The notes under the pieces are model-generated. The model was not told where the DNA came from and did not search any database. It saw nothing but the letters and a program-made list of their open reading frames with translations. 64,000 nucleotides of DNA from Sneathiella limimaris (lineage in GTDB: Bacteria; Pseudomonadota; Alphaproteobacteria; Sneathiellales; Sneathiellaceae). The DNA is taken from the NCBI RefSeq assembly GCF_012932565.1, contig NZ_JABBYJ010000001.1, forward strand, positions 1,364,001 through 1,428,000, read 5' to 3'. Below are positions 1 to 64,000 of this stretch, in pieces. The first letter of the stretch is position 1, and the number at the start of each line of letters is the position of its first letter. The translations under genes were made by a program, and so were the position numbers.

Positions 1-1
1 C

Positions 2-502
2 ACCGTTGGTGGTGTGACCGGTGTGGTTCTGGCCAATGGTGGTCTGGATGTGATCCTGCACGATACATACTATGTGGTAGCTCACTTCCATTATGTTCTG
101 AGCCTGGGTGCCGTGTTTGCGATCTTCGCAGGTTTCTATTACTGGTTTGGCAAAATGTTCGGTGTTACTTACTCCGAAACACTTGCGAAACTGCACTTCT
201 TCGTCACCTTCATCGGGGTGAACCTGATCTTCTTCCCGATGCATTTCTTGGGACTGGCCGGTATGCCACGTCGTATTCCGGATTATCCGGATGCCTATGC
301 AGGCTTTAATGCGATTGCATCATATGGCTCCTACATCTCTGCTTTTGGTGTCTTGATCTTCCTGTACACTGTAGTTCACGCCTTTATGCGCGGTGAAAAA
401 GCAGCTGATAACCCATGGGGTGAAGGTGCAACAACACTGGAATGGACTTTGTCTTCTCCACCTCCATTCCATCAGTTCAATGAACTGCCAGTTGTTAAGT
501 AA
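2..502 (+). CDS. ctaD: Cytochrome c oxidase subunit I, C-terminal part (5' partial)
   Basis: The reading frame is open from the window edge and ends with TAA at 500-502; the true start lies upstream. The visible 167 residues carry the [15 protein letters not shown] segment of haem-copper oxidase subunit I. Its paired histidines (HFH) are haem a3 and haem a ligands in the family. Three or four transmembrane segments follow. The protein would be the catalytic subunit of an aa3-type terminal oxidase in the inner membrane. The next genes are all oxidase biogenesis factors, so this is the end of a cta operon. Subunit II is not in the window and presumably lies upstream. Confidence 0.96.
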
Positions 503-518
503 GTAAACGGAGTCTCTT

Positions 519-1433
519 GTGTCTGACACAAGCTTGTTACAGGACAGCACAGCCCGGGCGTATCAAGGCGCCCGGGCAAGTGACTATTTCGCCCTTCTGA
601 AACCACGGGTGATGTCACTTGTTGTGTTTACGGGAATTGTTGGACTGGCCGTTGCGCCAGGTGACATTCACCCTGTCCTTGCCTTTACAGCATTGTTATG
701 TATCGCTGTTGGAGCAGGTGCCTCTGGTGCCATCAACATGTGGTACGATGCAGATATCGACCAGATTATGGAACGGACGAAGAACCGTCCCATCCCTGCT
801 GGCAAGGTAACTGCAGGAGAAGCCCTTGGCATTGGAGTAGCCCTTTCGGTTGCTTCGGTCCTTCTGATGGGCCTCGCGGTTAATATGGTTGCAGCTACGT
901 TGCTAGCAATCACTATTGCCTTCTACATTTTCGTTTACACTATGTGGCTGAAACGTCGGACACCGCAGAACATTGTCATTGGTGGTGCCGCCGGCGCATT
1001 CCCTCCCATGATCGGGTGGGCTGCCGTAACAGGTGACGTCAGCATCGAAAGCCTTGTGCTTTTTGCTGTTATTTTCTTCTGGACACCTCCGCATTTCTGG
1101 GCCCTGTCACTTTGGCGGGATATTGATTATGCGAACGCTGGTGTTCCGATGCTGCCCGTAGTGGCTGGTCGAGAAGCTACTCGCCGCCAAGTGCTGATTT
1201 ACAGCGTTCTTTTGCTGCCCATTGGTGTTTCACCATATTTCCTGGGTTTTGCAGGACCAGTCTTCGGCGCAGGTGCAGCTATTCTTGGAGCAATATTCCT
1301 TTATGGTGCCGTGAAAGTCTGGCTCAAGAAGGATGAGAAAAGTGCCAAGCAGCTTTTTGCTTTCTCTTTGCTTTACCTGTTTTTGATCTTCGCTTTGCTT
1401 CTCGGTGAAGCCATCGTCAAAGGAGTGATCTAA
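519..1433 (+). CDS. ctaB: Protohaem IX farnesyltransferase (haem O synthase)
   Basis: This 304-residue UbiA-family membrane prenyltransferase transfers a farnesyl group to haem b, making haem O, the precursor of haem A for the oxidase. The Asp-rich motif [19 protein letters not shown] (near residues 70-90) is the diphosphate/Mg site of the family. Several hydrophobic helices follow. The start is GTG at 519 with GGAG about 7 bases upstream, 16 bases after ctaD. The gene ends TAATG, overlapping the next small gene by one base, so translation is probably coupled. Length is normal for the family. Confidence 0.96.
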
Positions 1434-1558
1434 TGGATCGGGAAGAAGAGAGAAAACGCCTGAAAACCCGGAACTATGTCGTCGGTGGAATTTTAGCGGC
1501 GATCGTTATTCTGTTTTACCTGATTACTCTAGTGAAGCTGGAGGTGGGTGTCATATGA
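1433..1558 (+). CDS. Small single-helix membrane protein of the oxidase operon (CoxF-like)
   Basis: This 41-residue frame uses an ATG overlapping the ctaB stop by one base (TAATG) and ends in an ATGA overlap with ctaG. Tight overlaps on both sides argue that it is translated. It has a charged head ([14 protein letters not shown]) and one hydrophobic helix at about residues 15-34. Alphaproteobacterial cta operons often carry such a small ORF at this exact position, annotated CoxF or as a hypothetical oxidase assembly protein. No biochemical function can be read from the sequence. A role in oxidase assembly or Cox11 stability is inference from position only. Confidence 0.75.
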   Translation: MDREEERKRLKTRNYVVGGILAAIVILFYLITLVKLEVGVI

Positions 1559-2154
1559 GTTCATCTTCCAAAACATCGCGTCGGATGGCAATTGGACTGG
1601 TTGTTGTTGTGGTCGGTATGCTGGGGCTTTCCTATGCAGCTGTTCCGCTTTATGACCTCTTTTGCCGTGTGACCGGATTTGGTGGAACAACTCAGCGGGC
1701 GGACATGGGCTCTGATGTGATTCTGGATAAGGACATCACTATCGATTTCGATGCCAACACATCACGGGATATGCCTTGGGAATTCAAGCCTGTCGAACGA
1801 AAAGTAACCCTGAAAATTGGACAGACTGGTCTGGCCTATTATGAGGCCTATAATCCAACTGATAAGCCGATCACGGGTACAGCATCTTTTAATGTGTCAC
1901 CTTTGAAGGTGGGACAGTATTTTACCAAGATTGAGTGTTTCTGCTTCACAGAGCAGACGCTTCAACCAGGTCAACGTGTTGATATGCCGGTTACATTCTA
2001 TGTTGATCCGGCGATTCAGGAAGATATCAACACGAAAGAAGTCGAAACGATTACGTTGTCTTACACTTTCTTTGTGGTTGAGAGTTCAGCCTCATTGGAA
2101 GATGAAGATAAAAACAAAAAACTGGCGGAAAATACTTCCGCTTCGGTTAACTGA
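1555..2154 (+). CDS. ctaG: Cytochrome c oxidase assembly protein CtaG (Cox11 family)
   Basis: The 199-residue protein is a Cox11-type copper chaperone that helps metallate the CuB centre of subunit I. It has one N-terminal membrane anchor (about residues 11-32) and a periplasmic beta-rich domain. The copper-binding signature IECFCFTEQ is present, with the two Cys of CFC, and a further Cys follows the anchor in LFCRVTGFGGT, as in the family. Its ATG overlaps the preceding small gene by four bases. A 63-base gap separates it from ctaE. Confidence 0.95.
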   Translation: MSSSSKTSRRMAIGLVVVVVGMLGLSYAAVPLYDLFCRVTGFGGTTQRADMGSDVILDKDITIDFDANTSRDMPWEFKPVERKVTLKIGQTGLAYYEAYNPTDKPITGTASFNVSPLKVGQYFTKIECFCFTEQTLQPGQRVDMPVTFYVDPAIQEDINTKEVETITLSYTFFVVESSASLEDEDKNKKLAENTSASVN

Positions 2155-2217
2155 TCTGTAAAAGGTCATTGGTTTAATTGCTCTGGGGGGAACTGGAGCT
2201 ATTGCAGGAGTTAAAAA

Positions 2218-3015
2218 ATGGCAGATGCTCACGCTAAAAAGCATGACTATCATCTCGTAGACCCAAGTCCATGGCCGGCTCTGGCGTCTATTTCTGCGTT
2301 CGTTGCAGCTATTGGTGCTGTTATGTGGATGCATGACAAAGGATATGCAGTTTTCACAATTGGCATGATCCTTCTTTGTTATACAGCCTTTGCCTGGTGG
2401 CGGGATGTTGTGAAAGAAGGCGAACATCAGGGTTATCATACACCGGTTGTTCAGCTAGGCCTTCGCTATGGCATGATCATGTTCATTGCCTCTGAAGTGA
2501 TGTTCTTCGTTGCTTGGTTCTGGGCATATTTCAATGCTGCGTTATTCCCAACTGAGGCAATTGGTGCGGTTTGGCCGCCAGAAGGCATTGAGGTTTTTGA
2601 TCCATGGCATTTGCCTTTTGTGAACACACTGATCCTGTTGACATCTGGTACAACAGTGACCTGGGCACATCACGCGCTTCAGCATGGTGATCGCAAAGGT
2701 CTTATCCAGGGTCTGACTTTGACAGTTATTCTGGGCGTTGTCTTCAGTATCGTTCAGGGATACGAGTACTCTCACGCGGCATTTGCGTTCGATGAAACTG
2801 TTTACGCTTCGACTTTCTACATGGCGACTGGTTTCCATGGTGCACATGTGATCATCGGAACCATCTTCTTGCTGGTTTGCTTGATCCGCGCAGCTAAAGG
2901 CCACTTTACCGCAAACCATCATTTTGGCTTCGAGGCTGCAGCTTGGTACTGGCACTTTGTGGACGTTGTTTGGCTGTTCCTTTTCGTTGCCATCTACTGG
3001 TGGGGTGCAGCGTAA
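2218..3015 (+). CDS. ctaE: Cytochrome c oxidase subunit III
   Basis: This 265-residue inner-membrane protein has the seven hydrophobic segments and the conserved stretches [29 protein letters not shown] and [11 protein letters not shown] of subunit III. It stabilises the catalytic subunit and influences proton uptake in the aa3 complex. The start has AGGAG about 8 bases upstream (GCAGGAGTTAAAAAATG). It ends [18 protein letters not shown], the normal C-terminus of the family, so the gene is complete. Confidence 0.97.
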
Positions 3016-3037
3016 CCACGGAAAAGGTGATGTAGAT

Positions 3038-3457
3038 TTGTCTTCTACGCCATCAAAAGAAGTTTTTTCCCCTTTCCTCACCGGCATTACCTGCAAATGT
3101 CCGGCTTGTGGAAAGGGGAAATTGTTTTCCGGCTATATCGATGTACAGCCGGTCTGTAGTGAATGCGGTCAGGATCTTAAATCGATTGATAGCGGTGATG
3201 GTCCGGCCGTTTTTGTTATTTTTATAGTCGGCTTTGTGGTCATTGCTTTGTGCTTTTGGGTGCAACTTGCGTTCAGACCGCCATTTTGGCTGCAGCTTTT
3301 AATATGGATTCCTGCAATTCTTGGCCTATCTTTGGGTTTACTGAAACCCTTGAAAGGCGTGATGATTGCGCTCCACTACAAACATATTACCAGCCAGCAA
3401 GAGGCCGAGAACCAGGCCGATGAAACGCAAGCAGATAAAGAAACCCCTGACACATGA
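3038..3457 (+). CDS. DUF983 zinc-ribbon membrane protein
   Basis: The 139-residue protein has an N-terminal zinc-ribbon-like pair (CPACGKGKLF and CSECG) and two transmembrane helices (about residues 58-80 and 86-107). This is the DUF983 pattern found in alphaproteobacterial oxidase operons. I chose the TTG at 3038 because AAGGTGA lies 7 bases upstream and the family length fits. A longer frame reaches back into ctaE but lacks family similarity there. It overlaps the SURF1 start by four bases (ATGA). Its function is unknown; an oxidase assembly role is inferred from context. Confidence 0.85.
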   Translation: MSSTPSKEVFSPFLTGITCKCPACGKGKLFSGYIDVQPVCSECGQDLKSIDSGDGPAVFVIFIVGFVVIALCFWVQLAFRPPFWLQLLIWIPAILGLSLGLLKPLKGVMIALHYKHITSQQEAENQADETQADKETPDT

Positions 3458-4170
3458 AAAAGTTTTCCCCCGGAATTTTGCCAACCCTGATGACCATTCC
3501 CCTGGTTTTGATTCTATTAGGGTTAAGTCTCTGGCAAATTAATCGTTATAGCTGGAAAGTAGACCTCCTCGATAATCTGGAGCAGCAGTTAGCGGAACAG
3601 CCGCAGCAACTGCCTTCTGTGGTCGATGATATCGAAGAATGGAATTATCGTCGGGTTTTCCTGACGGGTGAATTCCTGCATGACAAAGAAATTCATCTTT
3701 TTGCCCATGCCGAAAAGGGCCTTAAAGGCTTTCAGATCATTACGCCTTTCAAACGGTCTGATGCGGATACAATCGTGTTGGTAAATAGAGGTTGGGTGCC
3801 TGAATATAAGAAAGAAGCCGATGATCGAGCTGAGGGTAATATCACCGGCGAAATTCGAATCTCCGGTATTGTTCGGAAACCCTGGGAAAAGAGTTATTCG
3901 TTTTTGCCAGAAAGCAACGCTGAGAGTAATGTCTGGCTCTATGGTGAGCTGGATGCTATGGCAGCCCATCTGAATTTGACTGTTGAGCCAGTTTTTGTTG
4001 AACTGGATAAAATGGACGTCCCGGGAGGGTTTCCAAAGGGGGGGCAGACCCGAATTACGGTTCCAAATAATCACGTTGAATATGCGATCACATGGTTTGG
4101 TCTTGCGGTGGCCATGCTGGTTATTTACGGTTTGTACGGGATGCGTAAGGCTAAAAATAAAACTGGATAA
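3454..4170 (+). CDS. SURF1 family cytochrome oxidase assembly protein
   Basis: The 238-residue protein has the SURF1 plan: an N-terminal helix (about residues 9-27), a periplasmic domain, and a C-terminal helix (about 209-229). Family motifs include LSLWQINRYSWK, the central VLVNRGWVP, and the C-terminal HVEYAITWFGLA. SURF1 assists haem A insertion into subunit I. The four-base overlap with the DUF983 gene shows co-translation. It is the last recognisable oxidase gene of the cluster. Confidence 0.94.
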   Translation: MKKFSPGILPTLMTIPLVLILLGLSLWQINRYSWKVDLLDNLEQQLAEQPQQLPSVVDDIEEWNYRRVFLTGEFLHDKEIHLFAHAEKGLKGFQIITPFKRSDADTIVLVNRGWVPEYKKEADDRAEGNITGEIRISGIVRKPWEKSYSFLPESNAESNVWLYGELDAMAAHLNLTVEPVFVELDKMDVPGGFPKGGQTRITVPNNHVEYAITWFGLAVAMLVIYGLYGMRKAKNKTG

Positions 4171-4180
4171 GGGATATCCC

Positions 4181-5668
4181 ATGTCTGCCTATGAAGATCT
4201 TCAAAACCGCTTTGCCCGGATGGCAACTCTTGACGGTGCCGTGGCAACATTGAGTTGGGACTACGCGACCATGATGCCAAACGGTGGGGCTGAGGCGCGA
4301 TCTGACCAGATGGCGTTGCTTGGAGTGCTGAAACACGAAATGCAAACGGCTCCAGAACTATCGGATCTGCTCGATGAGGCTGAAGAAGACGTTCGCAGTC
4401 TTTCAAATTGGCAGAAGGCAAATTTACAGGAAATGCGGCGAAACTGGCGGCATGCTTCTGCTGTGGATGCTGACCTCGTGGAGGCTTTATCCCGCGCGAC
4501 TTCCGAATGTGAGATGATTTGGCGAAGCGCTCGGCAAGAAAACAGGTTTTCAGACCTTTTACCTTCCTTGGAAGAGGTTGTTTCCTTAACTCAGAAACTG
4601 GCAGCGGTTAAATCTGAGGCCTTTGGCCTCAGCCCTTACGACGCGCTACTTGATCAGTATGAACCTGGATGCACAGAGCAAAAGATTGAAACTCTGTTTT
4701 CGGGTTTAAAAGCATTTTTGCCCAATTTTCTGGATCAGGTTCTGGACAAACAGGATAAAGACGGAACTTATATCAAGCCGAAAGGCATGTATCCCATTCC
4801 AAACCAGAAAGAGGTTGGACTGGAATTCATGACAGCCCTTGGCTTTGATTTTAATCATGGGCGGCTTGATATCAGCCATCACCCTTTTACGGGCGGGATC
4901 CCTGACGATGTGCGCCTGACAACCCGGTATGAGGAAGATGACTTTACCCAAAGCCTGATGGGTACACTTCACGAGACTGGACATGCCTTATATGAGCAGC
5001 ATCTACCGAAAGAGTGGCGAGGACAACCGGTTGGGGATGCCCGGGGTATGGCATTGCACGAAAGCCAATCGCTCCTTGTAGAAATGCAGCTTTCCCGGAG
5101 CGAGCCTTTCCTCCGCTATGCTTATCCGATACTGGAAAGGGCTTTTGGAAATGGTGGCGACGCTTGGACATTTGATAATCTCAAGAAACTTTATCACCAT
5201 GTAGAGCGAGGTTTTATTCGCGTTGATGCTGATGAAGTCACCTATCCCTTGCACATCATCTTACGATTTGATCTTGAGAGGGCGTTGCTGGATGGTGGGT
5301 TGAAGGTTGCGGATCTGCCAGGTGCCTGGAATGACGAAATGTATAAGTTGTTGAGGGTATCACCGCCTACAGATAGCCTTGGCTGCATGCAGGATATCCA
5401 TTGGCCGGGTGGGGCAATTGGTTACTTCCCGACCTATACCCTTGGGGCGTTGGCTGCAGCACAGATTTTCAAGGCAGCGTCTGATGCAATTCCTGATCTG
5501 GATCAGCAAATTGAAAAGGGATCGTTCCAGCCATTGATGAATTGGCTGAAGACCAATATCCATGAAAAGGCTTCTTCGCTCACGACCGATGAAATTCTAT
5601 TGGAGGCCACTGGCTCGGAGCTCGGCTCGCAAGCTTTCATCGATCATTTGATCAGCCGCTATCTGTAG
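4181..5668 (+). CDS. Carboxypeptidase Taq (peptidase family M32)
   Basis: The 495-residue protein matches thermostable carboxypeptidase 1, a cytoplasmic metallopeptidase that removes C-terminal residues. The zinc motif HETGH is at residues 264-268, and the downstream HESQS supplies the expected Glu ligand. The start ATG at 4181 has AAGGG upstream and begins the conserved MSAYEDLQNRFARMATLDG region. The frame stays open further upstream, but that part lies inside SURF1 and is a shadow. The gene begins 10 bases after SURF1 and may be co-transcribed. Confidence 0.93.
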   Translation: MSAYEDLQNRFARMATLDGAVATLSWDYATMMPNGGAEARSDQMALLGVLKHEMQTAPELSDLLDEAEEDVRSLSNWQKANLQEMRRNWRHASAVDADLVEALSRATSECEMIWRSARQENRFSDLLPSLEEVVSLTQKLAAVKSEAFGLSPYDALLDQYEPGCTEQKIETLFSGLKAFLPNFLDQVLDKQDKDGTYIKPKGMYPIPNQKEVGLEFMTALGFDFNHGRLDISHHPFTGGIPDDVRLTTRYEEDDFTQSLMGTLHETGHALYEQHLPKEWRGQPVGDARGMALHESQSLLVEMQLSRSEPFLRYAYPILERAFGNGGDAWTFDNLKKLYHHVERGFIRVDADEVTYPLHIILRFDLERALLDGGLKVADLPGAWNDEMYKLLRVSPPTDSLGCMQDIHWPGGAIGYFPTYTLGALAAAQIFKAASDAIPDLDQQIEKGSFQPLMNWLKTNIHEKASSLTTDEILLEATGSELGSQAFIDHLISRYL

Positions 5669-5781
5669 GGTTGAATTCTCTGTCCATTTGCGTCAAGCCA
5701 GTATAGAAAGACATTATATGCTGACGGGAGAAATTCCCTCATTTTTGAGCCCAAAAGACAAATAGTGGGTGGAGAGATAAA

Positions 5782-7179
5782 GTGCGATATATCAGTACGC
5801 GCGGTGAAGCGCCGTCGCTGAATTTTGAAGAGGTTGTATTGACCGGTCTGGCACGGGATGGTGGATTATATGTCCCAGAAACCTGGCCGCAATTATCTCA
5901 TGAAGAAATCAGGGAATTGGCTGGTAAAACCTATGCTGAGGCCGCTGAGATTATTCTCTATCCTTTTGTCGAGGGAAGTATCTCTCGTGAAGAGTTTCGG
6001 GCTATGACAGAGAAAGCCTATGGTGCTTTCTCTCACAAAGCTGTCGTCCCTCTCTCGCAGCTCGCAGAAAATGATTTTCTGATGGAGCTGTATCACGGAC
6101 CCACTCTGGCATTTAAGGATGTTGCCCTTCAGCTACTGGGGCTTTTATATGATCACCTGCTCGGAAAACAAGGCAAGAAGGTAACCATTGTTGGCGCGAC
6201 CTCTGGTGATACCGGCTCTGCTGCGATTGAAGCTTGTCGGGGCCGGGATGCGGTTGACATTTTTATCCTTCATCCAAAGGGCCGGGTGTCAGATGTCCAG
6301 CGGCGACAAATGACAACAGTGCTGGATGGCAATGTCCATAATATTGCGATCGAAGGGGATTTTGATGATTGTCAGGCCTTGGTAAAGGCTATGTTTAACG
6401 ATCATGATTTCCGCGACCAACTGGCAGTCTCAGCTGTTAATTCGATTAACTGGGCTCGGGTTATGGCTCAGATCGTATATTATTTCACGACTGCAGTCTC
6501 TTTAGGTGGGCCGGATCGTCCGATCTCTTTCTCGGTTCCAAGCGGGAACTTCGGGGATGTATATGCTGGATTCTGTGCCTATAAGATGGGATTACCCATC
6601 GAACAATTGATTGTTGCCACAAACCGTAACGATATTTTGTCCCGGTTCTTCAATCAGGGCAGTTATCGCAAAGAAGGGGTTGATCCAACAATTAGCCCCA
6701 GTATGGATATTCAAGTCTCCAGTAATTTTGAGCGGTTTTTGTTCGATCTGTGTGGTCGCGATGCCAGTGCGGTTCGCGGCTTTATGCAACAACTGGATGA
6801 GGATGGTGGGTTCGAAGTTGATCTTAAAACCCTCAATAAAGTCATCTTCGCTGCGGGTGCCTGTAGCGAGGAAGAAACCCTCGCGACGATCCAGAAAACA
6901 TTGGCTGAAAGCGCAAAGCTGGTTGATCCACATACCGCAGTTGGTCTTAAGGTTGCAGCCGACTGTAGGTCTGATAAAACAGTGCCGATGGTGACCCTCT
7001 CAACGGCGCACCCGGCGAAATTCCCTGCAGCAGTCGAAAAAGCATCTGGTATCTATCCGGAGTTGCCAGCCCATATGCAGGATTTGTTTGATCGGCCTGA
7101 ACGCCTTGATGCGTTGCCAAATGACTTGGAAACTGTACAAAATTACATATCTGGTAAAGCACGGATATTAAATCGTTAG
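5782..7179 (+). CDS. thrC: Threonine synthase
   Basis: The 465-residue PLP enzyme converts O-phosphohomoserine to threonine, the last step of the pathway; ThrB, the preceding enzyme, is encoded at 12.7-13.6 kb. The PLP lysine lies in HGPTLAFKDVALQ (Lys112), and the phosphate-binding loop is VGATSGDTGSAA. The N-terminal YISTRGEAP is typical. GTG is the start, with GGAG about 9 bases upstream. The following M16 protease and acetyltransferase form the common alphaproteobacterial thrC-M16-rimJ order. Confidence 0.96.
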   Translation: MRYISTRGEAPSLNFEEVVLTGLARDGGLYVPETWPQLSHEEIRELAGKTYAEAAEIILYPFVEGSISREEFRAMTEKAYGAFSHKAVVPLSQLAENDFLMELYHGPTLAFKDVALQLLGLLYDHLLGKQGKKVTIVGATSGDTGSAAIEACRGRDAVDIFILHPKGRVSDVQRRQMTTVLDGNVHNIAIEGDFDDCQALVKAMFNDHDFRDQLAVSAVNSINWARVMAQIVYYFTTAVSLGGPDRPISFSVPSGNFGDVYAGFCAYKMGLPIEQLIVATNRNDILSRFFNQGSYRKEGVDPTISPSMDIQVSSNFERFLFDLCGRDASAVRGFMQQLDEDGGFEVDLKTLNKVIFAAGACSEEETLATIQKTLAESAKLVDPHTAVGLKVAADCRSDKTVPMVTLSTAHPAKFPAAVEKASGIYPELPAHMQDLFDRPERLDALPNDLETVQNYISGKARILNR

Positions 7180-7199
7180 GAGTGAAAGTTAGGTTCTGA

Positions 7200-8459
7200 A
7201 TGACAGTAGAGGTAACAACGCTGGATAATGGTCTTCGGGTCATTTCCGACAGTATGCCCCATCTTGAAACCGCAGCAGTTGGTGTCTGGGTTGATACAGG
7301 GGCACGCCACGAAACACCGGAACAGAACGGCATCTCACATGTCCTGGAGCATATGGCCTTCAAGGGGACAACAACCCGCTCGGCACTCGATATTGCGGAG
7401 AGCATTGAGGCCGTTGGCGGCCATTTGAACGCTTATACCAGCCGCGACCAGACGGCTTACTACGCCCGCATTCTGGATAAGGATATGGACCTCGCCGTGG
7501 ATATCCTGAGTGATATCCTGCAAAACTCCACCTTTGATGAGCAAGAACTCAGCCGTGAAAAAGAAGTGATTGTCCAGGAAATCGGGCAAACACATGATAC
7601 GCCGGATGACATAATTTTTGATCATTTACAGGAAACAGCCTATCCGGATCAGGCGTTAGGTCGATCTATTCTCGGGACGTCAGAAGGTGTGCGGGGCTTC
7701 AGCCGGGAGAAAGTCTCGGACTATATGTCTTCCCGTTATTTGGCGCCTAAAATGGTATTGAGCGCTTCTGGGTCGGTCAACCATGATGAACTGGTTCGGA
7801 TTGCGACTGAAAAGTTCGGCGCCCTTGCCGTTGATGGCCAATCGAATATGGATGCAGCAGATTATCAGGGCGGCGACTATCGGGAAGCCCGGGATCTGGA
7901 GCAGGTGCATTTCGCGCTAACGGTTCCAGGTGTTTCCTATAAGGATGAGGATTTCTATACCAGTCAGATCCTTGCAGGTTTGCTTGGCGGCGGTATGTCC
8001 TCCAGGTTGTTTCAAGAGGTTCGGGAACGCCGCGGTCTTTGCTACAGTATCTTTTCTTTTGCATCGTCTTTTGCGGATACGGGCCTTTTCACCGTTTATG
8101 CGGGGACCGGTCCAGATCAGATCGGTGACTTAAGCCGAGTTGTTGTTGATGAGCTTTTGAAAGCGACAGAAGCGATTACGGAAGAAGAAGTTATCCGGGC
8201 GAAAGCGCAGCATAAAGCCGGCTTGTTGATGGGGCAGGAAAGTCCTGCGGCCCGCTGTGAAGTTCATGCTCGGCAGATGTTGATTTATGATCGGGTTATT
8301 TCCGCGACTGAGATTGCAGAGACCATCGATGCAATTACGGCTGAACAGCTTCGGCAGGTTGCGGAAAGGCTTTTTGTGGGGGCAACACCTACCATCGCAT
8401 CAATGGGACCTGTAAAAAATCTTGAAAGCTATGATCGGTTTGCGGCAAGATTTAACTAG
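7200..8459 (+). CDS. M16 family zinc metallopeptidase (processing-peptidase-like)
   Basis: The 419-residue protein has the inverted zinc motif HVLEH (His47, Glu50, His51) and a downstream Glu in VIVQEIGQTHDTPDD. The second half contains the GLLGGGMSSRLFQEVRERRGLCYS signature of the M16B group. These are cytoplasmic or periplasm-facing oligopeptidases related to mitochondrial processing peptidase beta. No signal peptide is seen. AGGAG precedes the ATG by a long spacer (7179-7200). It follows thrC by 20 bases and is probably in its transcript. Confidence 0.94.
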   Translation: MTVEVTTLDNGLRVISDSMPHLETAAVGVWVDTGARHETPEQNGISHVLEHMAFKGTTTRSALDIAESIEAVGGHLNAYTSRDQTAYYARILDKDMDLAVDILSDILQNSTFDEQELSREKEVIVQEIGQTHDTPDDIIFDHLQETAYPDQALGRSILGTSEGVRGFSREKVSDYMSSRYLAPKMVLSASGSVNHDELVRIATEKFGALAVDGQSNMDAADYQGGDYREARDLEQVHFALTVPGVSYKDEDFYTSQILAGLLGGGMSSRLFQEVRERRGLCYSIFSFASSFADTGLFTVYAGTGPDQIGDLSRVVVDELLKATEAITEEEVIRAKAQHKAGLLMGQESPAARCEVHARQMLIYDRVISATEIAETIDAITAEQLRQVAERLFVGATPTIASMGPVKNLESYDRFAARFN

Positions 8460-8502
8460 GGAATTCATAATCTAGCGATAAACACGGGAGGTCTGGAGTT
8501 CC

Positions 8503-9144
8503 ATGTTACTGGACAGTTTTTGGAACAGGGAACGCAACCGGACCATTGACGCGGAGAGGGTTTATCTCCGCTATCCCGTATTAGAAGACTGGCGACAGTG
8601 GTCTACGGTGCGAGAAATCAGTCGCCAGCATCTTGTCCCGTGGGAGCCGGTTTGGGCGCTTGATAGTTTGACCCGGCGAAATTTTCGCGATCGCTTGCGC
8701 CGTTATTCTGCAGATGCCAAAGCAGATAACGGCTACGCTTTCTTCATTTTTCGAAAATCTGATGACCAGCTTTTGGGGAGCATCACGCTCAGCAACATCC
8801 GGCGCGGTGTTTCCCAAACGGGTACAATGGGGTATTGGACAGGTCTGCCATTTGTTCGTAATGGATATATGCTGGAAGCAGTTTGCGCGCTTTTGCCCAC
8901 TTTATTTGAGGATTATGCTCTCCGACGAATAGAAGCAGCTTGCCTTGTGGAGAATGAACCCAGTGCCAATTTGCTCAGGAAGGCTGGCTTCACCTCTGAA
9001 GGTCTGGCGCGGCAGTATCTATGCATTAATGGGATCTGGCAGGATCATCTGTTGTTTGCGATCTTGAAAGGTGATCAGATTGGGCAAGAGAATTCCCATA
9101 ATGCCGCTCTTCACAAAGCGTCAGGCGTGACCGATCTCGCCTGA
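8503..9144 (+). CDS. GNAT acetyltransferase, RimJ/RimL type
   Basis: The 213-residue protein has a GNAT fold of the ribosomal-protein N-acetyltransferase type: RVYLRYPVLEDW near the start, and the acetyl-CoA-binding RNGYMLEAVCALLPTLF followed by RIEAACLVENEPSANLLRKAGF. GGAGG lies 15-20 bases before the ATG and GGAG closer. Position after thrC-M16 is conserved in alphaproteobacteria. The substrate cannot be told from the sequence. Its last 24 bases overlap the convergent yqgE gene. Confidence 0.88.
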   Translation: MLLDSFWNRERNRTIDAERVYLRYPVLEDWRQWSTVREISRQHLVPWEPVWALDSLTRRNFRDRLRRYSADAKADNGYAFFIFRKSDDQLLGSITLSNIRRGVSQTGTMGYWTGLPFVRNGYMLEAVCALLPTLFEDYALRRIEAACLVENEPSANLLRKAGFTSEGLARQYLCINGIWQDHLLFAILKGDQIGQENSHNAALHKASGVTDLA

Positions 9145-9714
9145 AAGCGCACTTGGATCAAACCCGAGTTTCCGGATCGCATTTTGCCATTTACAGCTGA
9201 CAGCTTTGCCAAAAACCAGATCCGTGTCCGCATCAACAACTAGCCAACCGTTTTCCTGAATTTCCCGTTCCAGCTGACCGGGGCCCCAACCAGAATACCC
9301 AAGTGCCAGTAAGCAATCTTGCGGCCCAGTTCCTTCTGCTACAGACTTTAACATATCCATGGTAGCGGTCAGGGCGATATCCTTATCAATCATGATAGAG
9401 GTTTCGTGCACATGATCGGTCGTGTGAAGTAGAAAACCACGCTCAGCCTCAACTGGGCCGCCGAAATGCACCTTAAGGTCACCAAGATATTCCTCATAGG
9501 AAATGTTTAATTGGTCCAGCAGGTCCTCAAAGGAGAGCGTGTCCAGGTTCTTGTTCAGAACGATTCCCATCGCGCCGTCCTCACCATGGGCACATAGGAG
9601 GATAATCGATTTTTCAAAACGGGGATCAGACATGGTCGGCATTGCGATCAGGATTTGACCATCCAGATAACCATCCTTATCTGGCTCCATATCTTTACTG
9701 ATGTCTTCATTCAT
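9121..9714 (-). CDS. YqgE/AlgH family protein (UPF0301)
   Basis: The 197-residue protein matches the YqgE/AlgH family: GQILIAMPTMSDPRFEKSIILLCAH near the start, GIVLNKN, and the LGYSGWGPGQLEREI block near residue 145. Family members are small cytoplasmic proteins of undefined biochemical role, sometimes linked to transcription of alginate genes. The 3' end overlaps the acetyltransferase gene by 24 bases on the opposite strand. The gene is divergent from the DsbD-like gene, with a 121-base shared upstream region. Confidence 0.92.
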   Translation of the reverse strand: MNEDISKDMEPDKDGYLDGQILIAMPTMSDPRFEKSIILLCAHGEDGAMGIVLNKNLDTLSFEDLLDQLNISYEEYLGDLKVHFGGPVEAERGFLLHTTDHVHETSIMIDKDIALTATMDMLKSVAEGTGPQDCLLALGYSGWGPGQLEREIQENGWLVVDADTDLVFGKAVSCKWQNAIRKLGFDPSALSGEIGHA

Positions 9715-9835
9715 ACGCTTACTCTTTTCTGTGACAGTTCAGATGACACAATTGTGATAGTCCTTCACAGTTGAACCCGACTATACTACATGAATAGAAG
9801 GGTTATTCTTTTCATGTGGTGAAAATTACAAAAAA

Positions 9836-10684
9836 ATGAAGATTAAACTTGGTATTTTTGTTCTACTTTTGGTGCTAGTCAGCGGTTTGGGACCGACCTC
9901 AACTGTTTCAGCGGACACCAGTTTTACAAGTGAATGGATTGAGACTGATGTCTCAAAAACCCGTTTGATAGCGGGTCAATATGCAGACGGTGAAAAGAAT
10001 ACTTTACTGCTGGGACTGCAGATAAAGTTGGCGGCGGGTTGGAAAACCTATTGGCGGAGCCCCGGCGATTCTGGCATCCCACCGAGGTTTAACTGGCAAG
10101 GGTCTGAAAATATCGAACGGGTTTCTGTAAAATGGCCTGTGCCGAGTGCTTTTGATAGTTTTGGTTATTTAACCTGGGGGTATGAAGACGAAGTTGTCCT
10201 GCCCCTGATCGTTAAGTTGAAGGACAGTGCCAATCCGGTTCAAGCGCGCCTGACAGTTGACTATGGTGTTTGCGAGAAAATCTGCATCCCACTGACCCAG
10301 GAATTTGCGTTGGAAATTCCGGCAGGAGCAAGTTCTGGTCTTGATCAATCTTTGCTGGCAACTGCATTTTTAGACAAAGCACCAACAAGCCTGAAGACTT
10401 CTGATCTGGTGACCCGGTTCGCTTTAAGTGAAGCGAAGAGTGGTCAGTTGCAATTACAGGTGACCTCAACCGTTCCATTAAAAGATCCGGTGTTGATTTT
10501 GGAGGGTGAGGATGGCGATTTCTTCACAATTGAGCAGACGAATATTGCGTCAGATCACAAACGTGCTGATTTTTTGATTAAGGCAGAAGTCGTTCGCAAG
10601 ACCCCCTCTTTGAGCGGAAGGTACCTGTTTGCAACGTTTTTTGACCATGGTTTTGCCGTAGAAGGCATCGCAAAAGTGAATTAA
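9836..10684 (+). CDS. Periplasmic DsbD alpha-domain-like protein
   Basis: The 282-residue protein starts with a signal peptide (about residues 1-26, ending TVSADTSF). The body has the DsbD N-terminal-domain pattern: LAAGWKTYWRSPGDSGIPPRF and VDYGVCEKICIPLTQEF. The two Cys in VCEKIC match the redox pair of that domain. It lacks the membrane and thioredoxin domains of full DsbD. It may accept electrons from a separate CcdA/ScsB-like partner not present here. The upstream sequence has no strong ribosome site before the ATG. Confidence 0.82.
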   Translation: MKIKLGIFVLLLVLVSGLGPTSTVSADTSFTSEWIETDVSKTRLIAGQYADGEKNTLLLGLQIKLAAGWKTYWRSPGDSGIPPRFNWQGSENIERVSVKWPVPSAFDSFGYLTWGYEDEVVLPLIVKLKDSANPVQARLTVDYGVCEKICIPLTQEFALEIPAGASSGLDQSLLATAFLDKAPTSLKTSDLVTRFALSEAKSGQLQLQVTSTVPLKDPVLILEGEDGDFFTIEQTNIASDHKRADFLIKAEVVRKTPSLSGRYLFATFFDHGFAVEGIAKVN

Positions 10685-10782
10685 GCGCGGTTCAAGCAGT
10701 TCTTGATTTTGAGAAGCGTATGCACAACTATAATCTCAGACCTAATAAATACTCCATTTGATATACGTACGGGGAACAGAAA

Positions 10783-11262
10783 ATGACAATCTCAATTGGC
10801 GACAAAATTCCAGCAGGGGAACTGATGGAAATGACTTCCAGCGGGCCGGCGAAAGTCTCTACTGCTGACGTTTTTGCTGGGAAGAAAGTGGCTCTTTTTG
10901 CAGTGCCAGGCGCCTTTACACCAACTTGCTCAGCCAAACATCTTCCAGGATTTGTTGAAAATCTGGATGCGTTGAAGTCAAAAGGCGTAGATGAAGTGAT
11001 TTGTCTGTCTGTAAATGATCCATTTGTTATGGCAGCTTGGGGTAAGGCTCAAGAGGCTGGTCAGGTTCGTATGATGGCAGACCCAGACGCTGCACTGACG
11101 AAAGCCATGAATGTGGAATTTGATGCGTCTGGTGCTGGACTTGGCGTTCGTTCACGTCGGTATTCCATGCTGGTGGATGATGGAACCGTAAGCCAGCTCA
11201 ACCTGGAAGAAACAGGTGGTTTCGAAGTATCTGATGCAAATACACTGCTTGGTCAACTCTAA
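10783..11262 (+). CDS. Peroxiredoxin, Prx5 type
   Basis: The 159-residue protein is a Prx5/redoxin-type thiol peroxidase that reduces H2O2 and organic hydroperoxides. The peroxidatic Cys49 sits in VPGAFTPTCSAKHLPGF, with the Pro/Thr/Cys constellation of the active site. No glutaredoxin domain is fused, so reduction probably uses glutathione or a separate thioredoxin system. Position next to rnhA is a common alphaproteobacterial arrangement. A hairpin terminator follows 24 bases after the stop. Confidence 0.95.
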   Translation: MTISIGDKIPAGELMEMTSSGPAKVSTADVFAGKKVALFAVPGAFTPTCSAKHLPGFVENLDALKSKGVDEVICLSVNDPFVMAAWGKAQEAGQVRMMADPDAALTKAMNVEFDASGAGLGVRSRRYSMLVDDGTVSQLNLEETGGFEVSDANTLLGQL

Positions 11263-11286
11263 GAGCTGCAGGCATTTTATGTATTG

Positions 11287-11316
11287 GGGGGAAGATCAGT
11301 CTTCCCCCTTTTTATT
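11287..11316. terminator. Bidirectional rho-independent terminator
   Basis: A perfect 9-bp stem (GGGGGAAGA / TCTTCCCCC) with a TCAG loop is followed on the plus strand by TTTTTATTTT. It ends the peroxiredoxin transcript and overlaps the end of the convergent rnhA gene. Confidence 0.9.
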
Positions 11317-11758
11317 TTGATTTAAAATCTTCCATCCCTTTATTAGCAAGCTCATCGGCCCGTTCATTTCCAGGATGGCCCGCATGCCCTTTGACCCAAT
11401 GCCAGTTAATCTTGTGACGATTGATAGCTGTATCCAGTTCTTCCCAAAGATCCTGATTTTTGACAGGCTTTTTCGCCGCCGTTTTCCAGCCGTTTTTCTT
11501 CCAGTTGGCCATCCATTTGGTAATGCCGTCGCGCACATAAGTGCTGTCGGTATAAAGCTCGACCGTGCTGGCCCGTTTCAACGCGTTGAGTGCGTTGATT
11601 GCAGCGCTTAACTCCATGCGATTATTGGTGGTTTCCGCTTCCCCGCCGAAAAGTTCTTTTTCTTTACCCTGATATTCCATCAAGGCGCCCCAACCACCAG
11701 GACCAGGGTTCCCGGAACAAGCTCCATCGGTATAAATCGTCACGCTTTTGTCAGTCAC
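11312..11758 (-). CDS. rnhA: Ribonuclease HI
   Basis: The 148-residue enzyme degrades RNA in RNA-DNA hybrids. The catalytic carboxylates are all visible: Asp11 ([11 protein letters not shown]), Glu49 (NNRMELSA), Asp71 (YTDSTYV) and Asp135 (NERADELA), plus His125 in VKGHAGH. It lies downstream of ispH and thrB, as in many alphaproteobacteria, but here cheZ sits between thrB and rnhA on the other strand. It therefore needs its own promoter in the 163-base gap before cheZ. Confidence 0.97.
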
Positions 11759-11921
11759 TCTTGTCTCTTTTCAACGCTTGCTTTTGATTGTGAAGAACAG
11801 CTTATGCCAGATAAATCAAGCAACATCAATTTGTGACAAATTAACTTTATATTAGGCGCTCATAAGCAGAATGCGAATATAGACCTGTTTGGATTCTGTA
11901 TTTGGGAGCTCTCGAACTTAT

Positions 11922-12668
11922 ATGCAAAAAAAAATGTTTACCGCTGAATTGAAGCAAATGCAAAATGGTGGGGGCTTTGCAGCAACTCCGGCAGAAACAG
12001 GTGCCGGTATCAGTCAGGATCAATATAACGATATCATGGAGGCAATTCAGTCTCTGCGCCAGGATATTACGAGCGGTGTTGCTGTTCAGGAAGCAGCCGC
12101 GCCAGCGATCAACGAGGATTTACTTGAGCAGTTTCGCAAGGAGTTTGCAGAATCTCTTGAGCTTAAACGGGAACTGGAAGAGCTTTCTCGTGTCATTATG
12201 GAAACTCGTCGGGAAATTTCCTCGATTAATAGCCAGGATGAGGGACCAAAAATTCACGCAATGACTGACCAGTTGGATGCTGTTGTCGGTGATACTGAGA
12301 CTGCAACCAATGCCATTCTTGCCGCCGTTGAGACCATTGAGGATAAAAACGAGAGCCTTGAGCTTAACGCAACGGATCCTGAAGAGCTGGAAATTACCGA
12401 AGCTATTGGTAATGCCGTTATGAAGATATACGAAGCTTGTAACTTCCAGGACATTACTGGTCAGCGCATTTCAAAGGTTGTTGGAACCCTTAAATTTGTT
12501 GAAGATCGCATCGCTGCCATGATTGATATTCTGGGTGGGGAAGAACAGTTTGCAGCGCTTGAAGGAATCGCTCAAGACCTGCAAATGGACGGTGAGGTTG
12601 CCTTGAGCGGCCCAACACCTGAAGGTCATGAAATTACCCAGGCTGAAATTGACGCCCTTTTTGACTAG
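11922..12668 (+). CDS. cheZ: Chemotaxis phosphatase CheZ family protein
   Basis: The 248-residue protein is mostly charged helix and contains YEACNFQDITGQRISKVV. The FQDITGQ motif (Asp177, Gln181) matches the catalytic Asp/Gln pair of CheZ, which dephosphorylates CheY-P. It ends with the short acidic tail ITQAEIDALFD, similar to the CheY-binding C-terminal peptide of CheZ. I prefer ATG 11922, with GGAG 13 bases upstream, over an in-frame TTG at 11889. No other che operon gene adjoins it, apart from the MCP 3 kb away. A near CtrA-like TTAA-N7-TTAG lies at 11841-11855. Confidence 0.85.
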   Translation: MQKKMFTAELKQMQNGGGFAATPAETGAGISQDQYNDIMEAIQSLRQDITSGVAVQEAAAPAINEDLLEQFRKEFAESLELKRELEELSRVIMETRREISSINSQDEGPKIHAMTDQLDAVVGDTETATNAILAAVETIEDKNESLELNATDPEELEITEAIGNAVMKIYEACNFQDITGQRISKVVGTLKFVEDRIAAMIDILGGEEQFAALEGIAQDLQMDGEVALSGPTPEGHEITQAEIDALFD

Positions 12669-12677
12669 GGTCGCGGC

Positions 12678-13643
12678 TTAAAGCCCATAGGATGCAATGC
12701 TTTTTACATCCTGATGGAAGCGAATTTTTCGCAAATATTCTGAAGGGTCCTTGGGTTTGACAAGGGCCCCTTCAATTTGATTTATCCAATCATATAAACG
12801 GGTTAGATAAAAGCGCATGGCTGCTCCCCGACAAAGAAGGGGCAGCATATCTAATTCTGTCTGACTTAAATCGCGCCGTGCAGAATAAGACTGAAGAAGT
12901 TTGCGGGCTTTTGTAATATTGAAGCTATGATCAGTTTCAAAACACCAGGCGTTAAGACAGATGGCAATGTCGTATGCGAGAAAGTCATTACAGGCGAAAT
13001 AATAATCGATGACACCGCTCACCTTGCCGCCCAGGAAAAAGATATTATCGGGAAACAGGTCTGCGTGAATAACGCCTGATGGTAAATCAGTCGGCCAATT
13101 TGCGGCGAGGTAATCCAGTTCACGTTGAATTTCCTGCCGTTCATCATCGAGAAGAATGCCATCAGTCGCTGAGGCGATGCTGTTATCGAAAAGCTCCTGC
13201 CAACTGGACTGGTTCAGCGAGTTGTCCCGGCTCAGCTTGAAACTGGCGGCGCTTTGATGCAGATCAGCCAGACTGTCACCCAGTAGGCCACAATGTTCGG
13301 GCGTGATCCGCTTGATGGAGCGACCTTCGAGAAATTCAATAATGGCTGCCGGGCGGCCAGCCACCTGTGTCAGAGATGATCCTGTCTTGTCGGAAATCGG
13401 CCTAGGAGAGACATATCCGTGCGTGGCCAGATGGTCCATCAACCCCAAAAAGAAGGGAAGATCATCTGCATTGACGCGTTTTTCATAGAGGGTCAGGATA
13501 TAAAATCCTTTTTCCGTATGCAGGAGGAAATTGGAATTCTCAACGCCTTCGGCGATCCCTTTGCAGGACAGCAATTCACCTAGATCGTACTGCTCTAGTA
13601 ACTGATCCAGTTCATCATCTGAAATTTCTGTATAGACCGCCAC
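12678..13643 (-). CDS. thrB: Homoserine kinase (ChoK-like ThrB)
   Basis: The 321-residue protein is the choline-kinase-fold homoserine kinase of proteobacteria, not the GHMP type. It phosphorylates homoserine to give the ThrC substrate. Visible motifs are GVENSNFLLHTEKGFYILTLYE near the start, the Brenner motif VIHADLFPDNIFF, and the metal-binding GVIDYYFACNDFLAYDIAI. The start is GTG with GAGAGG 7 bases upstream. It follows ispH by 30 bases and is likely co-transcribed. Confidence 0.95.
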   Translation of the reverse strand: MAVYTEISDDELDQLLEQYDLGELLSCKGIAEGVENSNFLLHTEKGFYILTLYEKRVNADDLPFFLGLMDHLATHGYVSPRPISDKTGSSLTQVAGRPAAIIEFLEGRSIKRITPEHCGLLGDSLADLHQSAASFKLSRDNSLNQSSWQELFDNSIASATDGILLDDERQEIQRELDYLAANWPTDLPSGVIHADLFPDNIFFLGGKVSGVIDYYFACNDFLAYDIAICLNAWCFETDHSFNITKARKLLQSYSARRDLSQTELDMLPLLCRGAAMRFYLTRLYDWINQIEGALVKPKDPSEYLRKIRFHQDVKSIASYGL

Positions 13644-13673
13644 GGTTTCGCCTCTCCCCCTGAAAGACCGGGA

Positions 13674-14627
13674 TTAATTTTCCAGAACGCGGGGCAGCTT
13701 GAAGGTCACATTCTCCTCGCTGGTAACCACTTCCTCGATGGATACTGTAAATCGTTTTGAGAATGCCTCAATGACTTCTTCAACCAATGTTTCTGGGGCT
13801 GAGGCACCAGCGGTAATGCCAATTACATTGCATCCCTCCAGAAGGTCCCAGGGAATATCGGCAGCCCGTTGCACAAGACTGACCCGCTCACACCCATTTT
13901 TCTTGGCCACCTCAACCAATCGCATGGAATTTGATGAGTTGGGTGCCCCGATGACCAGCATGCCGTCACATTTTTCTGCAAGCTTTTTGGCGGCCGCTTG
14001 CCGGTTTGTGGTGGCGTAGCAGATATCCTCCTTTTTAGGGGAGGCAATGTCAGGAAACTTTTCCCGCAGTTTTTCGACAATATCTTTTGTTTCATCTACG
14101 GAAAGGGTTGTCTGTGTCAAATACGCAAGTTGGGCGCCTGGCTGGCGCGGCTCAAAACTGGCAGCATCTTCGACAGTTTCAACCAGTGAGATGCGACCTT
14201 CTTCGAGCTGACCCATGGTGCCGATGACTTCCGGGTGTCCTTTATGTCCGATGAGGATCAATTCCATTCCATCCTTGTCGTGGCGTTCAGCTTCCCGGTG
14301 AACTTTGCTGACCAGTGGACAGGTCGCATCGATATAGAACATCTGCCGGCTTTCGGCTTCTGCCGGGACAGATTTTGCCACACCGTGAGCAGAAAAGATA
14401 ACGGGCGCGTCTTTGGGAACTTCGTTCAGCTCATCAACAAAAACGGCGCCTTTTTGCTCAAGATTTTCCACTACGTAGCGGTTATGAACGATCTCATGAC
14501 GGACGTAGACGGGAGCCCCGTATTTTTCCAGTGTTTTTTCAACAATCTGGATTGCCCGGTCTACGCCGGCACAGAACCCACGAGGGGCCGCTAGAAGAAG
14601 CTTTTTTTCCGGTACTGACATGTTCAC
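13674..14627 (-). CDS. ispH: 4-hydroxy-3-methylbut-2-enyl diphosphate reductase
   Basis: The 317-residue enzyme catalyses the last step of the MEP isoprenoid pathway, making IPP and DMAPP. It is an iron-sulfur protein. Conserved features include [13 protein letters not shown] (cluster Cys19), [23 protein letters not shown] (second Cys) and GAPNSSNS with TAGASAPE. IspE of the same pathway is encoded at 44.2 kb. The start is GTG 14627 or the ATG two codons inside; no strong ribosome site decides. The 193-base region upstream is shared with a divergent lipoprotein gene. Confidence 0.97.
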
Positions 14628-14820
14628 AAAACCTGGGTTGTTCCCAAAAATGCAACGGTAGATGGTTCTATCTGCGACTTTGGCAAGAGCCGGGTTGCTA
14701 AATAAATGAGACCATCCTAAATTCGGCGAATTAGTATATCAAAACCCCGATGATTACCAGTGTTGTCACATAAATCAGATCAAGGGGCAACCATCAGATG
14801 AAAGGGCAGATCAACCTGTC

Positions 14821-15372
14821 ATGAAAAAGACGCTCAGAACATTTGCTGTCCTGATGGGACCTTTGTTTGTATCAGCCTGTGGGGGCAATTTTTCGACAGA
14901 CCTGTTTGGGTCAGATCAAGCACCTCTGCCATGTCCGAATGTGACCGTTTTGCCAGGTGCGGAAAATATTACTATTTTCAGAGAAGGCCCCGGGCGAGAC
15001 CTGGTAGACGTTACCTTTGAGGGTGTGATCGAGCCTATTGGTGGTGAATGCGTTTATGAAGATGATGATGCGCTAGTTGTTGCTGAACTGCTGTTGCAGG
15101 TCTCTGTCGTGAAAGGACCCGCGGCGAATACGGAAACACCAACTGTTCCTTTCTTTGTGGCGATTGCCGATCGCGACAAGAAAGTTCTTAGTAAGAAGGT
15201 ATTCGATACGACTATTCAAATTCCAGCGGGCCAGAAGCGCGGTGCGGTTCAGGAAGAAATGATCCAGCGGATCCCGATCTTGAGCGGCCGCACAGGTGCG
15301 GACTATGCCATTGTAATTGGGTTCCAGTTATCAGGTGAACAGCTGGAATATAACCGGAAGACAATCCGCTAA
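14821..15372 (+). CDS. Predicted lipoprotein of unknown function
   Basis: The 183-residue protein has a lipoprotein signal with lipobox FVSAC (Cys20) followed by GG, so it is probably anchored to the outer membrane. The mature part is beta-rich with no catalytic motif that I recognise. Alphaproteobacteria carry similar uncharacterised lipoproteins. It stands alone between a divergent promoter region and a strong terminator. No function is assigned. Confidence 0.8.
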   Translation: MKKTLRTFAVLMGPLFVSACGGNFSTDLFGSDQAPLPCPNVTVLPGAENITIFREGPGRDLVDVTFEGVIEPIGGECVYEDDDALVVAELLLQVSVVKGPAANTETPTVPFFVAIADRDKKVLSKKVFDTTIQIPAGQKRGAVQEEMIQRIPILSGRTGADYAIVIGFQLSGEQLEYNRKTIR

Positions 15373-15391
15373 GACTTATTCATTAAGCAAT

Positions 15392-15420
15392 AAAAAACCC
15401 GCCTTTCGGCGGGTTTTTTT
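15392..15420. terminator. Rho-independent terminator
   Basis: The stem AACCCGCC / GGCGGGTT with loop TTTC is flanked by A and T runs on both sides. It can end the lipoprotein transcript on the plus strand and the MCP transcript on the minus strand. Confidence 0.92.
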
Positions 15421-15438
15421 GCTGTTGGTTTGGCTCTA

Positions 15439-16755
15439 TCAAACGACTTTTCGAACCTGAGAGAGGAAGCCTGCCACATTGTGTTCCAGCTCTTCGGATT
15501 TGTTCTGAAGGCCTGTGGCTTCCTGTAACAAGGCATTGCTAGTGGACGATGTCTGATCTGCTGAACTTTCGACACTTGCAATATTCTGGGAGACTTCCTC
15601 AGTGTTGTTGGAAGCGCTCAGAACGCTTTGTGAAATTTCCCTCGTTGCAGTGCTTTGCTCATCAACCGCGGTGGCAATGGTCTGAACCGCGTTGTTGATG
15701 TCTTCGATAGATGCGTTGATTGTATCCATGGATTGAACCGCATCAGTGGTCGCTGCCTGAATGTCAACGATCTGGCGACTGATGTCTTCTGTCGCTTTAG
15801 CTGTCTGGTTCGCCAGGTTTTTCACTTCATTGGCAACAACGGCGAAGCCTTTGCCGGCATCACCTGCACGAGCAGCCTCAATTGTCGCATTCAGTGCGAG
15901 AAGGTTAGTCTGGCTGGCGATATCTTCAATCAGTTTGACCACTTCACCGATAGACTGGGCAGCATCAGCAAGGCCTTTAATCTTGATATTGCCGCTTTGC
16001 GCTGTTTCACGTGCAGTATTGGTATTGTTCATGGAATGCTGGATCTGGCGGCCGATTTCCTGAATGGAGGCTGCCATTTCTTCTGCAGAACTTGCCACTG
16101 TCTGTACCGCTTGAGAAGCACTATGGGCCGCAGTGCTAACCCGTTTTGCCTGATCCGCAGTGCTACCCGCATTATCTGAAAGGTTGTGGGCAGATCCTTG
16201 AACGGTTCTTGAGCTTTCTGAGATTGCATGTGCAACAGAACCAATTTGTTGTTCGAACTGCAGGATAACTGTCTCGAACTGTTTGGTTCGCTCATCGAAA
16301 GACGTTGTGCAGGCGTTGATCCGGTTAGCTGTTTTCTTGAAAGATCCGGACATATCGAATTCAAGGATTTTCCGGTAGTATTTCTGGTCAACTACATGCT
16401 GCATGGAGGCTTCAGCCTCGCGCATGAAGGCGTCAATGCGGTCTACCAGTTCGTTGACAGACCACTGCAAGTTGGCGAGTGGGCCACTCGGATCAATATT
16501 AAGGATCCGGGCCTCAAAATTCCCCTCGGATATAGTTTTGCAGACCTCTGCGGTTCTGGAAAGTTCCTCAAGTATGCTGCCGGTACCAGATGCGACTGCG
16601 GAAGTGGCATCATAGTCAGACGCTCTTGATTCCAGCATAAGAAGCATATTGTCCCGCTCTTTGGCAGCTTTAACAGCTTTAGAGCGATAGAACAGGGCGA
16701 CCCCTGCTGGGATTAGGAAGGCAATAACGATTAGGGCAATTGTAGTAATAGTCAT
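15439..16755 (-). CDS. Methyl-accepting chemotaxis protein, single-helix, no periplasmic domain
   Basis: The 438-residue receptor has one N-terminal helix (about residues 5-24) and then a long cytoplasmic part. The signalling hairpin tip reads [39 protein letters not shown], the MCP signature that contacts CheA/CheW. There is no periplasmic ligand domain, so the sensor input must be cytoplasmic. The PAS protein encoded 77 bases upstream on the same strand is the obvious candidate. Together they resemble an Aer receptor split in two. Confidence 0.93.
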
Positions 16756-16832
16756 GTCGGTAACAGTCTTTCAAAGTCCAATGGAAACTTGTCTTGGGTT
16801 GATCATATGATCTGCTTCAAGAAAGCCGGCTC

Positions 16833-17408
16833 CTATAAAGAGAAGATCCAGCGGTCGTAGTTTCCTCCTTTTTCGGCGATGAAAGCTTTGAGGACCTCCA
16901 TGCTGTCAGCCAGTCCCTGCTTTGGGGAACTGGCAGCATTCTCAACTTGTTTCAGTTGTGCATAAACTGGGGCAATGACATTCTTTACAACCTCTGGGTT
17001 CACAGCCCGTCGGTTTGAATGATATCCAAGGACATTTCCACTTTCGTCCATGGACGGGGTGACATGTGCCAACACCCAATAATGATCGCCTTCTTTACAA
17101 AGATTGATCACGTAGGCGAACACCTCGTTCCCGGACTTTAACCGATCCCAGAGAAACTGAAATATAGAGCGAGGCATATCCGGGTGCCGGATACAGTTAT
17201 GCTGAACCCCAAGGACTTCGTCCTCACTATATCCTGAAATTTCAAGGAACTGCTTGTTAGCATAAGTGATTTTACCGGTCAGATCTGTCTTACTGACGAT
17301 AATTTCTTTTGTATGAAGAACTCTTTCGGTTCCTGTGGGGGTGACTGAGGGTCTCATTAAATGGCACCGTAGATTTGTTTTACTGTGGAGGTATATATCG
17401 TTTGACAT
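16833..17408 (-). CDS. Aer-like PAS domain protein (free-standing)
   Basis: The 191-residue protein has one PAS domain resembling the aerotaxis sensor Aer: IIVSKTDLTGKITYANKQFLEISGYSEDEV, then HNCIRHPDMPRSIFQFLW and the YWVLAHVTPS strand. The NxIRHPDMP block is the FAD-pocket region in Aer-type PAS domains. No membrane helix, HAMP or signalling domain is present; the MCP gene follows directly. An alternative start at 17357 (MRPSVTPTGTERVL) gives 174 residues. Cofactor binding is inferred, not shown. Confidence 0.85.
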   Translation of the reverse strand: MSNDIYLHSKTNLRCHLMRPSVTPTGTERVLHTKEIIVSKTDLTGKITYANKQFLEISGYSEDEVLGVQHNCIRHPDMPRSIFQFLWDRLKSGNEVFAYVINLCKEGDHYWVLAHVTPSMDESGNVLGYHSNRRAVNPEVVKNVIAPVYAQLKQVENAASSPKQGLADSMEVLKAFIAEKGGNYDRWIFSL

Positions 17409-17530
17409 GCATCATTACTGAAATTGGTTAATACAAAGTAAGCGCTAGACCGAGATTCAAAACAAACGAAGAAAAAGCACAGTATTAATTAACCTAGGGC
17501 AGTAAATCGAAACATTGACCCTAAAGATGT

Positions 17531-17558
17531 TTGACAGAAAGGAAAGCATGCCTATGAT
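17531..17558 (+). promoter_or_regulatory. Sigma-70-type promoter of the glycine cleavage operon
   Basis: TTGACA (17531-17536), a 16-base spacer and TATGAT (17553-17558) lie just before the riboswitch. A transcript start near 17565 would put the whole tandem aptamer in the leader. Confidence 0.7.
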
Positions 17559-17581
17559 CTTTCCTCATTCATACAGAAGAT

Positions 17582-17760
17582 CCCTGCGGGAGAGTCAGGT
17601 TAGCCTGACGCCGAAGGAGCAACCGCCCCGGAAACTCTCAGGCACCCGGACCGCAGGGGGATGAAACTCTGGAAAGCAGATCGAGTAATCGATTTCACCG
17701 AAGGGGTAAGCAGGATCCTCTAGATTCTGTCAAATCTCTCAGGTCCATAAGACAGAGGGG
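17582..17760 (+). ncRNA. Tandem glycine riboswitch
   Basis: Two glycine aptamers lie in series. Aptamer 1 (about 17582-17659) is closed by CCCTGCGG / CCGCAGGG and holds GGGAGAG, CCGAAGGAGCAA and AACTCTCAGGCACC. Aptamer 2 (about 17667-17757) is closed by CTCTG / CAGAG and holds CACCGAAGGGG and AATCTCTCAGGTCC. The short linker between them is typical. The region 17761-17817 before gcvT can form GGAG-loop-CTCC (17783-17798) close to the start, which suggests translational or attenuation control. Known glycine riboswitches before gcv operons switch expression on with glycine. Confidence 0.95.
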
Positions 17761-17817
17761 GTGTTCCTGCAGCAGTTTTGCGGGAGCTTTTAGACTCCTT
17801 TGCGGACTGAGAGAGAG

Positions 17818-18930
17818 ATGGGCGACATTTCTGAAATAAAACAAACTATTCTCCATGACTTGCACTTGGAATTGGGTGCAAAAATGGTTCCGTTTGCCGG
17901 TTATGATATGCCGGTTCAGTATTCTGATGGCATTATGAAAGAGCATCTGCAGACCCGCGAATCTGCCGGACTGTTTGATGTCTCCCATATGGGCCAGGTT
18001 GTTATCCGCGGTGATGATCCCGCTGCCGCTATTGAGAAACTGGTTCCAGGCGATATCCAGTCCCTGAAAGATGGGGAAATGCGATACAGCTTCCTGACGA
18101 ACGAAGCAGGCGGTATCCTTGACGATCTGATCATCACTCGCCGAAGTGCGCGAGAGCTATTTGTCGTGGTGAACGCTGCGTGTAAGGATCAGGATATTGC
18201 GCATTTCAAATCAGCTCTTTCCGGTGAGGTCACTGTTGAGGTGCTGGAAGATCGGGCTCTGGTTGCCTTGCAGGGACCTAAAGCTGCCGAAGTGCTGGCC
18301 CGCTACAATCCAGATGTCGCAACGATGCCGTTCATGACCTACCAGGAAATGGAAATTGGGGGCTTCCCTTGCTTTGTAACCCGGTCCGGCTATACGGGCG
18401 AAGATGGATACGAAATTTCAATTCCGAATGCCGCTGCTGATGTGCTCTGTCGGAAATTGTTGAGCGAAACTGAAGTTGCTCCGATCGGATTGGGCGCTCG
18501 GGACAGCTTGCGTTTAGAGGCGGGGCTATGCCTTTACGGTCATGACCTGACAACTGAAACAACACCTGTATCTGCAGGGCTCCTCTGGGCGATCGGGAAA
18601 CGGCGCCGCGAAGAGGGGGGCTTTCCAGGAGCTGACATTATTTTGGCAGAAATTGCCAATAAGCCGAAAATGAAGCGTGTCGGGATCTTGCCAGAAGGTC
18701 GAGCCCCTGCTCGGGAGCATACTGAGATTGCTGACCTGGACGGCAATGTGATCGGAGAGGTGACCTCAGGCGGTTTTGCACCAAGTCTGCAGGCCCCCAT
18801 CGCCATGGGATATGTTCCGCTGGAACTGTCGTCTGTGGGAACTGAAATTCAATTGATCGTCCGCGGGAAGCCAAGGGCGGCAAAAGTTGTTAAAATGCCA
18901 TTTGTTGAGCAACGTTATTATCGCGGCTGA
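17818..18930 (+). CDS. gcvT: Glycine cleavage system T protein (aminomethyltransferase)
   Basis: The 370-residue protein transfers the methylene group from lipoyl-H protein to tetrahydrofolate, releasing ammonia. Family features are GAKMVPFAGYDMPVQY, SAGLFDVSHMGQ, FVTRSGYTGEDGYEIS and the RDSLRLEAGLCLYGHDL block. I use ATG 17818, preceded by GAGAGAG, not an in-frame TTG at 17800. The gene lies directly behind a tandem glycine riboswitch, so glycine availability should control the operon. Confidence 0.97.
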   Translation: MGDISEIKQTILHDLHLELGAKMVPFAGYDMPVQYSDGIMKEHLQTRESAGLFDVSHMGQVVIRGDDPAAAIEKLVPGDIQSLKDGEMRYSFLTNEAGGILDDLIITRRSARELFVVVNAACKDQDIAHFKSALSGEVTVEVLEDRALVALQGPKAAEVLARYNPDVATMPFMTYQEMEIGGFPCFVTRSGYTGEDGYEISIPNAAADVLCRKLLSETEVAPIGLGARDSLRLEAGLCLYGHDLTTETTPVSAGLLWAIGKRRREEGGFPGADIILAEIANKPKMKRVGILPEGRAPAREHTEIADLDGNVIGEVTSGGFAPSLQAPIAMGYVPLELSSVGTEIQLIVRGKPRAAKVVKMPFVEQRYYRG

Positions 18931-18956
18931 GGGCCGGTTTTTAGGGGAAAAGAGTA

Positions 18957-19331
18957 ATGAGCATCAAATATACCAAAGATCATGAATGGGTAACCGTTGA
19001 CGGCGATGTCGCAACTATCGGCATTAGCGTCTATGCACAGGAACAGCTTGGCGACGTTGTCTTCGTTGAAGTGCCTGAAATGGATCAATCTCTTGGTAAA
19101 TCTGACAGCCTGGCTGTTGTTGAAAGCGTGAAAGCGGCTTCAGACGTCTACACACCGGTGAGCGGTGAAGTGGTTGAGGTCAATTCCGAGCTTGAAGACA
19201 ACCCGTCTCTTGTCAATGAAGATGCAGAAGGCAGCGGTTGGTTCGCAAAGCTTAAAATCTCCGATGCCGGAGAGCTGGACGAGCTGATGAGTGCCGATGA
19301 GTATAAAGAATATGTGGAAGGTCTTGGCTAA
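18957..19331 (+). CDS. gcvH: Glycine cleavage system H protein
   Basis: The 124-residue lipoyl carrier shuttles the aminomethyl intermediate between P and T proteins. The lipoylated lysine lies in [14 protein letters not shown], the canonical ESVKA motif. The C-terminal [23 protein letters not shown] is typical. It follows gcvT by 26 bases with GGGGAAAAGAG upstream. It ends TAATG, overlapping gcvPA by one base. Confidence 0.97.
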
Positions 19332-20680
19332 TGAGATATATGCCGCATACCGCCGAGGATCGTGCGGAAATGCTGAAAAAGGTTGGTGTGGGATCTGTTG
19401 ATGATCTCTTCGCTGATATCCCTGAAGAAGCCCGCCTGAAAGGGCTTCTGGATCTGCCGACCCATGCACCAGAAATGGATGTGGACAGAAAAATGCAGGC
19501 TTATGGCCTGAAGAACCTGTCGCCATCTGAAAATCCGTGTTTCCTTGGGGCAGGGGCTTATCGCCACCATGTTCCTTCTGTTGTGGATCACCTGATCCAG
19601 CGGTCTGAGTTTTTAACCGCCTACACGCCTTACCAGCCGGAAATCAGTCAGGGAACCTTGCAAGCCCTGTTTGAATTTCAAACACAAGTGGCCATGATCA
19701 CTGGTATGGATGTGGCAAACGCCTCTATGTATGATGGGGCAACAGCCTGCGCAGAAGCTGTTCTGATGGCTTGCCGGGCGACCCGTCGGAAAAAGGCTAT
19801 TCTCTCCGGTAACCTTCATCCCCATTACCGGGAAGTGACAGAAACAACCGTTCAGTTCACCGAGTTTGAAGTCGCGTCTGATGCGCCTGTGCTGGATGGT
19901 GTCGAAGATCTGACTGCCAACCTGGATAAAGATATTGCTTGTGTTGTGGTTCAGAACCCGGATTTCTTTGGTCGCCTCCAGGACTTGAGCGATCTTGCCG
20001 ATAAATGTCATGAAGTGGGTGCACTTCTGGTCGTTGTGGTCACAGAAATCGTCTCCCTCGGTCTGGTGAAATCACCTGGGGAAATGGGCGCCGATATCGT
20101 TGTGGGCGAAGGCCAGTCCATTGGTGTGGCCCTGTCCTACGGTGGACCGTATGTCGGTCTTTTTGCAACGCGCCAGAAATATGTGCGGCAGATGCCCGGC
20201 CGTCTGTGCGGTGAAACGGTTGACCAGGAAGGCAACCGTGGCTTTGTGTTGACCCTGTCAACGCGGGAGCAGCATATCCGCCGGGAAAAAGCGACCAGTA
20301 ACATTTGTACCAACGCTGGTCTCTGTTCACTGGCTTTCAGTATTCACATGAGCCTCCTTGGTCAATCTGGCTTTAAACAACTGGCTGAGATCAACCACGG
20401 CGAAGCCGTCACGGCGGCTGAAAAGCTGGAAGCTGCTGGCCTTGAAATTCTCAATGACAGTTTTTTCAATGAATTCACGGTCAAGCTGCCGGGCTCTGCT
20501 GAGAAAGCGGTTGAGGCACTTGCTGATAAGGGAATTCTGGGCGGCGTCCCTGTTTCCCGTCTGATTCCGGGTGAAGCTGCTTTTGAAAATCTGCTGCTGG
20601 TTACGGTGACAGAGACGAATACAGATGAAGAAGTGGACCAGTTGGTTGCCGCACTGAAGGAGATCGCCAATGCTGAATAA
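19331..20680 (+). CDS. gcvPA: Glycine dehydrogenase (decarboxylating) subunit 1
   Basis: The 449-residue protein is the N-terminal half of P protein, encoded as a separate subunit. Family stretches are [58 protein letters not shown] and [14 protein letters not shown]. It pairs with gcvPB to decarboxylate glycine and pass the aminomethyl group to H protein. It overlaps gcvH by one base and gcvPB by eleven, so the two subunits are probably translationally coupled. Confidence 0.96.
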
Positions 20681-22226
20681 TGTTGGACGTCCAACCCGGC
20701 CTGAAGGCACTTCTGGCAATGTGGATCTGGATGGGACCTTTACAGGTAACAAAGCCCTCAACCTCGAAACGCCACTGATTTTTGAGCAAGGGGTCAAGGG
20801 ACGCGTTGGAGTTGACCTGCGTGCGCCTAAGAAGGTGAAGAACCGCCTTGGTGGACTTGAACGCCCCGAAGATCCTGAATTGCCAGATCTGTCGGAACCT
20901 CAGGTCCTTCGCCATTACGTGCGTCTGAGCCGCCAGAATTATTCTATTGATGCCGGGTTCTATCCGCTTGGCTCCTGCACCATGAAGCACAACCCCCGCA
21001 TTAACGAAAAAGCGGCACGCATGAAAGGTCTTGGGGATATTCATCCTATGCAGCCTGTCAGCACCGTTCAGGGGGCGCTGGAACTGATTGATGATCTTGG
21101 CCATTGGCTAAAGACCATCACCGGCATGCCTGCCGTTGCCATGTCACCTGCCGCGGGCGCCCATGGGGAACTCTGCGGTGTGATGGCAATCCGGGCCGCT
21201 CATGATGCCAAGGGCGAAAGCCGGACCCGTATTCTGGTCCCTGAATCAGCTCATGGCACCAACCCGGCAACGGCTGCTCTTTGTGGGTATAAGGTAGAAT
21301 CAGTGCCTGCCCGTGCAGACGGCCGGATGGATCTGGAGGCATTTGAAGCTGCCCTCGGACCTGATGTTGCGGGTGTCATGCTGACCAACCCGAACACTTG
21401 TGGTCTTTTTGAAAATGACATCAAGAAAATCGCAGATTTGGTTCACGCTGCCGGTGGGTACTTCTATTGCGATGGTGCCAACCTCAACGCCATTCTGGGC
21501 CGGACACGGCCGGGTGACCTGGGTGTGGATGCCATGCATATCAACCTGCACAAAACCTTTTCCACGCCTCATGGCGGCGGCGGACCGGGTTCTGGTCCTG
21601 TTGTACTCTCTGAGGCATTGGCTGACTTTGCGCCGGTTCCCTATGTCGTCAATGGCAAGGATGGCTATGGGCTACAGGAGCATGTCAGCGGCGATGCCAC
21701 GGCAAGCTTTGGCCGGATGAAGACTTTCCATGGACAGATGGGTATGTTTATCCGGGCTATGGCGTATATGCTGAGCCATGGATCAGATGGCCTTCGCCAG
21801 ATTGCTGAGGATGCAGTTCTGAACGCCAACTATGTTCGGGTCGGCTTGAACGATCTGCTGCATTCACCGTTCGATGGGATTTGCATGCATGAAGCGCTCT
21901 TCGATGACAGCACCTTGAAGGATACAGGGGTGACCACCCTTGATATCGCCAAGGCAATGATTGATGAGGGCTATCATCCTATGACCATGTATTTCCCACT
22001 GGTCGTGCATGGCGCCATGCTGATCGAGCCAACAGAAAGCGAAACCAAGGAAACATTGGATCTCTTTATTGGTAGTCTTCGCCATCTCATTGAGAAAGCA
22101 AAGACCAGCAATGATCCGGACTTCTTCAAGCAGGCACCGCACTTTGCACCGCGTCGTCGCCTTGATGAAACGGCTGCTGCCCGTAAACCAATCCTCCGTT
22201 GGAGTGCGGAAAACGACGCAGCCTGA
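20670..22226 (+). CDS. gcvPB: Glycine dehydrogenase (decarboxylating) subunit 2
   Basis: The 518-residue PLP-binding half of P protein contains the Schiff-base lysine in [19 protein letters not shown]. Other family blocks are [31 protein letters not shown] and [14 protein letters not shown]. The separate-subunit type is the usual form in many alphaproteobacteria and Gram-positives. The gene ends 26 bases before a strong terminator, so the operon is gcvT-H-PA-PB with no L protein, which is shared with other dehydrogenases. Confidence 0.96.
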
Positions 22227-22251
22227 TCCTCGGTCAGATCAAAGAAACGAG

Positions 22252-22281
22252 AAAAGCCCCGCAGATAGCGGGGCTTTTTTT
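22252..22281 (+). terminator. Rho-independent terminator of the gcv operon
   Basis: The stem AAGCCCCGC / GCGGGGCTT with loop AGATA is followed by seven T residues, 26 bases after the gcvPB stop. Confidence 0.93.
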
Positions 22282-22323
22282 GTGCGTGAGTGTCGGGGCA
22301 GGGGGGACTTGTATTCAGGCAAG

Positions 22324-22353
22324 AAAAAACCCCGCGAGGTAAACCTTGCGGGG
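22324..22353 (-). terminator. Rho-independent terminator of the F0 operon
   Basis: On the minus strand CCCCGCAAGG and CCTCGCGGGG pair around TTTA, with one G-T pair, and six T residues follow. It lies 26 bases after the atpF stop. Confidence 0.92.
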
Positions 22354-22378
22354 CTGTTCTTTGACGGGAACACCGAAT

Positions 22379-22861
22379 TTAGTTCAATTGGGAACCCAGA
22401 TCCTTGATAGATTGATCAATCAGCGCACCAGCTTCCTTGGCTTTGAGATTGTCCTTCATCAGCTTTTCAGCAGCTGCGATGGAGATCTCAACGGCAACGT
22501 TCTGGACTTCTGACAGAGCTTTTTCTTCCGCCTGGCGAATTTTGGCTTCAGCCAGTTCCTGACGACGTGTCAGGGCAGCTGCAAGCTCAGCTTCGCTTTC
22601 CTTGCGGATGATTTCAGCATCTTCCTTAGCCTTAGCGACGATTTCCTCGGCAGTTGCCAGGGCATCACGCTGACGGCGCTGGTAATCGGCAAACATGGCT
22701 TGTGCTTCTTCACGCAAGCGCTGTGCTTCTTCCAGCTCGTTTTTGATCCGATCTGCGCGGGCATCCAACTGCTTGGCAATGACACCTGGTACTTTGAAGT
22801 ACACAAGTACACCCAAGAAGATGAAGAATGCGACGGCGACCCAAAAAGCATCATAATGCAT
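22379..22861 (-). CDS. atpF: ATP synthase F0 subunit b
   Basis: The 160-residue protein has one N-terminal helix (about residues 5-25) and a long Ala/Glu/Lys coiled coil, the peripheral stalk that links F0 to F1. It begins MHYDAFWVAVAFFIFLG, typical of alphaproteobacterial b. Its start codon touches the stop of the b' gene (shared base 22861). It closes the operon and is followed by a terminator. Confidence 0.95.
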   Translation of the reverse strand: MHYDAFWVAVAFFIFLGVLVYFKVPGVIAKQLDARADRIKNELEEAQRLREEAQAMFADYQRRQRDALATAEEIVAKAKEDAEIIRKESEAELAAALTRRQELAEAKIRQAEEKALSEVQNVAVEISIAAAEKLMKDNLKAKEAGALIDQSIKDLGSQLN

Positions 22862-23352
22862 TAGGCACGTCCTTTCGCATTTGCTTCCACAGCAGCTTCA
22901 ACATCTTTGTCAGTGACTTCCACAGAAATCAGCTTGGCAACAGTCGCTTTCGCGGCCTCACCAGCGATTGTCCGAACGTTGGACAGTGCTGTTTCCCGTG
23001 CAGATGCGATACTGGCTTCCGCAGCTTTGGCTTTTTCGGCCAATTGGGCTTCAAGATCGGCCTGGCTAGCTTCCTGCTCTTTAGCAAGGTCAGCTTTCAG
23101 CTCGGAAACCATGGCATGTGCCTCGCTCCGGGCTTTGTCCAGTGCAGCTTCATAATCCGCTTTTGCCTTGTCGGATTCCTCGCTGAGGCGCTTGGCTTCA
23201 TCGAGATCCCGGGCAATACGGTCTTGACGATTTTCCAGAACCTCAGAGATGCGTGGCACAGCAACCTTCGCCATCATGATGTATAAGATCACGAAGGAGA
23301 TTACCAGCCACACAAGCTGTGGAGGAAAGTCTGCAATATTTAATTGCGGCAT
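22861..23352 (-). CDS. atpG (b'; also called atpF2): ATP synthase F0 subunit b'
   Basis: The 163-residue protein resembles b but carries the b' start region PQLNIADFPPQLVWLVISFVILY before its single helix. A long heptad-rich stalk follows. Two different b-type subunits are normal in alphaproteobacteria and phototrophs, forming a b/b' heterodimer. It lies 54 bases after atpE and overlaps atpF by one base. Confidence 0.94.
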   Translation of the reverse strand: MPQLNIADFPPQLVWLVISFVILYIMMAKVAVPRISEVLENRQDRIARDLDEAKRLSEESDKAKADYEAALDKARSEAHAMVSELKADLAKEQEASQADLEAQLAEKAKAAEASIASARETALSNVRTIAGEAAKATVAKLISVEVTDKDVEAAVEANAKGRA

Positions 23353-23406
23353 AACCGTTCCTAAATCCTAGTGTTCAAGTCTTCTTTAACGATGAGGTTA
23401 AAGAGA

Positions 23407-23631
23407 TTAAACGAACAGGATGATCAGAGCGATAACCAGTGCGAACAGAGCAACAGCTTCTGTCAGAGCAAAGCCGAGCAGAACGTTACCAAATACTTTT
23501 GGTGCAGCTGCTGGGTTGCGTAGAGAACCTGAGATGTAAGATCCGAAGATGTTACCCAGACCCAGACCAACACCAGCAAGGGCGATAGTTGCAAGGCCGG
23601 CACCAATCATTCTAGCGGCTTCTAATTCCAT
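23407..23631 (-). CDS. atpE: ATP synthase F0 subunit c
   Basis: The 74-residue hairpin protein forms the rotor ring. Helix one holds the [25 protein letters not shown] loop, and helix two carries the proton-binding Glu in [16 protein letters not shown]. The carboxylate lies in a normal H+-type setting with no obvious Na+ ligands. AAGGAAG lies upstream of the ATG. Confidence 0.97.
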
Positions 23632-23675
23632 GATATTCTTCCTTCTTTAAAGAACAATCTAATCGTTTTGAGTAA

Positions 23676-24425
23676 TCAGTGATGCAGGTGAATTGCATCG
23701 TTCAGGTACAGGCAAGACAGGATTGCGAATACGTAGGCCTGCAGGAATGCAACCAGGAATTCAAGGCCTGTCAGGCCCACGATAAAGGCAAGCGGCAGCC
23801 AGCCTCCCAACCAACCAAGTCCAACCACGAACGCACCAAATACTTTCAAGAGCGCATGACCCGCCAGCATGTTGGCGAACAAACGAACAGAAAGGCTGAT
23901 TGGGCGGACAAAGTAGGAAATCACTTCAATGGGAACCAGGATCGGCATCAGGAAGATCGGAACTCCGGATGGCGCAAACAGGGTCAGGAATTTGAACCCG
24001 TGGCGCACGATGCCAACGATGGTTACCAGAATGAAGACAGTCAATGCCAAAGCGAAAGTCACAACGATATGACTTGTCACTGTGAAGCTGTAAGGGATCA
24101 TGCCGATCAGGTTCGCAAAGAGGACGAACATGAAGACAGAGAAGATGAAGGGGAAGTATTTGCGTCCTTCGGACCCCACATTTTCCTTCAGCATATTGGC
24201 AATGAATTCATAAGAAAGTTCAGCAACGGATTGCAGGCGACCCGGAACCATGGCCCGGCCGCGCATGCTGAATGTCAGGAAGACAGTAATCGCTGCAATA
24301 ACGATCAGCATGAACAATGAGGAATTGGTAAAAGAGTAATCAACACCAAATGCTTCCAATTCGACAAATCGTTTGATTTGGAATTGCCCCATCGGGTCGA
24401 TATGGAGTCCCTGACCTTCTGCCAC
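23676..24425 (-). CDS. atpB: ATP synthase F0 subunit a
   Basis: The 249-residue membrane protein forms the proton half-channels. The essential arginine sits in PISLSVRLFANMLAGH and the last helix reads AYVFAILSCLYLNDAIHLHH. The N-terminal LHIDPMGQF is typical of alphaproteobacterial subunit a. It follows atpI by 57 bases. Confidence 0.97.
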   Translation of the reverse strand: MAEGQGLHIDPMGQFQIKRFVELEAFGVDYSFTNSSLFMLIVIAAITVFLTFSMRGRAMVPGRLQSVAELSYEFIANMLKENVGSEGRKYFPFIFSVFMFVLFANLIGMIPYSFTVTSHIVVTFALALTVFILVTIVGIVRHGFKFLTLFAPSGVPIFLMPILVPIEVISYFVRPISLSVRLFANMLAGHALLKVFGAFVVGLGWLGGWLPLAFIVGLTGLEFLVAFLQAYVFAILSCLYLNDAIHLHH

Positions 24426-24482
24426 GATACTTAATCCCGCTTATCTGTTTTTCGCACAAAGAGAAGCAGTTGCCCACTCCCC

Positions 24483-24812
24483 TTATTCATCAATATTTGC
24501 CTGGTTCATTCGAGTGGCAACCTTGATTACGTTATAAACGCCAACAATCATGCCAATCACAACAAACACTAACAAAAATATAGGCCGGGTCTCCAACCAA
24601 TTGTCGAGCATCCAGCCAAAAACACCGCATACAATCAGAGCCGCTATCATCTCAACCGAGAGACGCCAGGCTCGTCCTAACGCACTGCCTTGCTCAACTT
24701 TCAAATTCCCGTCCCAGGACTTTTCTACATGTTCCTTGCGGGCTTTCTCAAGTCGAGCCTTGAATTCTTTCTTCTCGTCCGGGTCAGAGTCTGTCATTTT
24801 CGCCACATTCAC
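24483..24812 (-). CDS. atpI: F0 operon accessory protein AtpI/AtpZ
   Basis: The 109-residue protein has a charged N-terminal half and two helices (about residues 52-71 and 78-98), with FGWMLDNWLETRPIFLLVFVVIGMIVGVYNV typical of AtpI. AtpI proteins help c-ring assembly or Mg2+ uptake. The start may be GTG 24812 or ATG 24797; the sequence gives no clear ribosome site for either. It is the first gene of the F0 operon behind a strong promoter. Confidence 0.88.
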   Translation of the reverse strand: MNVAKMTDSDPDEKKEFKARLEKARKEHVEKSWDGNLKVEQGSALGRAWRLSVEMIAALIVCGVFGWMLDNWLETRPIFLLVFVVIGMIVGVYNVIKVATRMNQANIDE

Positions 24813-24856
24813 GAAAATTTAACATCATCTGTGTTCCCCCTACTCAAAGCGCGGGA

Positions 24857-24885
24857 AACATACGTTCTGCCTCCCGGGCTGTCAA
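24857..24885 (-). promoter_or_regulatory. Sigma-70-type promoter of the F0 operon
   Basis: On the minus strand TTGACA (24885-24880), a 17-base spacer and TATGTT (24862-24857) form a near-consensus promoter. Transcription would start near 24850, about 40 bases before atpI. Confidence 0.75.
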
Positions 24886-24957
24886 GGTGCAAACGACACC
24901 GAAAAATGAACCATTGTGGAAAGCCCAAAATGGCGGAGTTTCAGCCTTTCTTCGTCC

Positions 24958-27900
24958 CTAGACTGGCTCTTCTGTCATCAGGCGGGCTCGTTGCAGATCA
25001 ACTGAAACCAGTTGAGAGATTCCCCGCTCAGCCATCGTAACCCCGAACAGCCGATCCATCCGGGCCATTGTAATGGGGTGATGGGTGACGACAAGGAAGC
25101 GCGTCTCGGAATTTTTTGCCAGTTGATCCAGCAGGTTACACAGGCGTTCAACGTTCACATCATCCAGTGGGGCGTCCACCTCATCCAGTACACAAATAGG
25201 TGCTGGGTTGGTGAGGAACACGGCAAAGAGCAAGGCAACTGCTGTTAATGCCTGTTCCCCACCGGATAAAAGCGACATAAGTTGAAGGCGTTTGCCAGGC
25301 GGACTGGCCATAATTTCCAGTCCTGCAGCCAGTGGGTCCTCTGATTCCGTCAGTTTCAGATGAGCATAACCCCCGCCGAACACCTGCTTGAACAGATCCT
25401 GAAAATGAGAATCTACCTGTTTGAAAGCGTTGAGGAGCCGCTCCCGACCTTCTTTGTTAAGGCTGGCAATACCTTGCCGCAGGCGGGAGATGGCGGCTTC
25501 CAGATCGGCACGCTCTTCCAAAAGGGTAGTGAGCTGCTCATCTACTTCCTTGGCTTCGATTTCCGCTCGCAGGTTCACAGGACCCATGCCATCGCGTTCT
25601 TTCTTCAGCCGCTCAACTTTCCGTTCACTGACATCAACGGGGGGAATCTCTTCTCCCTCCTCAATGCCGCCGGCTTCCTTGATCTTGTCAGGCATACATT
25701 CCAGCTTTTCATGGATCTGCTCAGCCAGGGATTTCAGGATATCCTCGCTATGTTCTACATCGGCTTGATAGCGAACCCGCTCTTCGCGGCAGGTTGCCAG
25801 CGAGTCCTGTGCCTGACGAAGTGCAGCGTCACATTGGGCAAGAACTGATTCGGCCTCTGCCACCTGTTCACGAATAGTCGTGCGCTTGCCTTCTGCCCGG
25901 GCCATTTCATCCATCAACTCGCCGCGCAGGCGTTCAAGCTCTTGCGGCTTGGTTTCCAGATCTTTTAGTTCCTGATCAGTGCTGGAAAAGCGGATTTCCA
26001 ACTGGGCAAAATGATCTGCCATGCCACTGGATCGACGGATCCAGTTTTCCCGCTCCTGAGTCGCGGATTTGATCCGGTCTTTGCGGATCGCCGCATCACG
26101 AAGTTTTCGGTCCAGGTCTGATCGGGTGCGGGCAGCCTCTTCGCGTTTTTCCCGCAAGGTGTTTCTCAATCTGTCCAGATCCGCTTGTCCTTCACCAGGA
26201 TCGCTCATCTCTGCCTGTTGGCGGGTCAGTTCACTCTGGCGGGATTTAGTGTCGCTGATATCTTGAGTGAGGGCCTCTACTTGTTCGTTGAGGACCTGCA
26301 GTCGGCTGGTCTTGGTAGCAACTGCGCGCTGCTGTTCGGCTTGTCGGGCGCGCAAGCGATTGAGCTCTTCCTCAACAGCTCTTCGTGATTGCCGGATTTC
26401 CTTCTCCTGGGTTCTAACCTCCTGGGCATTACTTTCGGCAACAGAAAGTTTTTCAGCCTGTTGATCTTTTGCAGCTTCCTGTGTCCGCTGTGTTTCTTCT
26501 AAATCCTGTAGCCGGTTTTTCTGCTCCAGACGAAGAGCTGCAGCGGATTTGCTCCCGGCTTTTTGCCGATACCCATCCCAGCGATAAAGATCACCTTCTT
26601 TGGTGACAGCCCGCTGTCCGGGTTTCAGGCTTTTAACAATAGCGTCCACATCACTTGGATCAACGACCGCAATTTGCGACAGTCTGGCCGCTAGCGCACT
26701 TTCACCCTTCACAAATTGGTCTAGTGTCTCAACTTTGTCGGCAAAGCCTTGATCCGGTTTTGCTGCGCCGCTCCAATATCCGGGTGCATCCGCATCCGTT
26801 GGAGCATCCAGGTCATCGCCAAGCGCGGCACCAAGCGCCGTCTCGTAACCTGCAGTTACGTCCAGACCTTCAGCAACTCCCGTCCATTCTCCTTGATCAG
26901 ACGCCGCCAATAGGCTCTTGATCGCTTTGATCTCTGCCTCCGTTGCAGCAAGACTTTTCTCAGAAGTCTGAAGCTGGTTCCGTGCGTCTTTTTCCGCTTG
27001 ATCCAGTTCTGCCTTTTGGCTTTCCAGTCCGTCCAGTTCTGCTTGAAGATTTTGGGATTTCTCAAGGGCCGTTTTCAGTTCCGCCTCAACCGGTTCATTT
27101 TTCTCCAGCTGTTCAAGGCTATTTTTAAGAACAAGCCGTTCTTTTTCGATTTCAGAAAGTTTGCTTTCCTGGCGTTCTTTCTCGCGCGTGGCAGCAGCCA
27201 GTTGCTGTTCCAGACTGTTTTGTTCAGCGCGGGCAGCGGCGAGCGCTTCCGTCTTTTCATCCAGTTCTGCTTGCAGGTTGCGGATGATCGCTTGTTTGTC
27301 GTCAATTTCTTTGGTGAGGGTTTCTAAGGTCGGGGCCTCAGCTTCCTCAGTTGCGGTCAAGCTCTCGACTTCTTGCGCCAGAGCCTCTATCGCTTCGGCG
27401 GCTTCCGTCTCCAGGGATTTTTCCCGTTCCATATCACTGGAAATCTGGGTTTTTCGGTCTTCAAGCTGTTGGCGGGCTTTCAGGATGCGGTCTTCTTCCG
27501 TTTGCAAATGATCTTTTTGCAATGTCAGTTTGTTGACTTGTGCCGCTGCAGCAGCATCCGCATCCCGCAAAGGGCCGAGGGCTTCGCCCGCCTTCAAGCT
27601 TGCATTTTGGGCAAGGGCTACCTGTTTTGTCAGTTCGGCAACGGCATCGCTTGCCTCTTTCAGTTTTTGGCGGGCATCAGCTTCGGTAGCGGCTGCTTTT
27701 TCATATTTCCGAAAGAGCAGCATGGCTTCTGCTTTTCGAATATGACCAGAAATATTGCGATAACGGGTTGCCTGCCGGGCTTGCCGCTTCAGGCTCCCCA
27801 ATTGGACTTCTAGCTGACCGGAAACATCATCAACCCGTTCAAGGTTATTCTCAGCTGCTTTCAGTCGCAGCTCTGCCTCATGGCGGCGGGAATGCAGGCC

Positions 27901-28413
27901 GGAAATCCCGGCGGCTTCCTCCAGCAGATGGCGTCGGTCTTTGGGCTTGGCATTAATGAGGGACCCGACGCGGCCTTGACTGACAATCGCTGTTGAATGG
28001 GCACCTGTCGCCATATCAGCGAACAGAAGTTGCACATCCCGGGCACGGGTCACTTTCCCGTTGATCCGGTAATCAGATCCGGCTTCTCTGCGGATCCGCC
28101 GGGTGATATCCAGCTCTTCAGTGTCATTATAAGCAGGAGGTGCTGCCCGGTCTTTATTGTCCAAGCCCAGGGTAACTTCGGCCCAGCTGCGCGGGGCGCG
28201 GCTAGTAGTGCCCGCAAAGATCACATCGTCCATGGCACCGCCGCGCATATTTTTGGCGGATGTCTCCCCCATGACCCAGCGCAGCGCCTCCACAAGATTG
28301 GACTTGCCGCACCCGTTGGGTCCGACAATGCCGGTGAGGCCGTCTTTAATCAATAATTCTGTTGGCTCCACAAAGGATTTGAAACCGGACAGACGTAATT
28401 GAGAAAATTTCAC
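24958..28413 (-). CDS. smc: Chromosome segregation ATPase SMC
   Basis: The 1151-residue protein has full SMC architecture. Walker A GPNGCGKSN is near residue 32, the long coiled coils flank a hinge at about 500-630, and the C-terminal head holds LSGGEQALTAVALLFA and Walker B PICVLDEVDAPLDD. It compacts and segregates the chromosome with ScpAB, which are not in this window. The start is GTG with GGAGG just upstream, 17 bases after the dsbA-like stop. Length is normal. The Q-rich and A-rich coiled-coil DNA creates many spurious opposite-strand frames. Confidence 0.97.
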   Translation of the reverse strand: MKFSQLRLSGFKSFVEPTELLIKDGLTGIVGPNGCGKSNLVEALRWVMGETSAKNMRGGAMDDVIFAGTTSRAPRSWAEVTLGLDNKDRAAPPAYNDTEELDITRRIRREAGSDYRINGKVTRARDVQLLFADMATGAHSTAIVSQGRVGSLINAKPKDRRHLLEEAAGISGLHSRRHEAELRLKAAENNLERVDDVSGQLEVQLGSLKRQARQATRYRNISGHIRKAEAMLLFRKYEKAAATEADARQKLKEASDAVAELTKQVALAQNASLKAGEALGPLRDADAAAAAQVNKLTLQKDHLQTEEDRILKARQQLEDRKTQISSDMEREKSLETEAAEAIEALAQEVESLTATEEAEAPTLETLTKEIDDKQAIIRNLQAELDEKTEALAAARAEQNSLEQQLAAATREKERQESKLSEIEKERLVLKNSLEQLEKNEPVEAELKTALEKSQNLQAELDGLESQKAELDQAEKDARNQLQTSEKSLAATEAEIKAIKSLLAASDQGEWTGVAEGLDVTAGYETALGAALGDDLDAPTDADAPGYWSGAAKPDQGFADKVETLDQFVKGESALAARLSQIAVVDPSDVDAIVKSLKPGQRAVTKEGDLYRWDGYRQKAGSKSAAALRLEQKNRLQDLEETQRTQEAAKDQQAEKLSVAESNAQEVRTQEKEIRQSRRAVEEELNRLRARQAEQQRAVATKTSRLQVLNEQVEALTQDISDTKSRQSELTRQQAEMSDPGEGQADLDRLRNTLREKREEAARTRSDLDRKLRDAAIRKDRIKSATQERENWIRRSSGMADHFAQLEIRFSSTDQELKDLETKPQELERLRGELMDEMARAEGKRTTIREQVAEAESVLAQCDAALRQAQDSLATCREERVRYQADVEHSEDILKSLAEQIHEKLECMPDKIKEAGGIEEGEEIPPVDVSERKVERLKKERDGMGPVNLRAEIEAKEVDEQLTTLLEERADLEAAISRLRQGIASLNKEGRERLLNAFKQVDSHFQDLFKQVFGGGYAHLKLTESEDPLAAGLEIMASPPGKRLQLMSLLSGGEQALTAVALLFAVFLTNPAPICVLDEVDAPLDDVNVERLCNLLDQLAKNSETRFLVVTHHPITMARMDRLFGVTMAERGISQLVSVDLQRARLMTEEPV

Positions 28414-28430
28414 GGCCCCTCCATCATGGT

Positions 28431-29102
28431 TTACAGAAGATCTTTGAGGTAATTGTCGACGTTTTCATACTCTTCCCAATCGCCCTCAAATTCTTCACCA
28501 TTAATGAAGATCGTTGGCGTGGCATTCACGTCATACTCATTGGCGGCAACCATGCGGTCCATAAGAATGGCTTCCCCAAGGGCTTCATCCTTCAGCGCTG
28601 CATCAAACTTGGCTGCAGGAACGCCGACCATCTTTCCGATATCTTTCAGCGCCGCAATCACATCGCTTGCGTTGCCCCATTCAGCCTGCTTGGCATAGAG
28701 GATTTCCAAAGTTGGGAAAAACCGCTTTTCACCTGCTGTATGTGCAAGGACAGACGCAAAGAACGCATTCTGATCCCAAGGATAGTCCCGATAGATCAGG
28801 TAAGCCTTGCCGGTATCGATGTAATCTTTCTTCAGACTAGGCATAACGATCCTGTGAAAGTCAGCGCAATGTGGGCAGGTCAGGGATGCATACTCAACAA
28901 TGGCAATTGGGGCCGTCCGATCGCCGAGGATCGTGTCATCTTCGCGGATTTCCATAACATCTGCTCTGGCAGGTGTTGCTGCAATCAATGAGGAGGCAGC
29001 AAAAGCAACCGGAGTCATGGCGGCGGATGATACAAAATGTCGTCGTGTAAGCTTCAATTTGGACTCTTTCATACTAGATGTTGTGCAATTATAATCTTTC
29101 AT
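28431..29102 (-). CDS. DsbA-family periplasmic thiol-disulfide protein
   Basis: The 223-residue protein has a thioredoxin fold with CPHC in EYASLTCPHCADFH and the cis-proline loop in NATPTIFINGEEF. The N-terminal TRRHFVSSAAMTPVAFAASS resembles a Tat-type signal, cut near ARADV. I use ATG 29102 because GAGGAA lies about 7 bases upstream; the in-frame ATG at 29072 is an alternative. Such DsbA-like proteins next to smc are common in alphaproteobacteria. It may act as an oxidase or isomerase with partners elsewhere. Confidence 0.92.
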   Translation of the reverse strand: MKDYNCTTSSMKESKLKLTRRHFVSSAAMTPVAFAASSLIAATPARADVMEIREDDTILGDRTAPIAIVEYASLTCPHCADFHRIVMPSLKKDYIDTGKAYLIYRDYPWDQNAFFASVLAHTAGEKRFFPTLEILYAKQAEWGNASDVIAALKDIGKMVGVPAAKFDAALKDEALGEAILMDRMVAANEYDVNATPTIFINGEEFEGDWEEYENVDNYLKDLL

Positions 29103-29159
29103 AATTGATTCCTCAAACATTTCTGTCTTGTTCTGAATTTAGGCGTTAATTCGTTGATT

Positions 29160-29666
29160 TCAGGTTGTTTTTTGCTTGTTCAGCAGGGCGTTTTTGCTGA
29201 CCAGTTTTTGCCCAAGACGGGTCAACTGATCCTTCAAATCCGGGTCGGAGACCGACTGAAGGCTGGCATCGAGCCACGCCTCCTGATCCTTATTTAGCGC
29301 TGGAAGTGGCTTTTTATCCGCAGATTTCTGCAGTTTTACAGGTGCCTGGATTAATTGTAGACGAGCAACAGCCTTATATCCGAAGAAGCTATTGATTCGC
29401 TCAATAATCAAGGGTTCAAACTGTTGAAATTCCGGGGCAAAGCCGGGGGCTACCCGAACTTTCAGTGTTGCCTCATGAGTTTTTGACCTGCCATAGCTCA
29501 TCCGTTCAGGACTGGACGCACCGGCAAGGGTCGGGCCAACAATGCTCGCCCATTTGGACAGGATGTCAGCCTGGGCAAAGCCCCTCTTTACAAGGGCTGC
29601 CTTGGTATTCTTGTCGATAAATCGGCCAATGGCCTGAGGCCCGGCTTTCTGTGCAAACTTTCTCAA
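29160..29666 (-). CDS. DUF721 / DciA-like protein
   Basis: The 168-residue protein has the DUF721 core: GFAQADILSKWASIVGPTLAGASSPERM followed by the KVRVAPGFAPEFQQFEPLIIERINSFFGY block. DciA-type DUF721 proteins load the replicative helicase in bacteria lacking DnaC/DnaI; whether this copy does so is inference. The start is TTG with GGAAAT upstream. A stop (TGA) precedes it in the same frame, so no longer start is possible. It lies between mutY and dsbA, a conserved alphaproteobacterial order. Confidence 0.85.
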   Translation of the reverse strand: MRKFAQKAGPQAIGRFIDKNTKAALVKRGFAQADILSKWASIVGPTLAGASSPERMSYGRSKTHEATLKVRVAPGFAPEFQQFEPLIIERINSFFGYKAVARLQLIQAPVKLQKSADKKPLPALNKDQEAWLDASLQSVSDPDLKDQLTRLGQKLVSKNALLNKQKTT

Positions 29667-29750
29667 ATTTCCAAAACTCTTTATCGGACTGACTGATCCT
29701 TGTGATATAGGAACCCAAACGGTTCAAAAGAATGATTAATTTCAGGTGAG

Positions 29751-30854
29751 ATGGCTAGTCACAATATCGCGCGCGACAGATTTCCCGAAAAGATCCTGAC
29801 CTGGTATGACGAACATGCCCGTGAGTTGCCCTGGCGCAGCCAAGGGGGAGAGCGACCGGATCCTTATCATGTCTGGTTGAGCGAGATCATGCTGCAGCAG
29901 ACGACAGTCGCTACAGTCGGGCCGTATTTTCAGAAATTTCTGGACCAATGGCCGACCGTGAAGCATCTGGCGCTGGCTCCTCTGGATGATGTGCTGACGG
30001 CCTGGGCGGGGCTTGGCTATTACGCCCGGGCACGTAATTTACATAAATGTGCGGGGGTAGTTTGGCATAATTATGGCGGGCAATTTCCGGGAAGTGAGGA
30101 CGAATTGCTGACCTTGCCCGGTGTCGGCCCCTACACCGCCGCCGCCATCGCTGCTATTGCCTTCGATGAGCCCGCCGTTGTCATTGATGGAAATATTGAG
30201 CGCATTATTTGCCGGGTTTTTCAGCTTGAGGAAACTTTGCCTGCGGGGCGGCCTGTTATCAAGGAGCATGCCGCCACAGTAACCCCAAAGGACAGACCCG
30301 GTGATTATGCACAAGCCTTGATGGATATCGGCTCGCGGATTTGTCGGCCTAAAAAGCCTGCATGTGACAGATGTCCGGTAACTGATCTTTGCCATGTTTC
30401 CGGACAGGAAATTGCCGAAGCCTATCCCAAAAAGGCACCTAAAAAGGTCAAGCCTGTTAAATCGGCGTTTGTTCTTTGGATAGAGAATGAAAAAGGTGAG
30501 GTTCTGATGCGACGCCGACCCGAAAAGGGTCTTCTTGGTGGAATGATGGAATTTCCGTCCACGGACTGGACAGAAGGGGAAAGTCAGCCTTCTGAGGTTG
30601 GTCAATTAAAGGTCGAGTTGGGTCTTGAGGCAGATGAAAATGTTCAGGCAGTTGCGCAGGAGGTAGTTCATACCTTCACCCATTTTCAGCTTAAACTCAG
30701 TCCGCAAATCTATCAGGTTGCGGCGGATCAGGTTCGCCCGTCCAATCAGCTCCAATGGATAGCGCCAACCGGTTTTGGGGATATTGCGCTGCCAACCCTG
30801 ATGAACAAGGTGGTAAAGGTGGTGTCCAAGGGGCAGGGGAGCCTGCCCCTCTAG
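29751..30854 (+). CDS. mutY: A/G-specific adenine DNA glycosylase
   Basis: The 367-residue enzyme removes adenine opposite 8-oxoguanine. The catalytic Glu region is WLSEIMLQQTTVATV, the helix-hairpin-helix is LPGVGPYTAAAIAAI, and the catalytic Asp is in VIDGNIERII. The 4Fe-4S ligands are CRPKKPACDRCPVTDLC. A C-terminal NUDIX-like domain (FVLWIENEKGEVLMRRRPEKG) recognises 8-oxoG. It is divergent from the DUF721 gene and convergent with the EF-hand gene, leaving only six bases between stops. Confidence 0.97.
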   Translation: MASHNIARDRFPEKILTWYDEHARELPWRSQGGERPDPYHVWLSEIMLQQTTVATVGPYFQKFLDQWPTVKHLALAPLDDVLTAWAGLGYYARARNLHKCAGVVWHNYGGQFPGSEDELLTLPGVGPYTAAAIAAIAFDEPAVVIDGNIERIICRVFQLEETLPAGRPVIKEHAATVTPKDRPGDYAQALMDIGSRICRPKKPACDRCPVTDLCHVSGQEIAEAYPKKAPKKVKPVKSAFVLWIENEKGEVLMRRRPEKGLLGGMMEFPSTDWTEGESQPSEVGQLKVELGLEADENVQAVAQEVVHTFTHFQLKLSPQIYQVAADQVRPSNQLQWIAPTGFGDIALPTLMNKVVKVVSKGQGSLPL

Positions 30855-30860
30855 GCGATT

Positions 30861-31274
30861 TTAAAGGCCGGGGGCTACGAACTCATCGCGGGAGACGAAC
30901 CCGTCCCCATCTTTATCCAGCAGTTTGAAATGTGCTTCGCCGACAGCCAGAAATTCAGCCATGGTCAATGTCTTGTCGCCATTGGCGTCGGCCTCTTTGA
31001 ATTCGTCGGTCATCTTAACCGGTGCATCCGGGTTGGAACTTACACTTTTCAGCTTATTGGCTTCGACATACTCAGCGAAGGAAACCTCGCCATTCCCATC
31101 GATATCCAATGTCGTGAAATACCGATGGCGAAAGCCTTGCGCCTCTTCCATCGAGATCATGTTGTCAGCATTACGATCAATGCCGATAAACTGAGCGGAA
31201 TTAAAGGTAAGCGCGCTGGCCATGGTTGTGCTGGCCAGCAGGAAAAGTGCAGTTCCAAGTAAAGTTTGTTTCAT
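30861..31274 (-). CDS. Secreted EF-hand calcium-binding protein
   Basis: The 137-residue protein has a signal peptide (MKQTLLGTALFLLASTTMASA) and four EF-hand loops: DRNADNMISMEE, DIDGNGEVSFAE, DANGDKTLTMAE and DKDGDGFVSRDE. At least three loops keep all oxygen ligands. I use the third in-frame ATG (31274), which has AAGGGGG 4-5 bases upstream. It probably buffers or senses Ca2+ in the periplasm; no partner is obvious. The gene is alone between mutY and ccrM. Confidence 0.85.
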   Translation of the reverse strand: MKQTLLGTALFLLASTTMASALTFNSAQFIGIDRNADNMISMEEAQGFRHRYFTTLDIDGNGEVSFAEYVEANKLKSVSSNPDAPVKMTDEFKEADANGDKTLTMAEFLAVGEAHFKLLDKDGDGFVSRDEFVAPGL

Positions 31275-31316
31275 CATGCCCCCTTGCATATGGATGAAAG
31301 GGGGCGGACCCCCTGA

Positions 31317-32505
<1,189 letters not shown>

Positions 32506-32514
<9 letters not shown>

Positions 32515-33108
32515 AGTGGATTCCAGAAGTTTCCGGATTGGGGCGAAGCTTCGCCTATGTTGTGGCGTGACACCAAATTGCAACAATCCCTTGCGATGCT
32601 CGGCTGTCCCGTAACCCGCATTTCGCTCCCATCCATAGTGCGGATATCGCTCAGAAAGAGCCTTCATTTTTCGATCCCGTGTCACTTTTGCAACAATGGA
32701 TGCCGCCGAAATGGAGAGTGATTTGTTGTCACCTTTTACTATAAGTTGTGTTGAGGGGTGAATTTTCGGATCTCGGTTGCCGTCCACAAGCAGATGATCC
32801 GGCTTTTGGGGAAGGGCTTCCACCGCCCGTTTCATAGCCAGAAAAGTGGCTTTCAGGATATTAAATTCATCGATTTCGGGGACGCTGGCCTCTCCAATTC
32901 CAACCATTGCAGAGCTGATGATCAGATCGAAAAGGGCCTCTCGGCTTTTTAACGACAGCTTTTTTGAGTCCGTCATTCCCTCCGGTACATTCGTTCGATC
33001 CAGGATCACAGCAGCTGCGACAACGGGGCCCGCAAAGGGGCCCCGTCCAACTTCATCCACACCAGCGATCAAACCATCCAGCTGATCCTCAAAGGCAAAG
33101 TCCGGCAT
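32506..33108 (-). CDS. rnhB: Ribonuclease HII
   Basis: The 200-residue enzyme removes ribonucleotides from DNA. The catalytic Asp-Glu pair is in GVDEVGRGPFAGPVVAAAV, and later acidic residues lie in LLVDGNRDP and AASIVAKVTRDR. The C-terminal YGWERNAGYGTAEHR is typical. It starts 3 bases after the AhpD-like stop, so the two are co-transcribed. Adjacency to ccrM is common in alphaproteobacteria. Confidence 0.96.
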
Positions 33109-33111
33109 GGA

Positions 33112-33693
33112 TCAGCGTGGCTCCCGTCCCATGGCGTAAAACTCGTCATTAGGACGCATTGCTGTCAGGTTTGCCATTCGATTGCTCAATCCAAAGAAGG
33201 CGGTGATGGCGCCGATATCCCAGATATCCTCGTCATCAAATCCATGGCTACGTAAAATCTCGAAGTCCGCCTCTCCAACCGTGTGGGCTTCGTTGGAAAT
33301 TTTCAGGGCGAAATCCAGCATGGCTTTTTGCCGCTCTGTAATGTCAGCCTTGTGATAGTTGGTGGCAATCTGATCGGCGATCAGCGGCTCTTTTGCATAA
33401 ATCCGAAGAAGAGCTCCGTGAGCCACCACACAATAAAGACAGTGATTGTCGGATGAGGTGGCCACAATGATCATTTCTTTTTCTGCCTTGGTCAGGTTGG
33501 ACCCTTCTCTCAGCATGATCGCATCATGATAATTGAAAAAGGCGCGCAACTCGTCTGGCCGATGGGCGAGGGCGAGAAACACATTGGGAATAAAGCCTGC
33601 TTTTTCCTGAACACCAAGGATCAACTCTTTCATATCCTCTGGCAGATCCAGGACATCGGGAACAGAATACCGACTGATGGGTTTTACACTCAT
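33112..33693 (-). CDS. AhpD-like peroxidase-related protein (CMD family)
   Basis: The 193-residue protein belongs to the carboxymuconolactone decarboxylase/AhpD superfamily. The redox motif CLYCVVAHG (CxxC plus His) is intact, and the C-terminal YAMGREPR and central GFIPNVFLALAHRPDELRAF fit the peroxidase-related enzyme subfamily. I use ATG 33693 with TAAGGAT upstream instead of the frame-extending start at 33711. It follows acuI by 18 bases, suggesting a shared transcript and a role in redox or electrophile defence. The physiological substrate is unknown. Confidence 0.88.
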   Translation of the reverse strand: MSVKPISRYSVPDVLDLPEDMKELILGVQEKAGFIPNVFLALAHRPDELRAFFNYHDAIMLREGSNLTKAEKEMIIVATSSDNHCLYCVVAHGALLRIYAKEPLIADQIATNYHKADITERQKAMLDFALKISNEAHTVGEADFEILRSHGFDDEDIWDIGAITAFFGLSNRMANLTAMRPNDEFYAMGREPR

Positions 33694-33711
33694 TTTAGGA
33701 TCCTTACCCAA

Positions 33712-34692
33712 TTATGCGTTTACGTTGACGACGACACGGCCTTTGACCTTGCCTTCCAGCAGGGACTTGGCTGTCGGAATGGCTTCTTCCAGGGTGATCT
33801 CTTTGGTGATCAGGTCGATATGGGACATATCCAGATCTTTGGCGAGCCGTGCCCAGGCTTTCAAGCGTTTCTCTTTCGGGCACATCACACTGTCCACACC
33901 GTTCAGGATCACGCCGCGCAGGATGAAGGGCATAACGGTTGCTGGAAGATCAAACCCTTGTGCAAGACCGCAAGCTGCAACCGCACCGCCATATTTAATA
34001 CCAGCGCAAACATTGGCGAGGGTGTGACTGCCAACCGTATCAACGGCGCCGGCCCACTGCTCTTTGCCAAGTGGGCGTCCTTTTTCGGATAGCTCCGCAC
34101 GGTTGATAATCTCAGCAGTGCCAAGGGATTTTAGATAGTCTTCCTCTTCCGGGCGACCTGTGGATGCCACAACCCGGTATCCCAGCTTAGCAAGCAGGGA
34201 AACCGCGACACTGCCTACACCGCCAACTGCACCAGTAACCAGAATGTCGCCCTTGTCTGGCGTGACGCCCTGATCTTCAAGGGCCATTACGCACAGCATT
34301 GCCGTATAGCCGGCTGTTCCAATTGCCATCGCCTGTTTTGCGCTAAATTTTTCAGGCAGCGGGACCAGCCAGTCACCGTTCAGGCGGATCTTCTCGGCAA
34401 GGCCACCCCAATGGACTTCGCCAACACCCCAACCATTCAGAACAACTTTGTCTCCGGCTTTATAGTCAGCGTGACTGCTTTCCTCGACCACGCCGGCAAC
34501 ATCGATACCTGGGATCATCGGGAATTTGCGCACCACAGGTGAGGCGCCTGTAATCGCCAGCCCGTCTTTATAATTCAGGGTCGAATAATCCACCTTGATT
34601 TTGACATCTCCCTCCGGCAGATCCTGCTCGTCCACCTCGGTCAGCTTGGCTTCGTACTTATCGTCATCTTTGGTGATGAGAATGGCCTTCAT
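33712..34692 (-). CDS. acuI: Acryloyl-CoA reductase-type MDR oxidoreductase (AcuI/YhdH)
   Basis: The 326-residue NADPH-dependent medium-chain reductase matches AcuI/Yhd[48 protein letters not shown], and the Rossmann [20 protein letters not shown]. AcuI reduces toxic acryloyl-CoA to propionyl-CoA. No zinc ligands are present, as expected. The TetR gene upstream resembles AcuR, which represses acuI and responds to acrylate. No DMSP lyase is nearby, so detoxification of internally formed acryloyl-CoA is as likely as DMSP use. AAGGAAA precedes the ATG. Confidence 0.9.
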
Positions 34693-34728
34693 GACAGTTT
34701 CCTTTTTTCAGCACATTGAGTTTTGAAT

Positions 34729-35373
34729 TTATTGGGTTGAAATTTTGAGTTGGGAGAAGAACACCTCCCGAAACAGATTAAGCGGTTCGGTCGATTTCAC
34801 CAGTTTGGCCCGAAGGATCGCGCCCTCCCAGCCTATCCAGAAGAAGGTCGCCATTTTATGGGTCTCAATATCCGGACTTAAATCGCCAATGACCTGAGCC
34901 GCGTCAAGGCATCTGGCAATTCGGTTTTGCCAGCCTTCAAACACAGCTTCCAGCCGTTCACTAAACTCGGCGTTCAGGCCGCTGGCTTCCTGTCCCATAT
35001 TGCCGATCAAGCAACCGCGGCGAAATTCATGTCGCTCGATCCAGCCGATCGCACCATCCATAAAATTCTGCAGGCGTTTGAGCGGCGGGACATCCTCGGC
35101 AAGGAGATACCCGTCCAGCAGGTGGTCAAAATACCGGCCATAAGCCTCCAGCACTTCCAGTCCAAACGCGTCTTTGCTCTTAAAATAGTGATAGAAGGAC
35201 CCTTTGGGAATATCCGTTCCTTCCAGAAGCTCGCTGATTCCGGTGCTGATAAAGCCCTTCTCAGTCAGCAGCTCCATACCCTTACGAACAAGTAAGTCGC
35301 GTCCCTCCATCTCCCCAGCAAACTGCTTGGGCGGCCGACCACGTCCTCTTTTTAAGGGTTCTGAATTGCTCAT
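34729..35373 (-). CDS. acuR: TetR-family repressor, AcuR-like
   Basis: The 214-residue protein has an N-terminal helix-turn-helix (GISELLEGTDIPKGSFYHYFKSKDAFGLEVLEAY) and the C-terminal FRRGCLIGNMGQE and FWIGWEGAILRAKL blocks seen in AcuR/NemR-like regulators. The Cys in RRGCLIGN is conserved in this group and may sense electrophiles. The gene is upstream of acuI in the same direction. A 15-base palindrome lies 9 bases upstream of its start, indicating autoregulation. Confidence 0.85.
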   Translation of the reverse strand: MSNSEPLKRGRGRPPKQFAGEMEGRDLLVRKGMELLTEKGFISTGISELLEGTDIPKGSFYHYFKSKDAFGLEVLEAYGRYFDHLLDGYLLAEDVPPLKRLQNFMDGAIGWIERHEFRRGCLIGNMGQEASGLNAEFSERLEAVFEGWQNRIARCLDAAQVIGDLSPDIETHKMATFFWIGWEGAILRAKLVKSTEPLNLFREVFFSQLKISTQ

Positions 35374-35382
35374 TCCTATTTA

Positions 35383-35397
35383 TAGACCGATCGTCTA
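35383..35397. promoter_or_regulatory. TetR-type operator before acuR
   Basis: TAGAC-CGATC-GTCTA has perfect 5-base inverted arms, 10 bases before the acuR start codon. TAGAC-type palindromes are known operators of AcuR/NemR-type TetR repressors. No second copy is seen before acuI, so acuR and acuI probably share one controlled promoter. Confidence 0.75.
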
Positions 35398-35444
35398 GAA
35401 AATAGCAAGGGCTGATTTGTTGGGGGGGGCTGCTTTTCCTGCCT

Positions 35445-36533
35445 TTAAAACAGGCTGAACTGATCCGTTGGTTTTGAGGGGCGGATGAAGCGGTCGGTGG
35501 CGAGGTCGTATTTGCGGCCCTTGAAGCCAAGGTCGCGGCAGATTTTGCTGAACCGGCTGCGGATCAGTTCTGCGTAAGGACCGCTCCCAGACATGCGGCT
35601 GCCAAAATTGCCGTCGTTATCCTTACCCTCCCGCATGGAGCGGATGAGTTTCATGACCTTGGAGGCCCGGTCCGGATAGTGCTCTTCCAGCCAACCTTGG
35701 AACAGATCCGAAACCTCCAGCGGCAGTCGGATCGGGATGTAGACGGCTTGCGTTGCGCCGGCGTCCCTCGCTGCTTTCAGAACGGCTTCCATCTCCATGT
35801 CATTTATGGCCGGAATAACCGGGGCCATCTGGACAATCACCCTTATTCCTGCGCGGCTTAATTTCTCGATCGCGGCGAGGCGTTTGTGGGGCGCCGATGC
35901 TCGTGGCTCCATCCTTCTGGATAACCGATTATCGAGGGACGTGACGGACAGACAAACGCAAGTGAGGTTTTCTGATGCGGCACGCCTTAGAAGATCCATA
36001 TCTCGCAAGACCAGATCAGACTTTGTCGTGATGGTAAAGGGGTGTTTGACCTCGACCAGCAGTTCCAGAAGCTCCCTCGTGATCCTGTAGGTTTTCTCGA
36101 TCGGTTGATAAGGGTCGGTGTTGGTGCCAAAAGCGATGGGTGCGGGACTATAGCCGGGATGGCTCAACGTTTTTTGCAAAAGCGTCGCTGCGTTCGGTTT
36201 GGCGTAAAGCTGGCTTTCAAAATCAAGACCGGGGGACAGATCCAGATACGCATGAGTTGGCCTTGCGTAGCAATAAACACAGCCATGTTCGCACCCTCGA
36301 TAAGGGTTGATGGATCGGTCAAAAGGCAGATCCGGAGATGTGTTCTTTGAGAGGATCGTTTTGGGATGTTCCAGTGTGACCTGGGTCCGAAGGGGAAGCG
36401 CTTCCTCTTCTATCTGCCACCCATCATCGGCAGCGATCCGCTGGCTGGTCAGGAAGCGTCCATCCGGGTTTTGGGTCGCACCGCGCCCGCGGATGGTTTT
36501 TTCGCCTAAATTGTCCAGATTTCGGATGTTCAT
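35445..36533 (-). CDS. PA0069-family radical SAM protein (SplB-like)
   Basis: The 362-residue protein has the radical SAM cluster CEHGCVYCYARP and the N-terminal IRGRGATQNPDGRF typical of the PA0069 family, which is related to spore photoproduct lyase. Its function is not established; a DNA-repair or nucleic-acid role is suspected. Upstream there is an alphaproteobacterial LexA-type box and a promoter whose predicted start nearly coincides with the ATG, so the message may be leaderless. No ribosome site precedes the start. Confidence 0.9.
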   Translation of the reverse strand: MNIRNLDNLGEKTIRGRGATQNPDGRFLTSQRIAADDGWQIEEEALPLRTQVTLEHPKTILSKNTSPDLPFDRSINPYRGCEHGCVYCYARPTHAYLDLSPGLDFESQLYAKPNAATLLQKTLSHPGYSPAPIAFGTNTDPYQPIEKTYRITRELLELLVEVKHPFTITTKSDLVLRDMDLLRRAASENLTCVCLSVTSLDNRLSRRMEPRASAPHKRLAAIEKLSRAGIRVIVQMAPVIPAINDMEMEAVLKAARDAGATQAVYIPIRLPLEVSDLFQGWLEEHYPDRASKVMKLIRSMREGKDNDGNFGSRMSGSGPYAELIRSRFSKICRDLGFKGRKYDLATDRFIRPSKPTDQFSLF

Positions 36534-36538
36534 GTTTT

Positions 36539-36566
36539 ATTTTAGCACAGACCATGCTCAAAACAA
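36539..36566 (-). promoter_or_regulatory. Promoter of the radical SAM gene
   Basis: On the minus strand TTGTTT (36566-36561), a 16-base spacer and TAAAAT (36544-36539) lie next to the LexA-type box. The predicted start is about 36532, at the ATG itself. Confidence 0.45.
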
Positions 36567-36581
36567 GAACATTTAGCGAAC
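36567..36581. promoter_or_regulatory. LexA (SOS) box, alphaproteobacterial direct-repeat type
   Basis: GAAC-ATTTAGC-GAAC on the plus strand is GTTC-N7-GTTC on the minus strand, the direct-repeat LexA site known from alphaproteobacteria. It abuts the -35 element of the radical SAM gene, 34 bases before its start. A 17-base palindrome AATAAATAGTATTTATT follows at 36582-36598. Confidence 0.7.
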
Positions 36582-36611
36582 AATAAATAGTATTTATTGA
36601 ATCTGAAGAGT

Positions 36612-36974
36612 TTAGACGGAGTTGGAAAGGATAGATAAGCGTTGCAGGCTTGCGGCTTCCAGGAAGTTAAAGGCGTCTTCATCCAGCTCCTGGAACGAAA
36701 AGGCAACTTGATTGCGGCCGAGAATCACTCGGGTAACCGTTGCTTTGCAATTGACCTTGCAATGATGGGCTGGTGGATAGGAAAGTTCAGTTACTGTCAG
36801 GACGTTTCCAACAGGGGGTCTGCCTTTGAAATCCTGAATGCGAAATCCGCCCAGGCTCCAGTCGTAGGTTTCAAAATGCTTGCCTGCCAGCACAATATTG
36901 AGGCGGGGGACTTCAAATCGGTGGTCTCTACGATTATGCGACCGGTATTTTCCGACAGTAAAGAAGTTAGCCAT
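36612..36974 (-). CDS. PilZ domain protein
   Basis: The 120-residue protein is a single PilZ domain. NRRDHRFEVPR gives the RxxxR c-di-GMP-binding motif and YDWSLGGFRI the D/NxSxxG motif. It probably responds to c-di-GMP and affects motility, surface attachment or polysaccharide. I use ATG 36974; a TTG at 36989 adds five residues. It is alone, 130 bases after moaB starts to the right and 78 bases before the radical SAM gene. Confidence 0.88.
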   Translation of the reverse strand: MANFFTVGKYRSHNRRDHRFEVPRLNIVLAGKHFETYDWSLGGFRIQDFKGRPPVGNVLTVTELSYPPAHHCKVNCKATVTRVILGRNQVAFSFQELDEDAFNFLEAASLQRLSILSNSV

Positions 36975-37119
36975 TTTCGCTGAACACAAGCCCCCAGAAG
37001 TAATGATGAACTTAAACTATCAGCCCAAAGTCTTAACAATCGGTGAGCAAATAACTCTTTTTTTGTCAAAAGGCCGGTTAAATATCGGCCATGCAGTTTC
37101 TGAAGGGGGTGCGCGGTAG

Positions 37120-37668
37120 TCAGCTCTTGGTGCGTTTCTGATGTTCTTGCAGGCGATCAAACAGTTCGACAAAGTTGCAGGGCATGAAACGGTAATCCAG
37201 TTGATGCACCAGAATATCGTCCCATCCATCTTTCACCGCACCGGTGGAGCCGGGCAGCGCAAAGAGGTACGTTCCGCCAGCAACGCCGCCTGTGGACCGT
37301 GACTGAATGGTGGAAGTGCCAATTTTCTGATAACTCAGCATGCGAAACAGCTCCCCAAAACCGGGGATGGATTTCTCATACAGGGCTTCGAAGGCTTCGG
37401 GTGTGACATCCCGGCCGGTAACCCCTGTGCCGCCTGTTGAAATGACAACATCCACCTCGTCGTTGGCGATCCAGGCTTTCAGCTCCGCCTGGATAAGCTC
37501 GACTTCATCTCTGACGATTTTGCGGTCCGCCAGAATGTGACCCGCCTTTTCAATCCGCTCGACAAGCGTATTGCCGGATCGATCCTCATCCAGCCCGCGC
37601 GTGTCAGAAACGGTCAGGACGGCAATTCGAACGGGAATAAAGGGGCGGCTTTCGTCAATTCCGGGCAT
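37120..37668 (-). CDS. moaB: Molybdopterin adenylyltransferase-type protein MoaB
   Basis: The 182-residue protein has the MoaB/MogA fold: [41 protein letters not shown], and the C-terminal [26 protein letters not shown]. It takes part in molybdenum cofactor synthesis. The start [10 protein letters not shown] at 37668 gives the family length and overlaps the upstream lytic transglycosylase by 14 bases. No other moa gene is in the window. Confidence 0.93.
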
Positions 37669-39457
37669 TGGTGGCAACCTTATTGTCTTTGGATTTACTA
37701 TCCAGGGGATGATATTCCGGCCAGCGACCTTCTGCAATATCATCAAGGGCTGGAAGCTCCTGACCCAACCGATGGCGATAGATCCAGAAGTTGGTCAGAA
37801 CCCGCTTGATAAACTGGCGGGTCTCGCGGCTTTGCATGGCCTCAATGAAAAAGAGGGGGTCTTCGCTGCCTTTGGCGCGCTTCTTCCACTTGATCAGGTT
37901 TCCAGGGCCCCCGTTATAGGCAATGGTCAGGTAAAAGAGATTGTTGGAAACCGCATCATCGCGCATCAGATATTGCAGATACTTCTGGCCCAGTTCCAGG
38001 TTAAAAGACGGGTTGAAGAGTTTGCGGTTCTTTCGGTTGCGAAGACTGCTGTCCTTGGCAATATAACTGGCTGTGCGCGGCATCAGCTGCATCAGGCCTT
38101 TGGCGCCTGCTGGGCTTTCGGCCCGGGAATAAAAGCCGCTTTCCTGCCGCATGAAAGCGAACAGCAGCGCGCGATCCACCTTGAAGCCGCCGTGCGGGTG
38201 CCACTGGGGCAAGGGATAGATCGCTGCATCCCAGGGGCTGTCTTTATGTTCCCAAAGATAGATGCCCATCCGCATGGCAACAGACGGGGCGCCGATCCTT
38301 TCCGCGAGGGAGAGCAGTTGCAAAGCGGTTTGGGTTTTGGACGCAGGGAAGGCAGATCTCAACTCCCGTTCCGCCAGATGATACTGTGCGGCCTCACTCA
38401 AGGCTTTGGCCCTTTTGATCGCCGGCATTTTCATCAAGCGGTCAATATCTTTATCCTTCAGTTCCGGTAGATCCCACTCAAATGGTTTGCGAACGCCCAA
38501 CTGGCGCAGGGCGAGGAGGCCGTAGAAGGTGCGCGGGTATTTGGCCGCAGCGATCAAATGTTCATTGGTTTTTTCAGGCTGTCCCAGTTTTAAGAATGCG
38601 CGAGATGCCCACCAGTTGGCCCGTGACTTGATCCAGTCGGTGATGTTCTTGGCCTTGGACAAGGCAACAAAATGATTGGCCGCTTTTTCAAGCCGCTCCT
38701 CTCTCCAGGCGGCAAGCCCTGCCGTCCAGTGTGCCATGGGCGCGTAATAGGTTGTACGTTGCAGGGATTTTTCCGCATATTCAATGGCCTCGGCATCTTT
38801 GCCATACAGAAAGAAGCTCTGCGCGATTTTCTCAGCAAGCTGGGCATACTCCACTTTGTCGAGAAGACGGCTGACATTTTTCTGATTGAGATATTCAGAC
38901 GCATTGGTCGGTTGACCGCGGTAAAGGTATCGGCGCACCACCCGCTGTGCATGGGCCACATTATTTCGATCCTGTGCAGAACGTTTGCGCTTACTCTTAT
39001 AAGATCTGGAATAATGAAAGGGCTGACCGGGACCTGTACCCCCGAGATAGGACGTGTTTTTTGGCCTCGGGGTTGCCTTCCAGTCGGAAAGATGCCGTGT
39101 GATTGCAAGGCGATACAGACGATCAGAGTTAGGATGATCCGCGTAAGACTTCATCCACATATGAAGTTCTGGGTAGGTGGATCGATAGTGGGTCGGATGC
39201 ATATAGCGCATGTAAAGCACATGACCCATCAGGATCTTGTTGTTGACCTGCTTGATCAGTTTGTCTGCGGCTTTCCATTTCATCTCATGCTGTAATTCAA
39301 AGATCTTGGCATAGAGATTGGCGTCTTTCAGTGTCAGGACCCTTGGGATTTCTTGTGCTTCAGCCCGGTTTGGACCATGGCCAATCACCATTGTCGCGAG
39401 GACGACAATGAACAGGCTGAAATAGAAAAAACTTAAGACAGAACGACGGTTGGGCAC
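37655..39457 (-). CDS. slt: Soluble lytic murein transglycosylase
   Basis: The 600-residue periplasmic protein begins with a signal peptide (about residues 1-34, ending RAEAQE). A long alpha-helical superhelical region follows, then the SLT domain with catalytic Glu in AFMRQESGFYSRAESPAGAKGLMQLMPRTA. It cleaves peptidoglycan with formation of 1,6-anhydro ends. The start is GTG with GGAG 8 bases upstream. It overlaps moaB at the 3' end. Confidence 0.94.
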   Translation of the reverse strand: MPNRRSVLSFFYFSLFIVVLATMVIGHGPNRAEAQEIPRVLTLKDANLYAKIFELQHEMKWKAADKLIKQVNNKILMGHVLYMRYMHPTHYRSTYPELHMWMKSYADHPNSDRLYRLAITRHLSDWKATPRPKNTSYLGGTGPGQPFHYSRSYKSKRKRSAQDRNNVAHAQRVVRRYLYRGQPTNASEYLNQKNVSRLLDKVEYAQLAEKIAQSFFLYGKDAEAIEYAEKSLQRTTYYAPMAHWTAGLAAWREERLEKAANHFVALSKAKNITDWIKSRANWWASRAFLKLGQPEKTNEHLIAAAKYPRTFYGLLALRQLGVRKPFEWDLPELKDKDIDRLMKMPAIKRAKALSEAAQYHLAERELRSAFPASKTQTALQLLSLAERIGAPSVAMRMGIYLWEHKDSPWDAAIYPLPQWHPHGGFKVDRALLFAFMRQESGFYSRAESPAGAKGLMQLMPRTASYIAKDSSLRNRKNRKLFNPSFNLELGQKYLQYLMRDDAVSNNLFYLTIAYNGGPGNLIKWKKRAKGSEDPLFFIEAMQSRETRQFIKRVLTNFWIYRHRLGQELPALDDIAEGRWPEYHPLDSKSKDNKVATNARN

Positions 39458-39530
39458 GCTTATACTCCGGGCAGGCTAACGCCTCGGTTGGATTTCAGAA
39501 CTTTTCTTGTTGCGGCAGTTGGTATCATAG

Positions 39531-40373
39531 TCACGAAGAAAGTACAGCCTTCACTGACAACAGATCCTGCCAGGCCAGCCGTTTACTGGCCGGATGTTCC
39601 ATTAAGAAGTGGGGGTGGAAGATCGCTGTTGCAGGAATGCTCAGCTCTCCAACTTCATAATCGATCCATTTACCGCGCAGCTTATTGATCCCTTCTTTAC
39701 GCCTTTGCACGAAGGCGGCCGCTTCTCCGAAAAAGAGGATCATCTTGGGGGCTTTCAGTTCAATGTGCCGCTCAATAAACGGCAGACAAATTGCTTGCTC
39801 TTCCGGCGTTGGGGTCTTGCCGCCAGGAGGTCGCCAGGGAAGGCAACTTGTCATGTAAGTCTGGCTGTCTTTCTCAATCCCGATCGCCGCCAGCATCTTT
39901 GTCAGCATCTCTCCATGAGCGGCCGCAAAAGGCAGTCCGCTTCGGTCTTCATCTGCAGATGGTGGACGATCGATCAGCATCAGATCAGCAGCTTCATTCC
40001 CATCGGCGAAAACCGTGCTGTTTGCCCATTGCTTTAACGTGCAGCCCTCAAAGCCTAAAATAGCCTCTTTCAATTCCGCGAGTGTCGTTGCTGCTTTTGC
40101 TGTGGCCGCAGCTCTTTCAATTACTTCCTTGGAATTGGCGCTGATTTTCGGTTTGGCGGCCGTGGCTTTATCCATTGCCGCCTTTTGCAGCAGCGCGCTT
40201 GCCGAACCAGTCCCCCGCGGGGCGGGTTTTGCGACTGATGATGGTGCGGCTGCTGGCTTTGCAGGGGTGTCCTTTACCTCGAACCAGTTGGTGGGCGTCT
40301 CCGCGATGGTTTCATCCACCCCGGCGCTCACATAAAAATCCAGTATCTCTTTCAATCCTGCATCGCTCATCAT
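39531..40373 (-). CDS. Uracil-DNA glycosylase family 4-like protein with altered catalytic motif
   Basis: The 280-residue protein has an Ala/Pro-rich N-terminal 100 residues and a family-4/5-like glycosylase domain: TLKQWANSTVFADGN, WRPPGGKTPTPEEQ, and HPHFLMEHPASKRLAW. Where family 4 has GEAPG, this protein has DRPPS (residues 135-139). The WRPPG segment has Trp where many family-4 enzymes have an Fe-S Cys. The HP motif near residue 253 remains. It may be inactive on uracil or have a new specificity. The ATG at 40370 is an equally good start. Confidence 0.8.
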   Translation of the reverse strand: MMSDAGLKEILDFYVSAGVDETIAETPTNWFEVKDTPAKPAAAPSSVAKPAPRGTGSASALLQKAAMDKATAAKPKISANSKEVIERAAATAKAATTLAELKEAILGFEGCTLKQWANSTVFADGNEAADLMLIDRPPSADEDRSGLPFAAAHGEMLTKMLAAIGIEKDSQTYMTSCLPWRPPGGKTPTPEEQAICLPFIERHIELKAPKMILFFGEAAAFVQRRKEGINKLRGKWIDYEVGELSIPATAIFHPHFLMEHPASKRLAWQDLLSVKAVLSS

Positions 40374-40686
40374 GACCCTATCATAGCAGGCGTTCGCGCT
40401 TCTCTGGAAGGCCTTCCTTCCTTGTGACAGTTTTTTTAACCCAAGGGCGCGGATTCCGTAGGGGAATTGCTATTCCAACCGGTTGGCAGGGGCGCAGGAC
40501 TGTTACTGAGGGACTGCAGAAGGGCAGAAAACCGCCAAACATTATACAAAACAGGATTGACGCACCGCAAAAAAAATATAGTGTCAGGGGAAAAAAGACC
40601 CAACCCGGACGCCAGCTCGCCGCAAAGTGCAGGAATGGTCAGTGTGTTTGGGGTGGTATGAATAATGACGCTAGAAGAGGCTGGAT
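40374..40686. other. 313-base intergenic region with probable ETF-QO promoter
   Basis: The region separates divergent UDG-like and ETF-QO genes. It holds TTGACG (40557-40562) followed after 14-16 bases by TATAGT/TAGTGT and then GAGG before the ETF-QO start. Short frames inside it have no similarity or ribosome site that I recognise. Confidence 0.5.
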
Positions 40687-42336
40687 ATGGAACGCGAATC
40701 TATGGAATTTGATGTTGTGATTGTTGGTGGGGGACCATCCGGTCTGTCCGCAGCCATCAAATTACGGCAACTCAGCATGGAAGCAGGTGAGGATCTCAGC
40801 GTATGTGTTCTGGAAAAAGGATCCGAAATCGGGGCACATATTCTGTCCGGTAACGTATTCGAAACCCGTGCACTGGATGAACTGATCCCAGACTGGAAAG
40901 AAAAGGGTGCGCCGCTTAATACCGAGGTGAAGGCAGAGCGCTTCTATTTCATGACAGAGCACAGTGAGCTTCGCTTCCCGAACTTCCTGTTGCCAGCCGA
41001 TCTTCATAATAAGGGCAACTATATTATCAGCCTTGGTAACCTCTGCCGCTGGCTCGCCGAACAGGCTGAGGAGCTGGGTGTTGAAGTTTATCCGGGCTTT
41101 GCCGCAGCCGAGGTTCTCTATAACGAGGATGGCAGCGTTAAAGGTGTTGCAACCGGCGATATGGGTGTTGGCCGGGATGGTGAGAAAAAGCCAGCTTTTG
41201 AACCCGGTATGGAACTGCATGCCAAATACACAATGTTTGCCGAAGGGGTTCGCGGCTCTCTGACCAAAACCCTGTTTGATAAATTCGGTCTTCGCGATGA
41301 TTGCGATCCTCAGTCCTTTGGTATCGGCATCAAGGAAATCTGGGACTTGGATCCTGAAAAGCATCAGGAAGGAACAATCTTCCATACATTCGGCTGGCCG
41401 CTGGGCTCCGATACTTATGGCGGATCTTTCGTCTATCATCTGGAAAACAATCAGGCATATGTGGGCTTTGTGGTGGCGCTTGACTACACCAACCCATACC
41501 TTTCTCCATATGATGAGTTCCAGCGTTTCAAGACCCATCCAATGATGAAGGAAATGTTGGAAGGCGGTAAGCGCGTGGCTTACGGTGCTCGTGCCATTAA
41601 CGAAGGTGGCTTCCAGTCCATTCCTGAGCTCGTCTTCCCAGGCGGCGCGATCATTGGTTGTTCCGCAGGTTTCGTGAACGTTCCGAAAATTAAGGGTACG
41701 CACACAGCCATGAAAACCGGTATGATGGCTGCTGAAGCAGCTTTCAATGCGCTGAAAGGTGGCAGTGAAACACCGGTCAAGGTTCTGGACGAATATGCAG
41801 AACTCTTCAAGGAAAGCTGGGTTTATAAAGAACTTCACAAGGTGCGGAACTCTCGTCCAGCCTTCCGTTGGGGGCTGCTTGCCGGTACGCTTTATACTGG
41901 AGTGTCACTGAAACTTTTCCGCGGCAAAGAGCCATGGACATTCGAAATTCATGACGACCACAGTCAACTGAAGAAAGCCAAAGACTGCAAGAAGATCGAC
42001 TATCCGAAATATGATGGTGTCTACAGCTTTGATAAGCCGTCTTCTGTATTCCTCTCAGCCACCAATCATGAGGAAGACCAGCCAATTCACTTGACGCTGA
42101 AAGATGATAGCGTTCCTGTGAAGGTCAACTACGCCGAATATGCGGGACCAGAGCAACGCTTCTGTCCGGCTGGCGTGTATGAATTCCTAACCGATGATGA
42201 TGGATCAAATCCTCGTCTTCAGATCAATGCCCAGAACTGTGTGCATTGTAAGACATGTGACATCAAGGATCCGACCCAAAATATCAACTGGGTGGTTCCT
42301 GAAGGTGCTGGCGGCCCCAACTATCCGAACATGTAA
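40687..42336 (+). CDS. Electron transfer flavoprotein-ubiquinone oxidoreductase
   Basis: The 549-residue enzyme passes electrons from ETF to the quinone pool during fatty-acid and amino-acid oxidation. The FAD site is [18 protein letters not shown], the middle holds [19 protein letters not shown], and the C-terminal 4Fe-4S ligands are CPAGVYEF and [13 protein letters not shown]. It is membrane-associated. GAGG lies upstream of the ATG. FadD and an acyl-CoA dehydrogenase elsewhere in the window feed the same route. Confidence 0.97.
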
Positions 42337-42379
42337 TCGGGGCTGGCATCCGCCAGAATGTGCCTTATCTCTGTTGGAC

Positions 42380-42414
42380 AGGGTCCGGAAAATACCCGAA
42401 AGGGTCTGGACCCT
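42380..42414 (+). terminator. Nested hairpin after ETF-QO, possible terminator
   Basis: AGGGTCC (42380-42386) pairs with GGACCCT (42408-42414), and inside it ACCC-GAAA-GGGT forms a tetraloop hairpin. Only TTTG follows, so termination may be weak or Rho-dependent. Confidence 0.5.
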
Positions 42415-42485
42415 TTGCCCAGAGTGTATTTAAATAGCTGAAAGGTTTAGGCGTTTCAGTGTGCAGAAGCAGAGGTAAAGGCAGA

Positions 42486-44243
42486 ATGTCAAACAAGCTT
42501 GGGTCCAATATCCGAAGGTCTGTTTTGGGGCTGGTGGCGCTGGGCCTTGTGTCGGGCTGTACTGCAGTCGGTGAGGGAACTGGCGTTGATTACGCTCTGC
42601 CGACCTTCCTGGATGAAGCCGGGATGGGTGAGGCAATTGGCGATACGCTGCCAGGTCAGTATCTGGCCGGACGTCAGGCTCTTCGTGAGCGGGACACAAG
42701 CGCAGCTTTCAAATATTTTGACAAGGCTTATGCCCTCGACAGCCAGGATACCTATCTGCTGCAGAACGCGTTTGGCGCGGCGCTTGCGGACGGGGACATG
42801 GATGTTGCCCTGCAGCTCGCGCGGGAGCTGGAAAAACGCGATGAGATGGATGACACCATCGGTCTTGTTTTAGCGCTGGATGCCCTTCGCTCCAAGCAAT
42901 ATGAACAGGTTCAAGAGCGGCTTGCGGATCTCCGTCTTCAGGGAGTTAATATCCTTCTAAAGCCGGTTTTGACCGCTTGGACTGATATTGCGCAGGGGAA
43001 AACCGATCTTGCTGTTGGACAGCTTGAAAGCCTCGATAACTACGAAGGTTTCAAACTTCTGAAATCCTACCATTTAGCTCTGATTGCCCATGCGGCTGGC
43101 AATGCTGAATTGGCTCAGCAGCAGTATGAACTCGCGCTGAAGGGGCCTGCGGGACAGGCCGTGCGGCTTGTGCAGTCCTATGGAATTTTCCTGATTGAGC
43201 AGGGCAAGCGTGAGGCAGCCTTAAAGCTCTTTTCCGATTATCAGGAGCGGTATCCGGCAAGCCCGACGATGTCTGCGCTGCTGGAAACCCTTGACGGTGG
43301 CGGAAATATCAAACCATTGATCAGCAACCCGATTGAGGGCGCGGCAGAAGCCCTTTACAGCTCTGCTGCTATCATTGGGCAGGAGCGAGCGAATGGCACA
43401 TCCATCACGCTCAGTTATTTTGCCTTGATGTTGCGTCCTGAATTTCCGGTGGCCTATGTGTTGCTGGCCGAAATTGCCGAAGACCAGGATCAGTATGAAA
43501 AGGCGCATCTCTTCTATAGCAAGGTTGCGCAAAGCTCACCTTATTACCGGAACGCACAAATCCGGAAATCCTGGCTTGCCTATAAGTTGGGGCAGGATCA
43601 GGACGCCATTTCAAACCTGAAGGCTATTGCGGTTCAGAACCCGAATGATGCAGAGCCGCTTGTGGTTTTGGCAGATATCTACCGGGATCGTCAGGATTGG
43701 CAACAGGCTGCCGAGGCCTATGGTCAAGCCATCAGTAAGCTCGAGGAAGGGGCGCCCCGCCTCTGGTCACTTCTTTATGCCCGCGGTATTGCCTATGAAC
43801 GGATGAAGTCTTGGGATGAGGCCGAGGCGGATTTGGTGAAAGCCATGGAACTGCGCCCCAATCATCCGCAGATCCTCAATTATCTGGGTTATTCCTGGGT
43901 CGATCGGGGTGAAAATCTGGAAGAGGCGAAAGAACTGCTTATCAAGGCGGTCTCTTTACGGCCGCGCGATGGCTATATTGTCGATAGCCTCGGATGGCTG
44001 TATTATCGGATCGGGGATTTCGAGAACGCGGTTCTGCAGTTGGAAAAAGCAGTTTCCCTGCAGGCAGCGGATCCAACCATCAATGACCATTTGGGGGATG
44101 CTTATTGGCGGGTTGGACGGTTTGGCGAAGCCCGATATCAGTGGCAGCGGGCCCTTTGGCTCGATCCGGAGGAGGATCAAATTCCTCTGATCCGTGAGAA
44201 GCTGCAAAATGGCTTACCCCCTGAGGTGCCAAGGAAAGAATGA
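42486..44243 (+). CDS. TPR-repeat outer-membrane lipoprotein
   Basis: The 585-residue protein has a lipoprotein signal with LVSGC (Cys25) and then many tetratricopeptide-like repeats, clearest in the last 250 residues (for example AEAYGQAISKLEEG, WDEAEADLVKAMELRPNHPQILNYLGY). TPR lipoproteins at this position before ispE are common in alphaproteobacteria and probably scaffold envelope complexes. I use ATG 42486 with AGAGGTAAAGG upstream rather than GTG 42459. It overlaps ispE by four bases. Confidence 0.9.
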   Translation: MSNKLGSNIRRSVLGLVALGLVSGCTAVGEGTGVDYALPTFLDEAGMGEAIGDTLPGQYLAGRQALRERDTSAAFKYFDKAYALDSQDTYLLQNAFGAALADGDMDVALQLARELEKRDEMDDTIGLVLALDALRSKQYEQVQERLADLRLQGVNILLKPVLTAWTDIAQGKTDLAVGQLESLDNYEGFKLLKSYHLALIAHAAGNAELAQQQYELALKGPAGQAVRLVQSYGIFLIEQGKREAALKLFSDYQERYPASPTMSALLETLDGGGNIKPLISNPIEGAAEALYSSAAIIGQERANGTSITLSYFALMLRPEFPVAYVLLAEIAEDQDQYEKAHLFYSKVAQSSPYYRNAQIRKSWLAYKLGQDQDAISNLKAIAVQNPNDAEPLVVLADIYRDRQDWQQAAEAYGQAISKLEEGAPRLWSLLYARGIAYERMKSWDEAEADLVKAMELRPNHPQILNYLGYSWVDRGENLEEAKELLIKAVSLRPRDGYIVDSLGWLYYRIGDFENAVLQLEKAVSLQAADPTINDHLGDAYWRVGRFGEARYQWQRALWLDPEEDQIPLIREKLQNGLPPEVPRKE

Positions 44244-45103
44244 ATTTAAGCGAAGTTGCTAACCCGAAGATAAACCTAACACTCCGTGTGACCGGGCGGC
44301 GCGATGATGGCTATCATGATCTGGAAAGCCTTGTGGTTTTCGCCGAAGGCGGGGACCAGTTAAGCGCTGAAGCCGCAGATGATCTGTCGCTGGAAATCAC
44401 AGGCCCATTTGCAGATGACCTAAAAAAGGAAGATCCATCCCAGAATTTGGTGTTGAGGGCTGCAAAGGCCCTTCAGGCGGCTGGAAATACCTCAAAAGGC
44501 GCGCATTTGACGTTGCAGAAAAACCTGCCGATTGCCTCTGGTATTGGTGGGGGATCTGCTGACGCGGCTGCTGCGCTTAAACTTCTCAATCAGCTTTGGG
44601 GATTGAAAATCGGTGATGAGGAACTGGCTGACATAGGGCTTGCCCTTGGCGCGGATATTCCCGCCTGCCTTTATGGGCAGCCCCTGTTGATGCGCGGGAT
44701 TGGTGATCAGTTGACGCCGCTTCTGCTGAATGCCCCGCTACATATAATCCTGGTTAATCCGCGAAAAGCGATCTCAACGCCGGAAGTGTTTAAGGCTCTC
44801 GACTGGCCTGAAAATCCCAATCCCGGGCATCCCCCGTTTGAAGGGGTGGAGATGACCTGGCAGACCCTGATGGAGGGGACCAACGATTTGCAGGAGCCAG
44901 CGATTGCCCTCGCTCCGGTTATTCATCAGGTTCTGGAAAAGCTTCGGGTTCGTCCCGGGTGCCGGATCGCTCGGATGAGCGGGAGTGGCGCCACTTGTTT
45001 TGGCCTGTTTGAGGACCCCAAAAGTCTAGAGGAAGCGGTTGATTTCCTGAAATCCCAGCACCCGACCTGGTGGGTTTTCCCCACGGCTGTTCAGCCAACG
45101 TAA
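44240..45103 (+). CDS. ispE: 4-diphosphocytidyl-2-C-methyl-D-erythritol kinase
   Basis: The 287-residue GHMP kinase phosphorylates CDP-methylerythritol in the MEP pathway. NPKINLTLRVTGRRDDGYHDL is the N-terminal signature, the ATP loop is PIASGIGGGSADAAAALK, and ARMSGSGATCFGLFE is the third GHMP motif. Its ATG overlaps the TPR gene by four bases, so translation is coupled. Length is normal. Confidence 0.96.
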   Translation: MNLSEVANPKINLTLRVTGRRDDGYHDLESLVVFAEGGDQLSAEAADDLSLEITGPFADDLKKEDPSQNLVLRAAKALQAAGNTSKGAHLTLQKNLPIASGIGGGSADAAAALKLLNQLWGLKIGDEELADIGLALGADIPACLYGQPLLMRGIGDQLTPLLLNAPLHIILVNPRKAISTPEVFKALDWPENPNPGHPPFEGVEMTWQTLMEGTNDLQEPAIALAPVIHQVLEKLRVRPGCRIARMSGSGATCFGLFEDPKSLEEAVDFLKSQHPTWWVFPTAVQPT

Positions 45104-45113
45104 GGCCGACTTT

Positions 45114-45950
45114 ATGGCATCAACAGGATTTGGACCGGGTTTGACGCGACATTTACTGGGCTGTTTCCTGATCCTGAGTTTGCTGGGCGCTTGTGAGGCG
45201 CCAAAACGCGCCGCTTCACCGCAGCCTATGACCGCTCAATTTGATGCGCCTGCCGGCAGTGATCCGGAGCTTGTCTGGCAGGCCGCCCGTGTTGCCTTGC
45301 CCGTTAGGGGGTCAACCTCTTCCCTTGTCACCACTATGGGCGCTGGGGTCTCACCTCTGGTGATGGCCGGGGGTTCACCGGGGACACGCTGGCCGGTCCT
45401 TTTAATGCTGGAGGGATGCAGCACGCCCGCACCGCCACGTCTGCTTAAGGCGCTGGCAGAGCAGGGATATGTGGCGCTCAGCCTCTCAAGTGAGGCTCGC
45501 CGGCATGAACCACTCGCTTGTGATCCTCAGAAAACCCTGTTGGAAAATGCGGCGGCCATTCAATCCCAAAAAGGGGCGGAGCTGACCTTTGCCCTGCATG
45601 CCCTGGATCGGCTGAACTGGGTTGATCCGGATCATGTCTTTGTCCTCGGGTTTTTTGAGGCGGGTGCCGCTGTCGCCCGAATGAAGCCGGCCAAAACCGC
45701 TGGACGGGTCCTCATCGGCTGGGACTGTCAGGGGCTGTCAACTGGCGGCCTTCGGGACACGGCTCTCTCCCCTGTTTTCTCTGTTTCCATGATGTTGGCT
45801 GCGGCGGGTCGGGACTGCTCTGGTGATATGGCTGATAATACGGAGAACCGCTTTCTACGTCTTTCTGAAAGCTATAGCCTGAACGTGCTTTTGGAGCCGA
45901 TCGTCTTCACCCAGATGCTCCAGTTTCTCGACCGTCGACTGTTCCGCTGA
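45114..45950 (+). CDS. Lipoprotein with a degenerate alpha/beta-hydrolase fold
   Basis: The 278-residue protein has lipobox LLGAC (Cys27). The central region resembles a dienelactone-hydrolase-like domain: VLLMLEGCSTPAP, LAEQGYVALSL, and HVFVLGFFEAGAAVARM at the nucleophile elbow. Where active enzymes have G-x-S/C-x-(A)G, this one has G179-F-F-E-A-G184, so residue 181 is Phe, and no C-terminal His fits a triad. It may be a binding or structural relic. It starts 10 bases after ispE and is probably in the same transcript. Confidence 0.7.
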   Translation: MASTGFGPGLTRHLLGCFLILSLLGACEAPKRAASPQPMTAQFDAPAGSDPELVWQAARVALPVRGSTSSLVTTMGAGVSPLVMAGGSPGTRWPVLLMLEGCSTPAPPRLLKALAEQGYVALSLSSEARRHEPLACDPQKTLLENAAAIQSQKGAELTFALHALDRLNWVDPDHVFVLGFFEAGAAVARMKPAKTAGRVLIGWDCQGLSTGGLRDTALSPVFSVSMMLAAAGRDCSGDMADNTENRFLRLSESYSLNVLLEPIVFTQMLQFLDRRLFR

Positions 45951-45990
45951 GCCCTTCTGGACAAAATCCTGATTTTTTTCATTTTTTGGC

Positions 45991-46017
45991 TTGAGCTTGC
46001 CCCGCCCTTTGTATAGA
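45991..46017 (+). promoter_or_regulatory. Probable tRNA-Gln promoter
   Basis: TTGAGC (45991-45996) and TATAGA (46012-46017) are separated by 15 bases, 14 bases before the tRNA. The spacing is short, so the call is tentative. Confidence 0.4.
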
Positions 46018-46030
46018 AAGAGGGCCGCAT

Positions 46031-46105
46031 TGGGGTGTCGCCAAGTGGTAAGGCAACGGGTTTTGATCCCGTCATGCGCAGGTTCGAATCCTGCCACCCC
46101 AGCCA
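46031..46105 (+). tRNA. tRNA-Gln (anticodon TTG)
   Basis: The 75-base gene folds into a complete cloverleaf. Acceptor TGGGGTG pairs with CACCCCA, the anticodon stem is ACGGG/CCCGT with loop TTTTGAT (anticodon TTG), and the T arm is GCAGG-TTCGAAT-CCTGC. CCA is encoded. U at position 1 is typical of tRNA-Gln. Confidence 0.97.
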
Positions 46106-46226
46106 TTTTCCCAGAAAAACCATACTTATAGCTCAAGTCTTACACCTTTGAGGTGGTTTAGTGTGCGAGGCAATCCTAGGCCTAATTGAAAAGTTTAATA
46201 AAATTGCATTTATGTAATATAATCGT

Positions 46227-46254
46227 TTGATAAATATATCGAAATGGGGATACT
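46227..46254 (+). promoter_or_regulatory. Candidate promoter of an intergenic RNA
   Basis: TTGATA (46227-46232), a 16-base spacer and GATACT (46249-46254) precede a hairpin-rich segment ending in a terminator. The -10 context TGGGGATACTG recurs at 55379-55389. Confidence 0.4.
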
Positions 46255-46260
46255 GATCCG

Positions 46261-46376
46261 GGTAAGATATTTCAGGCTATTGCCTTGTAATATCTGGGTT
46301 AGAGGGGACTGAACAACCTTTTAACTCATCTCTCTGAGGGTTTGTGGGTCCCCGCCTGCAAACCCTTTTATTTTTT
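46261..46376 (+). ncRNA. Candidate small RNA downstream of tRNA-Gln
   Basis: The segment starts about 7 bases after a candidate -10 box. It opens with a hairpin (46265-46295): AGATATT / AATATCT closing an inner AGGC-TATT-GCCT. It ends with GGGTTTG / CAAACCC (46338-46365) followed by TTTTATTTTTT. No coding frame fills it. Promoter, structure and terminator together suggest a 110-120 base RNA. I do not recognise a known family. Confidence 0.4.
46338..46376 (+). terminator. Rho-independent terminator of the candidate small RNA
   Basis: GGGTTTG (46338-46344) and CAAACCC (46359-46365) form the stem, and TTTTATTTTTT follows. Confidence 0.75.
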
Positions 46377-46457
46377 GGCGGTGGTGGGCGGTTTAACCGT
46401 TCACCTGAATTTAGAATTAATACTATAGTATCGATTTTAATGCTCGCATTCTGATTT

Positions 46458-47027
46458 ATGTCACACTCTCTTTTAATACATGAACCCTTGCGGAGCGGGA
46501 CTGCCAGGCAGCAGGCGGCCTTCGCGGCGTTGCAGGCGCTTCAGATTTTTGAGCGCTTAAAGCCCTATACCCCGGTTCTGGCCGGGACCATTCCCCTTGA
46601 TGTGGATATCGCGGACAGTGATCTTGACATTATTTGTGCATCAGAAGATCTGGACGGTTTTGTAGCGCAGGTGGCCAGCATCTACGGAAATCATCGGGGT
46701 TACAGCGCCGTCCGTCGCCGGGTGGAGGGTCGGGAAAGCCTGATCATTCGGTTTTGGGCCGAAGGGTTTGAATTTGAAATCTTTGCCCAAGACCGTCCAG
46801 TGCTTGAGCAGTCTGCCGTTGTTCATCTGCTGATCGAGCAACGTCTTCTTAATCTCGGGGGTCCCGCAGCCCGGGAGCGTATCCGTACCCTGAAATCAGA
46901 AGGCCTCAAAACCGAGCCCGCCTTCGCCCAAGCCTTCGCCATCCCCGGCGATCCCTACCAAACCCTTTATGAGTTGCAGTCCATGTCGGACGCCGAACTG
47001 TCAGCGCGGTTTGGGGGAGGCTTCTAA
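46458..47027 (+). CDS. DUF4269 family protein (nucleotidyltransferase-like)
   Basis: The 189-residue protein matches DUF4269: RQQAAFAALQALQIFERLKPYTPVLAGTIPLDVDIADSDLDIIC, with a G-T and D-x-D arrangement recalling the nucleotidyltransferase fold. The C-terminal half holds RRVEGRESLIIRFWAEGFEFEIFAQ and GDPYQTLYELQSMSDAEL. Substrate and role are unknown. It is the only coding gene between tRNA-Gln and the cyclase. The start lacks a clear ribosome site. Confidence 0.75.
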   Translation: MSHSLLIHEPLRSGTARQQAAFAALQALQIFERLKPYTPVLAGTIPLDVDIADSDLDIICASEDLDGFVAQVASIYGNHRGYSAVRRRVEGRESLIIRFWAEGFEFEIFAQDRPVLEQSAVVHLLIEQRLLNLGGPAARERIRTLKSEGLKTEPAFAQAFAIPGDPYQTLYELQSMSDAELSARFGGGF

Positions 47028-47662
47028 ATTAGTGCAATTATTAACCATGGGGTGTGAATAAATAATACTTATTCCACTTTTTTGAGGAAAAGGCTTGAAG
47101 CTTTGGGGGTGGGGTCCCACATGAGCCGTCTTGCGTAAGAGTGGGGGTGGCAGCCTCCGGTGATCAGGCGCTGGATCGTGCGGGCGGGAACTTGTGTCGG
47201 CAAGTACCCAATCGGGGACAGAGGGCTCATGTGGCAGGAAGCCAAGGAAGACAGGGCCGTTCCAAAAGACCGGTACAACAGATCTGATCCAAAATTCGTC
47301 ACGTGCAAAATCAACGATAAATAAACTTGTCGCCGGTGATGCACCAGTCGCGTAGTAAAGAGTTGTAACAGAAGTACCGTATCAAGTCCCCGCATCATCG
47401 GCGATCTTTTTTGAAAGGATCCGTTGATCGTTATGAACGCAGCGCCCTAAAATCATTGAATTATAACAGTAAATTCAATCCTGGCGCCCTTAACCCACAT
47501 AGATTTCACACCCTTGCAGAGCACCCCTCTGGCGAGGCTTTTGGTGCTTGCCAAATGCTTCAGGGCTCGGTTACGTCTGATAAATCGCATTTCTGCTGGA
47601 TTTCAGATTTGAAATTTCCCAAAATACATAAGTAAAATGTAAATTAAGGGTGAGTGAGTCCT
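47028..47662. other. 635-base region without a recognisable gene
   Basis: Two open frames lie here: minus strand 47069-47398 (109 residues; the stretch QVPARTIQRLITGG looks vaguely like a helix-turn-helix) and plus strand 47411-47635 (74 residues). Neither has a convincing ribosome site or similarity that I can recognise. An 11-base perfect inverted repeat, CCACATGAGCC (47117-47127) and GGCTCATGTGG (47225-47235), spans about 120 bases. The region may hold a decayed gene or an RNA. Confidence 0.4.
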
Positions 47663-48967
47663 ATGGATACGGAACGCAAATATCCGGTGCCGGATAACGA
47701 AGTTGATCGGAATAAATCCCTTCGCGCCTACCGGGTCATGGACAGTCCGCCAGAGATTTACTTTGATGAGATTGGTCAGCTTGCCGCGCAGATCTGCGAA
47801 TGCCCCGTATCTTACGTGAGTTTTATTGAGGAAGACCGGTTCTGGTTCAAGTCAAAGTATGGACTGCCCGATGATTTTGAGGGCTGCCCGCGGGAGATTG
47901 CCTTTTGCTCCATCACGGTATGCGGGGCAGATCTGGTACTGTCCGAAGATCTCACGCAGGATGAGCGGTTCAAGGATTTTCATTTCGTCGTCAACGATCC
48001 CTTCTTTAAATTCTACAGCGCCATGCCACTTGTCACGCCGGAGGGTTATTCCATCGGAACCATATGCGTGATGGATTTTCAGCCGCGGGAGCTGACCTTC
48101 GAGCAGCAGGAATGCCTGAGGCGCCTTGCTCAGCAGCTGATGACCCATTTGGAGCATCGTCGTCGCTTGCTGGAACTGGATCAAACCATGCGCGAGTTGG
48201 ATAGCGCCAATGCTGAGCTGGCGAAGGAAAAGGCACGGGCGGACAATTTGCTTGCCGCCATGTTCCCAGCCCCGATCGTGGAAGAGCTTATTGAGAATGG
48301 CAAAGTTGCACCGAAATTCTATCCTGAGGCGACAATCCTTTTTGCCGATGTGAAAGGCTTCACCAAGTTTGTGGAAAGCGCTGAGCCGGCCATGTTGGTC
48401 GGATTACTCAATACTTATTTTGCGCGTTTCGATGATATGGTGAGCGAACATGGTCTTGAAAAAATCAAGACCATCGGTGATGCCTATATGGCTGTCTCCG
48501 GTGTGCCGGGTCAGGATCGGCTGCATGTGCTGAATGCCTGCCTTTGTGGGCTCAGTTTGATCCGGGTGATCAAAGAGCTGAAAGCCAAGCGCGATAAGCT
48601 GCATTTGCCGTCCTTTGATTTTCGGATTGGGCTGCACACGGGTCCGGTGATTGCCGGGTTGGTTGGTAATCAGCGATCCACTTATGATATCTGGGGCGAT
48701 GCGGTCAATGTGGCCGCCCGACTGGAAAGTAGCGGGGAGCCGGGGCGACTCAATGTGAGCAAACCCATTTATCAGCAGATGCAGCCCTATTTTGATTTTG
48801 TCGAGCAGGGAACGATTGAGGTGAAGAACAAAGCGCCCATGGAAATGTATTTCCTTGATCGGTTGAAGCCGGAATTTTCTGACGATCTGGAAGGGTATGT
48901 TCCGAACCAGCAGTTGCAGGAAGCCCTGAACCCGTCCCGCAAGATTATTATGGCGCCGTTGAAATAG
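47663..48967 (+). CDS. GAF-domain class III adenylate/guanylate cyclase
   Basis: The 434-residue cytoplasmic protein has a GAF domain (about residues 20-165: YFDEIGQLAAQICECPVSYVSFIEEDRFWFKS), a short coiled coil, and a class III cyclase domain from about 205. Metal Asp residues lie in ILFADVKGFTKF and TIGDAYMAVSG, and YDIWGDAVNVAARLES carries the transition-state Asn/Arg. It should make cAMP or cGMP in response to a GAF signal. I prefer ATG 47663 over GTG 47654, because AAGGG sits 12 bases upstream. A terminator follows. Confidence 0.92.
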   Translation: MDTERKYPVPDNEVDRNKSLRAYRVMDSPPEIYFDEIGQLAAQICECPVSYVSFIEEDRFWFKSKYGLPDDFEGCPREIAFCSITVCGADLVLSEDLTQDERFKDFHFVVNDPFFKFYSAMPLVTPEGYSIGTICVMDFQPRELTFEQQECLRRLAQQLMTHLEHRRRLLELDQTMRELDSANAELAKEKARADNLLAAMFPAPIVEELIENGKVAPKFYPEATILFADVKGFTKFVESAEPAMLVGLLNTYFARFDDMVSEHGLEKIKTIGDAYMAVSGVPGQDRLHVLNACLCGLSLIRVIKELKAKRDKLHLPSFDFRIGLHTGPVIAGLVGNQRSTYDIWGDAVNVAARLESSGEPGRLNVSKPIYQQMQPYFDFVEQGTIEVKNKAPMEMYFLDRLKPEFSDDLEGYVPNQQLQEALNPSRKIIMAPLK

Positions 48968-48979
48968 CCTTCCCCAAAA

Positions 48980-49016
48980 AAAGGGCCCCGATCGTTACCG
49001 GGACCCTTTGGTCGTT
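48980..49016 (+). terminator. Rho-independent terminator after the cyclase gene
   Basis: AAAGGG-C-CCCG pairs with CGGG-A-CCCTTT around ATCGTTAC, with a T run after GGTCG. It may also end the convergent fadD transcript. Confidence 0.75.
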
Positions 49017-49034
49017 TTTCTGTCAGATCTTTTG

Positions 49035-50669
49035 TTAAACGTCGCGAAGCTCGCGGCGAAGGATCTTGCCAACAGCGCTTTTTGGGATTTCATCGATAAA
49101 GACGATCTGTTTTGGCACCTTATAGGCGGTGAGGTTTTTCCGGCAGTATTCGGTAATTTCCTCAGTCGTGATTTCTGTGTCCGGCTTTTTCACCACAAAC
49201 AGCTTCACAGCTTCCCCGGTTCTTTCATCAGGAACGCCAACGCAGGCGCATTCGGCCACGTTGTCAAGCTCAGCGGCGATGGCTTCAATTTCGTTCGGGA
49301 ATACATTGAAGCCGGAAACCAGGATCATGTCTTTCTTGCGATCGACGATGTAGAAATATCCGCTTTCATCCATATAGGCGACGTCACCGGTGCGGAAGAA
49401 ACCATCTTTGGTCATTACCTCAGCGGTTGCATCCTCGCGCTTCCAGTAGCCTTTCATAACCTGCGGGCCGCGTGCGCAAATCTCACCGGTCTCTCCTTGC
49501 GGAACCTCATTACCCTCATCATCCCGGATGGAGACATCCGTCATCGGCAGTGGGATCCCGATGGAGTTTTTGAACTCGGTCGCGGTGGGCGGATTAAAGG
49601 TCAGGATCGGGGAGGTTTCCGAGAGACCATAACCTTCGCGGATGTGGCTACCGGTTAGCGTCTTCCAGCGATCGGAAATAACTTTCTGAACGGCTGTGCC
49701 GCCGCCGGCCGCGTTGCGCAGGTTGGAGAAATCACATTCCTCAATCCCAGGGGTCATCAGAAGACCCGCGTAAAGGGTATTCACGCCAGTGAAGACGCTG
49801 AAGCGATGCTTTTTGAGCTCCTCAACAAAACCTGGCATATCCCGCGGGTTGGTGATCAGCACATTTTCCGCACCGGAGATAAAGTAGGTGATGAAATTCA
49901 CCATCAGGGCAAAGATGTGATAAAGCGGCAGGGCTGTGATGACCAGCTCATTGCCTTCTTCCACCAGACTGCCGACAAACCCGCGATACTGCATCACGTT
50001 GGCGACAAGATTTCCATGGGTCAGCATGGCGCCTTTGGAGAGGCCCGTTGTCCCGCCTGTATATTGCAGGAAGATCAGATCATCCTGGGTAATCTCAACC
50101 GGGGTCAGCTCCAGCTTGGCGCCTTCTTCCAGAACGGTCTGCAGGGTCACAGAATTGGAGATCCGCTCATCCACAGGTGGGCTTGGCAGATTTGGATTGC
50201 CAAGGTCGCCAAGGTTTACGGTGATGATGTTCTTGACCGGTGTTTCACCCAGAATTTCAGCCAGTACCGGGGTTGAGCCAGAGAAGATGATGATGGTTTC
50301 TACATCCGCATCATTGAGCTGGTGTTTCAGCTCCCGCGGGGTGTAGAGGGGGTTTACGTTCACTTGCACAAGACCAGCCCGCAAGATCCCCAGCATGGCA
50401 GCTGGAAACCCGAGGATATTTGGCATCATCACAGCGACCCGGTCGCCCTTCTGATGGCCGAGCGTTTTCTGCAAATATGCGCCGATCTTGTTGCCTGCTT
50501 CGTCCATGTCGCCATAAGTCAGTTTGGCGCCGAAATTTTCAAATGCAGGTTGATCGCGGAATTTGGCAATGGCCTCGTCAAACATGGCCACGACGCTGGG
50601 ATAGGCGTTTAGATCAACTTCTTGGGGGATAGCGGTTCCATAATGCTGGTACCAGACTTTTTCTGACAT
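49035..50669 (-). CDS. fadD: Long-chain fatty acid-CoA ligase
   Basis: The 544-residue AMP-forming enzyme activates fatty acids to acyl-CoA. The phosphate loop is LQYTGGTTGLSKGAMLTH, then GYGLSETSPILTFNP, RTGDVAYMDESGYFYIVDRKKDMILVSGFNVFP, and the catalytic Lys region VPKQIVFIDEIPKSAVGKILRRELR. GAGGAAG precedes the ATG. It starts the beta-oxidation route completed here by acyl-CoA dehydrogenase and ETF-QO. Confidence 0.95.
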   Translation of the reverse strand: MSEKVWYQHYGTAIPQEVDLNAYPSVVAMFDEAIAKFRDQPAFENFGAKLTYGDMDEAGNKIGAYLQKTLGHQKGDRVAVMMPNILGFPAAMLGILRAGLVQVNVNPLYTPRELKHQLNDADVETIIIFSGSTPVLAEILGETPVKNIITVNLGDLGNPNLPSPPVDERISNSVTLQTVLEEGAKLELTPVEITQDDLIFLQYTGGTTGLSKGAMLTHGNLVANVMQYRGFVGSLVEEGNELVITALPLYHIFALMVNFITYFISGAENVLITNPRDMPGFVEELKKHRFSVFTGVNTLYAGLLMTPGIEECDFSNLRNAAGGGTAVQKVISDRWKTLTGSHIREGYGLSETSPILTFNPPTATEFKNSIGIPLPMTDVSIRDDEGNEVPQGETGEICARGPQVMKGYWKREDATAEVMTKDGFFRTGDVAYMDESGYFYIVDRKKDMILVSGFNVFPNEIEAIAAELDNVAECACVGVPDERTGEAVKLFVVKKPDTEITTEEITEYCRKNLTAYKVPKQIVFIDEIPKSAVGKILRRELRDV

Positions 50670-50807
50670 GATAAATCACTTCCTCAATCTTTTTTTATCA
50701 TTGCTTTGGCGGCATCCTCCCCTGTTTAGAGGACCACCCTTTATACGGGCCGAAAGTCGCCTGCTCAATCGAATTTTCGGCGGTTTTGGGAAATTAATGA
50801 CCCAAGG

Positions 50808-51713
50808 TCATTTTTTGCAGTGTTTTTCCAGCTGCTCGCGGAAGATCTTCATCAGGATCTCGATATTGCTGACCCCTACGTAATTGGGCCGGGTAATAAA
50901 GGCGAGGGTTCTGTGCGGGCCGGGATCCTTCAGATGCAGGGCCTTGAGGTCTGAACTTTCATGCAAGAGTTGATCGAGTGCCATCTGGGGGACCAGGGTG
51001 GTGCCCATATGGCCGGCGACCATTTGCACCAGTGTATTGAGGCTGGTGCCGGAGAGGGAGCTGTCCACATCGGTTGGCGGCAGCTTGCAGGCGGATAACG
51101 CATGATCCTTCAGGCAATGCCCGTCTTTTAATAAGAGAAGATCCGAGGAATGAAGTTCAGATCCTAGGATTTCCGTCTGGCCTTCTTTAACGTCATCCGC
51201 ATGGGCAATGACGTAGAAATCCTCCTCCCAAAACTCAAAGGCATGCAGACCTGCATGGGCAAAGGGCAGGGCCAGGATCGCCGTATCAATTTCTCCTGTG
51301 CGCACCATCTCCACCAGCACATGTGACTGCTCTTCAAAAAGGGTCAGCTTGAAGTTGGGATAACGGCGGCGTAACTCCGGCAAGACCTTGGGCAGCAGGT
51401 AAGGGCCAATGGTCGGGATGGTCCCTATCTTCATGGGATAGCTCAGAGGGTCTGCTTTGAACTTGCTCAGCAGATAAAGATCATCCACTTCCAGTTTGAT
51501 GGCCCGGGCCTTTTCCAGCACTTTTTCGCCAAGCGGCGTGATCAGCACCTTTTTATTGTCCCGCTCAAAAACCTGGAAGCCAAGCTGGGCCTCCAGCTCG
51601 GAAATCGCGGTGCTGAGCGCAGACTGGGTGACCCCCACAGCTTCCGCTGCGCGTTTGAAATGTTTTTCCCGGGCCACTGCAAGAGCGTATGTGAGCTGTT
51701 TCAGAGTGATCAT
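50808..51713 (-). CDS. oxyR: LysR-type peroxide sensor OxyR
   Basis: The 301-residue regulator has the LysR helix-turn-helix (TQSALSTAISELEAQLGFQVFERD) and the OxyR redox segment LLLLKDGHCLKDHALSACKL, whose two Cys form the H2O2-induced disulfide in OxyR proteins. It is divergent from ahpC with a 137-base shared region, the classical arrangement. It should activate ahpC-ahpF under peroxide. Confidence 0.95.
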   Translation of the reverse strand: MITLKQLTYALAVAREKHFKRAAEAVGVTQSALSTAISELEAQLGFQVFERDNKKVLITPLGEKVLEKARAIKLEVDDLYLLSKFKADPLSYPMKIGTIPTIGPYLLPKVLPELRRRYPNFKLTLFEEQSHVLVEMVRTGEIDTAILALPFAHAGLHAFEFWEEDFYVIAHADDVKEGQTEILGSELHSSDLLLLKDGHCLKDHALSACKLPPTDVDSSLSGTSLNTLVQMVAGHMGTTLVPQMALDQLLHESSDLKALHLKDPGPHRTLAFITRPNYVGVSNIEILMKIFREQLEKHCKK

Positions 51714-51719
51714 TTAATG

Positions 51720-51756
51720 TTCAAAAAAATTAATCAATATCTTCAAAAATATTCAA
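51720..51756. promoter_or_regulatory. Candidate OxyR-binding region
   Basis: TTCAA/TCAA elements begin near 51720, 51733, 51742 and 51752. The last three are spaced at about one helical turn. An AATAT-N8-ATATT inverted repeat (51736-51753) lies within. OxyR tetramers contact four elements at 10-base spacing. The exact match to a known OxyR consensus is poor. Confidence 0.4.
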
Positions 51757-51850
51757 TTTACTTTAACAACGCAAGTGCCTAAATTCCCAATCAACGCTGG
51801 CAACGGCGTTCCGAAATTTGATTAAACGTTCATCATAGGATTAAAGAAAA

Positions 51851-52414
51851 ATGGCTATCATTAACAAGTCTATCCCAGAATTTACAACTGACGCTTTCCA
51901 CGATGGTGAGCTGAAAACTGTCACATCTGATGACGTAAAAGGTAAATGGTCAATCTTCGTATTCTACCCAGCAGACTTCACATTCGTTTGCCCAACAGAA
52001 CTCGAAGACATGGCAAAACATTATGATGAGCTGAAAGCCCTCGGTGTTGAAGTCTACTCTGTATCTACAGACACTCACTTCGCACACGCTGCATGGCACG
52101 CTTCTTCCGACGCAATTGGCAAAATCAAATTCCCAATGCTCGGCGATCCAACAGGCAAAATCTCTCGCGGTTTTGACGTGATGATCGAAGAAGATGGCCT
52201 GGCACTGCGCGGTACATTCCTCGCAGACCCAGATGGTATCATCAAAGTTGCTGAAATCCATGACCTGGGTATCGGCCGTTCAGCAAAAGACATGGTTCGT
52301 AAGGTGAAAGCAGCTCAGTATGTAGCCGCTAACGACGGTGAAGTTTGCCCAGCTGCTTGGGAAGAAGGTCAGGAAACTCTGACTCCAAGCCTCGACCTCG
52401 TCGGCAAAATCTAA
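51851..52414 (+). CDS. ahpC: Alkyl hydroperoxide reductase subunit C (2-Cys peroxiredoxin)
   Basis: The 187-residue peroxiredoxin has the peroxidatic Cys in [12 protein letters not shown] and the resolving Cys in [11 protein letters not shown]. It detoxifies peroxides using electrons from AhpF. AGGA precedes the ATG. The codon choice is strongly biased (for example GCA, AAA), as for a highly expressed gene. It is followed by a 112-base gap with a strong hairpin before ahpF. Confidence 0.98.
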
Positions 52415-52435
52415 GCGACCAGCTTACACGGCTTT

Positions 52436-52457
52436 GGGTAGCGGTGCGCCGCTACCC
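52436..52457 (+). promoter_or_regulatory. Intercistronic hairpin between ahpC and ahpF
   Basis: GGGTAGCGG and CCGCTACCC form a perfect 9-bp stem with loop TGCG, 21 bases after the ahpC stop. No T run follows, so it is more likely an mRNA stabiliser or partial attenuator than a full terminator. Confidence 0.65.
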
Positions 52458-52526
52458 ACCCCCAAATGGCCCCAATGTGGCGCCAGATACCCCCAAATTA
52501 CACCCATGTAATTCAAAGGCAGACTC

Positions 52527-54086
52527 ATGTTAACGAATGATATCTTAGAAGCCCTCAAGGGCTATACCGCAAATATGTCAAGCGAAGTGGCATTGGTTCT
52601 GCAAACCGGTGAACACGAAAAACGGGCTGAACTTGTCAAGTTCCTGCAGGATTTTGCCTCAGTTTCCGACAAGTTGAAGTTTGAAGAGCGCGATACCAAC
52701 GGTTTGCTGCGCAGCCCGCTCAGCTTCCTGCTGGAAGTCGATGGCACGCCAAACGGCATTGTGTTCTCTGGTATTCCTGGGGGGCATGAATTTAACTCCA
52801 TGGTGCTGGCTGTGCTCCATTCTTCCGGAACCGCCCTTAAGCTGGATAATAGTGTCCAGAGCATTGTGAAAAGCGTGCAGGAAGAGTTGAAGTTCGAGGT
52901 CTTTGTCTCCTTGAGCTGTCATAACTGCCCGGATGTGGTGCAGGCGCTGAACCAGTTTGCCGTGCTTAATCCGAAAATCTCTACCGAGACAATCGACGGC
53001 GGTCTTTATAAAGACCTGATCGAAGAGCGGAATATTCAGGGTGTGCCAACTGTTTTCCTGAACGGCGAGGTCTTCGCCAACGGCAAGATCGATACCGGTC
53101 AGCTTCTGGAAAAACTGATGGCCAAATACCCAAACATTACCGAGGAATTGGCTGCCTCTGCTGAGGAACTTCCTTTGCAGGACGTGACCGTAATCGGTGG
53201 TGGCCCGGCTGGTGTATCCGCTGCGATTTACGCGGCTCGTAAAGGCTTGAAAGTAACAGTCATCGCGGATCGCATCGGTGGTCAGGTGAAAGACACCATG
53301 GGCATTGAGAACCTGATTTCTGTGCCATACACAACAGGCCCTGAGCTTTCCAACAAGCTTATGGATCACCTGATGAAGCATGATGTTACTTTGAAGGAGC
53401 ATCTGAAGGTTGAGCGGATCGAGGATGGTGATCCCAAAACGATTATTCTCTCCTCTGGCGAGAAAATCACCTCCAAGACGCTGATCATTGCGACCGGTGC
53501 CAAATGGCGGGAGCTCGGCATTCCGGGTGAGAAGGAAAATGTAGGTAATGGCGTGGCTTACTGCCCGCATTGTGACGGACCTTTCTTTAAAGGCAAGGAC
53601 GTAGCAGTTGTTGGCGGTGGTAACTCCGGTATTGAGGCAGCACTGGATCTGGCCGGGATTGTGAAATCCGTGACAGTTCTGGAATTCCTGCCGGAGCTGA
53701 AAGCCGACCAGGTTCTGGTCAATCAGGCCGAGAAGACCGAGAATATCAAAATTCTCAAAAACGTTGCCAGCCAGGAAGTCCTGGCAGAAGGCGGCAAGGT
53801 CAAGGGGCTGCAGTATCAGGACCGGGAAAATGAGGACGTCAAGGTTGCAGATGTGGACGGGATTTTTGTCCAGATCGGCCTGCTGCCCAACAGTGAGTTT
53901 CTCAAAGGTGTTGTCGATCTTTCTAAATATGGGGAAGTTCTGATTAACGAGAAATGCGAGACCAACAAGGAAGGCATCTTTGCCTGCGGTGACGTGACAA
54001 CCGTGCCTTATAAGCAGATTGTCATCTCCATGGGTGAAGGCTCAAAAGCAGCGCTTTCTGCCTTTGACTACCTCCTCAAAAAATAA
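52527..54086 (+). CDS. ahpF: Alkyl hydroperoxide reductase subunit F
   Basis: The 519-residue flavoprotein has an N-terminal domain of two thioredoxin-like folds with CHNC ([10 protein letters not shown]), and a C-terminal thioredoxin-reductase part with FAD loop [16 protein letters not shown], redox CPHC in [10 protein letters not shown], and NAD loop [16 protein letters not shown]. It reduces AhpC with NADH. AAAGGCAG precedes the ATG. The operon ends at a strong terminator. Confidence 0.97.
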
Positions 54087-54124
54087 CCTCCCCCCTCCCA
54101 TCTGAGCAGATGAGGACACTGAAG

Positions 54125-54158
54125 ACAGGCCGGGTTCCCCCTCCCGGCCTGTTTTTTT
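54125..54158 (+). terminator. Rho-independent terminator of the ahp operon
   Basis: ACAGGCCGGG and CCCGGCCTGT form a 10-bp stem with loop TTCCCCCT, followed by a T run. Confidence 0.93.
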
Positions 54159-54219
54159 GTGCTGGGTGACCGGAAAATGTCTCCAGAAGTAATAAGTATG
54201 ATTCTTTTGCCGGAAAACG

Positions 54220-54247
54220 TTAACCATATGATTGGTTAAATTAACCA
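54220..54247. repeat. Alternating TTAACCA inverted repeats
   Basis: TTAACCA (54220-54226), TGGTTAA (54233-54239) and TTAACCA (54241-54247) alternate in direction, and a related GGTTTAACC lies near 54364. They may be half-sites for a dimeric regulator of the sorting-signal gene downstream. The surrounding 293-base region (54159-54451) is AT-rich and has no coding frame. Confidence 0.5.
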
Positions 54248-54331
54248 TATTTATTAACAAAAATGAGAAAATATTGCCGGTTTTTGGCAGAAAACTGGGG
54301 GCCGAGTAAGAATGGATTGACAAAAATAATA

Positions 54332-54346
54332 TTAAATTTTAGTTAA
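54332..54346. promoter_or_regulatory. CtrA-type box TTAA-N7-TTAA
   Basis: TTAA-ATTTTAG-TTAA matches the spacing of the CtrA cell-cycle regulator site. It lies 106 bases before the sorting-signal gene and next to TTGACA (54317-54322). AT-richness makes a chance match possible. Confidence 0.4.
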
Positions 54347-54451
54347 TTTCTCATGTAGTGCGTGGTTTAACCTTTAGCGTCTCTGATTGCACAGATCACA
54401 TTATCTCGAGTGCATATCAAAATGGGGGCGTTCTGTAAGAGGAACGAAGAT

Positions 54452-55108
54452 ATGGCTTTGAAAAAATGGTTTGCAGCTGTCGCCATGGCAGCTGGTGTAT
54501 TTGGCGCTTCTAGCGCTTCTGCAGCTCTCCTGACAAATGGTGGTTTTGAAAACCCAGTACAGTCTAACGGCTCGTGGTCAGTATATGACTCCATCGATGG
54601 CTGGACAAAATTTGCGGGTACAGCAGGTATTGAGGTTCAGACCGGTAACGTTGGCGGTGCTACAGCATATGAAGGTAGCAACAAGGTTGAGTTGGACAGT
54701 CATTCCAACTCCGGCATGTATCAGCAGGTCTATCTGAATTCCGGTGCGTACCAGCTGTCTTTCCAGTATCTGGGCCGTACCGAAAATGTTTCGACTAACT
54801 GGATTAACTACGATCTGGAAATTGGTGCAGTCAGCAATGGTCAAACAAATGACAATGGTACCGTGTTCGGTATCAACGGAAACTCAGCTCCAAAAAGTTA
54901 TGGTTGGTGGAATATTGTTCAAGACTTCACTATCACAAGTTCAGGTTGGTACACCCTAGAATTCTGGGCAGACGGAACAAGCGATAGCTACGGCGGCTAT
55001 ATCGATGATGTGCAGCTGTCCGCAGTTCCACTTCCGCCCGCAATGCTGCTGTTCGGTGGTGCGATGCTGGGTCTGGGTTGGTTGAGCCGTCGCAAGAAAG
55101 CGGCCTAA
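54452..55108 (+). CDS. DUF642-like secreted protein with VPLPA/PEP-CTERM-type sorting tail
   Basis: The 218-residue protein has a signal peptide (cut near ASSASAALLT), a DUF642-like beta domain (LTNGGFENPV, WTKFAGTAGIEVQ, SNKVELDSHSNSGMYQQVYL), and a C-terminal signal VPLPPAMLLFGGAMLGLGWLSRRKKAA. The Pro-motif, helix and basic end match VPLPA-/PEP-CTERM signals cut by exosortases. No exosortase is in the window. AGAGGA lies upstream of this ATG. It may be a cell-surface or biofilm matrix protein. Confidence 0.85.
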   Translation: MALKKWFAAVAMAAGVFGASSASAALLTNGGFENPVQSNGSWSVYDSIDGWTKFAGTAGIEVQTGNVGGATAYEGSNKVELDSHSNSGMYQQVYLNSGAYQLSFQYLGRTENVSTNWINYDLEIGAVSNGQTNDNGTVFGINGNSAPKSYGWWNIVQDFTITSSGWYTLEFWADGTSDSYGGYIDDVQLSAVPLPPAMLLFGGAMLGLGWLSRRKKAA

Positions 55109-55132
55109 GCTCCCACACAGAATTACGAAAAA

Positions 55133-55164
55133 GGCGGCGTTTCCTTACGGAAGCGCCGTTTTTT
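55133..55164 (+). terminator. Rho-independent terminator after the sorting-signal gene
   Basis: GGCGTTTCC and GGAAGCGCC pair around TTAC, with one G-T pair, followed by GTTTTTTA. Confidence 0.88.
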
Positions 55165-55394
55165 ATTGGGTTTTTGAATTTTGCACTGTGATTCGGAAAA
55201 ATTGTAACAAATTTATTTCAAAATAAGGATCTAAAGAAATAAAAGTATTACATAATTGATATAGAGAAACGTTAAAGTAATGAACAAAAAATAACTGCAA
55301 TATATCTATAGTCCTTGATAAAAGATTGTTTTTAAAAAAAGACTATTTTTCAATTTGACTTGCGAATTACATCAATTCTGGGGATACTGTCTTC
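55165..55394. other. AT-rich intergenic stretch
   Basis: About 230 very AT-rich bases with no coding frame. Near the right end TTGCGA (55360-55365), a 17-base spacer and GATACT (55383-55388) form a candidate promoter reading into the repeat locus. Confidence 0.45.
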
Positions 55395-55418
55395 ATCGAT
55401 CAGACGCGCACTGATTGT

Positions 55419-55446
55419 TCGAATATCACCCCCCCTCGATATTCGA
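55419..55446. repeat. 9-bp inverted repeat with C-rich loop
   Basis: TCGAATATC (55419-55427) and GATATTCGA (55438-55446) pair perfectly around the loop ACCCCCCCTC, directly before the GTACC repeats. Confidence 0.8.
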
Positions 55447-55448
55447 TT

Positions 55449-55562
55449 AGTACCAAGTAGTATTATGTACCCCGAAATGCGCAACTAGTACTAAGTAGTA
55501 TCAAGTACCCCAAAGTACCAAGTAGTACAACGTACCCCAAGTACCAAGTACCCTAGTACCCC
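55449..55562. repeat. Imperfect 25-base direct repeats (GTACC family)
   Basis: Units at 55449-55473, 55487-55511 and 55514-55538 follow AGTACYAAGTAGTA-N4-GTACCCC with two to four differences. A degenerate unit lies at 55539-55562. Spacing is 13, 2 and 0 bases, unlike CRISPR. Each unit holds GTAC palindromes and a CCCC end. Confidence 0.85.
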
Positions 55563-55710
55563 ACTGGACGGGCCAAGGCCTAACCAGTCAGATGTAATGA
55601 TCCCGGCACACTACCCCTCGTGCCGGGTCATTTACGTTTTAGGGGTAATTTTATCGGCATGAGCCCCGCGACCTTAAGGTTTTGGCCACTTCTTCCCCAA
55701 ACAGATCTTA

Positions 55711-56496
55711 TTACTCCACCGGCTCCAGGCCGTTGAAAATCAGATTTTTCTGCCACTCCTTAGAGTCTTTTATTTTCTCAACAACCTGATTAAGGAGCTC
55801 GCGTTGGCCGACCAGATTTTTGGTCATCATGACATGACGGCCAAACACGGTTCGGGGCACTGTGGCAATATGGATCTCTTCCTTCGCATTGAGTTTTCGC
55901 AAGTAAAACTGAAGTGTTGAGCTGGGCAAGGTGGTGAAGTCAACTCGTTGATTGAGAAGAAGTTTCAGGCAGGAAATCTGGGAATTAGTTATGATGTTTC
56001 TTATTTTTCCTTCATCAATGGCCTGCTGCAATTCGACATAGACATGTCCGCGAACAGAAGCAAATTTCAACCCTGTGAGATTTTGAGCCTCGCCTCTGTA
56101 TAACACCGGGTTGTTGGTATGAGACAGGATCAGGTTTTTCTCAACGGCAAAGGCTGGTGTCCAAATATATCGATCTTGTTCAGGGTCCTGAAAAAAGCTC
56201 CAGTGAATGAATGGAACAATGATTGATCGGCCTTCCTGCAACAGCTCATTTAGGCGTTTTCGAGGAAGCACTTGCGAGTTGATTTGATAGTCAGGGCCGG
56301 CAAGCTCCTTTAGTTCTTCAATAAAATTGAAAAATAGGCCTTGGTTTTTGTCTGTAACAAATGGCGGATAGTCATAATAGGTGACAACGTTGAGGGTTTT
56401 TCCCTCTGCCTGCGCGAATGCTGACTTGATCAACAGGACCAGAACAAAAGCAATTCCGATCCATAATCGTCCAGTTTTATATTCAGGACTGTTCAT
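55711..56496 (-). CDS. Periplasmic solute-binding protein, family 3-like
   Basis: The 261-residue protein has a signal peptide (about residues 1-31, ending FAQAEG) and the fold pattern of amino-acid-type binding proteins: LNVVTYYDYPPFVTDKNQGLFFNFIEEL, FVEKN-like strands, GLKFASVRGHVYVEL, and LLLNQRVDFTTLPSS. No ABC transporter genes are adjacent, so it may serve a sensor or a distant transporter. The ligand is unknown. Confidence 0.75.
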   Translation of the reverse strand: MNSPEYKTGRLWIGIAFVLVLLIKSAFAQAEGKTLNVVTYYDYPPFVTDKNQGLFFNFIEELKELAGPDYQINSQVLPRKRLNELLQEGRSIIVPFIHWSFFQDPEQDRYIWTPAFAVEKNLILSHTNNPVLYRGEAQNLTGLKFASVRGHVYVELQQAIDEGKIRNIITNSQISCLKLLLNQRVDFTTLPSSTLQFYLRKLNAKEEIHIATVPRTVFGRHVMMTKNLVGQRELLNQVVEKIKDSKEWQKNLIFNGLEPVE

Positions 56497-56618
56497 TGTA
56501 AAATAGGTGATTGGCTTGGTTTCTCTTTTTCTCTTAACATCACATCTACTTTAGAATGATATAAAGCAAGAATGGTATTTGACCAGTTTTATTTCAATTT
56601 ATTGGGTTTTTAGTGCGT

Positions 56619-57284
56619 TTAATCGCGGGTTTTGACCTTTGCCAGCAGGCGGTGCAGATACTGATCACGGACGCCAATTTCTTCCAGATGCGCGACGGTG
56701 TTTTCAAGATACTCCCGGCTGGAGCCAAGATGACCCTCACCCTGACAGATCCGCTGAACGAGATCCTCATCGCTTAAATGATCGCGATAGCGGGAATGGT
56801 CCCGATTGACGACGAAGGTGAGCCCTTCAATGGATTTACCATCCTCGGTCTTCATTTTTACCCAGCGGGGTAAATAGGCGCCGGAAATCATCTCCCGCAG
56901 CCAGAGGATTTCGGTTTCGCTATCAATCTTGGCAGGTTCAATCAGGAAGGCGCGCCCATTACAGGAGCCACCGGTATCGAGTGCCAGCATGATCCCGGGC
57001 TTTTCCGGACTGCCCCGACCCATGGTGAGATGCAGGCAGTAATGCCGCCGATAGCCATAAAGCCGGGCGGGAACGGACTCGATATAATGAAAAGCCGGGT
57101 TCCAGAGGAGGGAGCCATAGCCAAAGACCCACAGACCTTCCTCAGAAATAGGGGATTGTTGAAGGAAATTATGGCGGCTCTCATCCCGCTCTTCATGGGT
57201 GAGAGCGTCAAACCGCCCTTGTTTGCGGGCCTCTTCGATTAGCATGTCAACCCGTTCACGGGTAAGTTCTTCGCGGGTCAACAT
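56619..57284 (-). CDS. ChaC-like gamma-glutamylcyclotransferase
   Basis: The 221-residue protein carries the VFGYGSLLWNPAFHY loop and the RLYGYRRHYCLHLTMGRGSPEKPGIMLALDTGG block of the ChaC family, which cleaves glutathione to 5-oxoproline and Cys-Gly. It starts 12 bases after the sulfotransferase-like gene and is probably co-transcribed. Glutathione turnover would link it to the GST gene nearby, but that link is inference. Confidence 0.92.
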   Translation of the reverse strand: MLTREELTRERVDMLIEEARKQGRFDALTHEERDESRHNFLQQSPISEEGLWVFGYGSLLWNPAFHYIESVPARLYGYRRHYCLHLTMGRGSPEKPGIMLALDTGGSCNGRAFLIEPAKIDSETEILWLREMISGAYLPRWVKMKTEDGKSIEGLTFVVNRDHSRYRDHLSDEDLVQRICQGEGHLGSSREYLENTVAHLEEIGVRDQYLHRLLAKVKTRD

Positions 57285-57296
57285 CGATAGGGGTTC

Positions 57297-58046
57297 CTAA
57301 TTCTCCAGCTTCAGTTTCCTGGACTTTAACTCAAGATAAATCGGTTCCAGCTCCCGGGCTAGTTTTTCCTGCTCCGGCGTTAAAGTCGCTTCTCTGGCCT
57401 GGTAAGGGGCAAATCCGGTTGAGGCTTCCACGGCGTTATACCAATGAGCAGCCCAGACACCATCTTCTGGTTTGCGCCCCTTTTCCCACTCCAGCATCTG
57501 GGGATAGAAAGAGAGTTTAAGCGTGCTGCAAAGCGCATGCAACATCCCGCTTGGGTTTTTCTGGATATCCTCACCCTCCACAATGACGGGCTTATGGTCA
57601 GCCTGCTGATCGAAATACTCAAAGAGACGCATTTGCTGGTGAAAGCCGGTGGCCTCCGCGGTGACCTGATCATATTTGGCTGAAAAAGACGCGATGACCA
57701 GACGGGGATCGCGGATCAGAAAGCAATGCTTGTGACTGGCAAAGGCGCCAAGATCGATATCCGGTAACATATGCTGGGTCATATGCTTGAGATAGCGCAG
57801 GGTTTTCCCATCGGGCAGGGGTGCGTTGATGTCGGAACTGACCTGCCGCCAGTCCTCAGGCTGGCTTGCCAGAATTTCCGCTCGCATGGGATGGTTAAGC
57901 CCGGTCTCTGTCAGGTAATAGGCGTAGAAAGGTTCATCAACAGGCTGGCAGTCCGGGCGACTGCCGAAGGAGCGCATCATGGCGGTGGAGATATTGCGAG
58001 GTCCGGACCACATGGACAGAATTGTGGCGCTGCTGCCGTCTGACAT
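57297..58046 (-). CDS. Sulfotransferase-like protein
   Basis: The 249-residue protein has a PAPS-binding-like loop at ILSMWSGPRNISTAMMRSFGSRPD and a second motif LIRDPRLVIASFSAKY, as in sulfotransferase-fold proteins. The function in bacteria of this subgroup is unproven, and some members are annotated without activity. It lies 70 bases after the acyl-CoA dehydrogenase stop, behind a terminator, and directly before chaC. Confidence 0.8.
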   Translation of the reverse strand: MSDGSSATILSMWSGPRNISTAMMRSFGSRPDCQPVDEPFYAYYLTETGLNHPMRAEILASQPEDWRQVSSDINAPLPDGKTLRYLKHMTQHMLPDIDLGAFASHKHCFLIRDPRLVIASFSAKYDQVTAEATGFHQQMRLFEYFDQQADHKPVIVEGEDIQKNPSGMLHALCSTLKLSFYPQMLEWEKGRKPEDGVWAAHWYNAVEASTGFAPYQAREATLTPEQEKLARELEPIYLELKSRKLKLEN

Positions 58047-58065
58047 CTACCCTCCATTTACTCTC

Positions 58066-58095
58066 AAATAAAAGAGGGGACGAAACCGTCCCCTC
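58066..58095 (-). terminator. Rho-independent terminator after acyl-CoA dehydrogenase
   Basis: On the minus strand GAGGGGACG and CGTCCCCTC pair around GTTT, followed by TTTTATTTG. Confidence 0.88.
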
Positions 58096-58116
58096 ATTCG
58101 TAAAAACCGAAGCGGA

Positions 58117-59322
58117 TCAGAGGCCAAGGATCAGCTTAGCCATAATGTTCCGCTGAATTTCATTGGAGCCGCCATAGATAGACACCTTGCGGGCATTGAA
58201 ATAACGCGGCGCTGCGCCGCTGGCGTAATCCGGTCCGACGGGATCTGTGTTCTGACCCGGAATGAGCGGCAAGAAGGGGACGCCGTATGTGCCCACAGCT
58301 TCAAGGGCAAGCTCGACAACTTCCTGATAAAGGTCCGTTCCGCGACATTTCATCAGAGAACTTTCAGGACCCATATTCTGGCCGGAGGTCAGCTTGCTAA
58401 GGATCCGAAGCTCGGTCATTTCAAGGGCCTGAATGGCGACCTCAAGTTTTGCCAACTTATTGCGGAAATCCGGATTGTTGATTACAGGCTCTCCACCATC
58501 CACTTCTTTTGCCGCGATAGCGCGCACTTTCTGCGCTCCGCGTTTCAGGCGACCGGCATAGGCATTGCCCCGCTCAAATTCCAGAAGATACTTGGCGTAG
58601 GTCCAGCCTTTGTTGATTTCGCCAACAAGGTTTTCTTTTGGAACAACCACATCCTGGAAGAACACTTGATTGATTTCCTGCGCACCTTCGATCGGTTGAT
58701 CAAGTGTGTAGATCGGATCAATGGTGATGCCTGGTGTGTTCATATCGATCAGCAGGAAAGAAATCCCTTCCTGACGCTTGCCTTCCTTGCTGGTCCGCAC
58801 GAGGCAGAAGATCCAGTCTGCATACTGGGCCAAAGTGGTCCAGATTTTGGAGCCGTTGCAGAGGAAATGATCGCCTTTGTCCTCAGCCTTCATCTGAAGA
58901 GACGCAAGGTCAGAACCTGAACCCGGCTCGGAATAGCCCTGACACCACCAGTCTTCGTTGCTCAGCATCCGAGGCAGGTAGTAGTCTTTCTGCTCCTGAC
59001 TACCGAACTTCATCAATACAGGTGCACACATCTTAATGCCAAACGGCATGATACCTGGCGCGTTGTGGTTGGCCATTTCGGTATCGAAGATATATTTCTG
59101 GGTCGTTGTCCATCCAGGTCCGCCATACTCAACAGGCCAGTCGGGGGCGAGCCAGCCTTTTTCGTTCAGCGCTTTTTGCCAGCGGACATGGTCTTCTTTC
59201 GGAAGGTAGCTGTTGCGGTTATCAGCCATCTTCTGTTTGAGGTCATCGGTCAGATTTGTATTAATGAAATCGATGACTTCCTCGCGAAAGGCGTTATCCT
59301 TACTTGAAAATGAGAGATCCAT
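58117..59322 (-). CDS. Acyl-CoA dehydrogenase
   Basis: The 401-residue flavoenzyme oxidises acyl-CoA and passes electrons to ETF. Typical stretches are WPVEYGGPGWTTTQKYIF, WCQGYSEPGSGSDLASLQ and ISIYGGSNEIQRNIMAKLILG near the C-terminus. ATG 59322 has AGAGGAAAG upstream. A longer frame begins at 59424 but has no family similarity. It resembles the group acting on bulky or long-chain substrates. Confidence 0.95.
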   Translation of the reverse strand: MDLSFSSKDNAFREEVIDFINTNLTDDLKQKMADNRNSYLPKEDHVRWQKALNEKGWLAPDWPVEYGGPGWTTTQKYIFDTEMANHNAPGIMPFGIKMCAPVLMKFGSQEQKDYYLPRMLSNEDWWCQGYSEPGSGSDLASLQMKAEDKGDHFLCNGSKIWTTLAQYADWIFCLVRTSKEGKRQEGISFLLIDMNTPGITIDPIYTLDQPIEGAQEINQVFFQDVVVPKENLVGEINKGWTYAKYLLEFERGNAYAGRLKRGAQKVRAIAAKEVDGGEPVINNPDFRNKLAKLEVAIQALEMTELRILSKLTSGQNMGPESSLMKCRGTDLYQEVVELALEAVGTYGVPFLPLIPGQNTDPVGPDYASGAAPRYFNARKVSIYGGSNEIQRNIMAKLILGL

Positions 59323-59443
59323 GCTTTCCTCTTTTTTATTACTTATATTCCAACTAGCGCCGACCCGGCGTAAATTGTAGCATAAATGAGTTTCTGTCAT
59401 TAATGGGATGAGGGAAGCATACAACCAGTTTCACGGAGAAGAA

Positions 59444-59836
59444 ATGAAAAAAACAGTAAAAGAAATGGTTGCGGACGCAAATAGCCGAATTGAGACAATT
59501 TCAGTGGACCAGGCAAAGGCGCTACTGGGCAACGAGGATGTTCAGTTTGTGGATATTCGCGACGTTCGGGAACTTTATCGGGAAGGTGCTGTCCCCGGTG
59601 CCATGCATGCCCCGCGCGGCATGCTGGAATTCTGGGTTGATCCGGAAAGCCCCTATCACCGCCCTGAATTTGCCAGCGGCAAGAAATTTGTATTCTTCTG
59701 CGCGGCTGGATGGCGCTCTGCCCTGGCAACAGATACGGTCCAGTCCATGGGGCTTGAAAATGTCTGTCACATAGATGGCGGTTTTGGTGCCTGGAAAGAA
59801 GCCGGCGGCCCTACAGAGGAAAAATCCCCGAAATAA
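59444..59836 (+). CDS. Rhodanese-like protein
   Basis: The 130-residue single rhodanese domain has VQFVDIRDVRELYREGAVPGAMHAPRGML and the active-site loop FFCAAGWRSALATD with Cys present. It may handle sulfur or act as a thiosulfate sulfurtransferase. ATG 59444 has GGAGAAG just upstream. A terminator hairpin follows. Confidence 0.92.
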   Translation: MKKTVKEMVADANSRIETISVDQAKALLGNEDVQFVDIRDVRELYREGAVPGAMHAPRGMLEFWVDPESPYHRPEFASGKKFVFFCAAGWRSALATDTVQSMGLENVCHIDGGFGAWKEAGGPTEEKSPK

Positions 59837-59853
59837 GACGCTGAGAAATACTG

Positions 59854-59892
59854 AAAAGGCAATGCCAGGAAAGTTGAACATTGCCTTTTCAA
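59854..59892 (+). terminator. Terminator after the rhodanese gene
   Basis: AAAAGGCAATG (59854-59864) and CATTGCCTTTT (59879-59889) form an 11-bp stem with A/T flanks and a 14-base loop. Confidence 0.75.
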
Positions 59893-59941
59893 ATCCAGCA
59901 AACTGAAATCTTGGTGGATTGGTAGAATTAATTTAGATGTC

Positions 59942-60169
59942 CTAATTGCCGGATAGGGACTTACGATAATCTGGAACGGGTAGGCCCCCGATCCCCCAAT
60001 TGGCCATTTCTACTTCATCAATGGTGATAAAAGTGGAGGACGGGCTCTTCCCCAGAATGTCTTGGAGAAGATCGGTCACCCCCTTGATTAACTGGGCTTT
60101 CTGTTCTGGCGAAGGCCCGGTTCCATTCGGTCCTCCTTCCTGGGTGACTTTGATGTTTACATAAGGCAT
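59942..60169 (-). CDS. 4-oxalocrotonate tautomerase family protein
   Basis: The 75-residue protein begins MPYVNIKVTQEGG, so Pro2 becomes the catalytic N-terminal proline. The rest is the usual SPEQKAQLIKGVTDLLQDILGKSPSSTFITIDEV fold. Substrate is unknown. It is the last gene of a three-gene operon with GST and an NTF2-like protein. Confidence 0.92.
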   Translation of the reverse strand: MPYVNIKVTQEGGPNGTGPSPEQKAQLIKGVTDLLQDILGKSPSSTFITIDEVEMANWGIGGLPVPDYRKSLSGN

Positions 60170-60190
60170 TTGATGTTTCCTTTCGGGTTA

Positions 60191-60562
60191 CTAAAGGGTT
60201 TCCCAGACAAAGATCTTGGACTGGATTAACCATGTTCCCTCTGATTTGGTGAGGGTGAGATAGTCCGTATAGTGGCGGTTCAGCATCTGCATGTTAGCCC
60301 GTATGAATGCCATCCCGCCGGGATCAATATCGATCCGTTCTATCTGACCAGTTATCTGCGCGCCCTTGCTTTTAGGGGATTCCCGGTCTACCAGAACTTG
60401 TAGATACTCCTTAACTGAAAGGTTGCGATAGAAGCCTTGTGTGGCATCTACATATCGGGCATCGGGGTGGAAGATCGGCCTTATCAGATCGGGATCTGCC
60501 TGATGAAGAGCAGTAAAGTAAGTTTCCATCAGGTCAGTGATTAGCTGTATTTCGGTGCTCAT
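60191..60562 (-). CDS. NTF2-like (lumazine-binding-like) protein
   Basis: The 123-residue protein has an NTF2/SnoaL-like cone fold: LITDLMETYFTALHQADPDLIRPIFHPDARYVD and YTDYLTLTKSEGTWLIQSKIFVWET. Members bind or convert small molecules. It overlaps the GST stop by one base (TAATG), so translation is coupled. Confidence 0.85.
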   Translation of the reverse strand: MSTEIQLITDLMETYFTALHQADPDLIRPIFHPDARYVDATQGFYRNLSVKEYLQVLVDRESPKSKGAQITGQIERIDIDPGGMAFIRANMQMLNRHYTDYLTLTKSEGTWLIQSKIFVWETL

Positions 60563-61170
60563 TAAAGGAGGCCTTCGGCCTGCATTGCGCTTACAGCTGA
60601 CGGACGACTGGCGATGCGTTTTTGATACGCTTCCAGATCAGGCCAGTTTGCCAACTCGATGCCAACGAAGTTTGACCAGTTGACCACGACAAACAGATAT
60701 GCGTCTGCAACCGAGAATTCATCTCCTAGCAAATGCCGACGCCCATCTGCAAACAGGTTGGCAATATAGTCAAACTTTTGACCGATATTTTGAATGGCCG
60801 CTTTCTTGGCTTCTGCAGAGGATGCAGAGTGGAACAAGGGGCTGAAAGCTTTATGTAATTCCGAACCAATATAGTTGAGATAGGAGTTCATCCGTGCTCG
60901 TTGAAGACTTCCTGATACTGGCGCCAAACCGGTTTCGGGGTGGGTATCTGCCAAATACTGCAAGATTGAAGGGCCTTCGGTTAGGATCTCCTCTTCACCA
61001 AGTTGCAGGGCTGGTACATAGCCGTTTGCATTGATGGCATGATAATTTACTCCGGAAGCCGTCAGACCCTTTTCAGTATCTACCTGCTCTGTTTCGAAAA
61101 CAGCGTTTACTTCCTTCAGGATAATATGGCTGGCAAGTGAACAGGCACCGGGTTTCATATAAAGTTTCAT
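60562..61170 (-). CDS. Glutathione S-transferase, beta-class-like
   Basis: The 202-residue protein has MKLYMKPGACSLASHIIL with Cys10, the catalytic residue of bacterial beta-class enzymes, and the EGPSILQYLADTHP glutathione-binding motif. A C-terminal helical domain follows. With the NTF2-like and tautomerase genes it forms an operon opposite a LysR gene, suggesting inducible handling of an electrophilic or aromatic compound. Confidence 0.93.
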   Translation of the reverse strand: MKLYMKPGACSLASHIILKEVNAVFETEQVDTEKGLTASGVNYHAINANGYVPALQLGEEEILTEGPSILQYLADTHPETGLAPVSGSLQRARMNSYLNYIGSELHKAFSPLFHSASSAEAKKAAIQNIGQKFDYIANLFADGRRHLLGDEFSVADAYLFVVVNWSNFVGIELANWPDLEAYQKRIASRPSAVSAMQAEGLL

Positions 61171-61200
61171 CTGTGTCTCTCCTTGTTGTGGGACAAGACA

Positions 61201-61215
61201 TAGGTAATTGACCTA
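61201..61215. promoter_or_regulatory. LysR-type operator between gst and the LysR gene
   Basis: TAGGT-AATTG-ACCTA is a perfect palindrome of T-N11-A type. A second inverted repeat, ATGATC-N9-GATCAT, lies at 61249-61269, giving the usual recognition and activation sites in the 110-base divergent region. Confidence 0.6.
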
Positions 61216-61280
61216 ATGATCAATAAATAATATTGTTTTGTAATTTAAATGATCTAATTATTCGATCATAAGGGTGGCCC

Positions 61281-62165
61281 TTGAAACTTGAAGCTTTGCA
61301 GACATTACATGCGATTGTAACTGAAGGCAGCTTTCGGGCAGCCGCCAGTCGAATGAACAAGGCACAGTCTGCTCTTAGCCATGCGATTGCCAAACTTGAA
61401 GACGATGTCGGATTTCCGCTTTTATCCAGAGAGACCTACCGGCCGGAGCTGACCCAGAAAGGGAAGATATTCTATCAGCAGGCGCAGCAGGTCTTACAGC
61501 AGATGCATTTGTTGCGAAATGTCACCCAGTCTTTGAACGCTGGACAGGAGGCAGAGGTCAAATTGGCAGTGACGGCGACGTATCCGCTTTTCCCGATGCT
61601 GGATTTGGTTGCTGATCTGAAGTCGAAATGGCCCGCGACACATATTAAGCTTGCTAGAGAGAATATGGGTGGGGCGTTAAACCAATTGATGACGGGACAG
61701 GCTGACGTGATCATCGCAACGCTCGATGGTGTTCCGCTAGAGGATGTTGAGGTCGCCGCCCTGGAAACGGTGACAATCCTACCAGTGGCCAGTCCCAAAC
61801 TGATTTCAGACACAGATAACCGCGTTTATTCCAGGCTGGAGATGCAACGCTATACCCAAGTTGTTGTCGCAGATAGCCGTCAGGGGGAGTTTACTCAAAG
61901 CCGGGATTTGCTGCCGGGTGCGGAAAGATGGACGGTTTCAGATTTCTACGCGAAGAAAGAGATTATCCTGTCCGGTCATGGATGGGGTGGAATGCCGGAT
62001 CATTTGATTGAAAGCGAAATGGAAAGCGGGCTGTTGGTACCGCTGGATATTGAAGATTTTCCCTCCAGAACATCCAGAATATTCAAGATCCGGAGGCGGG
62101 ATAGTAAGGTGGGTTTGGTGGGGGCAGAGTTATGGGATAGCCTCAAAAAAGGCGGCGTTTCGTGA
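61281..62165 (+). CDS. LysR-family transcriptional regulator
   Basis: The 294-residue protein has an N-terminal helix-turn-helix (LHAIVTEGSFRAAASRMNKAQSALSHAIAKLEDDVGFPLLSR) and a periplasmic-binding-type effector domain. It is divergent from the gst operon and probably controls it. The start is TTG with AAGGGTGG 5 bases upstream. A terminator stem begins in its last codons. Confidence 0.93.
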   Translation: MKLEALQTLHAIVTEGSFRAAASRMNKAQSALSHAIAKLEDDVGFPLLSRETYRPELTQKGKIFYQQAQQVLQQMHLLRNVTQSLNAGQEAEVKLAVTATYPLFPMLDLVADLKSKWPATHIKLARENMGGALNQLMTGQADVIIATLDGVPLEDVEVAALETVTILPVASPKLISDTDNRVYSRLEMQRYTQVVVADSRQGEFTQSRDLLPGAERWTVSDFYAKKEIILSGHGWGGMPDHLIESEMESGLLVPLDIEDFPSRTSRIFKIRRRDSKVGLVGAELWDSLKKGGVS

Positions 62166-62179
62166 AAGCCGCCTTTTTA
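62145..62179. terminator. Bidirectional terminator between LysR and AsmA genes
   Basis: AAGGCGGC and GCCGCCTT pair, with an inner TTTC/GAAA stem, flanked by A and T runs. It lies across the LysR stop codon and 20 bases beyond the end of the convergent AsmA gene. Confidence 0.9.
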
Positions 62180-62198
62180 AGGTTTCTAATCGTAGGGC

Positions 62199-64000
62199 CT
62201 AGTTTTTCTTGCCGCCTAAAAGACCGCCAAGTCCTTTGAGGGCGTTGCCCGCATCCTCTTTGAGTTTGTCGGTGATGCTGCCTCCATCGCTGGTGCCACC
62301 ACTCGTAACTCCCTTCAGTTGGTCCTTCAGGTTGTCAGTGTTGACCGCATTAGAGAGAACACCTGCCAGATCAGGTGCAAATTTCGGATCTTCCCAGCTG
62401 CCGGTGATGTTCACCGGGACCATAACGCCGGATGCATCTTTCCCGCCCTGACCTTTGCTGGAGGCAGTGACTTTTGGCTCAACCCGGTAATCGAGGGTTT
62501 TGGGTGGCATGCTGACGGTGCCCTTGCCAGCCACCTGAATAAACGGGTTCAGCATTTTCAGGTCATTGTTTTTCAGGATCCCGTTTGTGATGGTGTAGGT
62601 GCCTGAAAGCTCCGCAAAGTCAGTTTTCTGGGCTTCCCCACTGCCAGTGAAGGCACTGGCCACATTGCGAGCCATGGCCGCAAGATTGATGCCGTTGATG
62701 GCCCCATCGGTAAAGAGGATGCTGCCCTTGCCATTTAGATTATCGACGAATGTTTTCTGGGAGGTACCGGCTGTGGTGACATCAATGTCAAAATTGCCGG
62801 TTCCTTCCAATTTGTCAAAATCAGCCGCATCTTTGAGGAACGGCTGGAGGTTCAAACCTTTCAGCGCAAAGGTATTGGCGATTTTGGCTGACGAGCCCTG
62901 GGCATTGACAGTTACGCTGCCCTTGCCGGATCCCTGATAAAGGGCAAGCTCGTTAAGGTCCAGTTTCAGGATCCCGTCCTTCAGAAGTGCCGCAAGGCTT
63001 GTCTGGCCGACTTTTATTTTCTGAACCAGAAGTTGGCCAACGGAGAGCTTAAAGTCTGCGTTGACAGATTTAAGGGCGCTGAAATCAATTGGTGTGCTGT
63101 CCCATTTCTCACCAGACTTGGCGGGCGCTGCCGCTGCTGGTTTTTCTGACGCACCGCCTTCTGACATATACGGGTTCACATCAAGGACCGGCAGGTTCAA
63201 ATCGCCTTTTAACGAGGGGACCTTGCCGCCCAGGTTAGCCGCAAAATTACCCGTTGCCTTGATGGCGTCGAAGCTCAGGTCTGCATTTGTAAAGGAATAG
63301 GTGTCTCCCTTAACGCCAACATCGCCTTTGATGATCACCGCTTCCATGGTGCCGTCTTTGGCCTCAATCGGTTCAGCAGCCCAGGCGAGCAGTCCTTTAA
63401 GGGAAGGCACGTTCAGTTCAGTTGCGCCGGTGACATTAACCGGGGTCAGGCTATTGATGTTACCATCAAATGTCAGGGTGACCTTGGTGGATTTAACGCC
63501 GACCGAAGCGGTAGTTGCCTTATTTTCCAGAACCGCGCGAAGGGCGCCGAGCTCGGTGTTCAGTTCAATTTTCTCGTCTCTCCAGACGGCGGATCCTGCG
63601 GTTTTAAAGGGCTGATCCAGGCCATTGAGTTCTAACGCCAGGTTGGCGTTTTTAATTTCGTGAGTGACGCCGGCTTGCAAGTCCCGATAGGTGATGGCCC
63701 CGTTTTTGATCTGAACATCACCCAGGTTCAAGTCACTGATCCCCAGATCCGCAGCCCCGCCATCGCTGCTTTCGGTTTTTTCTGCAGGCGCGCTGGAGGC
63801 GGTTTCAAATTCCCAGTTTTTTTTGCCCGACTTGTCGACTTCCAGAACGATAACCGGTTTGTCCAAAATGAACTTATCAACGGAGACCTGTCCGCTTAGA
63901 AGCGGCATGAGGTTCAGCTCAAGCGTAAGCTGATCAATGGTCGCCATATTCGGAATTTCGCTATTGGGCGCGTTAGAGAACGAAACCTTGCTGGCGTTTA
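62199..64000 (-). CDS. AsmA family protein, C-terminal part (5' partial)
   Basis: The frame is open to the window edge; an internal ATG at 63947 is not the start, because NASKVSFSNAPNSEIPN continues upstream in frame. The visible 600 residues have AsmA features: LMPLLSGQVSVDKFILDKPVIVLEVD, repeated beta-strand blocks, and a C-terminal NITGSWEDPKFAPDLAGVL. AsmA-like proteins are inner-membrane-anchored and bridge the periplasm, affecting lipid transport to the outer membrane. The N-terminal anchor lies outside the window. Confidence 0.9.
   Translation of the reverse strand, partial: NASKVSFSNAPNSEIPNMATIDQLTLELNLMPLLSGQVSVDKFILDKPVIVLEVDKSGKKNWEFETASSAPAEKTESSDGGAADLGISDLNLGDVQIKNGAITYRDLQAGVTHEIKNANLALELNGLDQPFKTAGSAVWRDEKIELNTELGALRAVLENKATTASVGVKSTKVTLTFDGNINSLTPVNVTGATELNVPSLKGLLAWAAEPIEAKDGTMEAVIIKGDVGVKGDTYSFTNADLSFDAIKATGNFAANLGGKVPSLKGDLNLPVLDVNPYMSEGGASEKPAAAAPAKSGEKWDSTPIDFSALKSVNADFKLSVGQLLVQKIKVGQTSLAALLKDGILKLDLNELALYQGSGKGSVTVNAQGSSAKIANTFALKGLNLQPFLKDAADFDKLEGTGNFDIDVTTAGTSQKTFVDNLNGKGSILFTDGAINGINLAAMARNVASAFTGSGEAQKTDFAELSGTYTITNGILKNNDLKMLNPFIQVAGKGTVSMPPKTLDYRVEPKVTASSKGQGGKDASGVMVPVNITGSWEDPKFAPDLAGVLSNAVNTDNLKDQLKGVTSGGTSDGGSITDKLKEDAGNALKGLGGLLGGKKN

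Follow-up and report, generated by a model that had tools for sequence, protein, structure and literature searches.

An exact GTTC-N7-GTTC box was found in the genome of Sneathiella limimaris at the promoter of a gene for a PA0069-family radical SAM protein, abutting the -35 element. With a probability of about 0.8, this box is a LexA operator controlling a damage-induced leaderless mRNA for a probable DNA-lesion enzyme, and it is shifted in this genome relative to its place in relatives. LexA bound to GTTC-N7-GTTC would block RNA polymerase from the adjoining -35 element, and RecA on single-stranded DNA would trigger LexA self-cleavage, upon which the radical SAM gene would be transcribed. 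Transcription would begin on the ATG, yielding a leaderless mRNA, and the product, with the predicted fold of spore photoproduct lyase, would most likely act on damaged DNA. The operator would have moved here by one half-site upstream (11 bp, about one helical turn), leaving the promoter in place. SOS control of this gene was largely predicted before; the new observations are an apparent half-site hop and the fixed arrangement in which box, -35, -10, and ATG are conserved.

Promoter of the radical SAM gene

The analyzed stretch of DNA, herein referred to as the window, comprises 64,000 nucleotides. The following features were located in it:

36581-36599, no strand: perfect A+T-rich palindrome of 19 bases, with arms of 9 and an odd centre
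36567-36581, minus strand: LexA-type box GTTCGCTAAATGTTC, predicted operator, exact pattern match, 34-48 nt 5' of the A of the ATG
36556-36570, minus strand: box remnant GTTCTTGTTTTGAGC at the place of the relatives' box; left half retained, right half GAGC instead of GTTC
36561-36566, minus strand: -35 element TTGTTT, adjoining the present box and falling within the ancestral box
36539-36544, minus strand: -10 element TAAAAT, with a spacer of 16 bases to the -35 element; TAnnnT at -12 to -7 is the family pattern
36531-36533, minus strand: ATG at which, from the comparison of loci, transcript and protein are both predicted to begin (leaderless)
35445-36533, minus strand: gene for the PA0069-family radical SAM protein (362 aa; CX3CX2C at residues 81-88; PF04055)
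33112-35373, minus strand: acuR, acuI, and a peroxidase-related gene, separating rnhB from the radical SAM gene
32506-33108, minus strand: rnhB, ribonuclease HII
31317-32396, minus strand: CcrM-like adenine methyltransferase gene (NF050803, 640.6 bits, below the cut-off of 830)

In the window sequence, positions 36567-36581 read GAACATTTAGCGAAC on the plus strand and GTTCGCTAAATGTTC on the strand of the gene. The first-pass annotation had placed an exact box beside the -35 element, and this was confirmed, the box directly adjoining TTGTTT. On the gene's strand, the palindrome is followed by the box, TTGTTT, 16 bases, TAAAAT, 5 bases, and the ATG, whose A is position 36533; the ATG lies 37 nt from the central GTTC. 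A gap of 78 bases separates the radical SAM gene from the nearest preceding reading frame on the same strand, which matches no Pfam or NCBIfam model.

The palindrome just upstream, also pointed out in the first-pass annotation, is present, with a length of 19 bases and not the 17 given there, and overlaps the box by one base. Five perfect palindromes with arms of at least 8 bases were found in the window versus 2.9 expected, and this one is not conserved in the aligned promoters of the genus. For these two reasons, absence from the genus promoters and little excess, a role as a second operator was rejected; the palindrome is probably incidental noise.

The same annotation had the predicted transcript start coinciding with the ATG and saw no ribosome site. 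Both points agree with the sequence of the window, in which TAAAAT ends 5 bases from the ATG and none of GGAG, GAGG, AGGA, AAGG, GGGG, or GGTG precedes it. Immediately before the ATG, the gene's strand has the codons TAA AAC, which leaves no in-frame start farther upstream, and a single start is listed for this gene.

A coding-strand box was found in 144 of 158 class loci, the window being counted on its central GTTC. At 88 of these 144 loci, an ATG in the frame of the gene lies 37-42 nt from the start of the box (2 and 3 loci for the other two frames). At 93 loci, 77 of them with the start at 38-40 nt, an ATG or GTG was found 34-42 nt from the box; 50 loci have other starts only and one has none. 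The layout found in the majority of boxed loci is therefore not universal, since 51 of the 144 lack a start at 34-42 nt. In the smaller set, this applies to 7 of 69 coding-strand boxes (G046, G057, G077, G080, G089, G118, and G137).

When loci were aligned on the start, the conserved columns were T at -12 (0.63), A at -11 (0.60), T at -7 (0.70), and C at -1 (0.63). The columns at -12, -11, and -7 fall where a -10 element is normally found if transcription starts at the ATG. One of GGAG, GAGG, or AGGA precedes 12 of the 93 near starts versus 31 of the 42 loci whose ATG or GTG is more distant from the box (Fisher p = 5e-12, a value overstated by treating related loci as independent). Taken together, promoter geometry and the scarcity of such motifs support a predicted leaderless start for the radical SAM mRNA. 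Leaderless SOS mRNAs are predicted by the fixed distances between box, -10 element, and ATG. In the relatives, the -35 element (TTGNTT) sits within the spacer of the box, which explains the conservation of this spacer.

Distribution of the box and earlier predictions

Of 78 loci with a PA0069-family gene, 70 have an exact GTTC-N7-GTTC upstream, no farther than 300 bases from the anchor codon; these comprise all 24 from the window's genus, Sneathiella, and 46 of 54 from the same class outside this genus. The 78 loci are those of the window, of 76 relatives scoring above the family cut-off, and of G009, where the gene is partial; matches excluded for scoring under the cut-off are those of G003 (second match), G047, G066, G068, G078, G088, G092, G117, and G135. 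One locus of the 70 (L051) has its box on the opposite strand only and is not counted among the 69 coding-strand boxes. The box was also found in 75 of 80 named contigs (the best 80 of 589) and in 23 of 26 new loci added for the class, all these counts being not independent because the locus sets partly overlap (for example, L111 with G005 and L129 with G025). As controls, 200 shuffles gave a mean of 0.685 and a maximum of 4 of 78 loci, while spacings of 3-6 and 8-11 gave 0-2 of 78, as did the reversed half-site CTTG at spacings of 3-11. The box is conserved before the orthologues, the window's own site being displaced by 11 bp, and this class-wide conservation supports the SOS control that had been proposed for the gene from the window alone.

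The exact box is absent in 8 loci of the 78 and in 5 of the 80. That these genomes lack it because LexA was lost was rejected for the 8 boxless genomes of the 78, all of which have lexA. A one-mismatch site was found in 6 of these 8 boxless loci, a raw count uncorrected for chance. At one further locus (L276, genome G321), two GTTC-N7-GTTC boxes were found upstream of the radical SAM gene, 19 bases apart.

In other classes of the phylum, represented by all 32 genomes above the cut-off, presumably beta- and gammaproteobacteria, the orthologue is preceded by a different motif. CTGT-N8-ACAG, which we take to be the LexA box of beta- and gammaproteobacteria, was found upstream of the orthologue in 23 of the 32 genomes, and CTGT at other spacings from 4 to 12 in 0-1 of 32. 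GTTC-N7-GTTC was found upstream of the orthologue in none of these 32 genomes, and CTGT-N8-ACAG in none of the 158 class loci. Since the type of box follows the class, LexA appears to keep its hold on the radical SAM gene even as the motif differs between classes. The class-wide footprint thus points to a gene that is a steady LexA target under two types of LexA box.

The pattern itself is not enriched. In the window, GTTC-N7-GTTC was observed twice versus 1.91 expected, and genome-wide 92 sites were found versus 138 for the reversed pattern; whole-genome enrichment was accordingly rejected as evidence for the box. Its significance comes from position and conservation and not from the 15-base match alone. 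The only other GAAC-N7-GAAC in the window (771-785) failed the filter for sites outside longer reading frames. This filter retained 14 of the 92 genome sites (a stricter first filter left 8), and 6 of these 14 lie before the radical SAM gene and the following five genes:

lexA, C1:2517643-2518374, plus strand: box at 2517586-2517600
recA, C1:2647897-2648859, minus strand: box at 2649018-2649032
tag, with box: TIGR00624, 231.5 bits (cut-off 232.5); PF03352, 260.6 bits
mmcB-like gene, with box: PF06319, 153 bits
imuA-like gene, with box: NF033429, 43.2 bits (cut-off 150)

The scan of the genome for the motif before SOS genes that the first-pass annotation had outlined, run in part, thus placed it before lexA, recA, and the imuA-like gene; the genome has lexA, and its own lexA and recA both carry GTTC-N7-GTTC. 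The start codons of tag and mmcB were chosen by hand, both frames extending upstream past the box. The other 8 of the 14 sites have no recognized SOS or repair gene and no radical SAM gene behind them; they include sites before a phage-type integrase gene and a GFA-family gene.

Some of these sites have features of their own. The box of the imuA-like gene (L030, site 1501), GTTCTTGTTTTGTTC, is the commonest box in the radical SAM promoters of the genus and is also located 40 nt before the ATG, but TATAAT lies at a different distance. A GTTC-N7-GTTC was found 170 nt before the phage-type integrase gene (PF12167; L018, site 1501), which is possibly a case of a mobile element under SOS control. 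Two boxes about 860 bases apart (L020, sites 1501 and 2359) lie one before the mmcB-like repair gene and the other 18 nt before the GFA-family gene on the opposite strand.

GTTC-N7-GTTC is described as the LexA box of alphaproteobacteria in the available part of a work on Caulobacter (PMC12700426), whose SOS promoters have the same motif as that found here; two of them share GTTCttgttatGTTC, which is close to the consensus of the radical SAM promoters. The terms "spore photoproduct" and "mmcB" are absent from the main text of that paper as available. LexA control of splB was predicted for alpha- and betaproteobacteria in 2012 (Sanchez-Alberola et al., PMC3323433), and the splB of that work would belong to the PA0069 family. 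The argument there runs parallel to the present one: in the accessible portion of that paper, LexA sites are described for a homologue of spore photoproduct lyase in two groups that differ in LexA motif. The species treated there have several chromosomes and include no Sneathiella, and the leaderless layout, the -35 element inside the box, and the shifted box are found here and not in that portion. In the text available of another paper, the SOS genes of Bacteroidetes and of other groups also include SplB (COG1533), with other LexA motifs and no alphaproteobacterial promoter anatomy (PMC8565304).

No paper was found in which PA0069 appears together with LexA, and the papers on Rv2578c and PA0069, judged by title, include none on SOS. 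A 2006 study by Cirz is said to list PA0069 in the LexA regulon of Pseudomonas aeruginosa. Both "radical SAM" and "splB" are absent from PMC13384398, PMC12907096, and PMC6473078. Among the matches listed in a partial view of the literature, no paper was found by title on a conserved geometry of box, -35, -10, and ATG or on a half-site hop.

Apparent shift of the proposed operator

The distance from the box to the anchor codon is 77-81 bases in the 23 genus relatives and 90 in the window. When aligned on the promoter, the window reads GTTCgctaaatGTTCttgttttGAGC, and 14 of the 23 relatives read GTTCttgttttGTTC, the remaining relatives having a close variant. In the window, the right half of the relatives' box is now GAGC, its left half is the right half of the present box, and the new left half lies 11 bp upstream. 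The box encloses the -35 element in the relatives and adjoins it in the window. The window's spacer, GCTAAAT, is unlike the conserved TTGNTTT, as would be expected if the spacer no longer doubles as the -35 element.

These observations are compatible with a LexA operator able to hop by one half-site, moving 11 bp from enclosing to abutting the -35 element with the leaderless promoter unmoved, a proposal toward which we lean with some reserve. The shared GTTC would have served as the left half of the box and later as its right half, and the -35 element would be freed from the operator with hardly any change in the face of the helix that the repressor occupies. Relatives with three half-sites in register, as an intermediate of such a hop, were sought and none was found among 157 loci.

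Alternatively, the ancestral operator may have decayed by change of GTTC to GAGC, the upstream GTTC having arisen by chance, which would leave the gene outside the SOS regulon in this genome and expressed constitutively. The loss of the conserved right half and the altered spacer speak for such a decay, as does the fact that in the rest of the window and the genome the pattern is no commoner than expected by chance. Yet a GTTC, whose background frequency is about 0.0034 at any one position, is located exactly where a half-site is needed, and at this place none of the 143 other boxed loci has one; moreover, all 23 genus relatives retain a box. We regard decay as rather improbable and, comparing the promoter sequences, infer that the shift is better read as a replacement of the operator under selection. 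If so, the shifted box would be a small and clean case of a repressor site replaced without movement of the promoter.

Gene product and gene neighbourhood

The product belongs to the PA0069 family, with 502.2 bits to NF033668 (cut-off 360) over positions 1-348 of the 348-position profile. Its structure was modelled from 21 sequences (mean pLDDT 75.3, pTM 0.77). The closest solved fold to this model is that of spore photoproduct lyase (Foldseek E 6.6e-8), with Z 16.1 and rmsd 3.5 over 245 aligned residues; the next family, lipoyl synthase, reaches Z 13.2. In both structure comparisons, the six best matches of the model are structures of spore photoproduct lyase (PDB 4fhc and mutants), with which the protein shares the CX3CX2C motif besides the predicted fold (Z 16). 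The relationship to SplB suggested in the first-pass annotation holds, then, at the level of the modelled fold. At 12-16% identity, the lyase is missed by sequence searches, being absent from the Pfam matches, the five NCBIfam matches, and the sequence matches to solved structures.

C81, C85, and C88 are present in 21 of 21 sequences, and no further cysteine is conserved throughout the family. Crystallised spore photoproduct lyase has a further catalytic cysteine, Cys140. The column of residue 130, near where its counterpart might be expected, contains Cys in 9 of 21 sequences and Pro in the window. Spore photoproduct lyase is not known to need light, so the label "photolyase" deserves care. 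Such proteins are called photolyases in the available parts of PMC3323433, PMC3765255, and PMC3925955.

A DNA substrate for the radical SAM enzyme is plausible in view of the modelled fold. The gene could also be SOS-controlled with a product outside DNA repair, modifying RNA, protein, or a small molecule under stress. The radical SAM fold is common to enzymes of many functions, neither the lyase model nor a lyase sequence was found among the matches mentioned above, and outside the cluster no cysteine is invariant, all of which leaves this explanation as a real but minor possibility. It is opposed by the six best fold matches, all to an enzyme of DNA lesions, and by the status of the gene as an apparent LexA target under two types of box. 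Still less probable, and in our opinion very hard to sustain, is that the operator serves the downstream rnhB and ccrM, the radical SAM gene being simply the first in the unit. It is true that in 81 of 110 loci rnhB follows the radical SAM gene on the same strand, mostly within 400 bases, and that ccrM follows rnhB in the genus. However, the window and four relatives (G008, G014, G018, and G011) have acuR, acuI, and the peroxidase-related gene inserted, and in G024 rnhB lies about 2 kb on, yet in all of them the box is at the start of the radical SAM gene. The radical SAM enzyme would be well worth screening for activity on DNA lesions.

Upstream, moaB was found in 57 of 110 loci, the counts for both moaB and rnhB being limited by flanks of 1.5-3 kb. 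Downstream sequence was available for the window and 16 relatives, and in 11 of these 17 genomes rnhB and ccrM directly follow the radical SAM gene; the three-gene insert, found in the window and 4 of the 16 relatives, is absent in 11 of the 16. In G011, the three insert genes are present and rnhB was not seen in the stretch. All 17 genomes, with or without the insert, have the box, which therefore belongs with the radical SAM gene. In G008 (L071), the match to the radical SAM gene is split into two overlapping parts that lie in different frames, which points to a broken or misassembled gene; its box is intact.
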